IMG/VR virus record: IMGVR_UViG_3300031787_000234
Span: 1-44,278 of that record
Strand: one strand, 5' to 3'
Length of the DNA: 44,278 nt
DNA from: a virus
In this document: positions 1-44,278 of the stretch, piece after piece
How positions within the stretch are numbered: position 1 is the stretch's first letter
Layout: each line of letters starts with the position of its first letter
Translations under genes and position numbers: made by a program
Notes under the pieces: generated by a model
Seen by the model: only the letters and a program-made list of their open reading frames with translations
What the model was told of the DNA's origin: nothing
Databases searched by the model: none

Positions 1-106
1 GCGTCACCGTGTCTCCGGCCTCGGCGACCAACTCGCCACACCAAACGCCGGACTGCGACGACCGAACCACGACCCACTTCGCTGCCTTCTTCTTTGATGC
101 TGCCAT
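1..106 (-). CDS. DUF6948-like protein, N-terminal part (cut by window start)
   Basis: Partial gene: 35 codons are visible from the ATG at 106, running off the window. The peptide starts with a lysine-rich stretch (MAASKKKAAK) followed by WVVVRSSQSGVWCGELV, which resembles the start of phage/plasmid DUF6948 proteins (a K-W/Y-V-V-V-R-x-x-S-A-G-V core). Those family members are usually around 100-130 residues, so most of the protein is missing. Function of the family is unknown. The start is supported by the leader AGAAAGTGAGACAGC directly upstream, which also precedes the gene starting at 44121. The C-terminal Gly/Asp/Ser-rich tail typical of these proteins is found at the other end of the window (44249-44278). 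Confidence 0.6.
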   Translation of the reverse strand, partial: MAASKKKAAKWVVVRSSQSGVWCGELVAEAGDTVT

Positions 107-144
107 GCTGTCTCACTTTCTGGGCTGCTGCCCGGTTGAAACCC

Positions 145-171
145 CCACCCCCCGGCTCTCGCCGGGGGTGG
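145..171 (-). terminator. Intergenic stem-loop between small early genes
   Basis: An 8-bp perfect stem (149-156 with 161-168, loop TCTC) with a bulged extension lies between the stop of the 57-residue gene and the DUF6948-like gene. On the minus strand it is followed by GTTTCAA rather than a T-run, so it is a weak intrinsic terminator at best. It may equally be an RNA stability or processing hairpin. It belongs to a repeated spacer architecture also seen at 394-425, 674-691 and 44237-44248. Confidence 0.5.
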
Positions 172-185
172 AGTACCGCCCCGCT

Positions 186-359
186 TCACTTCTTCTTCGT
201 GACCTTGACCGTCACCCCGACGTCCCTGCCCCAAAGTTCTCTCACTGCCCGAAGCGTTTCCACTGCGGCTTCCGCCCCCTTCCACTTCACGATTTCAGCC
301 ACATCGACGTTGATGTTGACGGTGATTGGGTTCCTCGTGTCCTGCTTGTCTACTGCCAT
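186..359 (-). CDS. Small basic/acidic hypothetical protein (57 aa)
   Basis: A 57-codon gene read from ATG at 359 to TGA at 186. It is preceded by CAGAAGGTGAGAC, a good purine-rich ribosome site. The product begins MAVDKQDTRNPITVNINVDV, has a middle helix (VKWKGAEAAVETLRAVREL) and ends in VKVTKKK. The alternating beta-type residues at both ends around one helix suggest a compact alpha/beta fold. No family is recognised. It sits between the 70-residue gene and the DUF6948-like gene, in the same orientation and with the same leader type, so it is probably co-expressed with them as an early gene. Confidence 0.65.
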   Translation of the reverse strand: MAVDKQDTRNPITVNINVDVAEIVKWKGAEAAVETLRAVRELWGRDVGVTVKVTKKK

Positions 360-393
360 GTCTCACCTTCTGCGGCCATGCCGCTGTTTGAAA

Positions 394-425
394 CCCCCGC
401 GTCAGCCTGCGCCGACGCGAGGGGG
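394..425 (-). terminator. Intergenic stem-loop between small early genes
   Basis: Six perfect pairs (398-403 with 414-419) are extended after a one-base bulge by four C-G pairs (394-397 with 421-424). The hairpin begins 13 bases below the stop of the gene ending at 438 and is followed on the minus strand by TTTCAA and the next gene's leader. It lacks a T-run, so processing or mRNA protection is as likely as termination. Confidence 0.5.
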
Positions 426-437
426 AGGAGAGAGAGA

Positions 438-650
438 TCAGGGGTTGATGACCTTCCGGTCCCTGTGCCGCCGCTCGATGCGGTAATCGGCAGTCAGGTC
501 GCGGAGGACGGCCGAGACAATCTCCGGACGACGCTGCCAAAGCACTTTGGCCGACTCCGTGTCGCCGTGGAACCCGACTCGACTGGCGATCACGCTGTCA
601 ATCGCAGAGTTCAGGGTGTTGAGCAGTTGGCGTTCGTGGTACGCGTTCAT
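438..650 (-). CDS. Small hypothetical protein (70 aa)
   Basis: The gene starts with ATG at 650, 7 bases downstream of a clear AAGGAG ribosome site (AAGGAGACACCGATG), and ends at 438. The ORF stays open for 32 codons upstream, but that part crosses a hairpin and lacks a ribosome site. The protein starts MNAYHERQLLNTLNSAIDSV and is helical throughout (VLWQRRPEIVSAVLRDL, then a basic IERRHRDRK end). It could be a small nucleic-acid- or protein-binding helical protein. No known family is recognised. It is the first of the run of small genes following the recombination cassette. Confidence 0.7.
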   Translation of the reverse strand: MNAYHERQLLNTLNSAIDSVIASRVGFHGDTESAKVLWQRRPEIVSAVLRDLTADYRIERRHRDRKVINP

Positions 651-673
651 CGGTGTCTCCTTGAAAGCCCCGC

Positions 674-691
674 CCGGGCGACGATGCCCGG
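674..691 (-). terminator. Intergenic stem-loop
   Basis: CCGGGC (674-679) pairs perfectly with GCCCGG (686-691) across a 6-base loop, between the stop of the coiled-coil gene (725) and the ribosome site of the 70-residue gene. The minus strand continues GGGGCTTTCAAGGAG. It is the same spacer pattern as at 394-425. Confidence 0.45.
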
Positions 692-724
692 ACGGAGGAG
701 GAACCGGCAACTCGCCGGGAAAGG

Positions 725-1696
725 TCACTTGACCGGGTTCAGCCACCCCTCAGCAATCCACGCCAACGACTTCATCTGATCGCGCATCACCTTCACCGCG
801 TCGGCTGCGATCGGATCAGACACTTCCGGAGCAGCCACCGCATCCAACGCCTTGGCGTACTCCGCCACCCTCTGCCAGTCCGGCGCCGCCGCCGCCCGAG
901 CAGCCTCCGCGGCCTTCTCCTGGGCGATCCGGGCAGTCTCCTTCTCCTCGGCCTCACGCTTCGCCCTCTCCGCGGCCTCCGCCGCCTCCCGGGCACGGCG
1001 CAGGTCGGCCGCCTCAGCCTCCGCCTTGGCCCGGGCAGCACGCGCCTCAGCCACCTCGCGCTCCATCCGCTCGCGCTCGGCGGCGTACTTCGCCCGATTC
1101 TCCTCCTCCGCCTTGGCCGCCTCAGCCGCCATCCGGGCAGCCTCAGCACGGGCCGCCGCGGCCTCCTCCGCCTTGCGGCGCAGGTCGTTGAGCAACTCGG
1201 AAAACTGCTCGGGCGACAGATCCGCCAGCCGGTAGTGGGCCGGGTTGCCGTCCACGGCGCTGATCGCCGCCGCCCGCTGCCGAATCATCTCCTCGCGCTT
1301 GGCGTCCTCCTCGCGCTTGGCAAAGTCCTCGGCGTGCTGGAGCCGGTCCTCCTCGGGGGTGATCTTGTTGACGATCAGGGCGGCGACGCCGTCGATCAGG
1401 CGGCCGGTGCGAAGGCTCTCCTCCTTGCAGGCCTTCCGGGCGTTCTCGACGGTGGTGCGGATCTTCTTGAGCGTGAGCCGGGCCTCGCGGGCGGCCTGCA
1501 TGGCGCCGACCTGGCTGGAGTGGGTGACTTCGATGCCGCGCGACTGGGGCAGGACCTGGGCGGCATGGATGAACAGCGGCGCGAAGGTCTCGACGATGGG
1601 CAGCACGCGGTACGCCTCAAGTTTGTGGCTGTCCAGCAGGGCACTCATCTCGGCGGGAATGGGCACGGTCGGGGGCGTGGGGGCAAGGGTGGACAC
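725..1696 (-). CDS. Coiled-coil protein of the recombination cassette (323 aa)
   Basis: The chosen start is GTG at 1696, with AGGAG seven bases upstream; the ORF is open further upstream but the sequence there is proline/arginine-rich and shadow-like. Residues about 20-110 form an N-terminal region containing KIRTTVENARKACKEE and ALIVNKITPEEDRL. Residues about 150-265 are a long Ala/Glu/Arg/Lys coiled coil (repeated AEAA/REAEE units). The C-terminus is a short helical domain. Proteins with this layout (DUF1351-like or TolA-like by annotation) often lie beside phage recT/bet genes. Here it follows bet and the CsrA-like gene on the same strand, so a role with the recombinase or single-strand DNA is plausible but inferred. 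Confidence 0.7.
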   Translation of the reverse strand: MSTLAPTPPTVPIPAEMSALLDSHKLEAYRVLPIVETFAPLFIHAAQVLPQSRGIEVTHSSQVGAMQAAREARLTLKKIRTTVENARKACKEESLRTGRLIDGVAALIVNKITPEEDRLQHAEDFAKREEDAKREEMIRQRAAAISAVDGNPAHYRLADLSPEQFSELLNDLRRKAEEAAAARAEAARMAAEAAKAEEENRAKYAAERERMEREVAEARAARAKAEAEAADLRRAREAAEAAERAKREAEEKETARIAQEKAAEAARAAAAPDWQRVAEYAKALDAVAAPEVSDPIAADAVKVMRDQMKSLAWIAEGWLNPVK

Positions 1697-1733
1697 GATC
1701 AGGCTCCTGGGGTTGTGGCGGGAATCCGCCGGG

Positions 1734-2270
1734 TTACTTGGGGTTGAGGGTGGACTCAGCGGCGGCCGAGGCTCTCGCCTTGGCTCTGGCCGCCTGGCTG
1801 GACAACGCGATGGCGACCGTCTCGGACCAGGTGGGAAGCCCGGAGACCTCCTCGGCCATGGCATGGAACTGGGCGGGGGTCAGATCGACGCGGCCGAAGG
1901 TGACGACGGACAGACCCTCCGGATAGGACCAGACCTCCAGAACACCGGCAGGGCCCTTGACGCGAAACCCGTGCAGTCCGATTCCACGACCGGGCTCCAC
2001 CTCGATGTTCCCTGGGAAGTCGTCCGGTCGGGTGGGCTTGATGCTCACGAACGCCTTGTTCCCGTTGCCCTCTGGCCAGTCGTCCTCCCACTGGGCGGGG
2101 GTCTGGTCCTTGGCATCGCCGCGCAGGACATCGATGCCTTCAAAGCCGTCGATGTGCAGCCGGGCCTGATTGGCGCCCTTGTGCCGCTTGCCGAGGGTGA
2201 CGCTGCCGATGGGCACGCCATTCCGCGAGAACATGAGGGGTTGCTTGCTTCGGACGGTGAGGGTCAACAT
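1734..2270 (-). CDS. CsrA-like N-terminal domain fused to an unknown domain (178 aa)
   Basis: The first 52 residues match the CsrA/RsmA layout: start MLTLTVRS (compare MLxLTRR), a strand with VPIGSVTL, then ANQARLHID (compare GNQVRxGI) and IDVLRGD (compare VxVxREE). CsrA dimers bind GGA motifs in mRNA leaders and control translation. The following ~125 residues (KPTRPDDFPGNIEVEPGRG onwards) match no family I know and end in a charged Ala-rich tail. I choose ATG 2270 because it restores the canonical CsrA start. Its leader (GAGAGG ... GGTTTATG) resembles that of the rusA-like gene; a GTG at 2285 is an alternative. It could be a phage regulator of host or phage translation. CsrA assignment is by pattern only. 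Confidence 0.6.
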   Translation of the reverse strand: MLTLTVRSKQPLMFSRNGVPIGSVTLGKRHKGANQARLHIDGFEGIDVLRGDAKDQTPAQWEDDWPEGNGNKAFVSIKPTRPDDFPGNIEVEPGRGIGLHGFRVKGPAGVLEVWSYPEGLSVVTFGRVDLTPAQFHAMAEEVSGLPTWSETVAIALSSQAARAKARASAAAESTLNPK

Positions 2271-2320
2271 AAACCGGGGCGGCACCTCTCAGCGGCGCCC
2301 CGACTGGTGGATGTGTTTCT

Positions 2321-3346
2321 TCACGCCGCGGGGGCGGGCTTGGCCGGGGTGGCGATGACCTGCACCAACTTCTCTCGCCACTTGGGCGGGGCCTCTTCCA
2401 GCGTCTTCCACCCCTTGCGGTCCAGGTGGCCCTGCACCACCTTGGGCAGATCGCTCGGGATCACTCCGCCGGCAGCAGCAGCCGCCTCGAGCCGCTCCCA
2501 GAACGCGAGCTCGTCGAACGGCTGGGCGTCCTGCCCCCCGCCCCCCCCGGCGTCGGCAGCCGGGGGGGCATCAGAAGGGGCCTCGGGAGCGGGCGTAGGT
2601 GCCGACGGAGCCGCCGCACCAGGAGAGAGAGATTCAGGGGACGCCACCTCGGCGGGCACCTCGGCGGCGACGTTGGCGACGGGCTTGGGCTTGAAGATGT
2701 CCGACGCGCGGGGACGGGACGGCGGGCGGGCGACGTCCATGACCGGCGACACCCGATCCGCTTGGCCCATCTCCTCGTCTGTGTAGAGGCCGCTGAGGTC
2801 CTGGGGGAACGCGGCACGCAGAGCCTGCGACTCGGCGCACTTGGCGAGCATGTGCTCGGGCATCTTCGCCCACATCGCCATGGGCTTGCCGTCCCTCTTG
2901 ATCTGGGCGAAGGACTGGTAGCGAGCCACGCCCCAGACGGGCTCGGCAAACCCTTCAACCAGGATGCCGACACGGGCCGCGGCCGGGGGCAACGGGTCCA
3001 GCCACACATCCACCCACACGCCGTCCCGGCCGCACCACTGCGGGCCGACGCGGCCCCGGTACCGGCCGCTCCGCTGGGCGATGACCCGGAATCCGTCGAT
3101 GCCGACCTGGATCGCCATCACCTCGCGGCCCGCTTTGTCATCCCACCGCTTGACGGCGTGCACCTGTCTGGCGAACGGGTCCAGCCCGGCACGCCCGACG
3201 ACCTGGAGGAACACCGCAAACTCGCTCTCGGTCGTGCCCTTGGCAAACACATCGCGGATAACCGCGAGGTCCTTGGACGTGTACCGGCCCGCCTGCGCGT
3301 CGAGCGCGTTGCCCTCCACCTTCACCAACTCAGATTGGCTGCTCAT
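2321..3346 (-). CDS. bet: Bet/RecT-type single-strand annealing recombinase (341 aa)
   Basis: Phage recombination protein of the lambda Bet family, which anneals complementary single strands after exonuclease resection. Family hallmarks visible in order are GRAGLDPFARQVHAVKR, IQVGIDGFRVIAQRSG, VGPQWCGRDGVWVDVWL, MWAKMPEHMLAKCAE and ALRAAFPQDLSGLYTDEEMG. The conserved core ends near residue 195. The C-terminal ~140 residues are a Pro/Ala-rich linker and a small helical tail. ATG 3346 is preceded by AAGGAG at 6 bases; an in-frame TTG two codons earlier lacks such spacing. The start lies inside the end of the exonuclease gene (17-base overlap), so the two are translationally coupled and act as a pair. 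Confidence 0.93.
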   Translation of the reverse strand: MSSQSELVKVEGNALDAQAGRYTSKDLAVIRDVFAKGTTESEFAVFLQVVGRAGLDPFARQVHAVKRWDDKAGREVMAIQVGIDGFRVIAQRSGRYRGRVGPQWCGRDGVWVDVWLDPLPPAAARVGILVEGFAEPVWGVARYQSFAQIKRDGKPMAMWAKMPEHMLAKCAESQALRAAFPQDLSGLYTDEEMGQADRVSPVMDVARPPSRPRASDIFKPKPVANVAAEVPAEVASPESLSPGAAAPSAPTPAPEAPSDAPPAADAGGGGGQDAQPFDELAFWERLEAAAAAGGVIPSDLPKVVQGHLDRKGWKTLEEAPPKWREKLVQVIATPAKPAPAA

Positions 3347-4223
3347 CTTCAACTCCTTCCATGGCGGCCGAGTCGGCCACCGAGTTCACTTCATCGCTCG
3401 CCCGAGCCAGCGCCCAGGTCGGGATGCCGTTCTGTTCGATCTTCGTTGCGTACCCCGGCCACACGCCCGTGCGGAGGCACTCGGCGTGCTGGCGGAGCAA
3501 CTTCCGCATCACCGCCCGCCCGTGCTCGAGCGTGCAGTCATCCACCTCGTACACGGTGCAGACGAACGGCGCCGTGTTCTCCACCGTCAGCCAGGTGAAG
3601 CCGGCGACGTCGCCACGGGTCTGGGCAATTCCCTCCAGGTACCACGCGGCCTGGAGCCCGTAGTGGTGCTGGAGGACAGCGCGGGCGAAGCCGTCGCGGC
3701 TGCCGTCCCGGCAAGACTTGAGATCCAGGACCATCGAGTCTTCGGGCAGGTAGCGATCCAGCCGACCCTTGCACTTGATGCCGGTCTCCTGGTCAACCCA
3801 GACGACGGTGGCCTCGTTGTGGGCCGGACGGGCCAGCGCAGCCGCCGCCTGCGGATTCGCCAGGACCGACTCGGCCATCGCGGAGACGGTCGCCAGCTTC
3901 TCCTCCTTGAGGACCACGCGGTCACGGTGCTCATCGAGGAACCGGGCCTTGGCTTCGAGCTCGGCGCGGGTGCGGCCGAAGTCCTGCATGACCACCACCT
4001 CCCGGGCGAACCGCCCGGGCTCGAAGATGGCCAGGTGCAGGGCCTGCCCGACCAGCATGGCCTCGCTGACCTCGCTGGGGTTGTCGATGTGGTGCCGCAT
4101 GTGCGCCATCGACCGGAGCCCAACCTTGGCGGTTGAGAAGTTCCAGGCGTCGATCAGGCCGTAGCGGGACTGGGGGACGTCGGGGTAGTAGCCCGGCGCC
4201 ATGTGAGTGCGATCAGCGATCAT
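3330..4223 (-). CDS. PD-(D/E)XK exonuclease, RecE/exodeoxyribonuclease VIII type (297 aa)
   Basis: Probable double-strand-specific 5'-3' exonuclease producing the single strands used by Bet. It resembles the PDDEXK-like exodeoxyribonuclease VIII family: N-terminal GYYPDVPQSRYGLIDAWNFS, then MLVGQALHLAIFEP (the LGxAxHxxxxEP motif), VWVDQETGIKCKGRLDRY and the catalytic strand MVLDLKS with its D-x-K, followed by HHYGLQAAWYLEG (the Q-xxx-Y motif). Length fits the family. The start at 4223 is preceded by AGGAGGTGATGG. Its start is overlapped by the preceding 35-residue membrane-peptide ORF and its stop overlaps bet. Confidence 0.9.
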   Translation of the reverse strand: MIADRTHMAPGYYPDVPQSRYGLIDAWNFSTAKVGLRSMAHMRHHIDNPSEVSEAMLVGQALHLAIFEPGRFAREVVVMQDFGRTRAELEAKARFLDEHRDRVVLKEEKLATVSAMAESVLANPQAAAALARPAHNEATVVWVDQETGIKCKGRLDRYLPEDSMVLDLKSCRDGSRDGFARAVLQHHYGLQAAWYLEGIAQTRGDVAGFTWLTVENTAPFVCTVYEVDDCTLEHGRAVMRKLLRQHAECLRTGVWPGYATKIEQNGIPTWALARASDEVNSVADSAAMEGVEDEQPI

Positions 4224-4320
4224 CCATCACCTCCTGGAGCATCGGGGCGACACAGCAGAGCAGCAGCGTGAGACCAACGCAGGTCAACAGGGCAACGGCA
4301 ACGACTTCGCCGGCGGTCAC
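4213..4320 (-). CDS. 35-residue single-span membrane peptide
   Basis: A short ORF starting GTG at 4320, which overlaps the TGA of the zinc-ribbon gene (GTGA). It ends at 4213, inside the exonuclease start region. The peptide is MTAGEVVAVALLTCVGL followed by TLLLCCVAPML and a short acidic end, i.e. one hydrophobic span of about 20 residues from residue 5. The stop-start overlap on both sides fits a continuous operon. It is small enough that it could be a spacer ORF, but the uninterrupted hydrophobic segment argues for a real peptide. Function unknown. Confidence 0.5.
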   Translation of the reverse strand: MTAGEVVAVALLTCVGLTLLLCCVAPMLQEVMDDR

Positions 4321-4514
4321 TCGTCACCCCCAAACTCGCCAGCGTCGAGCATCTCGCCCGAGCAGTGGCCGCAGTGGTCACAGGTGATCGAGACGATGAC
4401 CATCCCGGCGCTGTCGTCGCCGGTGTCGGGCTCGGCAAGCTCGACGGCGGGCTGGCCGCACGCCGGGCACTCCTTGGCGTCCTCGCGGGACTTGAAAGGG
4501 AAGCGGCGCTTCAC
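4317..4514 (-). CDS. Small zinc-ribbon protein (65 aa)
   Basis: Starts GTG 4514 (sequence VKRRFPFKSREDAKE), overlapping the stop of the upstream gene, with a GGGGGTGG ribosome-type stretch before it. Two Cys pairs, CPACG near residue 17 and CDHCGHC near residue 48, are separated by ~30 residues with beta-type sequence (MVIVSITCDHCGH). This is typical of a zinc ribbon that binds DNA, RNA or protein. The C-terminus is acidic (GEFGGDE). It sits directly upstream of the exonuclease/bet pair. Its partner is unknown. Confidence 0.7.
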   Translation of the reverse strand: MKRRFPFKSREDAKECPACGQPAVELAEPDTGDDSAGMVIVSITCDHCGHCSGEMLDAGEFGGDE

Positions 4515-4822
4515 TGGCCACCCCCTTCGGCCTTGGCGATGGCGGCGGCGATCTGTTCGGCAATCTCGCTCGCCGCGCGACCGTCCGCCCGTGGGTGCGT
4601 TGACCACCCGCTGGAAAAGTGCGCGATGAACGGCAGAGCCTCCTTCAACGCTGCCAGCATTTCATGGGCGGCGGCAATCAGGTCGGCGTCAGCCTGCGTC
4701 AGCGTGCTCGCTACGCAGTCATCCGCCGCATCCATCACGCAATGCGTGTACGTGTGGTTGGGCGTCTGCCCAGGCTGCCACACCGCACGCCAAGGTCGAG
4801 GCGAGGGTTCTCGTTTGCTCAC
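4511..4822 (-). CDS. Hypothetical helical protein (103 aa)
   Basis: Starts GTG 4822, which overlaps the TGA of the gene above (GTGA); the longer ORF upstream is a shadow of that gene. The N-terminal 30 residues are Trp/Pro-rich (PRPWRAVWQPGQTPNH). Residues about 40-100 form helices (LTQADADLIAAAHEMLAAL, ASEIAEQIAAAIAKAEGG). The pattern resembles the many small phage proteins of unknown role that carry an Ala-rich 'AAxEMLxAL' helix. It is translationally coupled at both ends within the recombination operon. Confidence 0.65.
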   Translation of the reverse strand: MSKREPSPRPWRAVWQPGQTPNHTYTHCVMDAADDCVASTLTQADADLIAAAHEMLAALKEALPFIAHFSSGWSTHPRADGRAASEIAEQIAAAIAKAEGGGQ

Positions 4823-5277
4823 TGGGCACCCCCGGCCAGGTCGGCGGCGAGGCGGGCGGTACCGGGCTCGGCGGGGTTGACGTTGAGCGCGAGGGCGGCC
4901 TCGCGGGCGACCTTCAGCGCGGCACGCTGGCGGTTGGCCGCCAGCTCGCCCACCGTGTGATCGACGCCGTAGCCGACGGCCCAGCTCGTCACCAGGTCCG
5001 ACCACTCTTCGGGCTTGATCGGGGAGCCGAGGTCGGTCTCGACACGGATGACAAACAGCACGAACTCATCCAGCCGCAGCCAGGCCCGCTCGGCCTGGGC
5101 GATGCGGCCGATGCTGCCACCGCACCACACGCTGGGGTTCTCGGTGATGGTGGCCGCGGCCTGCCGGACCAGCGAGGTCAGGACGGACCGCACGCCGTGC
5201 CGCCGCTGAGCGATCGCCGCATCAATCTCAGCCAGCAGACGGGGGAGGGGGAGGGGACGAGGGGTTACGGCATCCAT
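4819..5277 (-). CDS. Hypothetical protein (152 aa)
   Basis: ATG 5277 is preceded by GGAG at 7 bases. The product is largely helical (LPRLLAEIDAAIAQRRHG, SVLTSLVRQAAATI, AQAERAWLRLDEFVLFVIRVETDL), with a KPEEWSDLVTSWAVGYGVDHTVGELAANR segment in the C-terminal half. I recognise no family. Its 5' part overlaps the end of the integrase gene by 50 bases, on the same strand. The stop overlaps the GTG of the next gene, so it begins the recombination operon. Confidence 0.65.
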   Translation of the reverse strand: MDAVTPRPLPLPRLLAEIDAAIAQRRHGVRSVLTSLVRQAAATITENPSVWCGGSIGRIAQAERAWLRLDEFVLFVIRVETDLGSPIKPEEWSDLVTSWAVGYGVDHTVGELAANRQRAALKVAREAALALNVNPAEPGTARLAADLAGGAQ

Positions 5278-6448
5278 TGCCGGGCTCCATGAGCCTCGAA
5301 GCCAACCCCATCAGCCGGTTCGCCGTCGCCAGCAACACTCTGGCGCACTCCATCAGCGTCTCGGCTCCTGCACCTTCCGAAGCCCAAACAGGTTCGACTC
5401 CTGTCGGTGGCTTTGAGAATGTGCAGGGGGTGGCCTGTTCGGGCTCCGATGGAGTATCGGCTGTCCCTGCGCCCTGGTCAACTTTCCACATCGAATTTTC
5501 TGTCGGCAGGACCCGGACGGGTTTTTGCTCCTGTCGGTCCAGCCCCGCCACCGCCGCCCGGACCTCCTCAGTCTGGAGTTCCGAGTAGAGCTGCATCGTG
5601 ATCCGGATGTCCTTGTGCCGCAGCATGGACTGGGCCACCTTCGGCGTCACGGTCTTGGCCATCCGGCTGCCCAAACCCCGGCGGAAGGAATGCCAGCCGG
5701 CGGGCCGCCCCTTCTCGTCGCGCTTGGGAATCCCCGCCGCCGCCATGTCGCTGTGCAGCGTGCCCAGGTACACCGTCTCGGCAAACACCGGGTCCGTCGG
5801 GGCGTCGGCCGCGCGAATCTTCCGCCACCGTCGCAGGGCATCGGCCGCCGAGGGCAGCAGCGGGACCACGCCCTCATCCCGGTTCTTGCTGACTTCGCTG
5901 TCGAAGGTGATGCACGGCTCGGGCTCGGACAGATCGACGTCCCGCCACTTGATGCCCGTCGGTCCGCACATCTCGCGCCAGCGGCCTCCCACCAGCCCCA
6001 GGACGGCGTAGAAGTGCGACCGGTACTTCGGCCCCCCGTACGACGCCCGGCAGCGGGGACGCACCCGGCGCTCGTCCTCCTCGGCCACGCGGATCAGGGC
6101 AGCGACGTCGGCCTCGGTGAACGGCCGCATGGTCCGGTCCTTCCGCCGGGTGGGGATCGGGCCCAGGTCGATCCCGTCGACGATCAGGCTGGGGATCAGC
6201 TTGGCCTCCTGGTGCGCCCACCGGCAGAACGCCAGCAGCGCCGCCAGGTCGTTGTGCCGCAGTTTGGTGGCCGGCATGGCCGCCACTGCCTCAACGACGC
6301 GATCGCGCCGCAGGGTGCGAACGTCGGCACACCCGGCCCGCTTGCACATCCGCAGCACCGCACGGCTGTACTCCTTGACCGTGCGAGGCTTGGAGCGAAT
6401 CGAAAACCACCGCGCGAACGTCGCCACCTGCTCATCGAGCGATTCCAT
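5228..6448 (-). CDS. int: Tyrosine recombinase / phage integrase (406 aa)
   Basis: Site-specific recombinase for integration and excision. ATG 6448 has AGGGAG at 5 bases; the 40 codons upstream in frame run through the promoter. An N-terminal core-binding domain (about 1-100) contains PRTVKEYSRAVLRMCKRAG. The catalytic domain carries the expected residues: Arg in GGRWRE (~156), Lys in VSKNRDEG (188), HSFRR (H253, R256), LRHKDIRITMQLY (H278, Y288). After the catalytic domain comes an unusual ~110-residue tail. Residues 346-354 (KPPTGVEPV) are the antisense reading of a tRNA T-arm, which marks a probable attP inside the gene. Integration should therefore change the protein's C-terminus. Confidence 0.93.
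   Translation of the reverse strand: MESLDEQVATFARWFSIRSKPRTVKEYSRAVLRMCKRAGCADVRTLRRDRVVEAVAAMPATKLRHNDLAALLAFCRWAHQEAKLIPSLIVDGIDLGPIPTRRKDRTMRPFTEADVAALIRVAEEDERRVRPRCRASYGGPKYRSHFYAVLGLVGGRWREMCGPTGIKWRDVDLSEPEPCITFDSEVSKNRDEGVVPLLPSAADALRRWRKIRAADAPTDPVFAETVYLGTLHSDMAAAGIPKRDEKGRPAGWHSFRRGLGSRMAKTVTPKVAQSMLRHKDIRITMQLYSELQTEEVRAAVAGLDRQEQKPVRVLPTENSMWKVDQGAGTADTPSEPEQATPCTFSKPPTGVEPVWASEGAGAETLMECARVLLATANRLMGLASRLMEPGNGCRNPSSPPPPPSAG
5388..5411 (+). other. Probable attP core: tRNA 3'-end identity inside int
   Basis: On the plus strand, ACAGG-TTCGACT-CCTGT is a perfect tRNA T-arm (5-bp stem, loop matching TTCRANY). It is followed by seven bases, CGGTGGC, that would be the 3' acceptor strand. 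No matching 5' acceptor strand (GCCACCG) lies ~75 bases upstream, so this is not a tRNA gene but only its 3' end. Tyrosine integrases commonly use such tRNA 3'-end identities as attachment sites, and this one lies in their own gene. Confidence 0.65.
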
Positions 6449-6469
6449 GGTGACTCCCTGAGGGTCTCT

Positions 6470-6485
6470 CTCTGTATATTCAGAG
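6470..6485. promoter_or_regulatory. Dyad in the integrase promoter region
   Basis: CTCTG-TATATT-CAGAG is a perfect 5-bp inverted repeat around an AT core, 22 bases upstream of the integrase ATG. It is one of the few AT-rich spots in the genome. On the minus strand the region reads TATGCT...AATATAC, compatible with a -10 element, so the dyad could be an operator over the int promoter. No matching regulator is identified. Confidence 0.4.
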
Positions 6486-6576
6486 CATACCACAGCAGGG
6501 ACCGTTGCCCAGAAAGGCGGAAACCAGCAGAATGACCCAACCACCTGACACCGTGCCACCATGAACAAGGCATAGC

Positions 6577-6595
6577 CCTCCCCCTATGAGGGAGG
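6577..6595 (-). terminator. Hairpin in the intergenic region upstream of int
   Basis: CCTCCC (6577-6582) pairs with GGGAGG (6590-6595) across a 7-base loop, 69 bases beyond the stop of the membrane/coiled-coil gene (6664). The 215-base gap 6449-6663 holds this hairpin and the int promoter dyad. I see no gene in it. The hairpin could terminate the long late transcript; there is no clear T-run. Confidence 0.4.
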
Positions 6596-6663
6596 ATTCC
6601 CCGCCATCCGCTTAGGGGTGTTCCCCCGTTTAGGTTGGGCAAGGTGGGCAGACTGGGAAACTG

Positions 6664-6957
6664 TCAGGGCTTCGATTGGGCCTGAGCCTTGAGCCGGACC
6701 ACCTCAGCCCGGAGATCGGAAAGCTCGCGGGCCTGCTCCTGGTTGATGCGGATTTGATCGGCGAGCATGACCTGCACGGCTCCGGGGTTCAACGCGTTGA
6801 GCTGCGCCGACATCTCGCCGATCTTCTCGACGACGGCGTCGAGCTTGGTGCGCTGGGTGATCACGCTCTGGGCTCCGATGGCCAACAGCGAGATGGCCGT
6901 CGCCGCCGCGAGCCAGAAGAACCGCTGATATCCATTCTCGCCGCTGGTGTCGCTCAT
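6664..6957 (-). CDS. Membrane-anchored coiled-coil protein, spanin- or holin-like (97 aa)
   Basis: ATG 6957 has no recognisable ribosome site but lies 35 bases below the element TTGACGCGCGTC. Residues ~13-33 (FFWLAAATAISLLAIGAQSVI) are one membrane span. The rest is coiled coil (TKLDAVVEKIGEMSAQLNAL, QARELSDLRAEVVRLKAQ). This layout fits an inner-membrane spanin (Rz-like) or a small XhlA-type lysis-associated protein. Position after the last virion gene fits a late lysis role. No endolysin is adjacent, so the call stays tentative. Confidence 0.65.
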   Translation of the reverse strand: MSDTSGENGYQRFFWLAAATAISLLAIGAQSVITQRTKLDAVVEKIGEMSAQLNALNPGAVQVMLADQIRINQEQARELSDLRAEVVRLKAQAQSKP

Positions 6958-6980
6958 GCGCGAGAATCCGCCGGCAGCCC

Positions 6981-6992
6981 GACGCGCGTCAA
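6981..6992 (-). promoter_or_regulatory. TTGACGCGCGTC element, copy 1
   Basis: Minus-strand TTGACGCGCGTC contains the 10-bp palindrome GACGCGCGTC. It starts 35 bases upstream of the ATG at 6957. The TGA inside it is the stop of the giant gene. Identical copies lie at 29875-29886 and 38382-38393 at the same distance from a start codon, so it is probably a promoter -35-type element or an operator. Confidence 0.6.
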
Positions 6993-9900
6993 GGGGTCCC
7001 CAGCCGTTCCCGTGCCTCCCGGATAGCGCGGTTGACGTTCTGCGTCCACTCACGGCGCTCGGTCACCACCCGATCCCGCTCCGCAGCGGGCATGCTCCGC
7101 AGGACCTGGGTCCGCTCCGTCTCGGTCAGCGTGCCCATCGGCCCACGGCGGATCAGCGCCGTCCGGGCCTTGTCGATGGCCTTGGCCCGGTCCGGCTCCT
7201 GACGCATGATCAGCCGGAGAATCCGGCCGGCCTCCGCCGGATCACCAGCCTTGAGCCGCTCGGTCGCAGCGCCATAGGTGACCTTCGCATCGGCCTGGCC
7301 GGTGGCGCCACGCACCGCCCGCTTGTACAGGTTGTAGATCGGGACCAGCGGCACGCCAGCCAGCGGCAAACCGGTGGTCAGCGTCCGCTCGAGGGCCTTG
7401 GCCCGCTGCTCGGCCAACCGCTCCCGGTCGGCATCGCTCATGCCCTCGACGTCCTTGCTGATCGCCTTCACCCACTCCATCCCGTACCGGAGGGTGTCGG
7501 CCATGCTCCGGCCAATCGGGGTCAGGGCCATGTCCGCCGAGCGTGACGGCCGGTCGGTCATCGCCGCCACCAAGGCTTCGCCGAGCTCGTAGACCTGGGA
7601 ACCGAAGTAGACCGACCCGGCGTTCAACGCCGCGTGCTCGGTCAGCATGAACCGGGCAAACTGCTCCACCCAGCCCCGCCCCTGCGACTCGGTCAAATAG
7701 CGCTCATCTTCGTTGCCCGCCAGGCCGGCGGCAATCAGCCGCACACCGTTCCGGAAGAAGAAGCGGATGACGTTCGAGACCACGGTGTTCAGCTGGGTGG
7801 CCGCCACCGCCCGCCAGAACTCCCGGCTCTTGACGCCATGCCGGAAGTACGCGCTGCGCAGCATGTTGGTCTGGGCGATCGCGTCGGAGGTGAACTGCAC
7901 AAACGCCGCCTTCCACGTGCCGCGCCACGCCGCTTGCAGCGTGGGCATGCCGATGGTGGTGTGGGGCTGCTGGGTCCGGCGGATCAGGGCCTCGGTCTCG
8001 CGGGCAACCCACTCGGTCTTCCGCTTGGCGCTCCACTCCGGGTGCTTCGCGTTGACCTCGGCTTCTTTGGCCGCCCAGGTGAACACGCTGGGGCGACTGT
8101 CGCCAAACGAATACAGCGGGACGCGGTCGATCGCCGTGCCCGCGTCGCGGAACCACTGCATCAGTCCGGTTGGGTTCTTGGCCAGTTTCACCAGGCTCAA
8201 CCGCTTCCGCAAATCCCCGGCCATCAACGGGCCGAGGACTTCGCTGGTCTCGCCCAGCGTCTGAGCCGTCATCACCGCCGCGTTCTTGGTGTGCTTGTCA
8301 GCCAGGAACGGCGACGCCTCCACCATCCGCTTGAAGACGGCCGGGTCGGCCATGCCCTTGGAGCCGGCGGCGTAGTACGCCGGGTCGATGTACGGCAGCA
8401 CGCGCGAGGCGCCGCCGATGTTCTGCAAGATGCTGTTCGGGTTGAACGACAAGAAGCCGCGGTAGAGGTTCCGCACGCCGCCGAGGACCACCCGGTCAAA
8501 CGTGCTCGACTCCCGGTTGCTGGACGCCAGGATGACCGCCGACTCCTCGGCCTTGCGGGCAAGGTTGCGGTAGAAGCCCGTGCCCAGCCGCTGCCGAACC
8601 GCCGTCTGCACCGCCGAGTCACGCAGCACCGCGTGCAGCGACCGCACCGGGCGATTGAGATGCGTGCGGGCGGCAGCGTCACGCACCATCTTGGCGTGCG
8701 TCTGGAAGACGTCGCCGATCAGGTACGGAGCCTTGCCCGGGTTCTCCACCCGCTCCTTCCACATGCTGGTGGACGCCAGCGACCGCGGGCCGCTCTCGTT
8801 CCAGTTGCCCACTAGGGCCTTGGGGTCCTGCTGCTCCCGCCGCCGGCGGGTGTGCCAGTAGCCCTTCCACTGGGGCATATCAAAGCCGAAATGCTCGCGG
8901 TAGCTGGCCCGCTCGCCGGGGGTGACGTTCTTCAGGAAGTCCGCCTTGAGCCCATCCACCACCCGCTTGAGTTTCGGGTCGATCACCTTCTCCAGGTACA
9001 CCAGGTCTGCACGCTTGAGCTTCACGCCCTCACTCTGCCCCAGGGTGTACTCGGTCCGCGCCAGCTTCACCGGCGTCCCGCCCAGGATCTTCTTGCGGGC
9101 GTCGGAGTCGGTCGCCACGGCGTAGAGCTCGGCCACCTCCGCCGGGGTGGCGTCCTTGATCACGGCGCCGCTGGGGAAGTTCAGCGTCACCAGCTTCGCC
9201 CGCTGGCCCTCAGCCGCCGCCGACAACTCCCGGAGCTCGGTGCTCCCCCACTTCCAGCCCTCGGCCTCGATGATCTTCCGGCGGGCTTCTTCGCCCCGGT
9301 TCTCGTCGGCCATCATCCGCGTCTCGCCCTCGACGATCGCCCGGTTGAGCATGTCGCCGAACCGGCCGTCGCCCAGGATGGCCGCCATGGTGTCGCGGTT
9401 GTCCCCGAGCCAGAAGAACTTCGACAGCGCCGAGGCGTCCGGGTCGCCCTTGACACGCCGGGTGTCCTTGATGAACTGGTGCTTCTTGGCCATGTTCGCC
9501 AGGAGCTCGTCCACCACCTCCGTCCGGCTGACCATCTTGCCCTCGGCCAGCACCTGGGCGAAGTGCCGCTGGCTGGCCCGGAGCTCGTGCACCCGCTGGG
9601 TGATCCCGACAATCTCCGTCCGAGCCTCGTTGAGCAGAGCCACCGCCCGGCCCTTGATGTCGGCCACCTTGTTCGCACGGATCGGGCTGGCCGGCAGCTT
9701 CATCACTCCGGCGAGCTCGGCGTCCAGCTTGGCCGAGCCCTCGGCCAGATCCGCCAGCGCCCGCTCAAAGGCCTTCCGCTCGGTGCGGACGCCCTCGCGC
9801 AGGTCCTGAGTCATCTTCTTCGGGTTGGCCTTCTTGAACGCCGCCTCGGCCTCCTTGATCGCCCGCTGCTGGCGGTACTTCGCCAGGTCCGCCAGCACCC

Positions 9901-12900
9901 GGCCCATCAGGGCATCGGCATCGCCCTCCTTGCGGGCGTTGGCGATCGCCCGGAGGAACCGCTTGGCGAGCTCGGGCGGGGCGAACCGCTGGACCACCTT
10001 GGCCGCTCGGCGGGCGGCCCGGCGGGAGTCATCCTGCCCGGCCCGGTATCCGCTGGCCGAGGCCCGCTCCTCGCCCTTGAGGCGGATGGTCAGAGCCCGC
10101 TCTTGGAGCCGCTCCAGCCGCTCGCCGAACTCGTCCAGGGCCTGCTCGCGTGCCTGCTTGGCCGCCGCCCGAGCGGCCTTGGCCTCCCGGCGCAGGGCGG
10201 TTCGCATGGCCTCCCGCTGGCTGATGGTGGCCTGATCGCCCGCATCCGTCTGCCCGGTGATCCGGGCCAGTCGCTGCTTGAGCGTCTCGGCGGGGGGCTT
10301 CTGGGCGGCCTCCCGACCGGCCCGCTGCCCGGCTTGGAAACCTTGGGCCGAGGCCCGCTCCTGGTCGGCCAGCCGGTCACGGAGGGCCTTGGCCTGGGCC
10401 GCCTGGTCATCGGGCTGGGTGACGCCGGTGGTCCGCTGCACGCGGGCCTTGAGGCTCTCGCGGCCCTCCGGCCCGTCCGTCACGCCCAGCACCGGGCTGG
10501 GCTTGGGGGTGGCTCGGGCCTGGCTGGCGGCGATGGCGTCCTCGAGGTTGGCCCCGTTCTTCCCGGCCTCGCGCATGATCCGCATGGCCTCGCGGGTGGC
10601 CTGCGCCTGTTCCTCTGCCGACACCGCCCGGGCGTTCTCGCCGCGTTCGGACAGCACCGCCTGCACGGCCTTGGACACCGCCGCGTAGCCCTTGAGGCCC
10701 GCCTTGAGCGTGCGGACGGCGGCGAGCTGCGCCACCGTCACCAGGTCGGCGATCAGGGTGGTGGCACCGGACCGGCCGCGGCCCTTGCTCCGGGGAACCG
10801 GGGTCTTCAGCCGGTCGGTCAACTGACGATCGAGGGCGTCCAGGCGATCGAAGAGGGTGGGCTGGGCCGCCGGTTGCGTTCCGGTCGGGTTGACCGGCTC
10901 GGTGTTCGGTGGCATACTTGCAGCAGCAGAGCCCGTTGCGGGTGAGCGAACCTCACCCGTCCCGCCACTGGTGGGATTTCCGGCAGTTGGTAACCTCGTG
11001 CCGGAGGCAGCGGGCTGTGTGTTGCGCTCAGTCGTCAAGGAATCCTTGACAGTTGACTCCGCAGTTTGTGCAGTCTGTGGAGCCACCTCCGCAGGTTGCG
11101 CCGCAGGCTGCGCAGGTTGCGCTGCCACCGCCCCCACCGGCACCCGCACGATCGCCCCCGCCTGCTGGCCCGCACCCAGCACCTTCGGCGACACCGCGCG
11201 AAGCATCTCCGCACCGGGGAACGCCGCCTTCACCTCCGCCACCATCGACTTCGGGACCAGGGCCACCATCCGCCCGCCCGGCTTGACCATTTTGGCGGCG
11301 GCAACAAGATGGTCCATCGGCCGGTCGTCCCACGGGGGCGACACGATCACCGCGTCCGCCGGGTCCACCGTCAGCCCCAGCGCATCCCCCACCACCACCT
11401 GCCCCACCTCCGGCGTCACGGCTTGGGCCGCGTCCGGGTTGATCTCGATCCCCCGCCGAACCGTTCCCTTTTCCGCCTTGGCCACCGCACGGAGCAGAGC
11501 GCCACGCCCCACCGACGGGTCCAGCACCACCTCGCCGGGCTTGAGCTCCAGCGCCTTGGCCATCTGCCGAGCAACCCCGTCCGGGGTGTCCGGGTACTCG
11601 CGGAGCTCGACCTCGGGGCCGGATTGCTCCGACCCCGGGGTCGCCTCCTGGTCCTGGCTCAGCAGGCCTTCTTGCCGCCGCCCGCCTTGCTCCCGCCGCT
11701 GGCCTTCGCGCCCGCCGAGGACTTCGCCCCGCCCGACGCCTTCTTGCCCTGGCTGCTGTACTTGCTGTCCTTCATCGTTCGACTCCACTGGAAAACCGCC
11801 GGCGATCGGCGCCGGCTCCGGGGCCGGAATCTCCGGGCCCATGCTCGTTCCCCCCACACCCCCCACGTCCGGCACCAGCCCCGCGCTGACGTCCGGGTCC
11901 GGCTCATCCACCCGCGGGGCCGTCAGCGTCGGCTCTGACCGCACCGGGCCATACCGCATCCGCATCCGCCGGGCCGCCTCCGCCCGCTTGTACTCCATCC
12001 GGTACACGTCCTGGAGCACCGGGTTCAGGCCCTCCAGGTCATCCATCGGGACGCCGCGGTCGGCACGGTCCCGGGCCAGCCGCTTGGTCTCCGCCACCAC
12101 CGCGCGGGCGATGGCGTCCGGCTCGCCGTTCTCTGCCGCCGCCGCCTCCGGGTTGGCAGCCGCCTCCGGGCTCACCTCGTCCACCGGCTGCACCACGGCC
12201 TCCCCTTGCCCCTTGCGGCCCCGCTGGCGCGTCTGGGCCTGCGGTGACGCCTGAGTCTGCGGCTGAGCCTCCGGCGAGCCAGGAAGCCCGGCAGCCCCCC
12301 CCACCGCCCCAGCAGGCCCGGCAGGCCCGGCCGCTCCCGCAGGCTGCCCCGTCACCCGCCGCCCGCCCAACCGGCCCAGCGCCATGCCGCCGAGCTCCGC
12401 CGGCGCGGTTGCAAACTCACCGGCGAACTCCTGGATCAACGCTTGCGGCGTGACTTCCTCCCCGATCGCCGCCGAGGCCGCCGCCTCACCACCCGCGCCC
12501 GCCAGGCCCTGCGCGGTCGCATCCGCGCCCCAGCCGACCACCGGGCCAGCGATGACGCCGACCTTGCCCGGGGCCGCCCGGCTCACCAGCCCACCCACCG
12601 GCTTGGCGAGCCGACCGGCAAACCCCGCCGAGGCTGCATCCACGCCGCCGGTCACCAGGCCATACGTCGCTGCATCCGCCAGCGCCTTGTTCCACGCCGG
12701 GGTGTTCCGCGCTGCGCGAATCGCCGCCCCGCTGGTGACGTCGACGCCCTGCTCGGCGAGCGACTCGAGGAACTTCAGCGAGCCCGACTGGAGGGCTGAG
12801 GCCGTGCCCATCGCCGAGGCCGCGCCGATGCCCGCACCGATGGCCGCACCCGCCACGTTGCCGATGCCGGGGACCGCCGAGCCGGCAGCGCCACCGATGC

Positions 12901-13402
12901 CCGCACCGGCAGCACCGGCTGCCGGGGCCGCGATCATGCCCGGCAGAATTCCGACCAACGACCGAACACCCTGCCCGACACCCACTGACGGGTTGCGAAC
13001 AAACGAGGCCGCCGACTCGAAAAAGCCCTCCCGGGTCTGGAATTCGAGCTCTTCCGGCGACAGAGGGCGGGTAGATTTCCGCTTCTGGTTGGCGGCGATG
13101 CCCTCGGAAATGGAGCCGAGACCTGGCAGATCGTCGAGCCCAGACACGAGGGCCGGGACCATGGTCGAGAGTTCAATGTCCTCCCACCCTTCCGTCGCGC
13201 CCCGCGTGACCACCTCGCCCCAGGAGCGTGGCTTGACGTCTACGCCAGTTGGCCGCGACGCAATCGCACGAAGCGCCATCGATCGGCCGGTCTCTCGCGT
13301 TGCCAGCGCCTTGAGAGCCGCCGCCCGCTGGTTGGGATCGACGGCCGCAGCACGATTAGTCTTCGGCGCGGGCTGGGCCATGGTGCTCACTGGTGTTTCC
13401 AT
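6989..13402 (-). CDS. Giant polyvalent-type virion protein with embedded DNA methyltransferase (2137 aa)
   Basis: The largest gene here. Residues 148-200 are a Gly/Ala glycine-zipper stretch suited to membrane insertion. Residues ~330-600 are a Pro/Ala/Gln linker. Residues ~600-760 form an S-adenosylmethionine methyltransferase: motif I DPSVGRGALL at 628 and catalytic SPPW at 688, followed by KPGGRMVALVPKSM. Residues ~970-1330 are charged coiled coil. The C-terminal third (GFLSFNPNSILQNIGGASRVLPYID, then FVQFTSDAIAQTNMLRS and NVIRFFFRNGVRLIAAGLAG) resembles 'large polyvalent protein' C-termini. Such proteins are thought to be injected with the DNA; the methyltransferase could protect incoming DNA from restriction. 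ATG 13402 has AGGA at 9 bases; ATG 13381 is an alternative. Confidence 0.75.
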   Translation of the reverse strand: METPVSTMAQPAPKTNRAAAVDPNQRAAALKALATRETGRSMALRAIASRPTGVDVKPRSWGEVVTRGATEGWEDIELSTMVPALVSGLDDLPGLGSISEGIAANQKRKSTRPLSPEELEFQTREGFFESAASFVRNPSVGVGQGVRSLVGILPGMIAAPAAGAAGAGIGGAAGSAVPGIGNVAGAAIGAGIGAASAMGTASALQSGSLKFLESLAEQGVDVTSGAAIRAARNTPAWNKALADAATYGLVTGGVDAASAGFAGRLAKPVGGLVSRAAPGKVGVIAGPVVGWGADATAQGLAGAGGEAAASAAIGEEVTPQALIQEFAGEFATAPAELGGMALGRLGGRRVTGQPAGAAGPAGPAGAVGGAAGLPGSPEAQPQTQASPQAQTRQRGRKGQGEAVVQPVDEVSPEAAANPEAAAAENGEPDAIARAVVAETKRLARDRADRGVPMDDLEGLNPVLQDVYRMEYKRAEAARRMRMRYGPVRSEPTLTAPRVDEPDPDVSAGLVPDVGGVGGTSMGPEIPAPEPAPIAGGFPVESNDEGQQVQQPGQEGVGRGEVLGGREGQRREQGGRRQEGLLSQDQEATPGSEQSGPEVELREYPDTPDGVARQMAKALELKPGEVVLDPSVGRGALLRAVAKAEKGTVRRGIEINPDAAQAVTPEVGQVVVGDALGLTVDPADAVIVSPPWDDRPMDHLVAAAKMVKPGGRMVALVPKSMVAEVKAAFPGAEMLRAVSPKVLGAGQQAGAIVRVPVGAVAAQPAQPAAQPAEVAPQTAQTAESTVKDSLTTERNTQPAASGTRLPTAGNPTSGGTGEVRSPATGSAAASMPPNTEPVNPTGTQPAAQPTLFDRLDALDRQLTDRLKTPVPRSKGRGRSGATTLIADLVTVAQLAAVRTLKAGLKGYAAVSKAVQAVLSERGENARAVSAEEQAQATREAMRIMREAGKNGANLEDAIAASQARATPKPSPVLGVTDGPEGRESLKARVQRTTGVTQPDDQAAQAKALRDRLADQERASAQGFQAGQRAGREAAQKPPAETLKQRLARITGQTDAGDQATISQREAMRTALRREAKAARAAAKQAREQALDEFGERLERLQERALTIRLKGEERASASGYRAGQDDSRRAARRAAKVVQRFAPPELAKRFLRAIANARKEGDADALMGRVLADLAKYRQQRAIKEAEAAFKKANPKKMTQDLREGVRTERKAFERALADLAEGSAKLDAELAGVMKLPASPIRANKVADIKGRAVALLNEARTEIVGITQRVHELRASQRHFAQVLAEGKMVSRTEVVDELLANMAKKHQFIKDTRRVKGDPDASALSKFFWLGDNRDTMAAILGDGRFGDMLNRAIVEGETRMMADENRGEEARRKIIEAEGWKWGSTELRELSAAAEGQRAKLVTLNFPSGAVIKDATPAEVAELYAVATDSDARKKILGGTPVKLARTEYTLGQSEGVKLKRADLVYLEKVIDPKLKRVVDGLKADFLKNVTPGERASYREHFGFDMPQWKGYWHTRRRREQQDPKALVGNWNESGPRSLASTSMWKERVENPGKAPYLIGDVFQTHAKMVRDAAARTHLNRPVRSLHAVLRDSAVQTAVRQRLGTGFYRNLARKAEESAVILASSNRESSTFDRVVLGGVRNLYRGFLSFNPNSILQNIGGASRVLPYIDPAYYAAGSKGMADPAVFKRMVEASPFLADKHTKNAAVMTAQTLGETSEVLGPLMAGDLRKRLSLVKLAKNPTGLMQWFRDAGTAIDRVPLYSFGDSRPSVFTWAAKEAEVNAKHPEWSAKRKTEWVARETEALIRRTQQPHTTIGMPTLQAAWRGTWKAAFVQFTSDAIAQTNMLRSAYFRHGVKSREFWRAVAATQLNTVVSNVIRFFFRNGVRLIAAGLAGNEDERYLTESQGRGWVEQFARFMLTEHAALNAGSVYFGSQVYELGEALVAAMTDRPSRSADMALTPIGRSMADTLRYGMEWVKAISKDVEGMSDADRERLAEQRAKALERTLTTGLPLAGVPLVPIYNLYKRAVRGATGQADAKVTYGAATERLKAGDPAEAGRILRLIMRQEPDRAKAIDKARTALIRRGPMGTLTETERTQVLRSMPAAERDRVVTERREWTQNVNRAIREARERLGTP

Positions 13403-13739
13403 GTTCGTGTTCCTGCTCGTGCAGGGGATGGCGATTCAGAGCGACTCCAGCGCCGCACATCGAGCGTGGTACTCGGGTTGGGCCGGACGCGAGCCTTTGA
13501 TGTCAGACGAGCTTCGCGCGTCAAACCAAGCATGGAGATGGCTCATCGCCAAAGAACCTGGGGACACGCCAGAGCAAACGCAGGAGCGGATCAAGGCGAA
13601 CGAGGTCCGCCAACAGCGAGCCGAGTGGGATGAGTTCCATGCCCGCTCGCGGATTCCCGGCCGTGTCCTCGGGGCGTGGGCTGTGGTCTGCATCGGGGTC
13701 GGCTCCGGGCTCGTGGCGGGCTTCTGGCCCCGCCGCTGA
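13401..13739 (+). CDS. Small membrane protein of the plus-strand island (112 aa)
   Basis: Plus-strand ORF starting ATG 13401, whose start codon overlaps the giant gene's opposing ATG (CATG). It begins with a short hydrophobic stretch (MFVFLLVQGMAI), has a charged middle (TPEQTQERIKANEVRQQRAEWDEF) and ends in a membrane span (VLGAWAVVCIGVGSGLVAGFW, ~88-108) with a basic tail. No ribosome site is visible. Opposite-strand ORFs here have poor composition (many Arg/Ser/Cys), which supports the plus-strand reading. Upstream in-frame codons read through the giant gene and are rejected. Function unknown; it may belong with the four-helix membrane protein that follows 37 bases later. Confidence 0.55.
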   Translation: MFVFLLVQGMAIQSDSSAAHRAWYSGWAGREPLMSDELRASNQAWRWLIAKEPGDTPEQTQERIKANEVRQQRAEWDEFHARSRIPGRVLGAWAVVCIGVGSGLVAGFWPRR

Positions 13740-13775
13740 CCCCCGGGGGTATTCAGCTACGTCGATGCGCGGCAA

Positions 13776-14354
13776 ATGCCCAGGCTGCACAACCTACCCT
13801 GCCCCATGGGCCATGCCGCGACGCACACACTGATCGACGACGAAGGCAATCCCCGCGCCATCACGCCGACCCGCCGGGCCGTGTGGGCACAGCGCGGGGA
13901 ACGCTGGTGGCCGTTCGCCGCTGGCATCCTCGCCGCGTCCATGATGCTCGGGGCTGGGCCTTCTGACGAGGTGGTGTACGACGCGCTCCGGGCGATCCTC
14001 GGCAGTCTGGTGACCGTCTCCGCGTCGGCCGTCCTGTTCATCGGGTTCATGCTGACGGCGACGGTGTCGGCTCAACGAACCGAGCCCATGCGATGGCTCC
14101 GTCGCACGAACACCTACCGGGTGTTCATCTCCTATCACGCCCAGGCAATCCTCTGGATGGCCGCCACGCTCGTCGTGTCCATCGGCCTCCTGGCCGCCCA
14201 AGGCGTCTACCCGTCCTTCGAGGCCTGGAGCAAGCCCATCGCCGCCATCGCGGTCTTCACTTCGGTGATCGCCGGGTGTGCCACCATCCGGCTCACTGCA
14301 CTCATCATCCACATCCTGCGGTGCACGCCCGACCCTGACCGAGAAGCACCGTGA
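13776..14354 (+). CDS. Four-span membrane protein of the plus-strand island (192 aa)
   Basis: Four hydrophobic segments are visible: ~44-61 (WWPFAAGILAASMMLG), ~73-97 (AILGSLVTVSASAVLFIGFML), ~122-143 (AILWMAATLVVSIGLLAA) and ~154-181 (PIAAIAVFTSVIAGCATIRLTALI). A 40-residue polar N-terminus and a basic loop (EPMRWLRRTNTYR) between spans 2 and 3 complete it. I recognise no named family. It lies between the small membrane protein and the DprA-like/PRTase pair, all on the plus strand. A membrane-disrupting effector or a superinfection-exclusion protein is a plausible role but inferred. Alternative start ATG 13806. No ribosome site is visible. Confidence 0.7.
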   Translation: MPRLHNLPCPMGHAATHTLIDDEGNPRAITPTRRAVWAQRGERWWPFAAGILAASMMLGAGPSDEVVYDALRAILGSLVTVSASAVLFIGFMLTATVSAQRTEPMRWLRRTNTYRVFISYHAQAILWMAATLVVSIGLLAAQGVYPSFEAWSKPIAAIAVFTSVIAGCATIRLTALIIHILRCTPDPDREAP

Positions 14355-14420
14355 CCCCCCCAATCTGGTGCAAAACCTGACCAGAAATCAACCGGAAAAC
14401 CCGGCCAGAATCCGAAAGAG

Positions 14421-14460
14421 TGACAACCCTTTGTCAGTTTTCACGTATACTGACACCGGA
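14421..14460 (+). promoter_or_regulatory. Promoter/operator of the DprA-like operon with nested dyads
   Basis: An unusually AT-rich segment contains TGACAA-CCCT-TTGTCA (14421-14436) and, sharing the right half, TGTCAGT-N10-ACTGACA (14432-14455, perfect 7-bp arms). TATACT (14446-14451) is a good -10 and lies under the second dyad. The best upstream -35 candidates are not ideally spaced. The three TGACA half-sites suggest a dimeric repressor covering the promoter. The transcript would start ~70 bases before the ATG at 14528. Confidence 0.55.
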
Positions 14461-14527
14461 AGAGAGAGCGGTCGCCCGATCAGATGGATCTGGTTGGCGT
14501 GATCGGAACCCCGGCATGGAGCCAGCC

Positions 14528-15220
14528 ATGGGTTACAGCGAGGTCAAATCATCGGATCTGTTCGGGGAACTGGACCCGCTTGTCGGCAAGCACGTCCCGT
14601 CGACGCTGTGGCTTCGCGGTCATCAGTCCCTGCTGACTGACACCGGCATGGTGTCGATCGTCGGATCGCGGGAGTGCTCTGAGGATGGTGTCCGGCGGGC
14701 CAAGAAGCTCGCCCGCATCCTGGCCGAGCACGGCATCACCGTCGTCAGCGGACTCGCCAAGGGGATCGACACCGCTGCCCACACCGGCGCCATCGAGGCC
14801 GGCGGAAGCACCATCGCAGTGATCGGCACGCCCATCGACCGCGCGTACCCGGCGGAGAACGCCGCCCTGCAAGAGCAGATCGCCATTGATCACCTGCTCG
14901 TGTCGCAGTTCGCTCCTGGCCGTCGAGTCCACCCCAGCAACTTCCCAGCCCGGAACCGGACCATGGCGTTCATCGCCCATGCCACGGTGATCATCGAGGC
15001 CAAGGACCAGAGCGGCACGCTTCACCAGGGATGGGAAGCCCTCCGGCTCAGCCGCCCGCTGTTCATCGCCGAGTCGGCTGCACAGCACCCAGACGCCCGG
15101 TGGGTCAGCGAGTTCGTCAAGTACGGGGCGGTCCTCCTGTCGGCTGACACCTTGGACCAACTTCTGGAAGTGGTGCCGTCGTCGTCGTCCTCGGAGCTGA
15201 GCGGTGCAGTGCCCTTCTGA
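14528..15220 (+). CDS. DprA/SMF-like SLOG-fold protein (230 aa)
   Basis: A Rossmann-type DprA core. Motifs are MVSIVGSRECSEDGVRRA (the VGSRxxSxxG loop), ITVVSGLAKGIDTAAHTGAI (the SGxAxGID loop), STIAVIGTPIDRAYPAEN and FPARNRTMAFIAHATVIIEA (the FxxRNRxIAxLS motif). DprA loads RecA on single-stranded DNA in competence; the wider SLOG superfamily includes nucleotide-binding or -hydrolysing members proposed to act in conflict systems. The usual C-terminal winged helix and N-terminal SAM-like domain are missing. ATG 14528 has GGAG at 6 bases. The 3' end overlaps the phosphoribosyltransferase by 17 bases, so the two are co-translated. A stand-alone regulated pair in a prophage suggests an accessory immunity or signalling module. 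Confidence 0.85.
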   Translation: MGYSEVKSSDLFGELDPLVGKHVPSTLWLRGHQSLLTDTGMVSIVGSRECSEDGVRRAKKLARILAEHGITVVSGLAKGIDTAAHTGAIEAGGSTIAVIGTPIDRAYPAENAALQEQIAIDHLLVSQFAPGRRVHPSNFPARNRTMAFIAHATVIIEAKDQSGTLHQGWEALRLSRPLFIAESAAQHPDARWVSEFVKYGAVLLSADTLDQLLEVVPSSSSSELSGAVPF

Positions 15221-15857
15221 CGTCCCGTTCTTCGCCCTGCTCCAGTACTCGACGAAGCCCCAAACCCCAACAACTACGTTCTTCCGCCGCTGCGCCATCG
15301 CCGTGAAGGGCATGCACTCAATCAAGGGCGTGCCCGCAGTGCCGCAGGCTGTCAAACGACTCCAAACCCAAATCGCGAGCGGCAACAAGGCGATGTGTGA
15401 ATGCTTCACGCCCGGGTGCGTGGTTGTCCCCATCCCCAGCAGCACAATTCTGACGGACAAGCAGGTGACTGCTCCGATGCTGTTGTGCAAGGAGATGGTC
15501 AAACAGGGTGTGGCGGCTGAGGTCGCCCCGCTCCTTCGGCGGACAAAGACCATCCCGAAGGCACACCTCAGCAAGAGCGGCGACCGCACAACGTTTGACA
15601 CCAAAGTCGATTCGCTGGCCGTCGACCATCAGCCGGTGTTGAGTGGGAAGGGGGACACGTTTGTCCTGGTTGACGACGTCATCACCACCGGCTGCACGAT
15701 GCTGGCCGCCCTCGCCGTGCTGCAAAACACGTATCCCCAGGCTCAGATTCGCTGCTTCGCGATGCTCCGAGCAGTCAGTTATCAAGAACAGGTGACCACG
15801 ATGATCTTCCCCGTGAAGGGCTTGCTCACCTACCCGCCACACTGGCGGGAACCCTGA
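15204..15857 (+). CDS. ComF-type phosphoribosyltransferase (217 aa)
   Basis: Type I phosphoribosyltransferase fold with the PRPP-binding loop TFVLVDDVITTGCTM near residue 153-167 (the hydrophobic strand, two Asp, T-T-G pattern). Upstream, VVVPIPSSTILTDKQVT and LLRRTKTIPKAHLSKSGDR match the ComF layout (PVPxS, LxRxxxTxxQxxLxxxxR). The usual N-terminal zinc finger of ComF is replaced by a region with MCECFTPGC. It presumably transfers or releases a ribose-phosphate on an unknown base or nucleotide. Start GTG 15204 lies inside the DprA-like gene, with GGAG seven bases upstream. It converges with the minus-strand gene ending at 15871. Confidence 0.82.
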   Translation: MQCPSDVPFFALLQYSTKPQTPTTTFFRRCAIAVKGMHSIKGVPAVPQAVKRLQTQIASGNKAMCECFTPGCVVVPIPSSTILTDKQVTAPMLLCKEMVKQGVAAEVAPLLRRTKTIPKAHLSKSGDRTTFDTKVDSLAVDHQPVLSGKGDTFVLVDDVITTGCTMLAALAVLQNTYPQAQIRCFAMLRAVSYQEQVTTMIFPVKGLLTYPPHWREP

Positions 15858-15870
15858 CCCGCCACCGTCC

Positions 15871-16113
15871 TCACCACCAGATGTTCGGCCGGCAGTACGG
15901 CCCCTGGTACGGGTGCCACGGCTCAAGCGGCGGCCTCCACGGCTGGGGCAGCGGAGGGATCGGCGGCGTCTGTGGCTGGGTCATCAGATGGGTCATCAGC
16001 TTGGCCTTGAGGAACGCCAACTCGAGCTCCATCCGCTCGATGCGGTCGGCGAGCTCCCTCACCGTGTCCGGCTTGGGTGAGCTCGCGGGGGTCTTCGGCT
16101 TCGGGTTCTTCAT
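15871..16113 (-). CDS. Small coiled-coil, proline/tryptophan-rich protein (80 aa)
   Basis: ATG 16113 with AGGAG at 6 bases. The N-terminus is Lys/Pro-rich (MKNPKPKTPASSPKP). Residues ~17-43 form a leucine-heptad coiled coil (VRELADRIERMELELAFLKA). The C-terminus is Pro/Trp-rich (PWRPPLEPWHPYQGPYCRP). It follows the internal-virion-type gene on the same strand with a 10-base gap, so is probably a virion or assembly peptide. No family recognised. It converges on the plus-strand island. Confidence 0.6.
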   Translation of the reverse strand: MKNPKPKTPASSPKPDTVRELADRIERMELELAFLKAKLMTHLMTQPQTPPIPPLPQPWRPPLEPWHPYQGPYCRPNIWW

Positions 16114-16123
16114 GCTGGTCTCC

Positions 16124-17545
16124 TCACCCCCCCATCGCCTCACGGAGTGCCCGCTCATCGGGCGACAGCTTCGCCTGGCTGCTGGCCCGGGCCTCGGCCT
16201 CGCGTGACGACTGCTTCATCCGGGCATCCTCCGCCGCCTTCGCCTTCGCCGCGTCCTCGGTGGACTTCTTCGCCCCCATGATCTTCTGGTACTGGCGGAT
16301 CAACTCGGCGGAAATCTCCTCCGGCGTCGCCTTGCTCAGATCGCCGCCATACTCCGCCTTCAATCGCAAACGCATGGCTTGGGCGGCACCAGACTCCTCA
16401 AACTGCTTGCCCGTCACCTCCCCAAAGCCGGGCACTTGCTCAACGAGAGCGTCTGCCATCTGGCTCTGTTGAGCAGCACTGTCTGTCTTCACCCACGACG
16501 GCCGGGCCGGGGCCGGCGAACCGCCACCGCCCAGCCGGGCGCGGGCCTCGTCGCGGGTGGCCTCGAACCGCGCCGCCGCCGTCTCCAGTTCCGCCAGGGC
16601 CTTGTCCCGCTCGGAATCCAGAGCGTTCTCATCGAGCTTGTCAACCTTCCGCTGGGCGGACTTGAACAACGCCAACGCCACCACCACGCGCGGATCATCG
16701 TCGGCCGCCGCCTCCGCCGCCTTCCGCTGGGCCAACTCCTGGGCCGGGGTCAGCTCGCCGAACATCGCCCCCATCTGTGACGGGCTCGGCCCCTGCATGA
16801 CATCCATCAACTGCCCAGGGCTCAGATTCGCCTCGGCCATCAGCTGCCCGAGCATCGCCTTGCGCTGATCAATCTGCTGCTGGAACTGATCGTCGATCCC
16901 CATCTGCGACGTCGCTCGGTGGCCGAACTTCGCCAGTGCCTTCACACGGAACGCCTCCCACTTGGCGATGTCATCTTGCAGCGACTGGATCGCCGCCTGC
17001 CGCTGCTTGAGCTCGTTGCCCCGCACGCGGACCCGGTCCCGCTCGGCGATCCGCCGCTGCAAGGCCGCCCGCGCCGCAGGCCCGCTCATCCCCAGGAACT
17101 CCGTCCCGTCGTCCACCTCCGACGTGCTCAGCCCCAGCCCCATGAACTCCCGCTGCACGGCCATCCGCTCGGCCATGTCCTCATCTTGCTGCCGCTTCCG
17201 CTCCGCCTCGCTCAGCTGATCCAGCCGCGTCGTGCGGTCCTGCTGGAACTTGGCCTGCTGGGTCCGGCGGAAATCGTCCATGACGCCGGCCCCGAACGAG
17301 GCGGGAACCCGCGACAGATCCAGCCCAAGCCCCGCCTCCCGGCCCATTTGCCCCATCAGGCCCCGGGCCTCCTGCTCATCGGCCAGGGCCCGCTGGCGAT
17401 CCTCCTCGGCAAGGGCATCCATCAGGGTCAGCCGCTGCCGCTGGAACTGGTCGCGCTGGGCCTGCTGCTGCAAGCCCTGGGCCTGGAGCCCGAGCCCGAG
17501 ACCACGGGCGATCGGACTGGACAGATCAATGCTGAACTGGCTCAT
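16124..17545 (-). CDS. Internal virion-type protein, helical and Gln/Ala-rich (473 aa)
   Basis: ATG 17545 has AAGGAG at 6 bases. The protein is almost entirely helical and rich in Gln, Ala, Arg and Glu: LGLQAQGLQQQAQRDQFQRQ at the N-terminus, MAERMAVQREFMGLGL, a long coiled region around ELKQRQAAIQSLQDDIAKWE, and a Ser/Ala/Lys-rich end. This composition and position (between the tail genes and the giant protein) match internal or ejection proteins of short-tailed phages. No sequence family is firmly recognised. Together with the two genes upstream it likely forms the injected core. Confidence 0.55.
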   Translation of the reverse strand: MSQFSIDLSSPIARGLGLGLQAQGLQQQAQRDQFQRQRLTLMDALAEEDRQRALADEQEARGLMGQMGREAGLGLDLSRVPASFGAGVMDDFRRTQQAKFQQDRTTRLDQLSEAERKRQQDEDMAERMAVQREFMGLGLSTSEVDDGTEFLGMSGPAARAALQRRIAERDRVRVRGNELKQRQAAIQSLQDDIAKWEAFRVKALAKFGHRATSQMGIDDQFQQQIDQRKAMLGQLMAEANLSPGQLMDVMQGPSPSQMGAMFGELTPAQELAQRKAAEAAADDDPRVVVALALFKSAQRKVDKLDENALDSERDKALAELETAAARFEATRDEARARLGGGGSPAPARPSWVKTDSAAQQSQMADALVEQVPGFGEVTGKQFEESGAAQAMRLRLKAEYGGDLSKATPEEISAELIRQYQKIMGAKKSTEDAAKAKAAEDARMKQSSREAEARASSQAKLSPDERALREAMGG

Positions 17546-17556
17546 GGGGGGCTCCT

Positions 17557-17793
17557 TCAGTCTTCGTCTTCGTCGGCGTCGGGCCGCTCACGGTGGCGGA
17601 CCTCCGCCCGCATCAATTCGGTGCTGGCGTACCAGTTGCCGTGCGAGGCACGGCGGGCGCAGGTGTTCCCGTGCTCGTCCATGTACGTCACCAGCAGCAT
17701 GATCGAGTCGAACCCCTCTTCGCGGAGGATCACCATCGCGCGGCCGACGGCCATCTCCTTCCGCAGCCGCTCTCGGGTGTCCGCGTCGTTCAT
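17557..17793 (-). CDS. Small hypothetical protein (78 aa)
   Basis: ATG 17793; no strong ribosome site, only GGAA some 10 bases upstream. The peptide begins MNDADTRERLRKEMAVGRAM, with VILREEGFDSIMLLVTYMDEHGNT in the middle and an acidic end (PDADEDED). It has a compact alpha/beta look: helix, strand, His/Gly turn, helix. It lies between two internal-virion-type genes with 3- and 11-base gaps. I recognise no family; a chaperone or a minor virion part are both possible. Confidence 0.6.
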   Translation of the reverse strand: MNDADTRERLRKEMAVGRAMVILREEGFDSIMLLVTYMDEHGNTCARRASHGNWYASTELMRAEVRHRERPDADEDED

Positions 17794-17796
17794 GGC

Positions 17797-18696
17797 TCAG
17801 CCGTTCCGGCGGGCGTACGGCAGGCTCTGGCCCATCCCGCCCATGCCGCCGCCCCCGCCTCCGCCGGCGTTCTGGCCGTTCTGCATCAGCGAGAACGCCC
17901 CGAGGGTGCTCAGGCCGCCCGCGAGGCTGCCCATCGCCGCACCGGCCGGAGACGCCCCGCCGCCGAACTGCACCTGCTGGGGCATGAACGCCGCGCCGCC
18001 CATCATCGCCGATCGGCTGTTCACCGGCATCATCCTGGCGTTGAACGCCAGTTGGTTGCTCGCCCGCCGGTTGGTCTCCATGCCCGCCAGACGGCCGCCC
18101 ATCAGCCCCATGCGGCTGTTGCGGGCCGCCTGCCACCGGGCCGCCCCCTCGCGCTGGATCTGGGCCATGGCGTCCATCAGCTGGTTGTTCGCCATCATGG
18201 CGTTCCCCGCGAGCTGGTTCCCCAGCAGGGAACCGCCCAGCCGCCCCATGCTCGCCATCGTCACCTGGTCCGCCTGGCGCCGGGCTCGATCGGTGTTGAA
18301 CCGCGCCCGGGCCTGGGCCGCGGCCTCAAAGTCCCGCGCGAACCCCTCCTGCTCGGACGCCATCCGATCCAGCCGGTCAGTGTTCCGCTGCTCAAAAGCC
18401 CCGGCGGCGTCGTTGTCGCGGATCAGCTGCTCGCCCAGTCGGCTCATCGCCTGCTGGGTGGGCTCGTACCGCCCGAAGAACCGGGCCTGTGCGGCGGCGT
18501 TGCCCCGGTTGGAGAAGTCGCGGCCGTCGGCCCCGAACTCCATCCACAACTGGCGGTTGCGGGCTTGCCCGATTTCGTTCTGGGCGAACTGCCGGGATTT
18601 GCGGGCCTCCCGGTTGGAGCCCTGCGCCCCAAGGAATGAGCCGATGCCGCCCATGGCCATGCCGCCGCCAAGAAGACCGATGCTGAGTGGGTCCAT
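17797..18696 (-). CDS. Internal virion-type protein with glycine-rich ends (299 aa)
   Basis: The chosen start ATG 18696 gives MDPLSIGLLGGGMAMGGIGSFLGA, a glycine-zipper hydrophobic N-terminus like that of short-tailed phage internal virion proteins (T7 gp14-like layout). The middle (~35-190) is Gln/Arg/Asn-rich helix (RQFAQNEIGQARNRQLW, NQLMDAMAQIQREGAARWQ). The C-terminus is Gly/Met-rich (NAGGGGGGGMGGMGQ). A TTG at 18732, directly after the preceding stop, is an alternative start. The membrane-active termini suggest a role in forming the DNA ejection channel; this is inference from layout. Confidence 0.55.
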   Translation of the reverse strand: MDPLSIGLLGGGMAMGGIGSFLGAQGSNREARKSRQFAQNEIGQARNRQLWMEFGADGRDFSNRGNAAAQARFFGRYEPTQQAMSRLGEQLIRDNDAAGAFEQRNTDRLDRMASEQEGFARDFEAAAQARARFNTDRARRQADQVTMASMGRLGGSLLGNQLAGNAMMANNQLMDAMAQIQREGAARWQAARNSRMGLMGGRLAGMETNRRASNQLAFNARMMPVNSRSAMMGGAAFMPQQVQFGGGASPAGAAMGSLAGGLSTLGAFSLMQNGQNAGGGGGGGMGGMGQSLPYARRNG

Positions 18697-18732
18697 GCCC
18701 GTGGGGTATGGGATCACCCCGACGCGCGGCAA

Positions 18733-19275
18733 CTACTCCGACACCACCGGCGGTCCGCTGGGAGGCACCGGCGGGTCACCGGTCGCCGCCTGGTCGTCCG
18801 GGGCGTCCGCCCCCGTCGCCCAGTTGATCCCGCGCGGGCGCAGCAGCCCGATCACCCCGGTGTGGACCCACCCCTCCGCCCCGCTGGTCTTGTCCACGTC
18901 CGCCTGGATGACGCCCGTGGCGTCGGTGTGCGTCAGGCGAACATCCCCCAGGGTCGCCAGCTCCCGCCAGTTACCCGTTGGGTAACTCACCCCGACCCCC
19001 GCCGGCGGGCCGAACTGGGTGTCAGAGATGTACCACCACACCAGCCACCGCCCCGGCGACCGGCCGCGGGCGTCCCGGAACGAGGTCGGCGGGTACCGCC
19101 GATCCAGCCGATCGACCACCTCCATCGTCAGCCGCCGCGAGGTCACCAGCAGCGGGCCGAACCGGCTGCGGACCTGGGCGATGGGGTCGTCAGCGAACCC
19201 CGCCAACGTCTGAATCGTGCGGGAAATCTGCCCCGGATCGGTGCTCAACTTTGCCGTGATGACCCGTGCTGGCAT
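18733..19275 (-). CDS. Hypothetical virion-region protein (180 aa)
   Basis: ATG 19275 (MPARVITAKLSTDPGQ) has GGAG at 6 bases, preferred over the ATG eight codons earlier. Residues ~1-60 contain two helices (GQISRTIQTLAGFADDPIAQ, RRLTMEVVDRLDRRYPP). Residues ~75-145 are beta-rich (GRWLVWWYISDTQFGPPAG, GVIQADVDKTSGAEGWVHT). The end is Pro/Gly-rich. Position between the propeller-like tail protein and the internal virion genes suggests a structural part. No family recognised. Confidence 0.55.
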   Translation of the reverse strand: MPARVITAKLSTDPGQISRTIQTLAGFADDPIAQVRSRFGPLLVTSRRLTMEVVDRLDRRYPPTSFRDARGRSPGRWLVWWYISDTQFGPPAGVGVSYPTGNWRELATLGDVRLTHTDATGVIQADVDKTSGAEGWVHTGVIGLLRPRGINWATGADAPDDQAATGDPPVPPSGPPVVSE

Positions 19276-19312
19276 ATCGTTCTCCGCTTCTGGCTTCATG
19301 CCAAGGCCGCGT

Positions 19313-19337
19313 CCGCCACCGCCAACACCGGTGGCGG
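19313..19337 (-). terminator. Strong hairpin after the 673-residue tail gene
   Basis: CCGCCACCG (19313-19321) pairs perfectly with CGGTGGCGG (19329-19337) over a 7-base loop, 39 bases below the stop at 19376. On the minus strand no T-run follows, so it may slow rather than end transcription into the internal virion genes. On the plus strand it is followed by TTGTCGTTTT. Confidence 0.45.
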
Positions 19338-19375
19338 TTGTCGTTTTGGGGGGCGGGGGCGAGGGGGGGGACCGG

Positions 19376-21397
19376 TCACGAGTTCATCCGGGCATCCACG
19401 CCGACCACGTCCAGCGTGAGGTTCTCGATCGACCACGGCGTCCCGCCATCACCCGGCCCGATCACCACCGCCATCGCCTGGCTGCGGACCGCCGCACAGT
19501 GCGGGTCGTTGCGGTACGGCCCCACCATCATCGTCATCAGCGGCTTGCGGTACGCGGGCTCAAGCACATCCTCCGCCGTCCGCGCCCCGAACACCCGGAC
19601 CAGCGTCGGCCCGGACTTGCGCGAGAGCACCGGCCGCACGTTGCAGGCGACCAGGTCCCCGCCGCCGTCACCGCGCAGCACCGGCATGGTCACAAACGCC
19701 TGGATCGGCGAGCCGTCGTCGCTGGTGGCCGCGTCGTCGATCCGCCGGAGGTGTCCATCCGCACATCCGATCACCAGCTCGCCGCGCCAGATGGCCGCCG
19801 CCGTCGGCCGCATCTCGGTCGGGAAGGCCTGCGGGTGCAAACCCCCGGCCCCCTTCTCCCACCGGCCCTTGCGCTCGTCGTACGCGAAGATGGTCTCCGG
19901 CAGCACGATCCAGGTCAGATGCCGCCGGGGATCGCGGACCACGATCGCGGCGTCGGTGGTGACCTCAATCCCCTCCGAGACCGTGTCGCGGGTGATGTTC
20001 ACCGCATCCGGCCCGTTCACCACCACCAGGCCCTGTTCGGTGTGGACCACCAGCAGGCCATCCTCCACGCTCACCATCGCTCCCGGTCCGCTGGCGCCAG
20101 CGTCCTCCAGAACGACCTCGTTGTCAATCTGCCCCAGCGCCGGGTCACCGATGACCAGGTGCAGCGAGCCGGAGCAGCCGACCAGGAGTGACGTGTTGGA
20201 AGCCTCCTGCAGCGCCACGATCGGCTGGCCGATCTTCAGCGGCCGCGTTCCGGTCAGCGTGAACGCCCGGCCCGCCAGGTCTGAGCCGGTGTCCAGGTCC
20301 AGGGCGTTGCCCGGCACGCTGAACAGCAGGTTCTGCGGGTCGGCCGGATCACCGCCGATCGCCAGCCGGGCGCCATGCGTGCCCAGCAGAGTGGCCGTCG
20401 TCGTCCCGGGGGACGTCTGCCCGGGCAGCGTGCCGGCCGTCGGGACATACGGGTCAACCGTGAAGGCGATCGGGTCCAGCACCCGCGCCCGGCCGCCGCC
20501 GAGCATGTAGACCCGCCCGTAGAACTCGCGGGCCGACACCCGGTCATCGGGACCGAACACCCCGGCCGCCACCGTGCGAACCGCTTGGGTGGAGTCGATC
20601 AGGTAGACGTTCCCGCCCGCCACCGCCACCAGCAGATCCTCCCGGTTCTGCCGCTGGCCCACCAAGGCGGACAGCCGCGCCCGGCGGACCACCACGCCGG
20701 AGGCGTCAGCACCGAACCCGGCCGCCCGCAGGGTCGGGAAGTTGCCCGCCCGGCTGGGCTTGAAGTTCGCCGTGTCCGCCGGCGGGGTGTACGTCGTGGT
20801 CAGCTTGTGCCGGATGGTCGGGGCCGCCTCGTCGTTGAGCCGGATCTCGATGAAGCCGCCGACCACGCGCACGTCCAGCGAGAACGAGACCGACGAGCTC
20901 ACGCGGGGGGCGATGTTCACGTCGCAGGCCGCCCCGGAGGGGATTCCGTCCGCGTCGTTGGTCACCCAGGGTGACGTCCCGAGATCACTGTCCAGGATGA
21001 CCGTGCCCTCAAACCGCCGCCGCAGTTGCAGGCGGCCGCTGGTGTTCACCACCGCCTCATACCCGCTCTGCCCATCCAGCGAGGCCCGCACCATGGCGAA
21101 GACCTCGCCGGTGACGTAACTCTCGCAGTCCAGCAGCACCGCCACCGCCTCGGGGGCATCGTCCGACAGCACCACCGACCGGCGGCTCTGGGTCAGCGTC
21201 CACACCTCGCCGGTCTGGGACCAGTTGTCCGGGGGCAGGATCAGCACCGCCGCCGAGCCCACGCCGCCGGCGGTGGCCGTGAACGGCTGGGCCAGCGTGC
21301 CCCAGGCGGTCAGTTCAAGAACCCGCCGGGCCGCCGACGCCGTGAACAGGCGACCGCCGCGAACCCATGCGAGCCCGGTGGTTGCCAGTCCGGCCAT
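19376..21397 (-). CDS. Beta-propeller-like tail protein (673 aa)
   Basis: ATG 21397 with GGAGGG 9 bases upstream. The protein is beta-rich with repeated short blades such as LLVAVAGGNVYLIDSTQAVR, FYGRVYMLGGGRARVLDPIAF, ARLAIGGDPADPQNLLFSVPGN and ELVIGCADGHLRRIDDA. These look like propeller repeats. Tail-tube/nozzle proteins of short-tailed phages (T7 gp12 type) have comparable size and propeller-like content, and the N-terminal GGRLFTASAARRVLELTAWG would fit. The exact role (nozzle, stabiliser or fibre base) cannot be fixed from sequence alone. It lies between tail-fibre-type genes and internal virion genes. Confidence 0.55.
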   Translation of the reverse strand: MAGLATTGLAWVRGGRLFTASAARRVLELTAWGTLAQPFTATAGGVGSAAVLILPPDNWSQTGEVWTLTQSRRSVVLSDDAPEAVAVLLDCESYVTGEVFAMVRASLDGQSGYEAVVNTSGRLQLRRRFEGTVILDSDLGTSPWVTNDADGIPSGAACDVNIAPRVSSSVSFSLDVRVVGGFIEIRLNDEAAPTIRHKLTTTYTPPADTANFKPSRAGNFPTLRAAGFGADASGVVVRRARLSALVGQRQNREDLLVAVAGGNVYLIDSTQAVRTVAAGVFGPDDRVSAREFYGRVYMLGGGRARVLDPIAFTVDPYVPTAGTLPGQTSPGTTTATLLGTHGARLAIGGDPADPQNLLFSVPGNALDLDTGSDLAGRAFTLTGTRPLKIGQPIVALQEASNTSLLVGCSGSLHLVIGDPALGQIDNEVVLEDAGASGPGAMVSVEDGLLVVHTEQGLVVVNGPDAVNITRDTVSEGIEVTTDAAIVVRDPRRHLTWIVLPETIFAYDERKGRWEKGAGGLHPQAFPTEMRPTAAAIWRGELVIGCADGHLRRIDDAATSDDGSPIQAFVTMPVLRGDGGGDLVACNVRPVLSRKSGPTLVRVFGARTAEDVLEPAYRKPLMTMMVGPYRNDPHCAAVRSQAMAVVIGPGDGGTPWSIENLTLDVVGVDARMNS

Positions 21398-21400
21398 GAA

Positions 21401-22240
21401 TCAGCCCTCCACGATGGTCAGCGTGCCCAGGACATCCATCTGCACCGAGCCCGACGTATCCGCCGGGGCGAACGCCAGCGACAGCCCAGCGGAGGCCGGG
21501 ATGTTCGGCAGGCCCAGCGAGGCGAAGTCGAAGAGCTGGCCGGAAACACCCACCGGGACGGCGGCAATCTGGCGAACCAGCGACACCAGCACGTTGTTCC
21601 CCAGCGCCGTGCCCGACGAGTTGATCGACTGGACCGACCGGACGCCCCGGTCCCCGGCCGCCAGCCCAAACCGCCACATGGTGCGGTTCTGGGCTCCGGA
21701 CGGGATCGTCAGGCCCGGGCCCACCCGGCCGGAAGTCCCCTCAGCGTTCGTGTACGTCGGGGTGAGCGTCACCGATCCGCCGGCAGCGGCCATCAGTTCG
21801 GCCCACAGTTCCACGCCGCGCCCGCCGGAGTAATTGCGCGGGTCGGGGCCGTTGGGCACGGCCAGCGTGCCGGACATGCCGCCGTTGGCCCCGTTGGAGA
21901 TCGTCCGCCAGGAGGCGATGCGATCGAAGATCAGCAGCGTGCCGGGCCGAGCGGCCTGCACGTGGGCCTGGGCCAGGTACAGCAGGTTGCCCACGCCCGG
22001 ATCGGTGAACGGGATCACCCCGCAGTTGGCCGACGCCGAGGTCACCAGCGTGGTCGCCAGGTTGGGGAAACCCGCGTCCACGCCCACGCCAGGGATGCCC
22101 TTCCAGAGGGCCCCGCCGGTGGAATCGAGCATGTTGGTGAAGGCCAACGTGGTCGGCGCGTACGACGCATCACGGCCGAAGGGAATCCGCTGGGCCTGCC
22201 CCAGCGCGGACACAAGCTGATCGGTCGAAGAAATCGCCAT
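21401..22240 (-). CDS. Putative virion surface/tail protein (279 aa)
   Basis: ATG 22240 has GAGGTG at 7 bases. The sequence is Gly/Ser/Thr/Asn-rich with many short beta segments: QRIPFGRDASYAPTTLAF, LTPTYTNAEGTSGRVGPGL, VPVGVSGQLFDFASLGLP, and the ending GSVQMDVLGTLTIVEG. Low charge and no long helices fit a structural virion protein. It is three bases from the tail-fibre-type gene upstream and three bases from the propeller protein downstream, so it is part of the tail block. Family not recognised. Confidence 0.55.
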   Translation of the reverse strand: MAISSTDQLVSALGQAQRIPFGRDASYAPTTLAFTNMLDSTGGALWKGIPGVGVDAGFPNLATTLVTSASANCGVIPFTDPGVGNLLYLAQAHVQAARPGTLLIFDRIASWRTISNGANGGMSGTLAVPNGPDPRNYSGGRGVELWAELMAAAGGSVTLTPTYTNAEGTSGRVGPGLTIPSGAQNRTMWRFGLAAGDRGVRSVQSINSSGTALGNNVLVSLVRQIAAVPVGVSGQLFDFASLGLPNIPASAGLSLAFAPADTSGSVQMDVLGTLTIVEG

Positions 22241-22243
22241 GGC

Positions 22244-22651
22244 TCACACCTCGTTGAGGACCAGGTTGCCGACGCCCAGGGTGGGCACGATGCCGGTGGT
22301 GACAGTGAACGGGGACACCACCGATCCCCGGTAGAGCATGTTGCCGCCGGTCGGGGCATCCCACAGCGCAAACGCCGTGATGGTCCCCCACGCCGCCGAC
22401 GCGGTCGGGAAGACGATCGGGCGGGCGTTGGCCTTGGCGCCGCCCGCCGCCGCCGCCCAGTTCCCCGCCGTCTGGGCGTTGTCGACCGCTGCCCTGGCGT
22501 AGGACCCGCCGGAGACCTCCGTGCCGCCCGTGCCGTCATCGGCGGGCGGAGCGGTGTACAGGGCCACGTAGACCATCGCCGGGGGCGTCAAGGGCGCACC
22601 GCCGAACAGGTGATCCAGGACCGAGTTGCGAAGGCCGGTGCTCTTGGGCAT
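22244..22651 (-). CDS. Phage tail fibre-type protein (135 aa)
   Basis: A recognisable small phage family annotated as 'tail fibre protein': LRNSVLDHLFGG, VYVALYTAPPADDGTGGTEVSGGSYAR, ANARPIVFPTASAAWGTITAFALWDAPTGGNMLYRG and a short beta end. The usual order (N-terminal LxxHxF, LYxALxTxxPxxxGxGxEVxGxxYxR, then a FxxATxxWGxIxxxxxxDA block) is intact and full length. It probably forms part of the tail tip or a fibre adaptor. Neighbouring genes are tail proteins. Confidence 0.75.
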   Translation of the reverse strand: MPKSTGLRNSVLDHLFGGAPLTPPAMVYVALYTAPPADDGTGGTEVSGGSYARAAVDNAQTAGNWAAAAGGAKANARPIVFPTASAAWGTITAFALWDAPTGGNMLYRGSVVSPFTVTTGIVPTLGVGNLVLNEV

Positions 22652-22654
22652 GGT

Positions 22655-23398
22655 TCAGGCAGCCTTGGTGGGCAGTTCGTCGGCGTCGATCTTGCCGTTG
22701 CGGTTGCGGTCCAGCAGGGTCAACAGGAGAATCTGGTTCTGCTGGGCGTCGGCCTTGGCCTTCCGCTCGGCCTCGTCGTATGCCGCATCCTCACGGCGAC
22801 GGGCACGCTTCTGCATGTACCCCACGCCCGCCCCGCCCAACGCCAGCCCGAAGATGGTCTCGATGCCGCTGGGGCCCAGCCCGGCCGCCGTCGTCGCCTG
22901 GCTGACACCGGGGATGCCCTGGAGCACCCGAGCAAAGCCCAGGGCCTGCTCCCGCTTCTGCTCGATCAGCCCGAGGGCGGCGGTGGTCTGCTCATCCAGG
23001 GCAGCACGAGCGGAGGCCAGATCGGCCGCCTTGTCCACCAGTCGGGCCTGAATGTCCGCTTGCTTCGCGGCCGCATCCCGAACAACCTGGGCCGCCTCCG
23101 CCTCGGTCTTCGCCGCGTCGATCTTCTGGGCGGCGGCGAGGTTCGCCAGCTGAGCCTCCGCATCCGCCTTGGCCTTGCGGACCGCCGCCTCCGCCTTGGC
23201 CTGCTCGCGGCGCTGCTCATCGGCCAGCCGTCGCTCCTCCCGCTCGACCTCGATCATCAACTGCGGAGCCGTCACCTCCTTGCCGGTGATCGGTGAGGCC
23301 ACCTTGGGGGCAAACACATCACACCCGCCCGCCAGCACGCCAAACACCAGCAGCAGGCCCATGCACGCCAGAACGCCGTATCCAATTCGATTCTTCAT
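22655..23398 (-). CDS. Lipoprotein with coiled coil, membrane span and EF-hand loop (247 aa)
   Basis: ATG 23398 overlaps the preceding TGA (ATGA) with GGAG at 6 bases. Residues 1-26 are a lipoprotein signal ending in the lipobox LAGGC (Cys26). Residues ~45-150 are a charged Ala/Glu/Lys coiled coil. Residues 178-195 (GIETIFGLALGGAGVGYM) are a possible membrane span, followed by a basic stretch and DRNRNGKIDADE (230-241), a canonical EF-hand calcium loop. An outer-membrane lipid anchor plus coiled coil plus C-terminal membrane segment is the plan of a unimolecular spanin, which joins the two membranes at lysis. The EF-hand is not usual there. A virion or tail-baseplate function is the alternative given its tail-gene neighbours. 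Confidence 0.7.
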   Translation of the reverse strand: MKNRIGYGVLACMGLLLVFGVLAGGCDVFAPKVASPITGKEVTAPQLMIEVEREERRLADEQRREQAKAEAAVRKAKADAEAQLANLAAAQKIDAAKTEAEAAQVVRDAAAKQADIQARLVDKAADLASARAALDEQTTAALGLIEQKREQALGFARVLQGIPGVSQATTAAGLGPSGIETIFGLALGGAGVGYMQKRARRREDAAYDEAERKAKADAQQNQILLLTLLDRNRNGKIDADELPTKAA

Positions 23399-25203
23399 GA
23401 GTCGCTCCATGTCGTCATGCCCACGACCACCTGGTTCGCCGAGGCGGCCACCCCTGTCCCCTGGTTGTCGGTGTCGTCGTGCGAAGGAGCCCACGCCCAG
23501 GTGATGGACCCGTCGGCGGGCTGCAACTTGAACAGCCAGGCGAACCGGTCCAGCGGCGTGTCGTTCTCCCCGTGGGTGTTGTTCCGCCGCCCCAGCACCA
23601 GCGGGGCTTGGTCCGCCGGGTCGATCGCCAGCCCATACCGAGGCGTGCCGCCCCCCGCCGCTCCCGGGGCGGCCCATGCCACCCCCGGCGAGCCGTTCGT
23701 CGGGTTGTTGCTCTCGGTCCGCGCCCGCCAGCGAACCGTGCCGCCGGCGTCGATGCACCAGACGTTGTACCGCCCAGCGCTGATCCGACCGGCTGCGTAG
23801 ATCACGCCCTCCGGGTCCACCGCCAGAGCCCGGATCGCCGGACCGTTGGCCGAAGTAGTCCCGACGTTGGCCCCATCCTCATCCGGCACATCGCACGGGT
23901 AAGTGGTGGCGATGCCCGCCCGCTTGCCGCCCGCCTCGCCGCCGATCCGGCTGGACAGGTCAATCTCCCACACCAGCCGACCCTCGCGGTCGTACTTCGC
24001 CAGGCACGTCGCCGCCCGGGTGCCGTCCGGCGTGAACGCCGTCGTCGGCCCCCAGCCGTCGTTGGTGAAGGCCACCACGAATCCCGCCGACCCGGCCCCG
24101 CTCGCCACATCAGCAGCGATCGCGCTTGGGAGCCCGCCACGGGGTGACCGGGCCAGCGAGTACGACAGCCGAACGGCCTGGGGAGACACGGCCAGTCCGC
24201 CGGCGTCGATTTCCACGTAGGGGTCCGCCACCGATGGGGCATCCCCGATGACCTCCCACGCCAGTTCCCCAGCCCGCTCCCGGATCAGGGCCACGCCCGC
24301 CCGCACGTGCCGGGCGCAAGTCCCCGATGCGATCGAGCCGCTGGGGTTGGTGAACGTCCCCGCCGCCGTCGCCCCGTTGAACGCCGCCCAGATCAGCCAG
24401 TCGTCCCCATCGGGCCGGGCCGCCAGGGCCACGATCCGTTCCCGGGCCGGTGCGTTGCCGGTCAGCGTCGACGCCGCCGGGGTCACCGTCTCGATGTCGG
24501 CCGGGATGAACGAGTCCCCGAACGCCACCAGGGCGATGCGGTAGACCGCCTGCCCACGGGCGACGATCAGAGCGCTGGCGGTGAACACGCCGGGGATGGT
24601 CAGGGTGGTGTCCCCGTCAGCAACATAGATCCGCTTGCACCCGCGCTGAATCCCCGTGCGGGGGTCGATGAACACCAGCAGGCACGCGGCGGCGCCGCCG
24701 GTGGTGTACAGATGGGCGATCACCGCCAGCCGACCCGATGGGTGCATGGCCACCCACTGCGGGCTCGAGGTGTTCGGGAACCCCACCGACGCGGCGGTCA
24801 GCGGGACCTCATCGGGCACATCGAGCCGCTTGAAGAACGGCACGCCCGAGATGCCCCGGACGTACACCGATCCCACGGTCCCGATCCGCCCAGGACGCAC
24901 GATCGCCCCGTTGCCCTCCAGCGTCAGGGATTCCCGGCTGCTCCCGACCAGCCTGGACGGCTGCCCGAGCGTGAACGCCGTGACCGCCGAGGCCCGGGAG
25001 ATCGGCACCAGGGCGCGAACCGCCCCGGCCAGCCGAGCCGCCACCGCCTTGACCAGGCCGGGCCGCTGACCGACCTGCGGGCGACCGCCAGGCGGGGTGT
25101 GCACGAGGACATTGAGCTCGCCTTTGGGGGGCGAGAAGTCGCTCGGCTGGTCCGTCGCCGTGGTCTGGGTGCCGATCCCTCGGGTTGGCGGGGGCAGCCG
25201 CAT
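23395..25203 (-). CDS. Large beta-propeller-like tail protein (602 aa)
   Basis: The ATG at 25203 overlaps the stop of the upstream gene by one base (TGATG). The protein shows repeated beta blades of PQQ/NHL type: WVAMHPSGRLAVIAHLYTTGG, RIVALAARPDGDDWLIWAAF, TCLAKYDREGRLVWEIDL, IRALAVDPEGVIYAAGRIS, VWCIDAGGTVRWRART and FKLQPADGSITWAWAP. These are mostly in the C-terminal two thirds. Such propellers occur in phage tail spikes and nozzle proteins and can bind polysaccharide. It is translationally coupled to both neighbours in the tail block. No signal peptide is present. Confidence 0.6.
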   Translation of the reverse strand: MRLPPPTRGIGTQTTATDQPSDFSPPKGELNVLVHTPPGGRPQVGQRPGLVKAVAARLAGAVRALVPISRASAVTAFTLGQPSRLVGSSRESLTLEGNGAIVRPGRIGTVGSVYVRGISGVPFFKRLDVPDEVPLTAASVGFPNTSSPQWVAMHPSGRLAVIAHLYTTGGAAACLLVFIDPRTGIQRGCKRIYVADGDTTLTIPGVFTASALIVARGQAVYRIALVAFGDSFIPADIETVTPAASTLTGNAPARERIVALAARPDGDDWLIWAAFNGATAAGTFTNPSGSIASGTCARHVRAGVALIRERAGELAWEVIGDAPSVADPYVEIDAGGLAVSPQAVRLSYSLARSPRGGLPSAIAADVASGAGSAGFVVAFTNDGWGPTTAFTPDGTRAATCLAKYDREGRLVWEIDLSSRIGGEAGGKRAGIATTYPCDVPDEDGANVGTTSANGPAIRALAVDPEGVIYAAGRISAGRYNVWCIDAGGTVRWRARTESNNPTNGSPGVAWAAPGAAGGGTPRYGLAIDPADQAPLVLGRRNNTHGENDTPLDRFAWLFKLQPADGSITWAWAPSHDDTDNQGTGVAASANQVVVGMTTWSDS

Positions 25204-26018
25204 CAGCGCACGCGGGTCCGGTCGTACCGGCGATCCCGGGCGTTCAGAGACGAGTTGCGGCGGAACCGCAGCACGCCGCCCAGGAAGTCCAGCACGTTGT
25301 TGGTGGAGGCCGCGACGTCGTTGGAGAGCGTCAGGGTCAGGATCGACAGCGGCTTGAACCGGTTGATCCCGTTGGTGCCTTCGGTCGCCTTGGCCGGGGT
25401 GCCGAACGCCAGCGGGAACTGGTAGTCCAGGAAGCCCGCCGCCGTGCCCGGGTTCTCGCGGGCGGCCAGCTGGCGGGCGATGTAGGTGTTGGCCGGGATC
25501 GAGCCCGGCGGGATGCCGAAGGCGTTGGCGCCGACCGTAACCGCCGTCGAGACGGTGGGGTCGATGGTCTGCACGGTCGCCTCACCGGCGATGATGTTGG
25601 CACCGGCGGGCGTCACACCCGAGCCGACCGTGCCCAGCACATGCCCAGGCTGGAAGTAGTCGGCGCGGAGCCGGAAGTTGCGGGCCGCATCGGCGTCCGT
25701 GCCCGAGTGCCGGAAGGTGCCGATGAAGACGACGTCGTCGATCGTCGGGTCGTACTCGCCGGGGAGCTTGATCTGGGTCACCACCGAGCCGACGGCAACG
25801 GTGGCGTTCCAGCGGATGCCGTGGATGGAGCCCTGCACGGGCGTGCGGAACGGGTTGTTCGTGGCCGCAGTGACCGCCAGCTGAGCGCCGGTGGTCAGCG
25901 TGAAAGCGTCGATGTTCAGCGGGATGTCGGCGAGGTAGCCCTGGTTCGGCCAAGAGGAGTCAATCTCACGATCGACATGAAGCGAGTTGTGGCCGCCGCC
26001 GCGAGAGAACTGGGACAT
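25203..26018 (-). CDS. Virion structural protein (271 aa)
   Basis: ATG 26018 has GGAGG at 7 bases. Sequence is beta-rich with low charge: YLADIPLNIDAFTLTTGAQL, GIRWNATVAVGSVVTQIKLPG, DDVVFIGTFRHSGTDADAARNF, and a C-terminal strand-loop NNVLDFLGGVLRFRRNS followed by a basic tail (RDRRYDRTRVR). The position directly after the adaptor-type gene suggests a tail-completion or tail-tube-like part. No family recognised with confidence. Confidence 0.55.
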   Translation of the reverse strand: MSQFSRGGGHNSLHVDREIDSSWPNQGYLADIPLNIDAFTLTTGAQLAVTAATNNPFRTPVQGSIHGIRWNATVAVGSVVTQIKLPGEYDPTIDDVVFIGTFRHSGTDADAARNFRLRADYFQPGHVLGTVGSGVTPAGANIIAGEATVQTIDPTVSTAVTVGANAFGIPPGSIPANTYIARQLAARENPGTAAGFLDYQFPLAFGTPAKATEGTNGINRFKPLSILTLTLSNDVAASTNNVLDFLGGVLRFRRNSSLNARDRRYDRTRVR

Positions 26019-26021
26019 GGA

Positions 26022-26846
26022 TCAACCTCCGTAAGTGACAATGGTCGGGATGGACCGGCGGACGTCCGCGCGGGTCTGGGGCACGTCGGTGTCCGCATCC
26101 TGGATCTCGCCGAGCGTGTTCTCGATTTCTTCGCCGTTGAGCATGGTCGCCGACACCAGCGCATCAGCGGCTGCCGCGCGGTACTCCTGCCGACGCGTGC
26201 CGTCCGCGTCGCTTTCCGCAAACGCCGCCTTGGCGCAGGCCAGGATGGCGAAGTTGTACTTCGACCCGGCCAGGTGCGGCTGGTCCAGGGCGTCCAAGTC
26301 GGGCGGGTCAAGCCGGAACGTGCCGGTCAGGGTGTACGGCTGATCGGGAGCCGGGGACACCACCAGACGGCGGGCTCCGGTCGGGTCGCCATCGAACGGC
26401 GTGACGCAGGCCAGCACCGGCACGCCCGGCGTGCGGTTGATCGCCTGGTGCGTGAACACCCGCCGCTCGCTGGTGTCGGTCACCAGGCCGACGGTCTGAG
26501 TGCCCGGGTTCCGCAGCAGCCACCCGGTGTACGGGCTGGACGCCACGCCCACCGGCAGCCGGTAGCGGGTCGGGTCGCCATCTAGGTTGCTCGGGCCGGT
26601 CCCGGTCGGGTCCAGCGTCACCGTCACCGACACCCGCAGCCACGCCCACTTGGGGTTGGCCAAGATGAACCGGCGGTAGCCATCGACCACCGCCCGCTTG
26701 ATCTTCGCCAGGCGGGACGGCTCGGACGGCAGCGACGGAGCGGCGTCCTGGCCGTCGTCGCTGACGATGCGGGCCAGGCCGAACTCCTGGGCGACGTCGA
26801 GCATCATCGCGCCAAGCGTCATGCCGGATTGGGTCGTGCCGATCAT
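26022..26846 (-). CDS. Head-tail adaptor-type protein (274 aa)
   Basis: The N-terminal helix (LGAMMLDVAQEFGLARIV), RLAKIKRAVVDGYRRFILANPKWAWLR (a helix plus the W-A-W-L pattern common in phage adaptor/'gp6-like' proteins), a beta middle (YRLPVGVASSPYTGWLLRN, RRLVVSPAPDQPYTLTGTF) and a C-terminal helix pair ending VRRSIPTIV are visible. Adaptor proteins join portal to tail in short-tailed phages, and this gene is between the capsid block and the tail block as expected. The start at 26846 lacks a clear ribosome site; ATG 26822 is the alternative. Confidence 0.6.
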   Translation of the reverse strand: MIGTTQSGMTLGAMMLDVAQEFGLARIVSDDGQDAAPSLPSEPSRLAKIKRAVVDGYRRFILANPKWAWLRVSVTVTLDPTGTGPSNLDGDPTRYRLPVGVASSPYTGWLLRNPGTQTVGLVTDTSERRVFTHQAINRTPGVPVLACVTPFDGDPTGARRLVVSPAPDQPYTLTGTFRLDPPDLDALDQPHLAGSKYNFAILACAKAAFAESDADGTRRQEYRAAAADALVSATMLNGEEIENTLGEIQDADTDVPQTRADVRRSIPTIVTYGG

Positions 26847-26898
26847 GGAAAACTGGCCCAGGCCTACACAGCGCAGGGCCAGCGGCTAGTGAGCGATA

Positions 26899-27477
26899 TC
26901 AGGCTCCGAAGGACGGGTTCTGCCCGCCGCAGAGCTTGGCCGAACGCAGGTTCGGGCCGCCGGAATTGGTCTCCAGGGCCACGCCGATGCCGTTGTTGAG
27001 CACCGTCACCAGTTCGGCCACCGAGGTGACCGGCAGAGCCGACGCGGCAAACGTGCCGTTGGTGACGCCCAGCTGGTCGCCGGCGGCCACGGTGCCGTTG
27101 GTCAGCACGGTGGCGGCGTCGGCGGCCTCAATGACGGTGATCCAGCGGCCGCCGTTGGGGTTGCCAGGCGGGGCGATGCCCGGATCGACCACCACCACCT
27201 TGTGCTGGTTGAGGAAGCCGGTCTGGGGCTGGGTGTAGTCGATGCCCTCGTAGGTGCCGGTGCGAACCGCCGCCGGGTTGGCGTCGACGGTGGCCGGATC
27301 ACCCAGGCGGGAACCGCCCTGGTCGAAGGCGAACGGGTCACGCACCAAGACCGCGCCCATGGGGAGCAGGCCGTTGGTGAGCGTGATGACGGAGGACGAA
27401 GCGCGGGTGGCGTTGATGGTCCGCCCGGTGTACCACACGCGCTTGGTGACGAGGTTCTGTCCGCGATAGTTGGCCAT
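26899..27477 (-). CDS. Capsid-associated (decoration-type) protein (192 aa)
   Basis: ATG 27477 with AAAGG about 10 bases upstream; the gene begins 65 bases below the major capsid gene's stop. The sequence is beta-rich and Gly/Thr/Val-rich: SSSVITLTNGLLPMGAVLVRDPFAF, HKVVVVDPGIAPPGNPNGGRW, ATVLTNGTVAAGDQLGVTN, ALPVTSVAELVTVL. The GDQLGVTNGT-type turn occurs in phage head decoration and capsid-stabilising proteins. The position next to the capsid gene supports this but does not prove it. Confidence 0.5.
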   Translation of the reverse strand: MANYRGQNLVTKRVWYTGRTINATRASSSVITLTNGLLPMGAVLVRDPFAFDQGGSRLGDPATVDANPAAVRTGTYEGIDYTQPQTGFLNQHKVVVVDPGIAPPGNPNGGRWITVIEAADAATVLTNGTVAAGDQLGVTNGTFAASALPVTSVAELVTVLNNGIGVALETNSGGPNLRSAKLCGGQNPSFGA

Positions 27478-27541
27478 GATTCAGGTGCCTTTCCGAGCCC
27501 AACGGGGCTCACTGGTGGTGAACGTCCGGTCAGGTCAGGGA

Positions 27542-28639
27542 TCAGAAGGGGACGGTGGCGCGGGGCGCGTGCAGGATGAAGTTCGCACGCGGGTTCTCGC
27601 TCATGATGCAGTACTGGCTGTCGACGCCCATCTTCATCACGCGCCGCTGGCCATCACCGCGGACCGGCTCGTCCTCGAGCATCCACTCGCCACGCAGGGC
27701 GACGAGCTTGGTGAACGCCATGTTCACACCGCAGATCGGCTGGTACGCCAGCGAATCCAGGGCGGGCACGGCGTAGGTGGTCACCGGGCCGAACGGCAGG
27801 TCGCCGAAGAACGGCGAGGCGTTGCCGTTGCGGTCGTCCGGGCCAGCATTGACCATGTCGGCGTAGGCCTCTGCGAAGGGCTGGCTCCAGAGGATCGCAA
27901 ACTGCTGACGCTGGGTGGTGTCACCGCCGGTCAGCTTCATGTTCTTGGGCGGACGCCAGCCCACACGGTTGACCGCCGTGCGGAGCTGGCGGATCAGCTG
28001 CGGATCGATGGCGCCGTTGTGGGTCGCGGCCCAGTTCCGCAGCCGGGAGTTGGCCGGGATCGAGGCGTCGATGCCGCCGACCAGGGAGGTGGTCAGACCG
28101 TCGCGGAACACCGCGTTGATGCCGTTGAAGCCACCGACGGGGTCCACCTGGCCGGCGGCGAGCGGGCGGCAGTGGAACAGCAGGCCCTTGGGGTTCAGGT
28201 CATCGGCGGCGTTGTCGGGCGGGAGCAGGCCGCGGTTCTCGAAGTAGTTGGCGATCGACTCGTAGCAGGCGTCGCGGCGGGTCTGCACCAGATCGACAAT
28301 CTGGGCGGCGCCGCGGTTGCGGGCCACCTCGGACTTGTCGATGATGTAGTGGGCTTCGTGCATCACCCAGGGCTCGAAGAGCGTGCCCATGGTGTCAACC
28401 TGGGCGTAGGACTGGGTGGCGTACATGCGGGTGCCGCGGGCCGACTCGTTCTCCGCCAGGCGGATGCGCTTCTCCCGGCCGCGCGAACCGCTGTCGGCGG
28501 TGATCCGACCGCCGCCGAACAGCAGCTCACAGACGGGGTAGCTGTTGAGGGCGAAGGTCTGGGTGAACGACCCACGGGGGATGTTGTTCAACGTGGTCGC
28601 GACAAGGTCAAGGGCCTGAGCGCTGGTGATTCCGTTCAT
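27542..28639 (-). CDS. Major capsid protein (365 aa)
   Basis: Recognised from context and content: length ~365, directly downstream of a scaffold-type gene, and with features of HK97-fold capsid proteins. These include an early long helix (SAQALDLVATTLNNIPRG), an E-loop/spine-type segment (RIRLAENESARGTRMYATQSYAQVDTMGTLFEPW), a spine helix (QIVDLVQTRRDACYESIANYF), an A-domain region and a C-terminal strand (QYCIMSENPRANFILH). It lacks the cleavage-domain N-terminus of HK97 itself, as expected with a separate scaffold. ATG 28639 has GGAG at 9 bases and two hairpins just upstream. Confidence 0.8.
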   Translation of the reverse strand: MNGITSAQALDLVATTLNNIPRGSFTQTFALNSYPVCELLFGGGRITADSGSRGREKRIRLAENESARGTRMYATQSYAQVDTMGTLFEPWVMHEAHYIIDKSEVARNRGAAQIVDLVQTRRDACYESIANYFENRGLLPPDNAADDLNPKGLLFHCRPLAAGQVDPVGGFNGINAVFRDGLTTSLVGGIDASIPANSRLRNWAATHNGAIDPQLIRQLRTAVNRVGWRPPKNMKLTGGDTTQRQQFAILWSQPFAEAYADMVNAGPDDRNGNASPFFGDLPFGPVTTYAVPALDSLAYQPICGVNMAFTKLVALRGEWMLEDEPVRGDGQRRVMKMGVDSQYCIMSENPRANFILHAPRATVPF

Positions 28640-28650
28640 CTTGAGCTTCT

Positions 28651-28687
28651 CCGGTTCTCACTAGCCGGAGATGGCGGTCTCACCGCC
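28651..28687 (-). promoter_or_regulatory. Twin hairpins in the leader of the capsid gene
   Basis: GGCGGT-CTC-ACCGCC (28673-28687, perfect 6-bp stem) and CCGGTT-N6-AGCCGG (28651-28668, 6 bp with one wobble) fill the 65-base gap between scaffold and capsid genes. The second abuts the capsid ribosome site (GGAG). They may stabilise or punctuate the mRNA so that capsid is made in larger amounts than scaffold. Confidence 0.5.
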
Positions 28688-28704
28688 CTGGACTGCCGAT
28701 CAGT

Positions 28705-29592
28705 TCACTCGACGCCGAGTGCTTTGAGCTTGGACGCAACGGCGGTGATGCCCGCCTGGAAAGTCCGCTTGGCCGGAAGCGACGCCCGGGGGGCCGCCGG
28801 AACCGGGGACATCTGCCGGGACGCCACCTTGCCGGTGACTTGACGTTTGTCAACCTTGGTCCCGAGCACGCCCGCCGCGTAACGCAGGGCCTGCTCCGGG
28901 GTCACCGGACGGCCGGCGGAGGCCGCGTTGGCAAAGACGTACTCGGCACGGGCCAGCACCGCCTGCTGGCGGGACGCCTTGACGCCGAGCTTGTCCATCA
29001 CGCGGGTGGCCTGGGCAAGGTACTTCTGCTGCTGGGCGGCCTGCTCGACAGCCGCGGCCCGCTTCTCGGCGGCCGAGAGCCGCTGCTGCAAGGGCTTGAT
29101 GACCTTGTCGACGATGTCCGCGCCAAGGGTCTCGCGGGCCTGCTCCAGTGCCTTCTCGTCCACCTCGGGCAGCTGCTCGGGCTGCTGGGCCTGGGCGGGC
29201 TGCTGGGCCATGAACTGCGGGCCGTCGAAGATGCTCAGGTCATCCTCGTCGTCGTCGTCGTCCTGGGCCTTCCCGGCGGGGGCCTCGTCGTCGGCGTCGT
29301 CGGTGTCGTCCTGGGCGTTGGTGGGGGTCACCTCGTCAGGGTCGATATCGACCGAGTCGTCGTCGCTGTCCTCGTCCGCCTCCACCTTGGCCGAGGCCTT
29401 GGAGGTGCGGGGGGGCGGCTTGGCGCTGATCGGGGGCCGGTCGTCGGTGCCGTCGGCGGGGATGGTGGTCAGGGCCTCGTAGTCGCTCATCGGCTGTGGA
29501 TCAGGCTGAGGCGGAACGTCCATCTTGGCGCTGCGGGGCTTGCCCGGGTTGCGGGCCGAACCGTCGATCGGGATGGTGTTGTCAATGGCCAT
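28705..29592 (-). CDS. Capsid scaffolding-type protein (295 aa)
   Basis: Highly acidic, low-complexity N-terminal half (runs of Asp such as ADEDSDDDSVDIDPDE and DDDDEDDLS). It is followed by a Gln/Ala linker, a coiled-coil helix (PLQQRLSAAEKRAAAVEQAAQQQ) at ~165-190 and a basic C-terminus (PAKRTFQAGITAVASKLKAL). This acidic-helical-basic layout immediately upstream of the major capsid gene is characteristic of phage scaffold proteins, which guide capsid assembly and bind capsid through the basic end. ATG 29592 has GGAG at 10 bases. Confidence 0.75.
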   Translation of the reverse strand: MAIDNTIPIDGSARNPGKPRSAKMDVPPQPDPQPMSDYEALTTIPADGTDDRPPISAKPPPRTSKASAKVEADEDSDDDSVDIDPDEVTPTNAQDDTDDADDEAPAGKAQDDDDDEDDLSIFDGPQFMAQQPAQAQQPEQLPEVDEKALEQARETLGADIVDKVIKPLQQRLSAAEKRAAAVEQAAQQQKYLAQATRVMDKLGVKASRQQAVLARAEYVFANAASAGRPVTPEQALRYAAGVLGTKVDKRQVTGKVASRQMSPVPAAPRASLPAKRTFQAGITAVASKLKALGVE

Positions 29593-29634
29593 GGTGGTGT
29601 GTCTCCAGCGTGGGGTTCAAGGCGGTGAAGCGGA

Positions 29635-29850
29635 TCACTCCGCGGGCTGCTCGGCAGCCGGATCAGGCTCGGCGAACTGCGGGCAGGTGCCAGCGATGAC
29701 GCGATCGAGTCGGGCCTGCAGCGCAGCAACCTGACCGCTCAAACGAGCGACGGCCTCGGCCAGGTCATCCACGCGGCCGTAGATCTCGCCCAAGGTCTGA
29801 CCAGGCTGGTTCTGGACGGCGCCCGTTCCGGCAGGAGTGATGTCTTCCAT
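29635..29850 (-). CDS. Small coiled-coil protein (71 aa)
   Basis: ATG 29850 (MEDITPAGTGAVQNQPGQ) is chosen because it is 36 bases below the TTGACGCGCGTC element. The ORF reading from further up is only the continuation through that element. Residues ~20-50 are a leucine-heptad coiled coil (GRVDDLAEAVARLSGQVAAL). The end is acidic (EPDPAAEQPAE). It precedes the scaffold gene on the same strand. It may be an assembly cofactor; no family recognised. Confidence 0.6.
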   Translation of the reverse strand: MEDITPAGTGAVQNQPGQTLGEIYGRVDDLAEAVARLSGQVAALQARLDRVIAGTCPQFAEPDPAAEQPAE

Positions 29851-29874
29851 GCCCCACTTGTTCCCGCCCGTCTC

Positions 29875-29886
29875 GACGCGCGTCAA
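29875..29886 (-). promoter_or_regulatory. TTGACGCGCGTC element, copy 2
   Basis: Identical to the copies at 6981-6992 and 38382-38393. It begins exactly 36 bases upstream of the ATG at 29850, and its TGA is the stop of the FmdB-like gene. Only a weak purine run (GTGGGG) precedes the start codon. A promoter here would give the scaffold/capsid genes their own transcript. Confidence 0.6.
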
Positions 29887-30329
29887 GTGGGGTCGGGCTG
29901 CATGTACTCAGGACGCAGGGCCCGGCGGCGAACCGTCCGCCGTCCCTCCCCGTCCGCGTGCATGGTGTCAGGGTCGGGCGTCTGCTGGGCCGCTACCTCG
30001 GCATCGTGCTGCTGCTTGGCCTTGACGAACCGCCGTTCCTCCTGGCGGTCGGAGAACACCACCGAGCCGTCATCACGGATGCAGTTGCCCGCCTGCCCGT
30101 AGGCCTGGCGGAAGTACTTCACATCCTTCTTGGGGACGAAGTGGATGACGCTCTCGGTCTCCTGACCGTGGAACACCCGGTTGCCATTGCGGATGCGGGT
30201 GGTCGCCCAGTTGGTCTCCTGGCCCTTGGCCTGGCACTGGGGGCAGGTGATCGCGTCCCGCTGACGCATGGAGGCGAAGGTCTCGTGGGCGTGCCCGCAG
30301 GCTGGGCATTTCAGGCTGTAAATTGGCAC
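29883..30329 (-). CDS. FmdB-like zinc-ribbon regulatory protein (148 aa)
   Basis: The first ~45 residues match the FmdB/CxxC_CxxC_SSSS ribbon: MPIYSLKCPACGHAHETFAS, then DAITCPQCQAKG, i.e. two CPxC knuckles separated by about 24 residues. The remainder is a unique region (VIHFVPKKDVKYFRQAYGQAG, EERRFVKAKQQHDAEVAAQQ) ending in a basic/acidic tail. FmdB proteins were named as putative regulators. Start GTG 30329 lies inside the wHTH gene (19-base overlap). It sits between portal and scaffold genes, an unusual place for a regulator. It could alternatively be a small virion or terminase-linked protein. Confidence 0.75.
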   Translation of the reverse strand: MPIYSLKCPACGHAHETFASMRQRDAITCPQCQAKGQETNWATTRIRNGNRVFHGQETESVIHFVPKKDVKYFRQAYGQAGNCIRDDGSVVFSDRQEERRFVKAKQQHDAEVAAQQTPDPDTMHADGEGRRTVRRRALRPEYMQPDPT

Positions 30330-30580
30330 AGGGACGGGTCCTTGAGGGCGGCCATGATGTTGCGGGCGAGCTCCGCGCCCCGATCCGTCAGCCGAATCCG
30401 GTCCTCGTCGGCGGGCCGGAGATACTCAGGCTTCAGGCTCTCGACCGACCGGCGGATGACATAGGCGTCCCGCCCCTGAATCCGCGTCACGACGTGCTCG
30501 ATGGTGGTGACTTGGCCGGAGGTGTAGACCACCAGGAGAACACGCTGCTGGATGGGCTGGAGCGGCTTGAGTGGGTTCAT
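30311..30580 (-). CDS. Winged-helix DNA-binding protein in the head operon (89 aa)
   Basis: The whole protein fits a winged helix: helix 1 (PIQQRVLLVVYTSGQ), helices 2-3 (TTIEHVVTRIQGRDAYVIRRSVESLK), then a beta wing with RIRLTDRGAELARNIMAAL, the L-T-x-x-G-x-E ending seen in MarR/PadR-like and phage wHTH proteins. ATG 30580 has GAGG at 4 bases, and it follows the portal gene by 6 bases. It overlaps the FmdB-like start. Expected role is a repressor or activator binding DNA, perhaps timing head-gene expression. Confidence 0.65.
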   Translation of the reverse strand: MNPLKPLQPIQQRVLLVVYTSGQVTTIEHVVTRIQGRDAYVIRRSVESLKPEYLRPADEDRIRLTDRGAELARNIMAALKDPSLCQFTA

Positions 30581-30586
30581 GGGTCC

Positions 30587-32347
30587 TCACACAGCGGCAT
30601 CTTGCCGCGACGGGTCCGCCTGCTGACGCACTCCTCGCGTCGTGTCTGCACCGGGGCCGATGCCAGCGTCGGGGCTCGAAGCCATGCCGGCGGCCTGGGC
30701 CTGGGCCTGGCCTTGGGCCTGCATCACCGCCATCTGCATCATCACCGCCGCCGGATCGTTGAACATGTCGGTCAGTTCCGACAGGCCGGTCGCCTGCTGG
30801 AGCACCCGCAGGGTGCCATCCAGCCGCATCACACCCGCCTGGAACATAGGCATCAGCCCACCCAACACGTTGAGGATCTCGACCAGACGACGGGCCCGCA
30901 GGTTGGGGTCCATCGCCACCATGGAGCCGGGCATCACCTCCCAGCGGAAGTCCTCCGGGCCGAACTGCCGCTCGGCCGCCGCCATCGGCACATCGATCAG
31001 CTCGCCGCCGGGGCCAAGGGGCAGCGGGACCATGTAGTCGGCGTTGGGGTCGGTCTGGAAGAACCACGCCTGCTTGCGCATGTGCTTCCCGGCCAGCTTG
31101 GTGACCTGCTGGCCCATGTCCTGCATCCGGCTGTTGGCCTTGGAGTTGAGGATCTCCGCCTCGCCCAGGGTGTCGGCAATCCGCCCGGTTCCGCCCACGA
31201 TGTTCGGCGAGCCGGCCACCGTGTTGCCGATCCCCTGCATCCAGGAGATGATCGGCATGATGCCGTCCAGGACCATGTTCAGGTCAAGGACCTTGGCCCC
31301 GGCCGGATCGTCGGTCTTGATGGTGAAATGGTCCTCGGCGTTGTTGATCCGCTCGGCCGCATCCTTGGTGGACGGCGAGTAGGCCACGCCCTTCTTGGAC
31401 TTCTTGACGCCCCGGATGGCCTTGTCCATCGCCATATCGATGGCGTCGGAGATGCTGCGGATGGTGGCGATCGGGGGCAGGGGGAACAGGTTCGACGGGA
31501 CCGGGTTCCACGACAGGTGGTCGTACGGGCCATCCTCCGGGCCCTCATACCACGCCAGGCGAAGCCAATCGCTGGTGATCGAACCGGCCTGACGGGTGGG
31601 GATTGTGCCTTCCAGGATGCCATCGTGCCGGTAGAGGATGACGTTCCAGAGCTCGACCCGCTCGGTCATCCAGTTGCTGGCCCCGGCTCCGCCGGCGGTC
31701 AGGCGGTTGCCGGGGTTCTGCTCCCGCCCGGCCCGCTCGATGGTGTTCATCGCCTCGATCCGCTCGCGGGCATCGGCGAAGGTCGGATCGGCGAGCATGG
31801 CCTCCTTGGACACGACGAACTTGTGGGCCTCCCAGGACCGGCCCTTGAGGGTCTTGGCGTCGCAATCGACCGCGTAGTCCTCGAAGTCCACCGGCACAGT
31901 GAACGGCTCGCCAGCGTCGTAGAACGCCCCGTTCACCTCGTGCAGCCGCCGGGCGTTGCGGAGCCCGGTGTAGGTCACCGCCCACGGGCTGAACAGGGCA
32001 TCGACGATCAGGTACCGGTACATCTCGCCGGTGTCGAGCTCCTCCTGGAGTTGCTCCAGTTGGGCCGAGAGCAGCAGCGTTTCCCCGTCCAGCATGGCCC
32101 GCCGGGGCCGGAGATAGGGCTTGGGGTGGTTGTACGCCAGGGCCGGGAGGAACGCATTGACGACCTGGGCGATGAGGTTCACCGCCCGGCCGCGCGTCGT
32201 CCGGTTGTTCGAGCCGTACCACGCCCCCGCGTAGGCCCCCAGGTGGTCGGCACGGGCCTCCCGCGCCCAGGACATCCGGGAGTGTGCATCCTCCACGGTC
32301 TCAAGCACGTGGGCGGCGTCCAGTGTCAATCCGTCGGCGCTGGGCAT
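30587..32347 (-). CDS. Portal protein (586 aa)
   Basis: The portal ring through which DNA is packaged and ejected. Length and position after terL fit. Visible portal-type elements: N-terminal helix AHSRMSWAREARADHLGAYAGAWYGS, the helix-rich GRAVNLIAQVVNAFLPALAYNHPKPYLRPRR, wing strands (DFEDYAVDCDAKTLKGRSWEAHKFVV), a long stem region (ATIRSISDAIDMAMDKAIRG) and the C-terminal helices with Met/Gln-rich tail (AAVMMQMAVMQAQGQAQAQ) like portal barrels. It resembles portals of P22/T7-like short-tailed phages more than HK97 type. ATG 32347 lies 42 bases below the terL stop. Confidence 0.8.
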   Translation of the reverse strand: MPSADGLTLDAAHVLETVEDAHSRMSWAREARADHLGAYAGAWYGSNNRTTRGRAVNLIAQVVNAFLPALAYNHPKPYLRPRRAMLDGETLLLSAQLEQLQEELDTGEMYRYLIVDALFSPWAVTYTGLRNARRLHEVNGAFYDAGEPFTVPVDFEDYAVDCDAKTLKGRSWEAHKFVVSKEAMLADPTFADARERIEAMNTIERAGREQNPGNRLTAGGAGASNWMTERVELWNVILYRHDGILEGTIPTRQAGSITSDWLRLAWYEGPEDGPYDHLSWNPVPSNLFPLPPIATIRSISDAIDMAMDKAIRGVKKSKKGVAYSPSTKDAAERINNAEDHFTIKTDDPAGAKVLDLNMVLDGIMPIISWMQGIGNTVAGSPNIVGGTGRIADTLGEAEILNSKANSRMQDMGQQVTKLAGKHMRKQAWFFQTDPNADYMVPLPLGPGGELIDVPMAAAERQFGPEDFRWEVMPGSMVAMDPNLRARRLVEILNVLGGLMPMFQAGVMRLDGTLRVLQQATGLSELTDMFNDPAAVMMQMAVMQAQGQAQAQAAGMASSPDAGIGPGADTTRGVRQQADPSRQDAAV

Positions 32348-32389
32348 CGGCCAAACCTACGGACGCAGTCCATGGCGCGTCTACCCGCC

Positions 32390-34282
32390 TCAGTCCAGTT
32401 CGTCTTCGTCGGCGTCAGACTGGCGCCGCCGGCGTTCCTCGCGCCGTTTCCGCCGCCACCCGAACGAGCCAGGCGGGGCCTCGTGCTTGCCCTCCGGGCT
32501 GGCGGGCATCCGCAGACAGGCCTCGTGGGCCAGCATGGCGGAGATGACCATGTCGCCGTGCTGGGCTCGCTGCTCCTCGCTCATCCCGGACAGGGTCAGC
32601 GGACCCACCCCGCCCTCCTCGTAGTTCGTGTAGGCCGCGCACTGGTCGAGCATCTCGGCGTCGTGACTCTGGACCTCCCGCCGGGCCAGGGCGCCGCGGA
32701 AAACCTCCAGCATCGAGCGTTTGTTGTGGCGGGAGGACGTCCAGCCGTAGTTGGGCTTCTCCCGGCGGACCTTGGTCTCGTCCTTGGGCATCCGGTACAG
32801 CGTCGGATACTCCAGCCGGCGGAGGGTCAGGATCACCGCCGCCCCCGGTCCGTTGGCCTCGATGGCGATCGTCGGCGTCCGCTCCGGGTTGCCCCGAGCC
32901 AGCCAGAACCCCAGCAGGTACAGGAACTGGCCGAGCTCGTTGGGCATGGTCAGGTTGTGCCGCCACCGCCCGACCTGCTCCCCGGTCTCGGCGTTCTCCA
33001 GGGTGATGACCGAGTCTGACGCCCCGACCCCTTGGGCGACGTCCACGCCGATCCCGCAGGGGAACGGGGGCGGCCGGAGAATCCCGTCCGCATCCTCGCG
33101 CAGATCACCCCACCACCACAGCCGCCCGGTTGACCCCGCCTCGGCCGGGACAAACCCAATCTTGTGCAGCGGTCGGGACCAGAACTCCTGGGAGGGATCG
33201 ACGATCTCGCCGCGCGGCAGGGCCACCGTGCCCCGGAACGTCGGCGGCCGGACGTACAACGCCCGCTGCATGTGCAGGGTCTTCGGGTCGAACACCACCG
33301 ACGAGGACCCTTCGTCGTCAATGTCCAGGTTCTCGGCGATGTCCTGGGCGTCCACCCGCTTGGCGACCTCCGCCTCATACCACGGGGTGGTGAAGTACCA
33401 CTCGCCGGTCTCCTCGTCCTGGACGAGCTTGCGGCCGCGCCCCTTCTCGGGGTGGTCCCACCAGGCCATCCGCACGATGGGCAGCTTCCCCGACCGCTTG
33501 AGCAGGCCGAAGTACGAGCCCCGCTTGGGGGTGGAGATGAAGATCCGGCACGGGGTGCTGTCCTGGGTGGCGGCGTCGATCGAGCGGAGGTTGTCGATGG
33601 CGGCGGCCTCGTCGATGACGATCCGCGTCCGTCGCCCGCCACGGCCAATGTCGTCTCCGGTGGAATCGCCGTCGATGCCGGTGTCCCGGTCGGTGAACCG
33701 CATCCGCAGCCGGGCCCGGTCCACCGTCGGCCGCATCCACCAGGGCAGCCGATCGAGCATGTAGTCCAGCTTCCAGAACAGGGAGTCCGGGTCGTTGGGC
33801 CGATCGACCAGGTCCTCCTTGCGGGAGGCCACCAGGATGTTCGCCCCGGCCCGGAACAGGCACTGGTGAAGGCAATCGGCCAGACACACCCACGTCGCGC
33901 CCATCTCGCGGGACTTGTCCCAGACGATCGACTTGCCCTCCTTCTCGCACTGGTGCAGGGTGTTGATCGCCGCATCCTGGACGGGCCAGGTCACAAACGG
34001 CTGGTGGGGGGAGGCCTGACTCTGCCGGCGGCCGGTGTCGGTCTGCTCGACCAGGACGTAGGTCCACGCGCAGGTGTTGATCCAGACCAGGGAGGATGCC
34101 GCACAGGCGTGCAACCAGCGAGCTCGCCAGACTTCGCTCTGGTCGGCCAGGGTGAGCAGCCGTTGCCGCTGGAGCACGTTGGCGGATCGGTCCTTGGCGA
34201 TGACCCACCCGGTCACCGGGCAGGTCCACTGGTCCCCGGGGTAGGTCAGGGGGTGGCCGAACGGGGTGTCGGCCGGCTTCAC
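32390..34282 (-). CDS. terL: Terminase large subunit (630 aa)
   Basis: ATP-driven packaging motor and headful/cos nuclease. The Walker A-type loop is SREMGATWV within SIVWDKSREMGATW (~100). Walker B is TRIVIDEAAAID (~210), followed by the coupling motif IFISTPKRGS. The C-terminal RNase-H-like nuclease domain has CGIGVDVAQGVGASDS (first acidic residue), PTIAIEANGPG (second) and, near the end, HGDMVISAMLAHEAC (third). The start GTG 34282 overlaps the terS stop (GTGA). The C-terminus is basic (WRRKRREERRRR) before an acidic end. Complete and unbroken. Confidence 0.9.
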   Translation of the reverse strand: MKPADTPFGHPLTYPGDQWTCPVTGWVIAKDRSANVLQRQRLLTLADQSEVWRARWLHACAASSLVWINTCAWTYVLVEQTDTGRRQSQASPHQPFVTWPVQDAAINTLHQCEKEGKSIVWDKSREMGATWVCLADCLHQCLFRAGANILVASRKEDLVDRPNDPDSLFWKLDYMLDRLPWWMRPTVDRARLRMRFTDRDTGIDGDSTGDDIGRGGRRTRIVIDEAAAIDNLRSIDAATQDSTPCRIFISTPKRGSYFGLLKRSGKLPIVRMAWWDHPEKGRGRKLVQDEETGEWYFTTPWYEAEVAKRVDAQDIAENLDIDDEGSSSVVFDPKTLHMQRALYVRPPTFRGTVALPRGEIVDPSQEFWSRPLHKIGFVPAEAGSTGRLWWWGDLREDADGILRPPPFPCGIGVDVAQGVGASDSVITLENAETGEQVGRWRHNLTMPNELGQFLYLLGFWLARGNPERTPTIAIEANGPGAAVILTLRRLEYPTLYRMPKDETKVRREKPNYGWTSSRHNKRSMLEVFRGALARREVQSHDAEMLDQCAAYTNYEEGGVGPLTLSGMSEEQRAQHGDMVISAMLAHEACLRMPASPEGKHEAPPGSFGWRRKRREERRRRQSDADEDELD

Positions 34283-34650
34283 CGGTTGCCCTTCAGCAGC
34301 GCGTTGACCGCCTCCGCGTCGGACTTGGGGACCGCCAGTTTGCACAGCATGAGCACGTCACCGGAGTTGCGCGACTCGACGGTGATGGATTCCTTGGGCT
34401 TGCCGAGTTGCCGGTCCATGACCAGGCGGGCGGCGGTGATGCGGTCCTTGTTGGGGCTGGCCGACTGCATCTCGGCGATCAGGGTGCCGAAGGCCAGGAG
34501 GGAGGCGTGCTGGGGCGGCTGGCCCTTCACCTCCACGGTCCAGGCTTCGATGATCTTGCGGACCTCGACGGTCTCCATGGGCGGCCGACCGCCGGGGGGC
34601 TCACGCCGCCCGCCAGGACCGCCCGGGTTGCCCTTCTGGAACTTGCCCAT
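34279..34650 (-). CDS. terS: Terminase small subunit-type protein (123 aa)
   Basis: The N-terminus GKFQKGNPGGPGGRREPPGG is the 'F-x-x-GNPGGPGRP' lead of DUF5681-type phage packaging proteins. It is followed by helices (ETVEVRKIIEAWTVEVKG, ASLLAFGTLIAEMQSAS, DRITAARLVMDRQLGKPKE) and a short strand. It overlaps the terL start by four bases, the usual small/large terminase arrangement. It should recognise the packaging site in phage DNA. ATG 34650; the ribosome site is weak. Confidence 0.75.
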   Translation of the reverse strand: MGKFQKGNPGGPGGRREPPGGRPPMETVEVRKIIEAWTVEVKGQPPQHASLLAFGTLIAEMQSASPNKDRITAARLVMDRQLGKPKESITVESRNSGDVLMLCKLAVPKSDAEAVNALLKGNR

Positions 34651-34659
34651 GAACTGACC

Positions 34660-34788
34660 TCACCACGCCAGGAGCAGCAGCCCGATAAGCAGGCCGACGG
34701 CCAGGCCCCACGCGAATCCCTGGGACCGCTTGAGCCAGACCAGCGATTCCCAGGTTGACAGTCCGAGCCGTTGCAGCAGTTTGCGCAT
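34660..34788 (-). CDS. 42-residue membrane peptide, holin candidate
   Basis: ATG 34788 has GGAG at 6 bases, two bases... after the tail-spike stop region, and the ORF ends at 34660. The peptide is MRKLLQRLGLSTWESLVWLK, then RSQGFAWGLAVGLLIGLLLL and AW. It has a basic amphipathic N-terminus and one strongly hydrophobic 17-residue span at the C-terminus. It lies between the spike gene and terS in the same operon. Short single-span peptides of this sort can be holins or pinholins, and that is the best guess. A membrane-bound assembly peptide is the alternative. Confidence 0.6.
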   Translation of the reverse strand: MRKLLQRLGLSTWESLVWLKRSQGFAWGLAVGLLIGLLLLAW

Positions 34789-34791
34789 GGA

Positions 34792-37700
34792 TCACTCCAG
34801 GATGAGGGTGCGGCGGGCGTTGCTGGCGGGCGGATTGGCCGCCTCGCCGCTCCGCAGCAGCGTCCCCAGTTGGGTGGTGGTCAGTGCCGTGTCCTCGTCG
34901 CAGTACACGGCGTGAACGGCATGCCCGTCCACGGCGGACCGGTTCGCGTCCGCGTGCACCACCTTGCTCGGCCGCAGCACCAGCCCCGTCCAGGTAAACG
35001 AGTCGGTGTTCACCTGCGATCCGCCGACCGACACCGCGAGGGCGATGGTCGTGTCCGAGCCGCTCACCGTGCCCGAGATGCCGATGTGGATCTGCGAACC
35101 CCGGCCGAGCTCAAACTCTTCATTGGCCACCGCCGCCACCGTGCGGGTGGTGGTGCCGTCCGTGAATGAGATCCGCCGGTTCGCCACGTCGTACGCGATC
35201 GAGATTCGGCGGGCCGGCGTGTCACTCTCCACCAGCCACGCCAGCGTCCGCCCGGTGGGCAGGTTGAGCGTGTACTGATCGTGCCCGTTCTCGGGCATCT
35301 GGAGCGTTAGGGCCAGCGTCCAGGTGTTGGAGCAGTTGAAGCCCACGCTCTCCGCCAGGGTGTTCAGCACGCCCACGCCGGCGGCCGTCGCCATCGGCGG
35401 CGGAACGATCGGCATCGGCGGCGGGTTGGCCCCGGCCGCGTCCTGGATGACCGACTCGAAGGCGATCAGGAAGTCGGCCCGCTCGGCTGGCGAGAATGTG
35501 ATCGTCTGAATCTGAGCCAACAGCGAGAACGTGGCCGTCCAGCCGGTGGTGTCCAGTTCAAACTGCACCGGAATCCAACCAGTGCCGTTCAATCCCTGCG
35601 CGATGCGATTGACGGTGAAGCCGCCGCCCGTGTTGGCCTGGTCAGCAAAGGACAACTGGATTGTGCTGGTCGTGCTGTTGTTGTACGGCCGGGTGTTGTT
35701 GTCCACGAACGGCTCGGCGGGGGGAAGCAGGTAGATCCACGCCTTCACCCGCGTCCGCCGTCCAGCGGTCAGCGCAAGCGATGGGGTCAGCGTTGCCCGA
35801 CCCGCATAACTGTTCGAGCCGTTGAGTGTGGCGCGCCACACCGCGCCCAGGCTCGGGCACGGCGGAATCGTGCGGCCGGTCACAAACCCAGCGTTCTGGT
35901 AGGTGGCCGTGACGTTCGTCACCGTGTTGGTGCCGCCCGGCGCATCCCAGGTCGGCGTGGCCAGGCAGTAGTTCGTGCAGCCGGGCGACACCAGCAGCGG
36001 GCGGCCCGAGGCAAGCGGCGGAAGCGGGAAGGTCAGCAGTTCCCGCGTCGTGCCCGGCAGGTTTGGCAGCAGCACGCTGCCGCCGTACATGGCCGGGTAG
36101 ATCATCGTGCGGCTGGCACGCGTGAACACCTGCGCCCAGTTCAGGCCATCGGCCGAAGCGATCAGTTTGTTGGCCGGGCCAAAGCCGTTCCACGCCGTCC
36201 CCGGCGCAATCGGAATCGCGGTGGCTTGAGCGCCGGTCGAGCGGTACACCACAAACGGACCGGTCAGGTCATTCGCCGCACGCGGGCCCCAGGGGTTGTA
36301 CCCGGCCAGGAAGCCGCCCCACGCCGCGCAGTTGTTCGGCGTGGTCTCCGACGTCCCCTTGTTGCTCAGCACCGAGGGCACCGTGTCCAGGTTGCTGATC
36401 GGCGACTTCTCGTCGGTCATCGTGAAGAACTGGCGCGGGTTGCGGCCATACATCCCCACGTTCATGTTGTTGGGGTAGCTCAGCCGCCGCGAGAAGGCGA
36501 TGGAGTCGCCCAGCACGTTCCGCGTCAGCGTCCACCCGTTGGCCGTGCCGCCGTTGGTCGAAGGTCCAAGGGCGTTCCACCCGTCCACGCTGTCCCGCGT
36601 CAGCAGCCAGCAGGAGTTCTTATTCGCCTCGGTATCGTGCCCGGGTGTCACATACACAAAGACGCCGGCGGCACCCCACCGGCCCACACCCACGCCGTGG
36701 ATGTGCTGGTTGACCGCGCCCGCATCGGTCGGCACCGCCAACACTTCCGCACCCTGCACCGCCCACGGCTGACCCACCGCAGACCGGGTCGCCCTCACCA
36801 GTTGCACCGTGTTGTTGTTGTTTGCCTGGCTGTTGCTCAGGTAGTTGGTGACGGGATACCACACCTCGAGCGGATTGGCCTGGTTGCGATCCAGCGTGAA
36901 CCAGTTGGTGTTGGTGAACTCGCTGCCTCGCAGCGCACCGAACGCGGTGATCGCCGATCGGTTCACCAGTTTCCAGGTGCTGTCGCTGCGGTCGAACCAG
37001 ACCACCGCCGTCGCCGCCCGGTTCCATGCGGCCAGTGCTGGCGTGCCGGTTGCCGGCGTCGCCGGCGTGCCCGTGACCGTGTAATCGAAGGTGGTGGCGC
37101 TGGTGACGGTGACCAGGAACGACCCGTTGTATTGCGTCTCAGTCGCCCCGCTGATCGTCGCGACATCGCCGGTGTTGAAGTTGTGGGCGGTGGCGGTTGT
37201 CACTGTCGCCACCGAGCCCGTTCGCGTGATGCTCGACACCGCCGGCATCGCCCGCTCGTGCCACGCGATGCACACCACCATGATCGCGCCGTGAGCCACC
37301 ACGCCCGACACCGGCTGGTAGGCCCACGCCGCCGCCTCGCCGTTGCCCGCACCGCTCAGACGCAGGATGTCCTGTCGGCCCGCGGCGGCCTTGCTGGCAC
37401 CGCCGAGCGCATCCCCCGCCTGCGAGCGGATCTGCTTGGCCAGCGGCCTCGCCAGGATGCCGGCAATGTTGGTGCCCCAGCCGTTGGCGGCCAGCGCTTG
37501 GCCAACCTCCACGGTCACCGCCACGTTGCCTGCGTTGTCGTCGGCAACGCGAACCGCCACCGGCGTCGTGCCATCGCCGTCAACACCCGCAGCGACGATC
37601 GAATTCAGGCCGGCGCTCAGAACCGTGAACGCCGACACGCTCACCGGCGCCTCCGGCGGAGCGGCGAACGCCTGTTCGATCCCGAACACCGGCTGGTTGA

Positions 37701-37812
37701 CCGCGCGGTCCACGCCCAGCAGATCGCGCGTCGGGTGCGGAGAAACGTAATTGAGCCCGCACCCGGCCGAGGCGATCACCCGCCCGTTGTACCGCACGCG
37801 CTTGATCGCCAT
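34792..37812 (-). CDS. Tail spike/fibre, probable receptor-binding protein (1006 aa)
   Basis: ATG 37812 (MAIKRVRYNGRVI) has GGAG at 8 bases. Residues ~195-260 are an Ig-like phage repeat (HNFNTGDVATISGATETQYNGSF type). Residues ~270-620 have propeller-like features with repeated Trp/Asn/Gly turns (WFDRSDSTWKLVN, VGRWGAAGVFVYVTPGHD, NSCWLLTRDSVDGW), suggestive of a sialidase-type or carbohydrate-binding fold. The last ~200 residues look like a concanavalin/laminin-G sandwich (WTLALTLQMPENGHDQYTLNL, SIAYDVANRRISFTDGTT, GSQIHIGISGTV). This modular beta structure and size fit a host-recognition spike. It lies apart from the main tail block, upstream of terS. Confidence 0.6.
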   Translation of the reverse strand: MAIKRVRYNGRVIASAGCGLNYVSPHPTRDLLGVDRAVNQPVFGIEQAFAAPPEAPVSVSAFTVLSAGLNSIVAAGVDGDGTTPVAVRVADDNAGNVAVTVEVGQALAANGWGTNIAGILARPLAKQIRSQAGDALGGASKAAAGRQDILRLSGAGNGEAAAWAYQPVSGVVAHGAIMVVCIAWHERAMPAVSSITRTGSVATVTTATAHNFNTGDVATISGATETQYNGSFLVTVTSATTFDYTVTGTPATPATGTPALAAWNRAATAVVWFDRSDSTWKLVNRSAITAFGALRGSEFTNTNWFTLDRNQANPLEVWYPVTNYLSNSQANNNNTVQLVRATRSAVGQPWAVQGAEVLAVPTDAGAVNQHIHGVGVGRWGAAGVFVYVTPGHDTEANKNSCWLLTRDSVDGWNALGPSTNGGTANGWTLTRNVLGDSIAFSRRLSYPNNMNVGMYGRNPRQFFTMTDEKSPISNLDTVPSVLSNKGTSETTPNNCAAWGGFLAGYNPWGPRAANDLTGPFVVYRSTGAQATAIPIAPGTAWNGFGPANKLIASADGLNWAQVFTRASRTMIYPAMYGGSVLLPNLPGTTRELLTFPLPPLASGRPLLVSPGCTNYCLATPTWDAPGGTNTVTNVTATYQNAGFVTGRTIPPCPSLGAVWRATLNGSNSYAGRATLTPSLALTAGRRTRVKAWIYLLPPAEPFVDNNTRPYNNSTTSTIQLSFADQANTGGGFTVNRIAQGLNGTGWIPVQFELDTTGWTATFSLLAQIQTITFSPAERADFLIAFESVIQDAAGANPPPMPIVPPPMATAAGVGVLNTLAESVGFNCSNTWTLALTLQMPENGHDQYTLNLPTGRTLAWLVESDTPARRISIAYDVANRRISFTDGTTTRTVAAVANEEFELGRGSQIHIGISGTVSGSDTTIALAVSVGGSQVNTDSFTWTGLVLRPSKVVHADANRSAVDGHAVHAVYCDEDTALTTTQLGTLLRSGEAANPPASNARRTLILE

Positions 37813-38015
37813 TACCGGGGCTCCTGCTGGGTGTTCTGGGCCGCCTGCTCCGCACGCCACTCATCGAGCCGGGCCTGCTCCGCAGCCGCCCATGCGTCGT
37901 ACGTGTCGCGGGCGACGGTGCCGACCGGCATGTACTGCGGATGGCAGCACGGCAGGTACGTCGCCTGGGGGTCAAACGCGGCGTTCGGATCGGCGTGGAT
38001 GGGATCGCTCGCCAT
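37812..38015 (-). CDS. Small hypothetical protein (67 aa)
   Basis: ATG 38015 has GTGAGG 4 bases upstream. Its TAA overlaps the ATG of the spike gene (TAATG), so the two are coupled. The N-terminus is Pro/His/Cys-containing (NAAFDPQATYLPCCHPQYM). The C-terminus is helical and Gln/Glu/Ala-rich (YDAWAAAEQARLDEWRAEQ). Two adjacent Cys and two His could bind metal but no standard motif is formed. A chaperone or adaptor for the spike is possible because of coupling; no family recognised. Confidence 0.6.
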   Translation of the reverse strand: MASDPIHADPNAAFDPQATYLPCCHPQYMPVGTVARDTYDAWAAAEQARLDEWRAEQAAQNTQQEPR

Positions 38016-38021
38016 GGTGCC

Positions 38022-38357
38022 TCACTTCCCCGTCACCGAGAACCACACCGAGCCGGCGCCGGACACGCCCCGCGCCCGAGCCCAGCCGATGGTGCCGATT
38101 TTGCTCGTCAGCTTCCCCGAGAACGTCAGCGACTCGCCCGCCTGGAGCACCGCGCCCTGCTCATCGGGCCGGTGAATGTGCGACATCTGCACCTCCACCG
38201 TGCCGGAGATGCACCGGATCTCCAGCACCGCCGCCTGTTCCCCGTCGTCGGTCCACCCGGTTGTGTCGATCGGGCCACGGGCCGCCGACGCCTTGAAGAG
38301 CGGCGTCCAGGTCGGACCCGCCGGAATCGCCAGACTTGCCGCGCTGCTGTTCGCCAT
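38022..38357 (-). CDS. Small beta-rich virion-type protein (111 aa)
   Basis: ATG 38357 is chosen: it starts a sensible protein (MANSSAASLAIPAGPTWTPL) and lies 36 bases below TTGACGCGCGTC; upstream codons run through that element. It has no ribosome site. The product alternates short strands (AAVLEIRCISGTVEVQMSHI, GAVLQAGESLTFSGKLTSK, AGSVWFSVTG) as in a jelly-roll or decoration domain. It precedes the spike cluster by 6 bases, suggesting a tail or capsid surface part. Family not recognised. Confidence 0.6.
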   Translation of the reverse strand: MANSSAASLAIPAGPTWTPLFKASAARGPIDTTGWTDDGEQAAVLEIRCISGTVEVQMSHIHRPDEQGAVLQAGESLTFSGKLTSKIGTIGWARARGVSGAGSVWFSVTGK

Positions 38358-38381
38358 GGTGCATGGGTTGCCCCGCCCGCC

Positions 38382-38393
38382 GACGCGCGTCAA
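38382..38393 (-). promoter_or_regulatory. TTGACGCGCGTC element, copy 3
   Basis: Third identical copy, 36 bases upstream of the ATG at 38357, in the gap 38358-38510 that follows the regulator gene's terminator. Here no real gene ends at the embedded TGA, which argues that the element is conserved for itself and not as a stop codon context. It would be the first promoter of the late (virion) region. Confidence 0.65.
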
Positions 38394-38454
38394 CCGCCGA
38401 CGTTGGATATTCCGTTGGAATGTGAAGACGCACCCGGGTGGGGGGTGGAACAAC

Positions 38455-38479
38455 AACGCCCGGTGGTCAGCCGGGCGTT
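38455..38479 (-). terminator. Intrinsic terminator after the early wHTH gene
   Basis: AACGCCCGG (38455-38463) pairs perfectly with CCGGGCGTT (38471-38479) over a 7-base loop. On the minus strand it is followed by GTTGTTCC. It lies 32 bases beyond the stop at 38511 and separates the early/replication operon from the late region. The 153-base gap holds only this and the promoter-like element copy 3. Confidence 0.7.
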
Positions 38480-38510
38480 TGGGTGCCATTCAGGTTGTCG
38501 TGCGTCGGGC

Positions 38511-38942
38511 TCAGGCCGTCGCGGTTTCAGCCTTCGCCTTGCGTCCGCCTCGCTTGGTGGGCTTGGCGGCCACGGGCTCATCGTCGTCCTCGCCGATGTC
38601 CTCGCCGTCCAGGTTGCCGCTGACGCCGATGGGCGGGAGTTGCTTGTCGGGGATCTTGGCGTGGGCCTCCGGGTTGTCCTTGGCCTTGAGCTCGCCGCTG
38701 GTGTACCGCTCCAGGAGCCGCTCGCCCTTCTCGGTGAGCTCCAGGCGGTTGACGATGACCGTGCCCGCCTCGTTGACGGGGTTCGCCAGGAACCCCTGCT
38801 GCATGAGGAACGTCGCGGTCTGGGCGGTCGGCAGCGGTCGGCAGTGCCGGTCGAGCTGGCCGATCGTGCGGGGCGTCTGGCAGAGTTCCAGCACGCGGAC
38901 TTCGAGCTCGGTCAGTTTGCGGAGCATGGATGCTGCGGACAT
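38511..38942 (-). CDS. Winged-helix transcription regulator (143 aa)
   Basis: ATG 38942 has AAGGAG at 8 bases. Residues ~8-85 form a winged helix: LTELEVRVLELCQTPRTIGQLDRH, TAQTATFLMQQGFLANPV, then the wing VIVNRLELTEKGERLLERY. The remaining ~60 residues are a charged linker (DNLDGED-type acidic run) and a Lys-rich tail (AKPTKRGGRKAKAE), which may strengthen DNA binding. It is the last gene before the terminator and late promoter element, which is a natural place for a late-gene switch (repressor or activator). The 98-base gap above it (38943-39040) holds nothing I can identify. Confidence 0.7.
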   Translation of the reverse strand: MSAASMLRKLTELEVRVLELCQTPRTIGQLDRHCRPLPTAQTATFLMQQGFLANPVNEAGTVIVNRLELTEKGERLLERYTSGELKAKDNPEAHAKIPDKQLPPIGVSGNLDGEDIGEDDDEPVAAKPTKRGGRKAKAETATA

Positions 38943-39040
38943 GGGCGGTCTCCTTGTCGGGTCTCACCAGCCATCGTGATCGAAACAATGCCGGGTTCGT
39001 ATGCCGCTCACCCAGGCGCGTCGAGTCGGGGCCGGGGGGT

Positions 39041-39553
39041 TCAGGCTTGCAACCACGATCCGCACGAAGGATCGCCGTCGGCCATCGCCTTGAGGATGCC
39101 CATGCCAAGCGGCGACACCCGCACGTCACGCCCATCGGGGAGCCGGACGTGCCCTTCCGGGGGTAACGAGTTTGCACAAGTTGCGGCGGCTGTCAGCTTG
39201 CTCATTTTCTTCGCGTGCTCGATGGCGATCGTGCCCAGCCGGGCCTTGGCGACGACATGCGGGGCCGATGACACGATGCCAAGCCGAGGTCCATTGGGCG
39301 GCTGAACCCACCAGTGATACCTCGGCTTGCCGCACTCCCAGCCGATGGCCTTCTTGCCCCACGTCCACCCCTCCGGCAGCACTGACGCCAGCCAGTCCGC
39401 ATCGTTCGAGATCGGGTGGCCGTCCAGCGGTTGGTGCTGCCTGTCCACGTGGAACCACCTGCCGTGCCCGTCCTTCTGAAAGCCAAACCAGCTGGCGAAC
39501 CAATCCTTCATCTCCTGGTGTGTCATGGGCTTCTCGACTCTGGGCTCACTCAT
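39041..39553 (-). CDS. Hypothetical tryptophan-rich protein (170 aa)
   Basis: ATG 39553 overlaps the preceding TGA (ATGA). The N-terminal half is rich in Trp/His/Phe (MKDWFASWFGFQKDGHGRWF, WTWGKKAIGWECGKPRYHWW) with beta-type spacing. The C-terminal half has a helix (ATCANS region) and LPDGRDVRVSPLGMGILKAM. I recognise no family. It is the last protein of the replication operon before the regulator. It may be DNA- or host-directed, but nothing in the sequence fixes this. Confidence 0.6.
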   Translation of the reverse strand: MSEPRVEKPMTHQEMKDWFASWFGFQKDGHGRWFHVDRQHQPLDGHPISNDADWLASVLPEGWTWGKKAIGWECGKPRYHWWVQPPNGPRLGIVSSAPHVVAKARLGTIAIEHAKKMSKLTAAATCANSLPPEGHVRLPDGRDVRVSPLGMGILKAMADGDPSCGSWLQA

Positions 39554-40137
39554 CGCCTCGACTCCATCGAGTTCCGGCACAGGTGCAAGGTCCGCTCCAG
39601 CGCCGTGCGGTACGCGGCCACACCGGCCTGGATGGTCCGGGCCTCGGCCAGTTCCTGCTCGAACACCGCCCAAGCGTCCTCGGCGAACCGGCGGGATGGC
39701 GCCGGGCTCCGCCCGTCCAGGCCGGCGATGATGGCCAGCACCACGGGCGGCCGGTGCAGGTAGAGCGCCCAGTTCTGGGCGTACCGCGCCGGCGGCTTGG
39801 CCTCGTCGTGCACGGCCAGCAGCACCCGGCAAATCTGCCGCGGATCGGCCTCGGCGAACCACGCCTTGATCCGCTCGCGGTGGTGGGCCAACTGCTCAGA
39901 CGCGGGCAGGTCCACGCGGTTGATCGCTCGCAGGCAATCGAGCATCTCGGCCGCCGAGATCGACTGCCACTTGTGCCGGAGGGACATGGCCGTCAGCGCC
40001 GCCCGGGCCTGGTCGGCACCGATGGGCAGGGCCTTGAGGGACCGGAGGATCTCGGCGGTCTGGTCGGCGGCCCAGCGGGTGCGGGGCCAGAGCGTCAGGG
40101 CATGGGCCACCACGGCTTCAGCGTCGGCGGGCATCAT
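39550..40137 (-). CDS. Hypothetical helical replication-operon protein (195 aa)
   Basis: ATG 40137 has GGAG at 7 bases, and overlaps the TGA of the O-like gene. Helices dominate: AEAVVAHALTLWPRTRWAADQT, AEILRSLKALPIGADQARAAL, ISAAEMLDCLRAINRVDLP, and a C-terminal one (WAVFEQELAEARTIQAGVAAY). In lambda-like phages the gene after the initiator O is the helicase loader P, so a loader role is conceivable from position alone. No ATPase motif is visible, so a DnaC-type loader is unlikely. Confidence 0.55.
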   Translation of the reverse strand: MMPADAEAVVAHALTLWPRTRWAADQTAEILRSLKALPIGADQARAALTAMSLRHKWQSISAAEMLDCLRAINRVDLPASEQLAHHRERIKAWFAEADPRQICRVLLAVHDEAKPPARYAQNWALYLHRPPVVLAIIAGLDGRSPAPSRRFAEDAWAVFEQELAEARTIQAGVAAYRTALERTLHLCRNSMESRR

Positions 40138-41054
40138 CGGCGGGCTCCTTGGGTTTCCTCGGCGGCGACCTGGGCAGAGGCAGCGGCCAGCACGGCCAGC
40201 ATCGGGTTGGGCTCGTCGTCGGGCGGGACGGTGGCGGGGCGGGCAGCGTGCCGGAACGTCGTCCCACGCCGCCCGGCGTCGTCCTGGGCGCGGGCCAGCC
40301 AGGACGTCAGGAACCGGCTCGGGCGGGTCTTGTGGCCCTTGGGCCCGGCCGTGATGCACCACGCGGCGGCTCTGGCCAGTTCGGCGTCGATGTCCACCGC
40401 CGGGTACGCCGCCGCCCACGTCGCCCGCTGCTGGGCCGAAACGCCGACGAATCGGGCTGGCGAGGCATCGCGATCGAGCGTGATCGGGTCGGCCGAACGC
40501 GGGGGCCGACTCGGCGTTTTCGCCGAGGTCGGGCCAGACAGTGCGCTAGCACTGTCTGTGTCTTCTTGTCTTACTCTTCCTCTTCCTCTTCCTCTTCCTC
40601 TTTCTCTGTGCGGGGACATTGAGGGGACGTCCCCCGCTTGTCCCCCCGTTGTCCCCGGGGACACTTGGGGGACACTGGCGGGACATCCCTCCCGCTTGTT
40701 GCGTTCGCGCTGCTTGGCCTTCTTGTCCCGCCACCGCTTGCGGATGGCCCCGACGTCGTCCTGGTTGTCTCGGACCCGGGGCAGCACGGCGCCCTCCTCG
40801 AAGAACTCCACCCAGCCCACCGCCTCAACCGCGGCGGCAAAGCCCTTGAACGTCGCCGCGTCCAACGCCTCGGGGGTCAGCAGGGGCACGACACCATCCT
40901 CCCCGTCGGTCTGGCCGTACTGGACGTCCAGCGACCACAGGGCGTGCAGGGCGCCGACGATGGCCACCACGGGCTTGCGGGTCTGCGCCGCCATGGCAGC
41001 GACCCGAGGGTCGTTGGCCAGGTTCACGCGGACCTTGACGTAAAGCGATTCCAT
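40134..41054 (-). CDS. Replication initiator O/DnaD-like protein (306 aa)
   Basis: ATG 41054 overlaps the methylase stop (TGATG). Residues 1-115 look like the winged-helix N-domain of phage initiators (ESLYVKVRVNLANDPRVAAM, VAIVGALHALWSLDVQYG, AAVEAVGWVEFFEEGAVLP, ending in basic RKRWRDKKAKQRERNKRE). Residues ~116-190 are a low-complexity linker (repeated RG). Residues ~195-306 form a helical C-domain with PAVDIDAELARAAAWCITA and HKTRPSRFLTSWLARAQDD, as in O-type proteins that contact the helicase. The DNA of the linker contains iteron-like repeats, like the lambda origin inside gene O. Confidence 0.65.
   Translation of the reverse strand: MESLYVKVRVNLANDPRVAAMAAQTRKPVVAIVGALHALWSLDVQYGQTDGEDGVVPLLTPEALDAATFKGFAAAVEAVGWVEFFEEGAVLPRVRDNQDDVGAIRKRWRDKKAKQRERNKREGCPASVPQVSPGTTGGQAGDVPSMSPHRERGRGRGRGRVRQEDTDSASALSGPTSAKTPSRPPRSADPITLDRDASPARFVGVSAQQRATWAAAYPAVDIDAELARAAAWCITAGPKGHKTRPSRFLTSWLARAQDDAGRRGTTFRHAARPATVPPDDEPNPMLAVLAAASAQVAAEETQGARR
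40574..40607. repeat. CTTCCT polypyrimidine microsatellite
   Basis: A run of four to five near-perfect TCTTCC units on the plus strand (purine on the minus strand), encoding alternating Arg-Gly in the O-like protein. Strand-asymmetric purine tracts can ease melting or form triplex structures. It directly borders the GGGGAC repeats, so it could be part of the origin; slippage-prone low complexity is the simpler reading. Confidence 0.7.
40612..40686. repeat. GGGGAC/GTCCCC iteron-like cluster, candidate origin
   Basis: Within 75 bases GGGGAC or its complement GTCCCC occurs about seven times, several extended to GGGGACA or GGGGACACT, with roughly 10-13 base spacing and both orientations (for example GGGGACGTCCCC and GTCCCCGGGGAC). 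The cluster lies in the linker-coding part of the initiator gene. This matches the arrangement of lambdoid origins, where the initiator binds iterons in its own gene. Confidence 0.5.
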
Positions 41055-41968
41055 CAGGTTGTCTCCAGTTGCTTCGCCCGGCTGCCGAAGATCCCGCCAT
41101 CCGTGAGCGACGGGCCGTTGATGATCAGAACCTCTGGTGCCGCCACCGCCCCCGCACCGTCGCGTCGGCCTTGGTTCACCAGCCCCTTGGTCACCGGACA
41201 CTCCACCCAGGTCCACTTCGAGGCCGGGTACATCTCCCGCAGCTCCGGCTCGTCGTAGTACGAGACCACCACCCGGGCCGCCTTGAACCGACCCAGCACC
41301 GCCGCCAGCCGCTCGTGGTCGCCGGCGGCCAGATCATGAATGTACTTGTCCGACTTCCGCAGATAGGGCGGATCGACGTACACAGCCGTGCCCGCCTGGT
41401 CGCCCAGCCGCTCGAGCAACTCGAAGGCATCCATCCGGGAGATCGAAACCGCCCGCAGCCGTTGGTGCCAGTCGGGGATCGAATCAACGGCACTCTGCCA
41501 CCGCAGGCCGCCCGAGCCGCCGTTGCTGGTGAACCGTCTGGCGGTGGTGATGTTCCCCGGCCGCGTGCCCGCCGAGCCGTTGCGACCCATCCAGGACATG
41601 CAGAGGTAGGCCGTCGCCCGGTCCACGTGCTGCTGGCTCACCTCAGCCACTGAGGCGGCCGGCTCCGCCGGCGACGCCACACACACCGCCTTCATCTCGG
41701 CGTGCATCTCCTCGTGCATCAGCAGGCGTTGGGCCTGCTGGTAGAGCGACCGAGCCCCCGTCTCGCTGGCCAGCACCCGGGCCAGGTTGATCAGGTCGCC
41801 ATGCAGGTCGTTGACCATCTCCATGTTCGCGACCGGCTTGGCCAGGAGCACGGCCATCGAACCGCAGAACGGCTCCACGTAGAACTTGTGCGGGCCGAGC
41901 TCGCCGACGATCCGAGGGGCAAGGGTCCGCTTGCTGCCGTACCAGGGTGCCAGGGCCGAGATGATCAC
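41054..41968 (-). CDS. dam: DNA N6-adenine methyltransferase, D12 class / Dam type (304 aa)
   Basis: Transfers methyl from S-adenosylmethionine to adenine N6. The D12-class N-terminal motif is intact (ALAPWYGSKRTLAPRIVGELG, then YVEPFCGSMAVLLAKP, motif I). The catalytic motif IV is VYVDPPYLRKSDKY at ~205. Between them lies a helical target-recognition region with HVDRATAYLCMSWMGRNGS, and the C-terminus has VVVSYYDEPELREMYP. Start GTG 41968 overlaps the previous stop (GTGA). No restriction partner is adjacent. As an orphan phage methylase it may protect phage DNA or mark hemimethylated replication intermediates. Target sequence unknown. Confidence 0.88.
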   Translation of the reverse strand: MIISALAPWYGSKRTLAPRIVGELGPHKFYVEPFCGSMAVLLAKPVANMEMVNDLHGDLINLARVLASETGARSLYQQAQRLLMHEEMHAEMKAVCVASPAEPAASVAEVSQQHVDRATAYLCMSWMGRNGSAGTRPGNITTARRFTSNGGSGGLRWQSAVDSIPDWHQRLRAVSISRMDAFELLERLGDQAGTAVYVDPPYLRKSDKYIHDLAAGDHERLAAVLGRFKAARVVVSYYDEPELREMYPASKWTWVECPVTKGLVNQGRRDGAGAVAAPEVLIINGPSLTDGGIFGSRAKQLETT

Positions 41969-42237
41969 GCGCCACCTCGCTTCCCAGTCTTCGGCCGCTC
42001 GCTCTCGAACACGAACGTCCGGCGTCCCAGCCGCATCGGCAGGGTGCCGAACCACACCGGCCCGACGATTGGTTGCCCGTCGCCGTAGGGTGGCGCGGCA
42101 ATGCCAGCCCGGATCGTCGCGTCGTCCTCGGCGGTCACGATCACACAGTCGGGTGTGCGGCCAGCCTTGCGGAACGCAGTGATCTCGGCCGTGATCCGCT
42201 CGACGATCTGGTTGAAGTCGGCTTTGCCAGGCGTCAC
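41965..42237 (-). CDS. Small hypothetical protein (90 aa)
   Basis: GTG 42237 overlaps the TGA of the gene upstream (GTGA), and its own stop overlaps the methylase start. The product starts with a helix (DFNQIVERITAEITAFRKAG) followed by beta strands (RTPDCVIVTAEDDATIRAG, GPVWFGTLPMRLGRRTFVFES). It has a compact alpha/beta look. No family recognised. Being coupled to the methylase gene it could modulate it, but there is no sequence support for that. Confidence 0.6.
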   Translation of the reverse strand: MTPGKADFNQIVERITAEITAFRKAGRTPDCVIVTAEDDATIRAGIAAPPYGDGQPIVGPVWFGTLPMRLGRRTFVFESERPKTGKRGGA

Positions 42238-42524
42238 GCCCCACCTCCCGCGTCGTGCCCCTTCGGCCCGAACCTCGCCGCTCTCCACTCGGGAACGTCG
42301 TGCTCGGTCTTGAACAGCTCGCGCCGAGCCGCCTCAGCCTCAGCCTGGGCCTTCTTGAACTCGGCCATCGCTGCGATCCATTTCTCGTGCTTCTGCTGGG
42401 CCGCCCTCTTCGCTTCGTGCATCTCGTTGGCGGCATGTGCCAACGCCTTGGCCGCCAACGCCTCCGCGTCGATCTGCTGTGCAGCCCACTTCAAAGTGCC
42501 GATGATCGTGTGAATGTCGCTCAC
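42234..42524 (-). CDS. Small coiled-coil protein (96 aa)
   Basis: GTG 42524 overlaps the preceding stop (GTGA). Residues ~5-75 are an Ala/Lys/Glu/Gln helix (GTLKWAAQQIDAEALAAK, ANEMHEAKRAAQQKHEKWIA, AMAEFKKAQAEAEAARREL), ending in a Gly/His tail. It is probably a long helical hairpin or dimer. No family recognised. It is embedded in the tightly coupled early operon. Confidence 0.6.
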   Translation of the reverse strand: MSDIHTIIGTLKWAAQQIDAEALAAKALAHAANEMHEAKRAAQQKHEKWIAAMAEFKKAQAEAEAARRELFKTEHDVPEWRAARFGPKGHDAGGGA

Positions 42525-42790
42525 TTCCCAACCTCCATCCAGTACACCGCGCACTTGGTGGCCGGGTCGCGCTCGGAACGGATGACCCAGCCCGCATCCC
42601 GAAGGTCCTTGATCCGGGCCGCCAGCCGCTTGACCTGGTGCAAATCGGCCCACTCCATCCCGATCCGCTCCCCACGCTGCAGCGCCGCGGCAACCTGCCG
42701 GGTCTGCCCGCTCAGACGCATGACGTCATCACGGCGGACGTTGGAGTCGGCGAGGGCAAACAACGGTCCTGGCGATGGCATCTGCGTCAA
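42521..42790 (-). CDS. Small winged-helix-type protein (89 aa)
   Basis: The TTG at 42790 is preceded by GGAGG at 7 bases and overlaps the previous stop, which favours it over ATG 42781. Residues ~25-88 have a wHTH pattern: LSGQTRQVAAALQRGERIGMEW, DLHQVKRLAARIKDLRDAGWVIRS, then a wing ERDPATKCAVYWMEVGK. It resembles the many phage helix-turn-helix proteins related to ArsR/Rep-type wings that end in 'YxL'. It could be a regulator of early genes. Confidence 0.6.
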   Translation of the reverse strand: MTQMPSPGPLFALADSNVRRDDVMRLSGQTRQVAAALQRGERIGMEWADLHQVKRLAARIKDLRDAGWVIRSERDPATKCAVYWMEVGK

Positions 42791-43071
42791 AAGTCAGCCT
42801 CCGCAGGGGCCGGGGTGTCGGTCGCCAGCACGCTCTCATTGCGGGCGCTGCGAGCCCGCTCCAGGTAGATCTGGGCCGTGTCTTTCGCCGCGCGAACCCC
42901 GAGGGCGTCCGCCGACCGCCAGGCCAGCACCTCGCGCACCAGGTTCTTGATCCGCCGGCCATGCTCCTGGTCGCGGACTCGCAGGCGTGCCACCTCCGCC
43001 TTGAGCGTGCGGACTTGCCGCTCCAACCGCTCGGCCTTCTGGTGCATCTTGTCCAGGGGTGTCTGTGTCAT
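42787..43071 (-). CDS. Small coiled-coil protein (94 aa)
   Basis: ATG 43071 has GGAGAAGG 9 bases upstream. Residues ~3-45 are a leucine-heptad coiled coil (KMHQKAERLERQVRTLKAEV), followed by a helix (IKNLVREVLAWRSADALG) and an acidic tail. It overlaps out of frame with the ORF starting at 43132, so either the two genes overlap or they are one frameshifted gene. No family recognised. Confidence 0.55.
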   Translation of the reverse strand: MTQTPLDKMHQKAERLERQVRTLKAEVARLRVRDQEHGRRIKNLVREVLAWRSADALGVRAAKDTAQIYLERARSARNESVLATDTPAPAEADF

Positions 43072-43132
43072 CGGTGCGGGCCTTCTCCATGGCGGCCTTG
43101 ATGGCCGCCCAGTCCATGCGTTTGGTGTTCAT
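42836..43132 (-). CDS. Overlapping ORF, credible only at its start (98 aa as read)
   Basis: ATG 43132 overlaps the rusA-like stop (ATGA), with AGGA close before it. The first ~22 residues (MNTKRMDWAAIKAAMEKART) look like a genuine helical protein start. After that, the sequence turns Gly/Pro/Arg-rich like an out-of-frame shadow of the coiled-coil gene at 43071. The likely truth is either a short leader peptide, a +1 frameshift joining it to the 43071 gene, or a base error near 43070. Confidence 0.3.
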   Translation of the reverse strand: MNTKRMDWAAIKAAMEKARTDDTDTPGQDAPEGRAVGAASPHAQGGGGTPASPRPGAWPADQEPGARGAGLAVGGRPRGSRGERHGPDLPGAGSQRPQ

Positions 43133-43518
43133 GCTTCCTGGGTGACCGTCAGGGTCACAAACGGCTGGATGGTGCCAGCGACGACCGCCGTCCTGGGCGG
43201 TTCGGGAGTCAGGTGCTTCTCGTCGTCGTCGTAGATCAGACCGGCGGACTTGATGCCGTCAATCGCCGCCTTCATGCTGGCGACCAGGTTGTCCAGGTCA
43301 CGCCTCCGCTGCACCTTGAACGTAAACAGCATCGAGAGGCGGGACCTCTGCCACCGGGGCTCGTTCAGCCCCTGCACCATGCACTGCACCGTGCACGCCT
43401 GGCGGGCCATGGCGCGGTACTTCTTCTTGGCGGACGCCAGGGCGGCCCAGTGGGGCCGAGCGTTGGGGCTCAGGGCCTTGGGCGGCATCGGCAGGGTGAA
43501 GGTGACGGATGCGGTCAT
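43129..43518 (-). CDS. rusA: RusA-family Holliday junction resolvase (129 aa)
   Basis: RusA endonucleases cut four-way junctions in phage DNA before packaging. Family hallmarks are visible: N-terminal strand TFTLPMPPKALSPNARPHW, a helix-strand middle (SMLFTFKVQRRRDLDNLVASM) holding the catalytic Asp pair in RDLDN, then KAAIDGIKSAGLIYDDDEKH with the third acidic cluster, and the end FVTLTVTQ. Length matches the ~120-residue family. ATG 43518 has GAGAGG upstream in a GC-rich leader. It is co-transcribed with the early/replication genes. Confidence 0.9.
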   Translation of the reverse strand: MTASVTFTLPMPPKALSPNARPHWAALASAKKKYRAMARQACTVQCMVQGLNEPRWQRSRLSMLFTFKVQRRRDLDNLVASMKAAIDGIKSAGLIYDDDEKHLTPEPPRTAVVAGTIQPFVTLTVTQEA

Positions 43519-43566
43519 AAACCCCGCCGGGGCCTCTCGGCGCCGGTGGGATGGGAGGGAGGGAGA

Positions 43567-43776
43567 TCAGTCCTGGAGATCGAGCATCTCGATCCGGCCG
43601 GTCTTCCGGTCGAACTTGAAGCGGCGCCAGTCCTTCAGGCGGGCCTGCACCGCCGCCGCCAAGCCCCGAGCCGTCAGCGGGTTGGCCGACTCCTGGTTGC
43701 GGGCCTCACGGTCGGCCTCGTCGATGATCTGGCCAGGCCCCTCGGCAGCCGAGACCAAATCGGCCACGTTGTGCAT
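43567..43776 (-). CDS. Small hypothetical protein (69 aa)
   Basis: The ATG at 43776 lies 27 bases below the preceding stop; codons upstream (HNAWW) are in frame but have no start. The N-terminal helix (NVADLVSAAEGPGQIIDEA), then ANPLTARGLAAAVQARLKDW, and a strand pair RFKFDRKTGRIEMLDLQD suggest a small alpha/beta DNA- or protein-binding unit. Below its stop, 43519-43566, lies a GC-rich leader. No family recognised. Confidence 0.6.
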   Translation of the reverse strand: MHNVADLVSAAEGPGQIIDEADREARNQESANPLTARGLAAAVQARLKDWRRFKFDRKTGRIEMLDLQD

Positions 43777-43803
43777 CCACCAGGCGTTGTGGGCGGCGTG
43801 CCC

Positions 43804-44121
43804 CTAGCCGGCGGCCTTGATGGCGTCCTTGGCGATCTTGAGGCTGTCCTCGTCGACGTCGCGGCCCTGGTCCAGCAGATCGATGAACTGCCGGAGATCA
43901 TGCTTCACGCCGAGCCGGTTGGACTCCCGGCGGGCCATGCCCTTGGCGTAGATGTTCTGCCACTGCTCGGTGTTGGTCATCTCGGCCGCCACAGACGCCT
44001 TCGTGCGGGCCGCCATGTACTTCTCATCCCACTTGACCAGGAACTTGTCGGCCGCCTCTTGCAGTTTGCTCGGAGTCTCCGGCTCGGCCTGCTGCTGCTG
44101 CTTCTTCGCTGATGCCACCAT
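43804..44121 (-). CDS. Small helical protein (105 aa)
   Basis: ATG 44121 is preceded by AGAAAGTGAGACACCG, the leader shared with the gene starting at 106. The longer ORF to 44196 reads through the tRNA and is rejected. The protein has a Gln run (KKQQQQAE) and three charged helices (SKLQEAADKFLVKWDEKYMA, NTEQWQNIYAKGMARRES, DEDSLKIAKDAIKAAG). No family recognised. It follows the tRNA and is the first gene of the early operon in this window. Confidence 0.65.
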   Translation of the reverse strand: MVASAKKQQQQAEPETPSKLQEAADKFLVKWDEKYMAARTKASVAAEMTNTEQWQNIYAKGMARRESNRLGVKHDLRQFIDLLDQGRDVDEDSLKIAKDAIKAAG

Positions 44122-44123
44122 CG

Positions 44124-44155
44124 GTGTCTCACTTTCTGGGCTGCTGCCCGTTGAA
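44124..44155 (-). repeat. Leader repeat (second copy at 109-140)
   Basis: The minus-strand leader TTCAACGGGCAGCAGCCCAG... to GAGAC is repeated at 109-140 with a one-base difference (an extra C). It contains a mini-hairpin GGGC-AGCA-GCCC immediately followed by the ribosome site AGAAAGTGAG. A related form stands before the gene at 359 with GCGGC-ATG-GCCGC. Confidence 0.7.
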
Positions 44156-44233
44156 TGCCCGGTGCCGGAGTCGAACCGGCGAGGTCTTGAGTCCACAGGA
44201 CGGACCGCGTGTACGCCGCCACGCCGACCGGGC
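44156..44233 (-). tRNA. Phage tRNA, isotype uncertain (CCU-Arg reading best)
   Basis: A 7-bp perfect acceptor stem (GCCCGGT with ACCGGGC, discriminator A), a 4-bp D stem (GCGT/ACGC) and a perfect T-arm (GCCGG-TTCGACT-CCGGC) are visible. The best anticodon arm is GGTCC-GTCCTGT-GGACT, giving anticodon CCU (Arg). It leaves no base 26, an unusual loop, and a 9-base variable region (CAAGACCTC), so the isotype is not secure. No CCA is encoded. It lies between the DUF6948-like C-terminus and the helical protein gene. Confidence 0.75.
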
Positions 44234-44236
44234 GAA

Positions 44237-44248
44237 CCCCCCGAGGGG
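44237..44248 (-). terminator. Short stem-loop between the DUF6948-like stop and the tRNA
   Basis: CCCC/GGGG (44237-44240 with 44245-44248) forms a 4-bp hairpin next to the stop at 44249, followed on the minus strand by GGGTTCGCCC leading into the tRNA. It is weak as a terminator. It continues the spacer pattern of the early genes. Confidence 0.35.
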
Positions 44249-44278
44249 TCAGGACGAGCCGGAGCCGTAGCCGTCGCC
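44249..44278 (-). CDS. DUF6948-like protein, C-terminal end (cut by window end)
   Basis: Only nine residues, GDGYGSGSS, then TGA at 44249. Proteins of the DUF6948 type often end in such Gly/Asp/Tyr/Ser repeats. The gene start is outside the window. Together with the N-terminal part at 1-106 it would make one gene across the junction of a circular map, but direct joining puts them out of frame and leaves too little protein, so sequence is missing between the ends. Confidence 0.4.
   Translation of the reverse strand, partial: GDGYGSGSS

Follow-up and report, generated by a model that had tools for sequence, protein, structure and literature searches.

A probable attachment site within the integrase gene of a putative planctomycete phage and the exchange of integrase C-termini in its relatives

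The stretch of viral DNA analysed here (positions 1 to 44,278 of IMG/VR record IMGVR_UViG_3300031787_000234; 44,278 nucleotides, hereafter the window) carries inside its integrase gene (int) 24 bases that are likely to be the attP core of a temperate phage, probably one of Planctomycetota, integrating at the 3' end of a tRNA-Thr(TGT) gene. With equal conviction we take the exchange of the integrase tail at integration to be a general design of a family of planctomycete integrases. According to this model, attP would lie in frame within a disordered linker of the integrase, with the catalytic domain before it and a short C-terminal tail after it. Upon integration the entire catalytic domain would be kept and the tRNA restored at the int-side junction, and int would lose its last 53 codons and run instead into the antisense strand of the tRNA, soon meeting a stop. 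For most of the mapped family members the lost tail would be a conserved helical hairpin, translatable together with int in the circular element only. The long form might then have a special role in some step of the circular state, integration being the simplest candidate, and the short prophage form might be restrained or suited to excision.

The integrase gene and its embedded tRNA-like site

The int product belongs to the tyrosine recombinase or phage integrase family PF00589. It matches this Pfam domain (1.8e-10) as well as a PHROG integrase (5e-26), its fold is that of a tyrosine recombinase (AlphaFold2 and Foldseek), and the positions R196, K228, H293, R296, H318 and Y328 (ORF numbering) are invariant in an alignment of 21 sequences. 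These invariant residues correspond to the catalytic ones of the tyrosine recombinase family. The features of the region are the following:

5228 to 6568 (-): int, tyrosine recombinase gene, a 446-codon ORF from TTG with a probable ATG start at 6446-6448
5585 to 5587 (-): codon of the catalytic tyrosine Y328, invariant in the alignment, 58 codons before the att site
5388 to 5404 (+): candidate attP core, a perfect tRNA T-arm in antisense to int, with a 5-bp stem and the loop TTCGACT
5405 to 5411 (+): 3' acceptor strand CGGTGGC, partner GCCACCG, with T next as the discriminator base, of tRNA-Thr type
5389 to 5415 (+): 27/27-nt identity to the tRNA-Thr(TGT) 3' end and its downstream flank in Planctomycetota genomes G487 and G489
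4819 to 5277 (-): next ORF, 152 codons, without a PHROG match; about 50 nt of it lie over the int 3' end, in a different frame
2321 to 4223 (-): genes for a RecT-like annealing protein and exonuclease VIII (PHROGs, 2e-62 and 8e-72), flanking the att site from the side of the int tail

The sequence ACAGGTTCGACTCCTGTCGGTGGC at 5388-5411 (+) is present in a single copy in the window when up to three mismatches are allowed. As the preliminary description had it, a perfect T-arm and acceptor strand lie here in antisense, past the catalytic tyrosine, in codons 346-354 of int. This numbering counts from the ATG at 6446-6448, and from the first in-frame start the same codons are 386-394. The site is in frame with int, and 53 int codons remain beyond it. 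One more perfect T-arm is found in the window, in the tRNA-Arg(CCT) gene at 44156-44233 (-), which is the sole tRNA called there by ARAGORN. After dinucleotide shuffling, 12 of 300 windows and 23 of 20,000 int genes contained a perfect T-arm; by itself the T-arm is unusual, yet no decisive proof of an att site. The reading as an att site gains weight because of the 27-nt match to a planctomycete tRNA-Thr and because relatives have the same layout.

The surroundings of the site are those of a phage genome. The recombination genes listed above lie on one side, and int and, later, the terminase on the other. Since phage DNA thus flanks the site on both sides, the contig shows attP and not a host junction; likewise, the left flank lacks the 5' part of a tRNA and int lies on the acceptor side, and therefore the site is neither of the two host junctions. 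The earlier proposal of a probable attP embedded in int is in this way supported, and 5388-5411 is most likely such a site. It was further expected that a bacterial tRNA would have exactly these 24 bases at its 3' end and that prophages would have attL and attR at this position. Neither came to light: the exact 24-mer had no occurrence in genome_contigs or in viral_contigs, the best tRNA-Thr in the genomes searched being one base off (A49 to G), and no lysogen or integrated copy of the window phage with both junctions was found. Two other IMG/VR contigs, L013 (17391 b) and L014 (8246 b), carry a terminase 100% identical to that of the window and are the same phage from other metagenomes; they do not reach int.

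As to the target, the acceptor stem GCCAYYG/CGGTGGC belongs, among the matches listed, to tRNA-Thr in 117 of at least 120 stretches (ARAGORN). With up to two mismatches the 24-mer occurs in 5 of 392 Planctomycetota genomes, and one of these five occurrences is a tRNA-Thr(TGT) with a single mismatch. Among 163 genomes from a single family of Planctomycetota, two share the 27-nt identity at tRNA-Thr(TGT), which runs four bases past the acceptor strand; at base 49 they differ from the window. Around the tRNA-Thr(TGT) of these two, G487 and G489, the GC content is 0.66-0.68, and that of the window is 0.687. The site thus resembles a planctomycete tRNA-Thr(TGT) at its 3' end, and judging from the sequence the host of the window phage is probably a planctomycete. 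Were the tRNA-Thr of another genome, G324, used for integration, int would end in GVEPAT and a stop, with 395 residues instead of 446.

Integrated relatives and the circle-only tail

Relatives of int were detected in 98 of 392 Planctomycetota genomes, most of them around 25-40% identical. A single-protein search of viral_contigs gave none, nor did the phage collection, and the plasmid collection yielded three haloarchaeal integrases with about 26% identity. Among the 27 readable loci of the 30 int loci listed, int overlaps an antisense tRNA or tmRNA in 18, with the stop inside it in 14 cases and readthrough in four. Integrase genes of the family lie antisense over tmRNA and tRNA-SeC genes too (L176, L174, L177), and the targets are therefore varied. 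At one locus (L168, G275:C2:824211-824924) the int ORF runs antisense through tRNA-Leu into a 1106-codon open frame.

Both junctions were first mapped for four elements. A first survey of 72 regions, these four elements included, gave 63 int ORFs; a repeat of 20 nt or more was present for 15 of them, and the other 48 gave no usable one. Twelve of these repeats sat at a tRNA and covered the int 3' end (11 in antisense and one in sense orientation), and the other three lay past the int stop. When the attL core was joined to the attR interior, int stayed open for 56-68 more codons in 11 of these 12 elements, and for 13 codons in L258. In a second survey, 20 regions with 20 int ORFs contributed three more such elements, having circle tails of 58, 67 and 67 codons, together with two short repeats away from any tRNA; 15 of the 20 had no repeat. 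Many of the repeat-less int ORFs of both surveys are on short contigs. In total there are 15 integrated elements with both junctions at a tRNA overlapping int, and in 14 of them int stops soon past attL and is open 56-68 codons further in the circular form.

These elements support the earlier claim that free phage and prophage would make different integrases. The idea that the last ~55 codons are cut off and replaced by host sequence holds for the relatives as far as the exchange of the C-terminus is concerned, the number in the window being 53; the replacement, however, is in the commonest orientation a short tRNA-antisense end and not a long host sequence. The junctions, too, mostly fall where the embedded site would place them: 15 of the 20 repeats overlap the int 3' end, with three lying beyond the int stop and two being short and away from tRNAs.

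The tails that are open in the circular form only resemble each other. Eleven of them have in common, with variation, the motif L..VV..W..LP..I+.AI.AMV, although they serve different tRNA targets, and a profile made from the tails of the first survey matches all three of the second (E 5e-5 to 5e-13). Neither Pfam nor PHROGs gave a match for the 10 tails scanned, and the tail was not found in the phage and plasmid collections. A profile of 10 tails, applied at a threshold of 1e-5, finds it in 46 of the 294 genomes of Planctomycetota and in 6 of the 194 of Verrucomicrobiota. In Verrucomicrobiota genomes the W..LP tail is also seen as short open frames (L339-L342). Within 350 nt on each side of the tail, a T-arm is present upstream at 22 of 34 loci, always in the same open frame, and downstream at none; when the six loci used for building the profile are left aside, the counts are 16 and 0 of 28. 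Two close pairs of tails show a mild deficit of non-synonymous changes (pN 0.19 and pS 0.29; pN 0.08 and pS 0.20). The conserved part is an internal, predicted helical hairpin, and the extreme C-termini vary. A joint alignment of the long form, the integrases and the tails was discarded, as the residues following the tyrosine fell under the tails.

An unbroken long form also exists in nature. The viral contig IMGVR_UViG_3300025162_000083 (L288) has a single 574-codon frame that runs from the catalytic core through the antisense T-arm to the tail motif, and no complete tRNA lies in the 40 kb of it that were analysed. In the AlphaFold2 model of this integrase the catalytic domain is folded; about 110 disordered residues follow, and a helix-LP-helix hairpin forms the end (pLDDT about 70-80). 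Since the long frame is confined to the circle, selection can act on its conserved tail only through events of the circular state.

Accessory factors are the usual explanation of how tyrosine integrases choose whether to integrate or to excise. If an integrase altered its C-terminus by its own reaction, it would instead be a self-contained switch. We propose, giving it somewhat less than even credence, that a large family of integrases of Planctomycetota and some Verrucomicrobiota senses in this way whether its element is integrated: integration would remove a conserved C-terminal hairpin that the enzyme has in the circle only, one gene would yield an integration form and a prophage form, and the direction of recombination would be built into the DNA. 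The window phage would be a divergent member with another tail. The tail domain offers a testable handle, by comparison of the long and the short form, and a marker for such elements and their tRNA targets. It also calls for caution, as integrase sequences taken from integrated elements may miss a functional domain.

The tail of the window integrase and alternative explanations

Two features make up the C-terminal part of the window integrase:

5228 to 5387 (-): int tail of the free form only, 53 codons and the stop, which would be lost at integration
5288 to 5368 (-): predicted tail helix, residues 401-427 (AlphaFold2, low confidence, pLDDT about 50-61)

The window integrase shares with its relatives the general layout of a catalytic domain, a disordered linker with the tRNA-derived peptide and then a tail. 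It has an in-frame attP after the tyrosine, as do the planctomycete integrases with a circle-only W..LP tail, and it differs from them in its shorter linker (58 codons from the tyrosine to the att site vs 71-102), in the weak codon signal of the tail and in having no W..LP motif; the profile of the W..LP tails, the other trait of the family, does not match its tail. In the linker the residues GAGTAD are encoded at about 5465-5500 (-), and many int relatives have a short ATGT[AD] motif at a like place after the catalytic domain. No relatives of the window tail were detectable. Homology to the W..LP tails was rejected, a six-frame profile search having given chance matches only (E 9.8), and the likeness to the tail of the integrase from genome G515 is not significant, as 899 of 5000 shuffles score as high. 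This integrase is the nearest relative of the window int (L315, G515:C39:30233-31861; 38% over 195 aa). It likewise holds a T-arm, here in sense orientation, and integration would therefore join int to the DNA downstream of the tRNA; its contig has no complete tRNA.

The attachment site may lie in int merely because of the compact layout of phage genomes, the tail being functionless readthrough in the window if not in all relatives, which we regard as possible but doubtful. Such a view is favoured by the ambiguous coding status of the window tail. Its codon score, computed where it is free of overlap with the next gene, is 0.03 vs a mean of 0.45 for genes, 26% of shuffles leave its frame open by chance, and it has no motif. 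A similar case is the natural viral contig L283 (4400-4817), with an embedded antisense T-arm in int and a tail without the common motif, and in four int relatives without tRNA overlap the protein extends just 26-46 aa after the tyrosine. In the relatives, however, the circle-only tails have one motif across tRNA targets and the profile of one set finds the next, and a frame without use would not be expected to remain open or to be conserved. For the window phage, in turn, the 53-codon tail has no conserved domain and its coding signal is ambiguous, and because of this a directionality switch is here a matter of inference. We likewise infer that the phage uses the site, that the tail is translated and that the long form is specialised for a circular-state step.

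It is unlikely that the circle-only tail acts as a tag for degradation or regulation which makes the long form unstable and leaves the prophage form stable. The same topology is known from mycobacteriophage repressors, the viral and prophage forms of which differ at the C-terminus (PMC8092301); what is conserved in the tails is, however, an internal helical hairpin and not the ends. That the T-arm of the window is a chance or relic sequence and no functional attP is very improbable, for all that the exact 24-mer is missing from the genomes searched, the search for lysogens came out empty and shuffled windows sometimes contain a perfect T-arm, given its rarity in shuffled int genes, the 27-nt match to one tRNA-Thr with its four bases past the acceptor strand, the relatives with the same place and frame logic and the embedded T-arm of the nearest one. 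The exchange of the tail at an attP within int thus remains our preferred explanation.

Comparison with known systems

Attachment sites derived from tRNA 3' ends are common and usually lie outside int, beside it. An example is found in PMC10865867, which treats tRNA-dependent lysogeny of mycobacteriophages and concerns the tRNA rather than int. As in these cases, the tRNA 3' half or T-arm would be restored at one junction, but the site of the window is inside the int reading frame.

Closer in this respect are the archaeal suicidal integrases of the SSV1, pTN3 and pT26-2 type, where the att site is in the integrase gene, a tRNA is the target and integration changes the gene. A review of these calls the type exclusively archaeal and describes int as split into two inactive parts and as carrying the domain PF16795 (PMC8371274). 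In the window the site comes after Y328, the catalytic domain is left intact and the exchange would be confined to the C-terminal tail; PF16795 is absent from the window int, for which Pfam gives PF00589 only.

Integration-dependent immunity of mycobacteriophages, with attP inside the repressor gene, was reportedly described by Broussard and co-workers in 2013. In that system the C-termini of the viral and prophage forms differ and a stop codon is provided at attL (PMC8092301). Common to both cases are an attP in a coding gene and a C-terminus that depends on the state of the phage. The altered gene, however, is there the repressor and here int, and the viral form there has an ssrA-like tag, whereas the part lost in the relatives is a small conserved domain with no conserved end. 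Compared by eye with the tag sequence, the window tail, which ends in PPPPPSAG, has no ssrA-like end, and the ends of the relatives vary.

The present case is an integration-dependent gene change like those of the mycobacteriophage repressors and the archaeal suicidal integrases, but one that remodels the C-terminus of a catalytically intact bacterial integrase. No description of a bacterial integrase with a C-terminus exchanged at integration, or of an attP embedded in a bacterial int, was found in the literature searched (subscription papers lay outside its scope), and priority for such an exchange in bacteria is uncertain. Gene products that change upon integration and excision are also the subject of regulated gene integrity, a concept reportedly treated by Mageeney and co-workers in 2020, and the exchange seen in the relatives resembles it in this respect.
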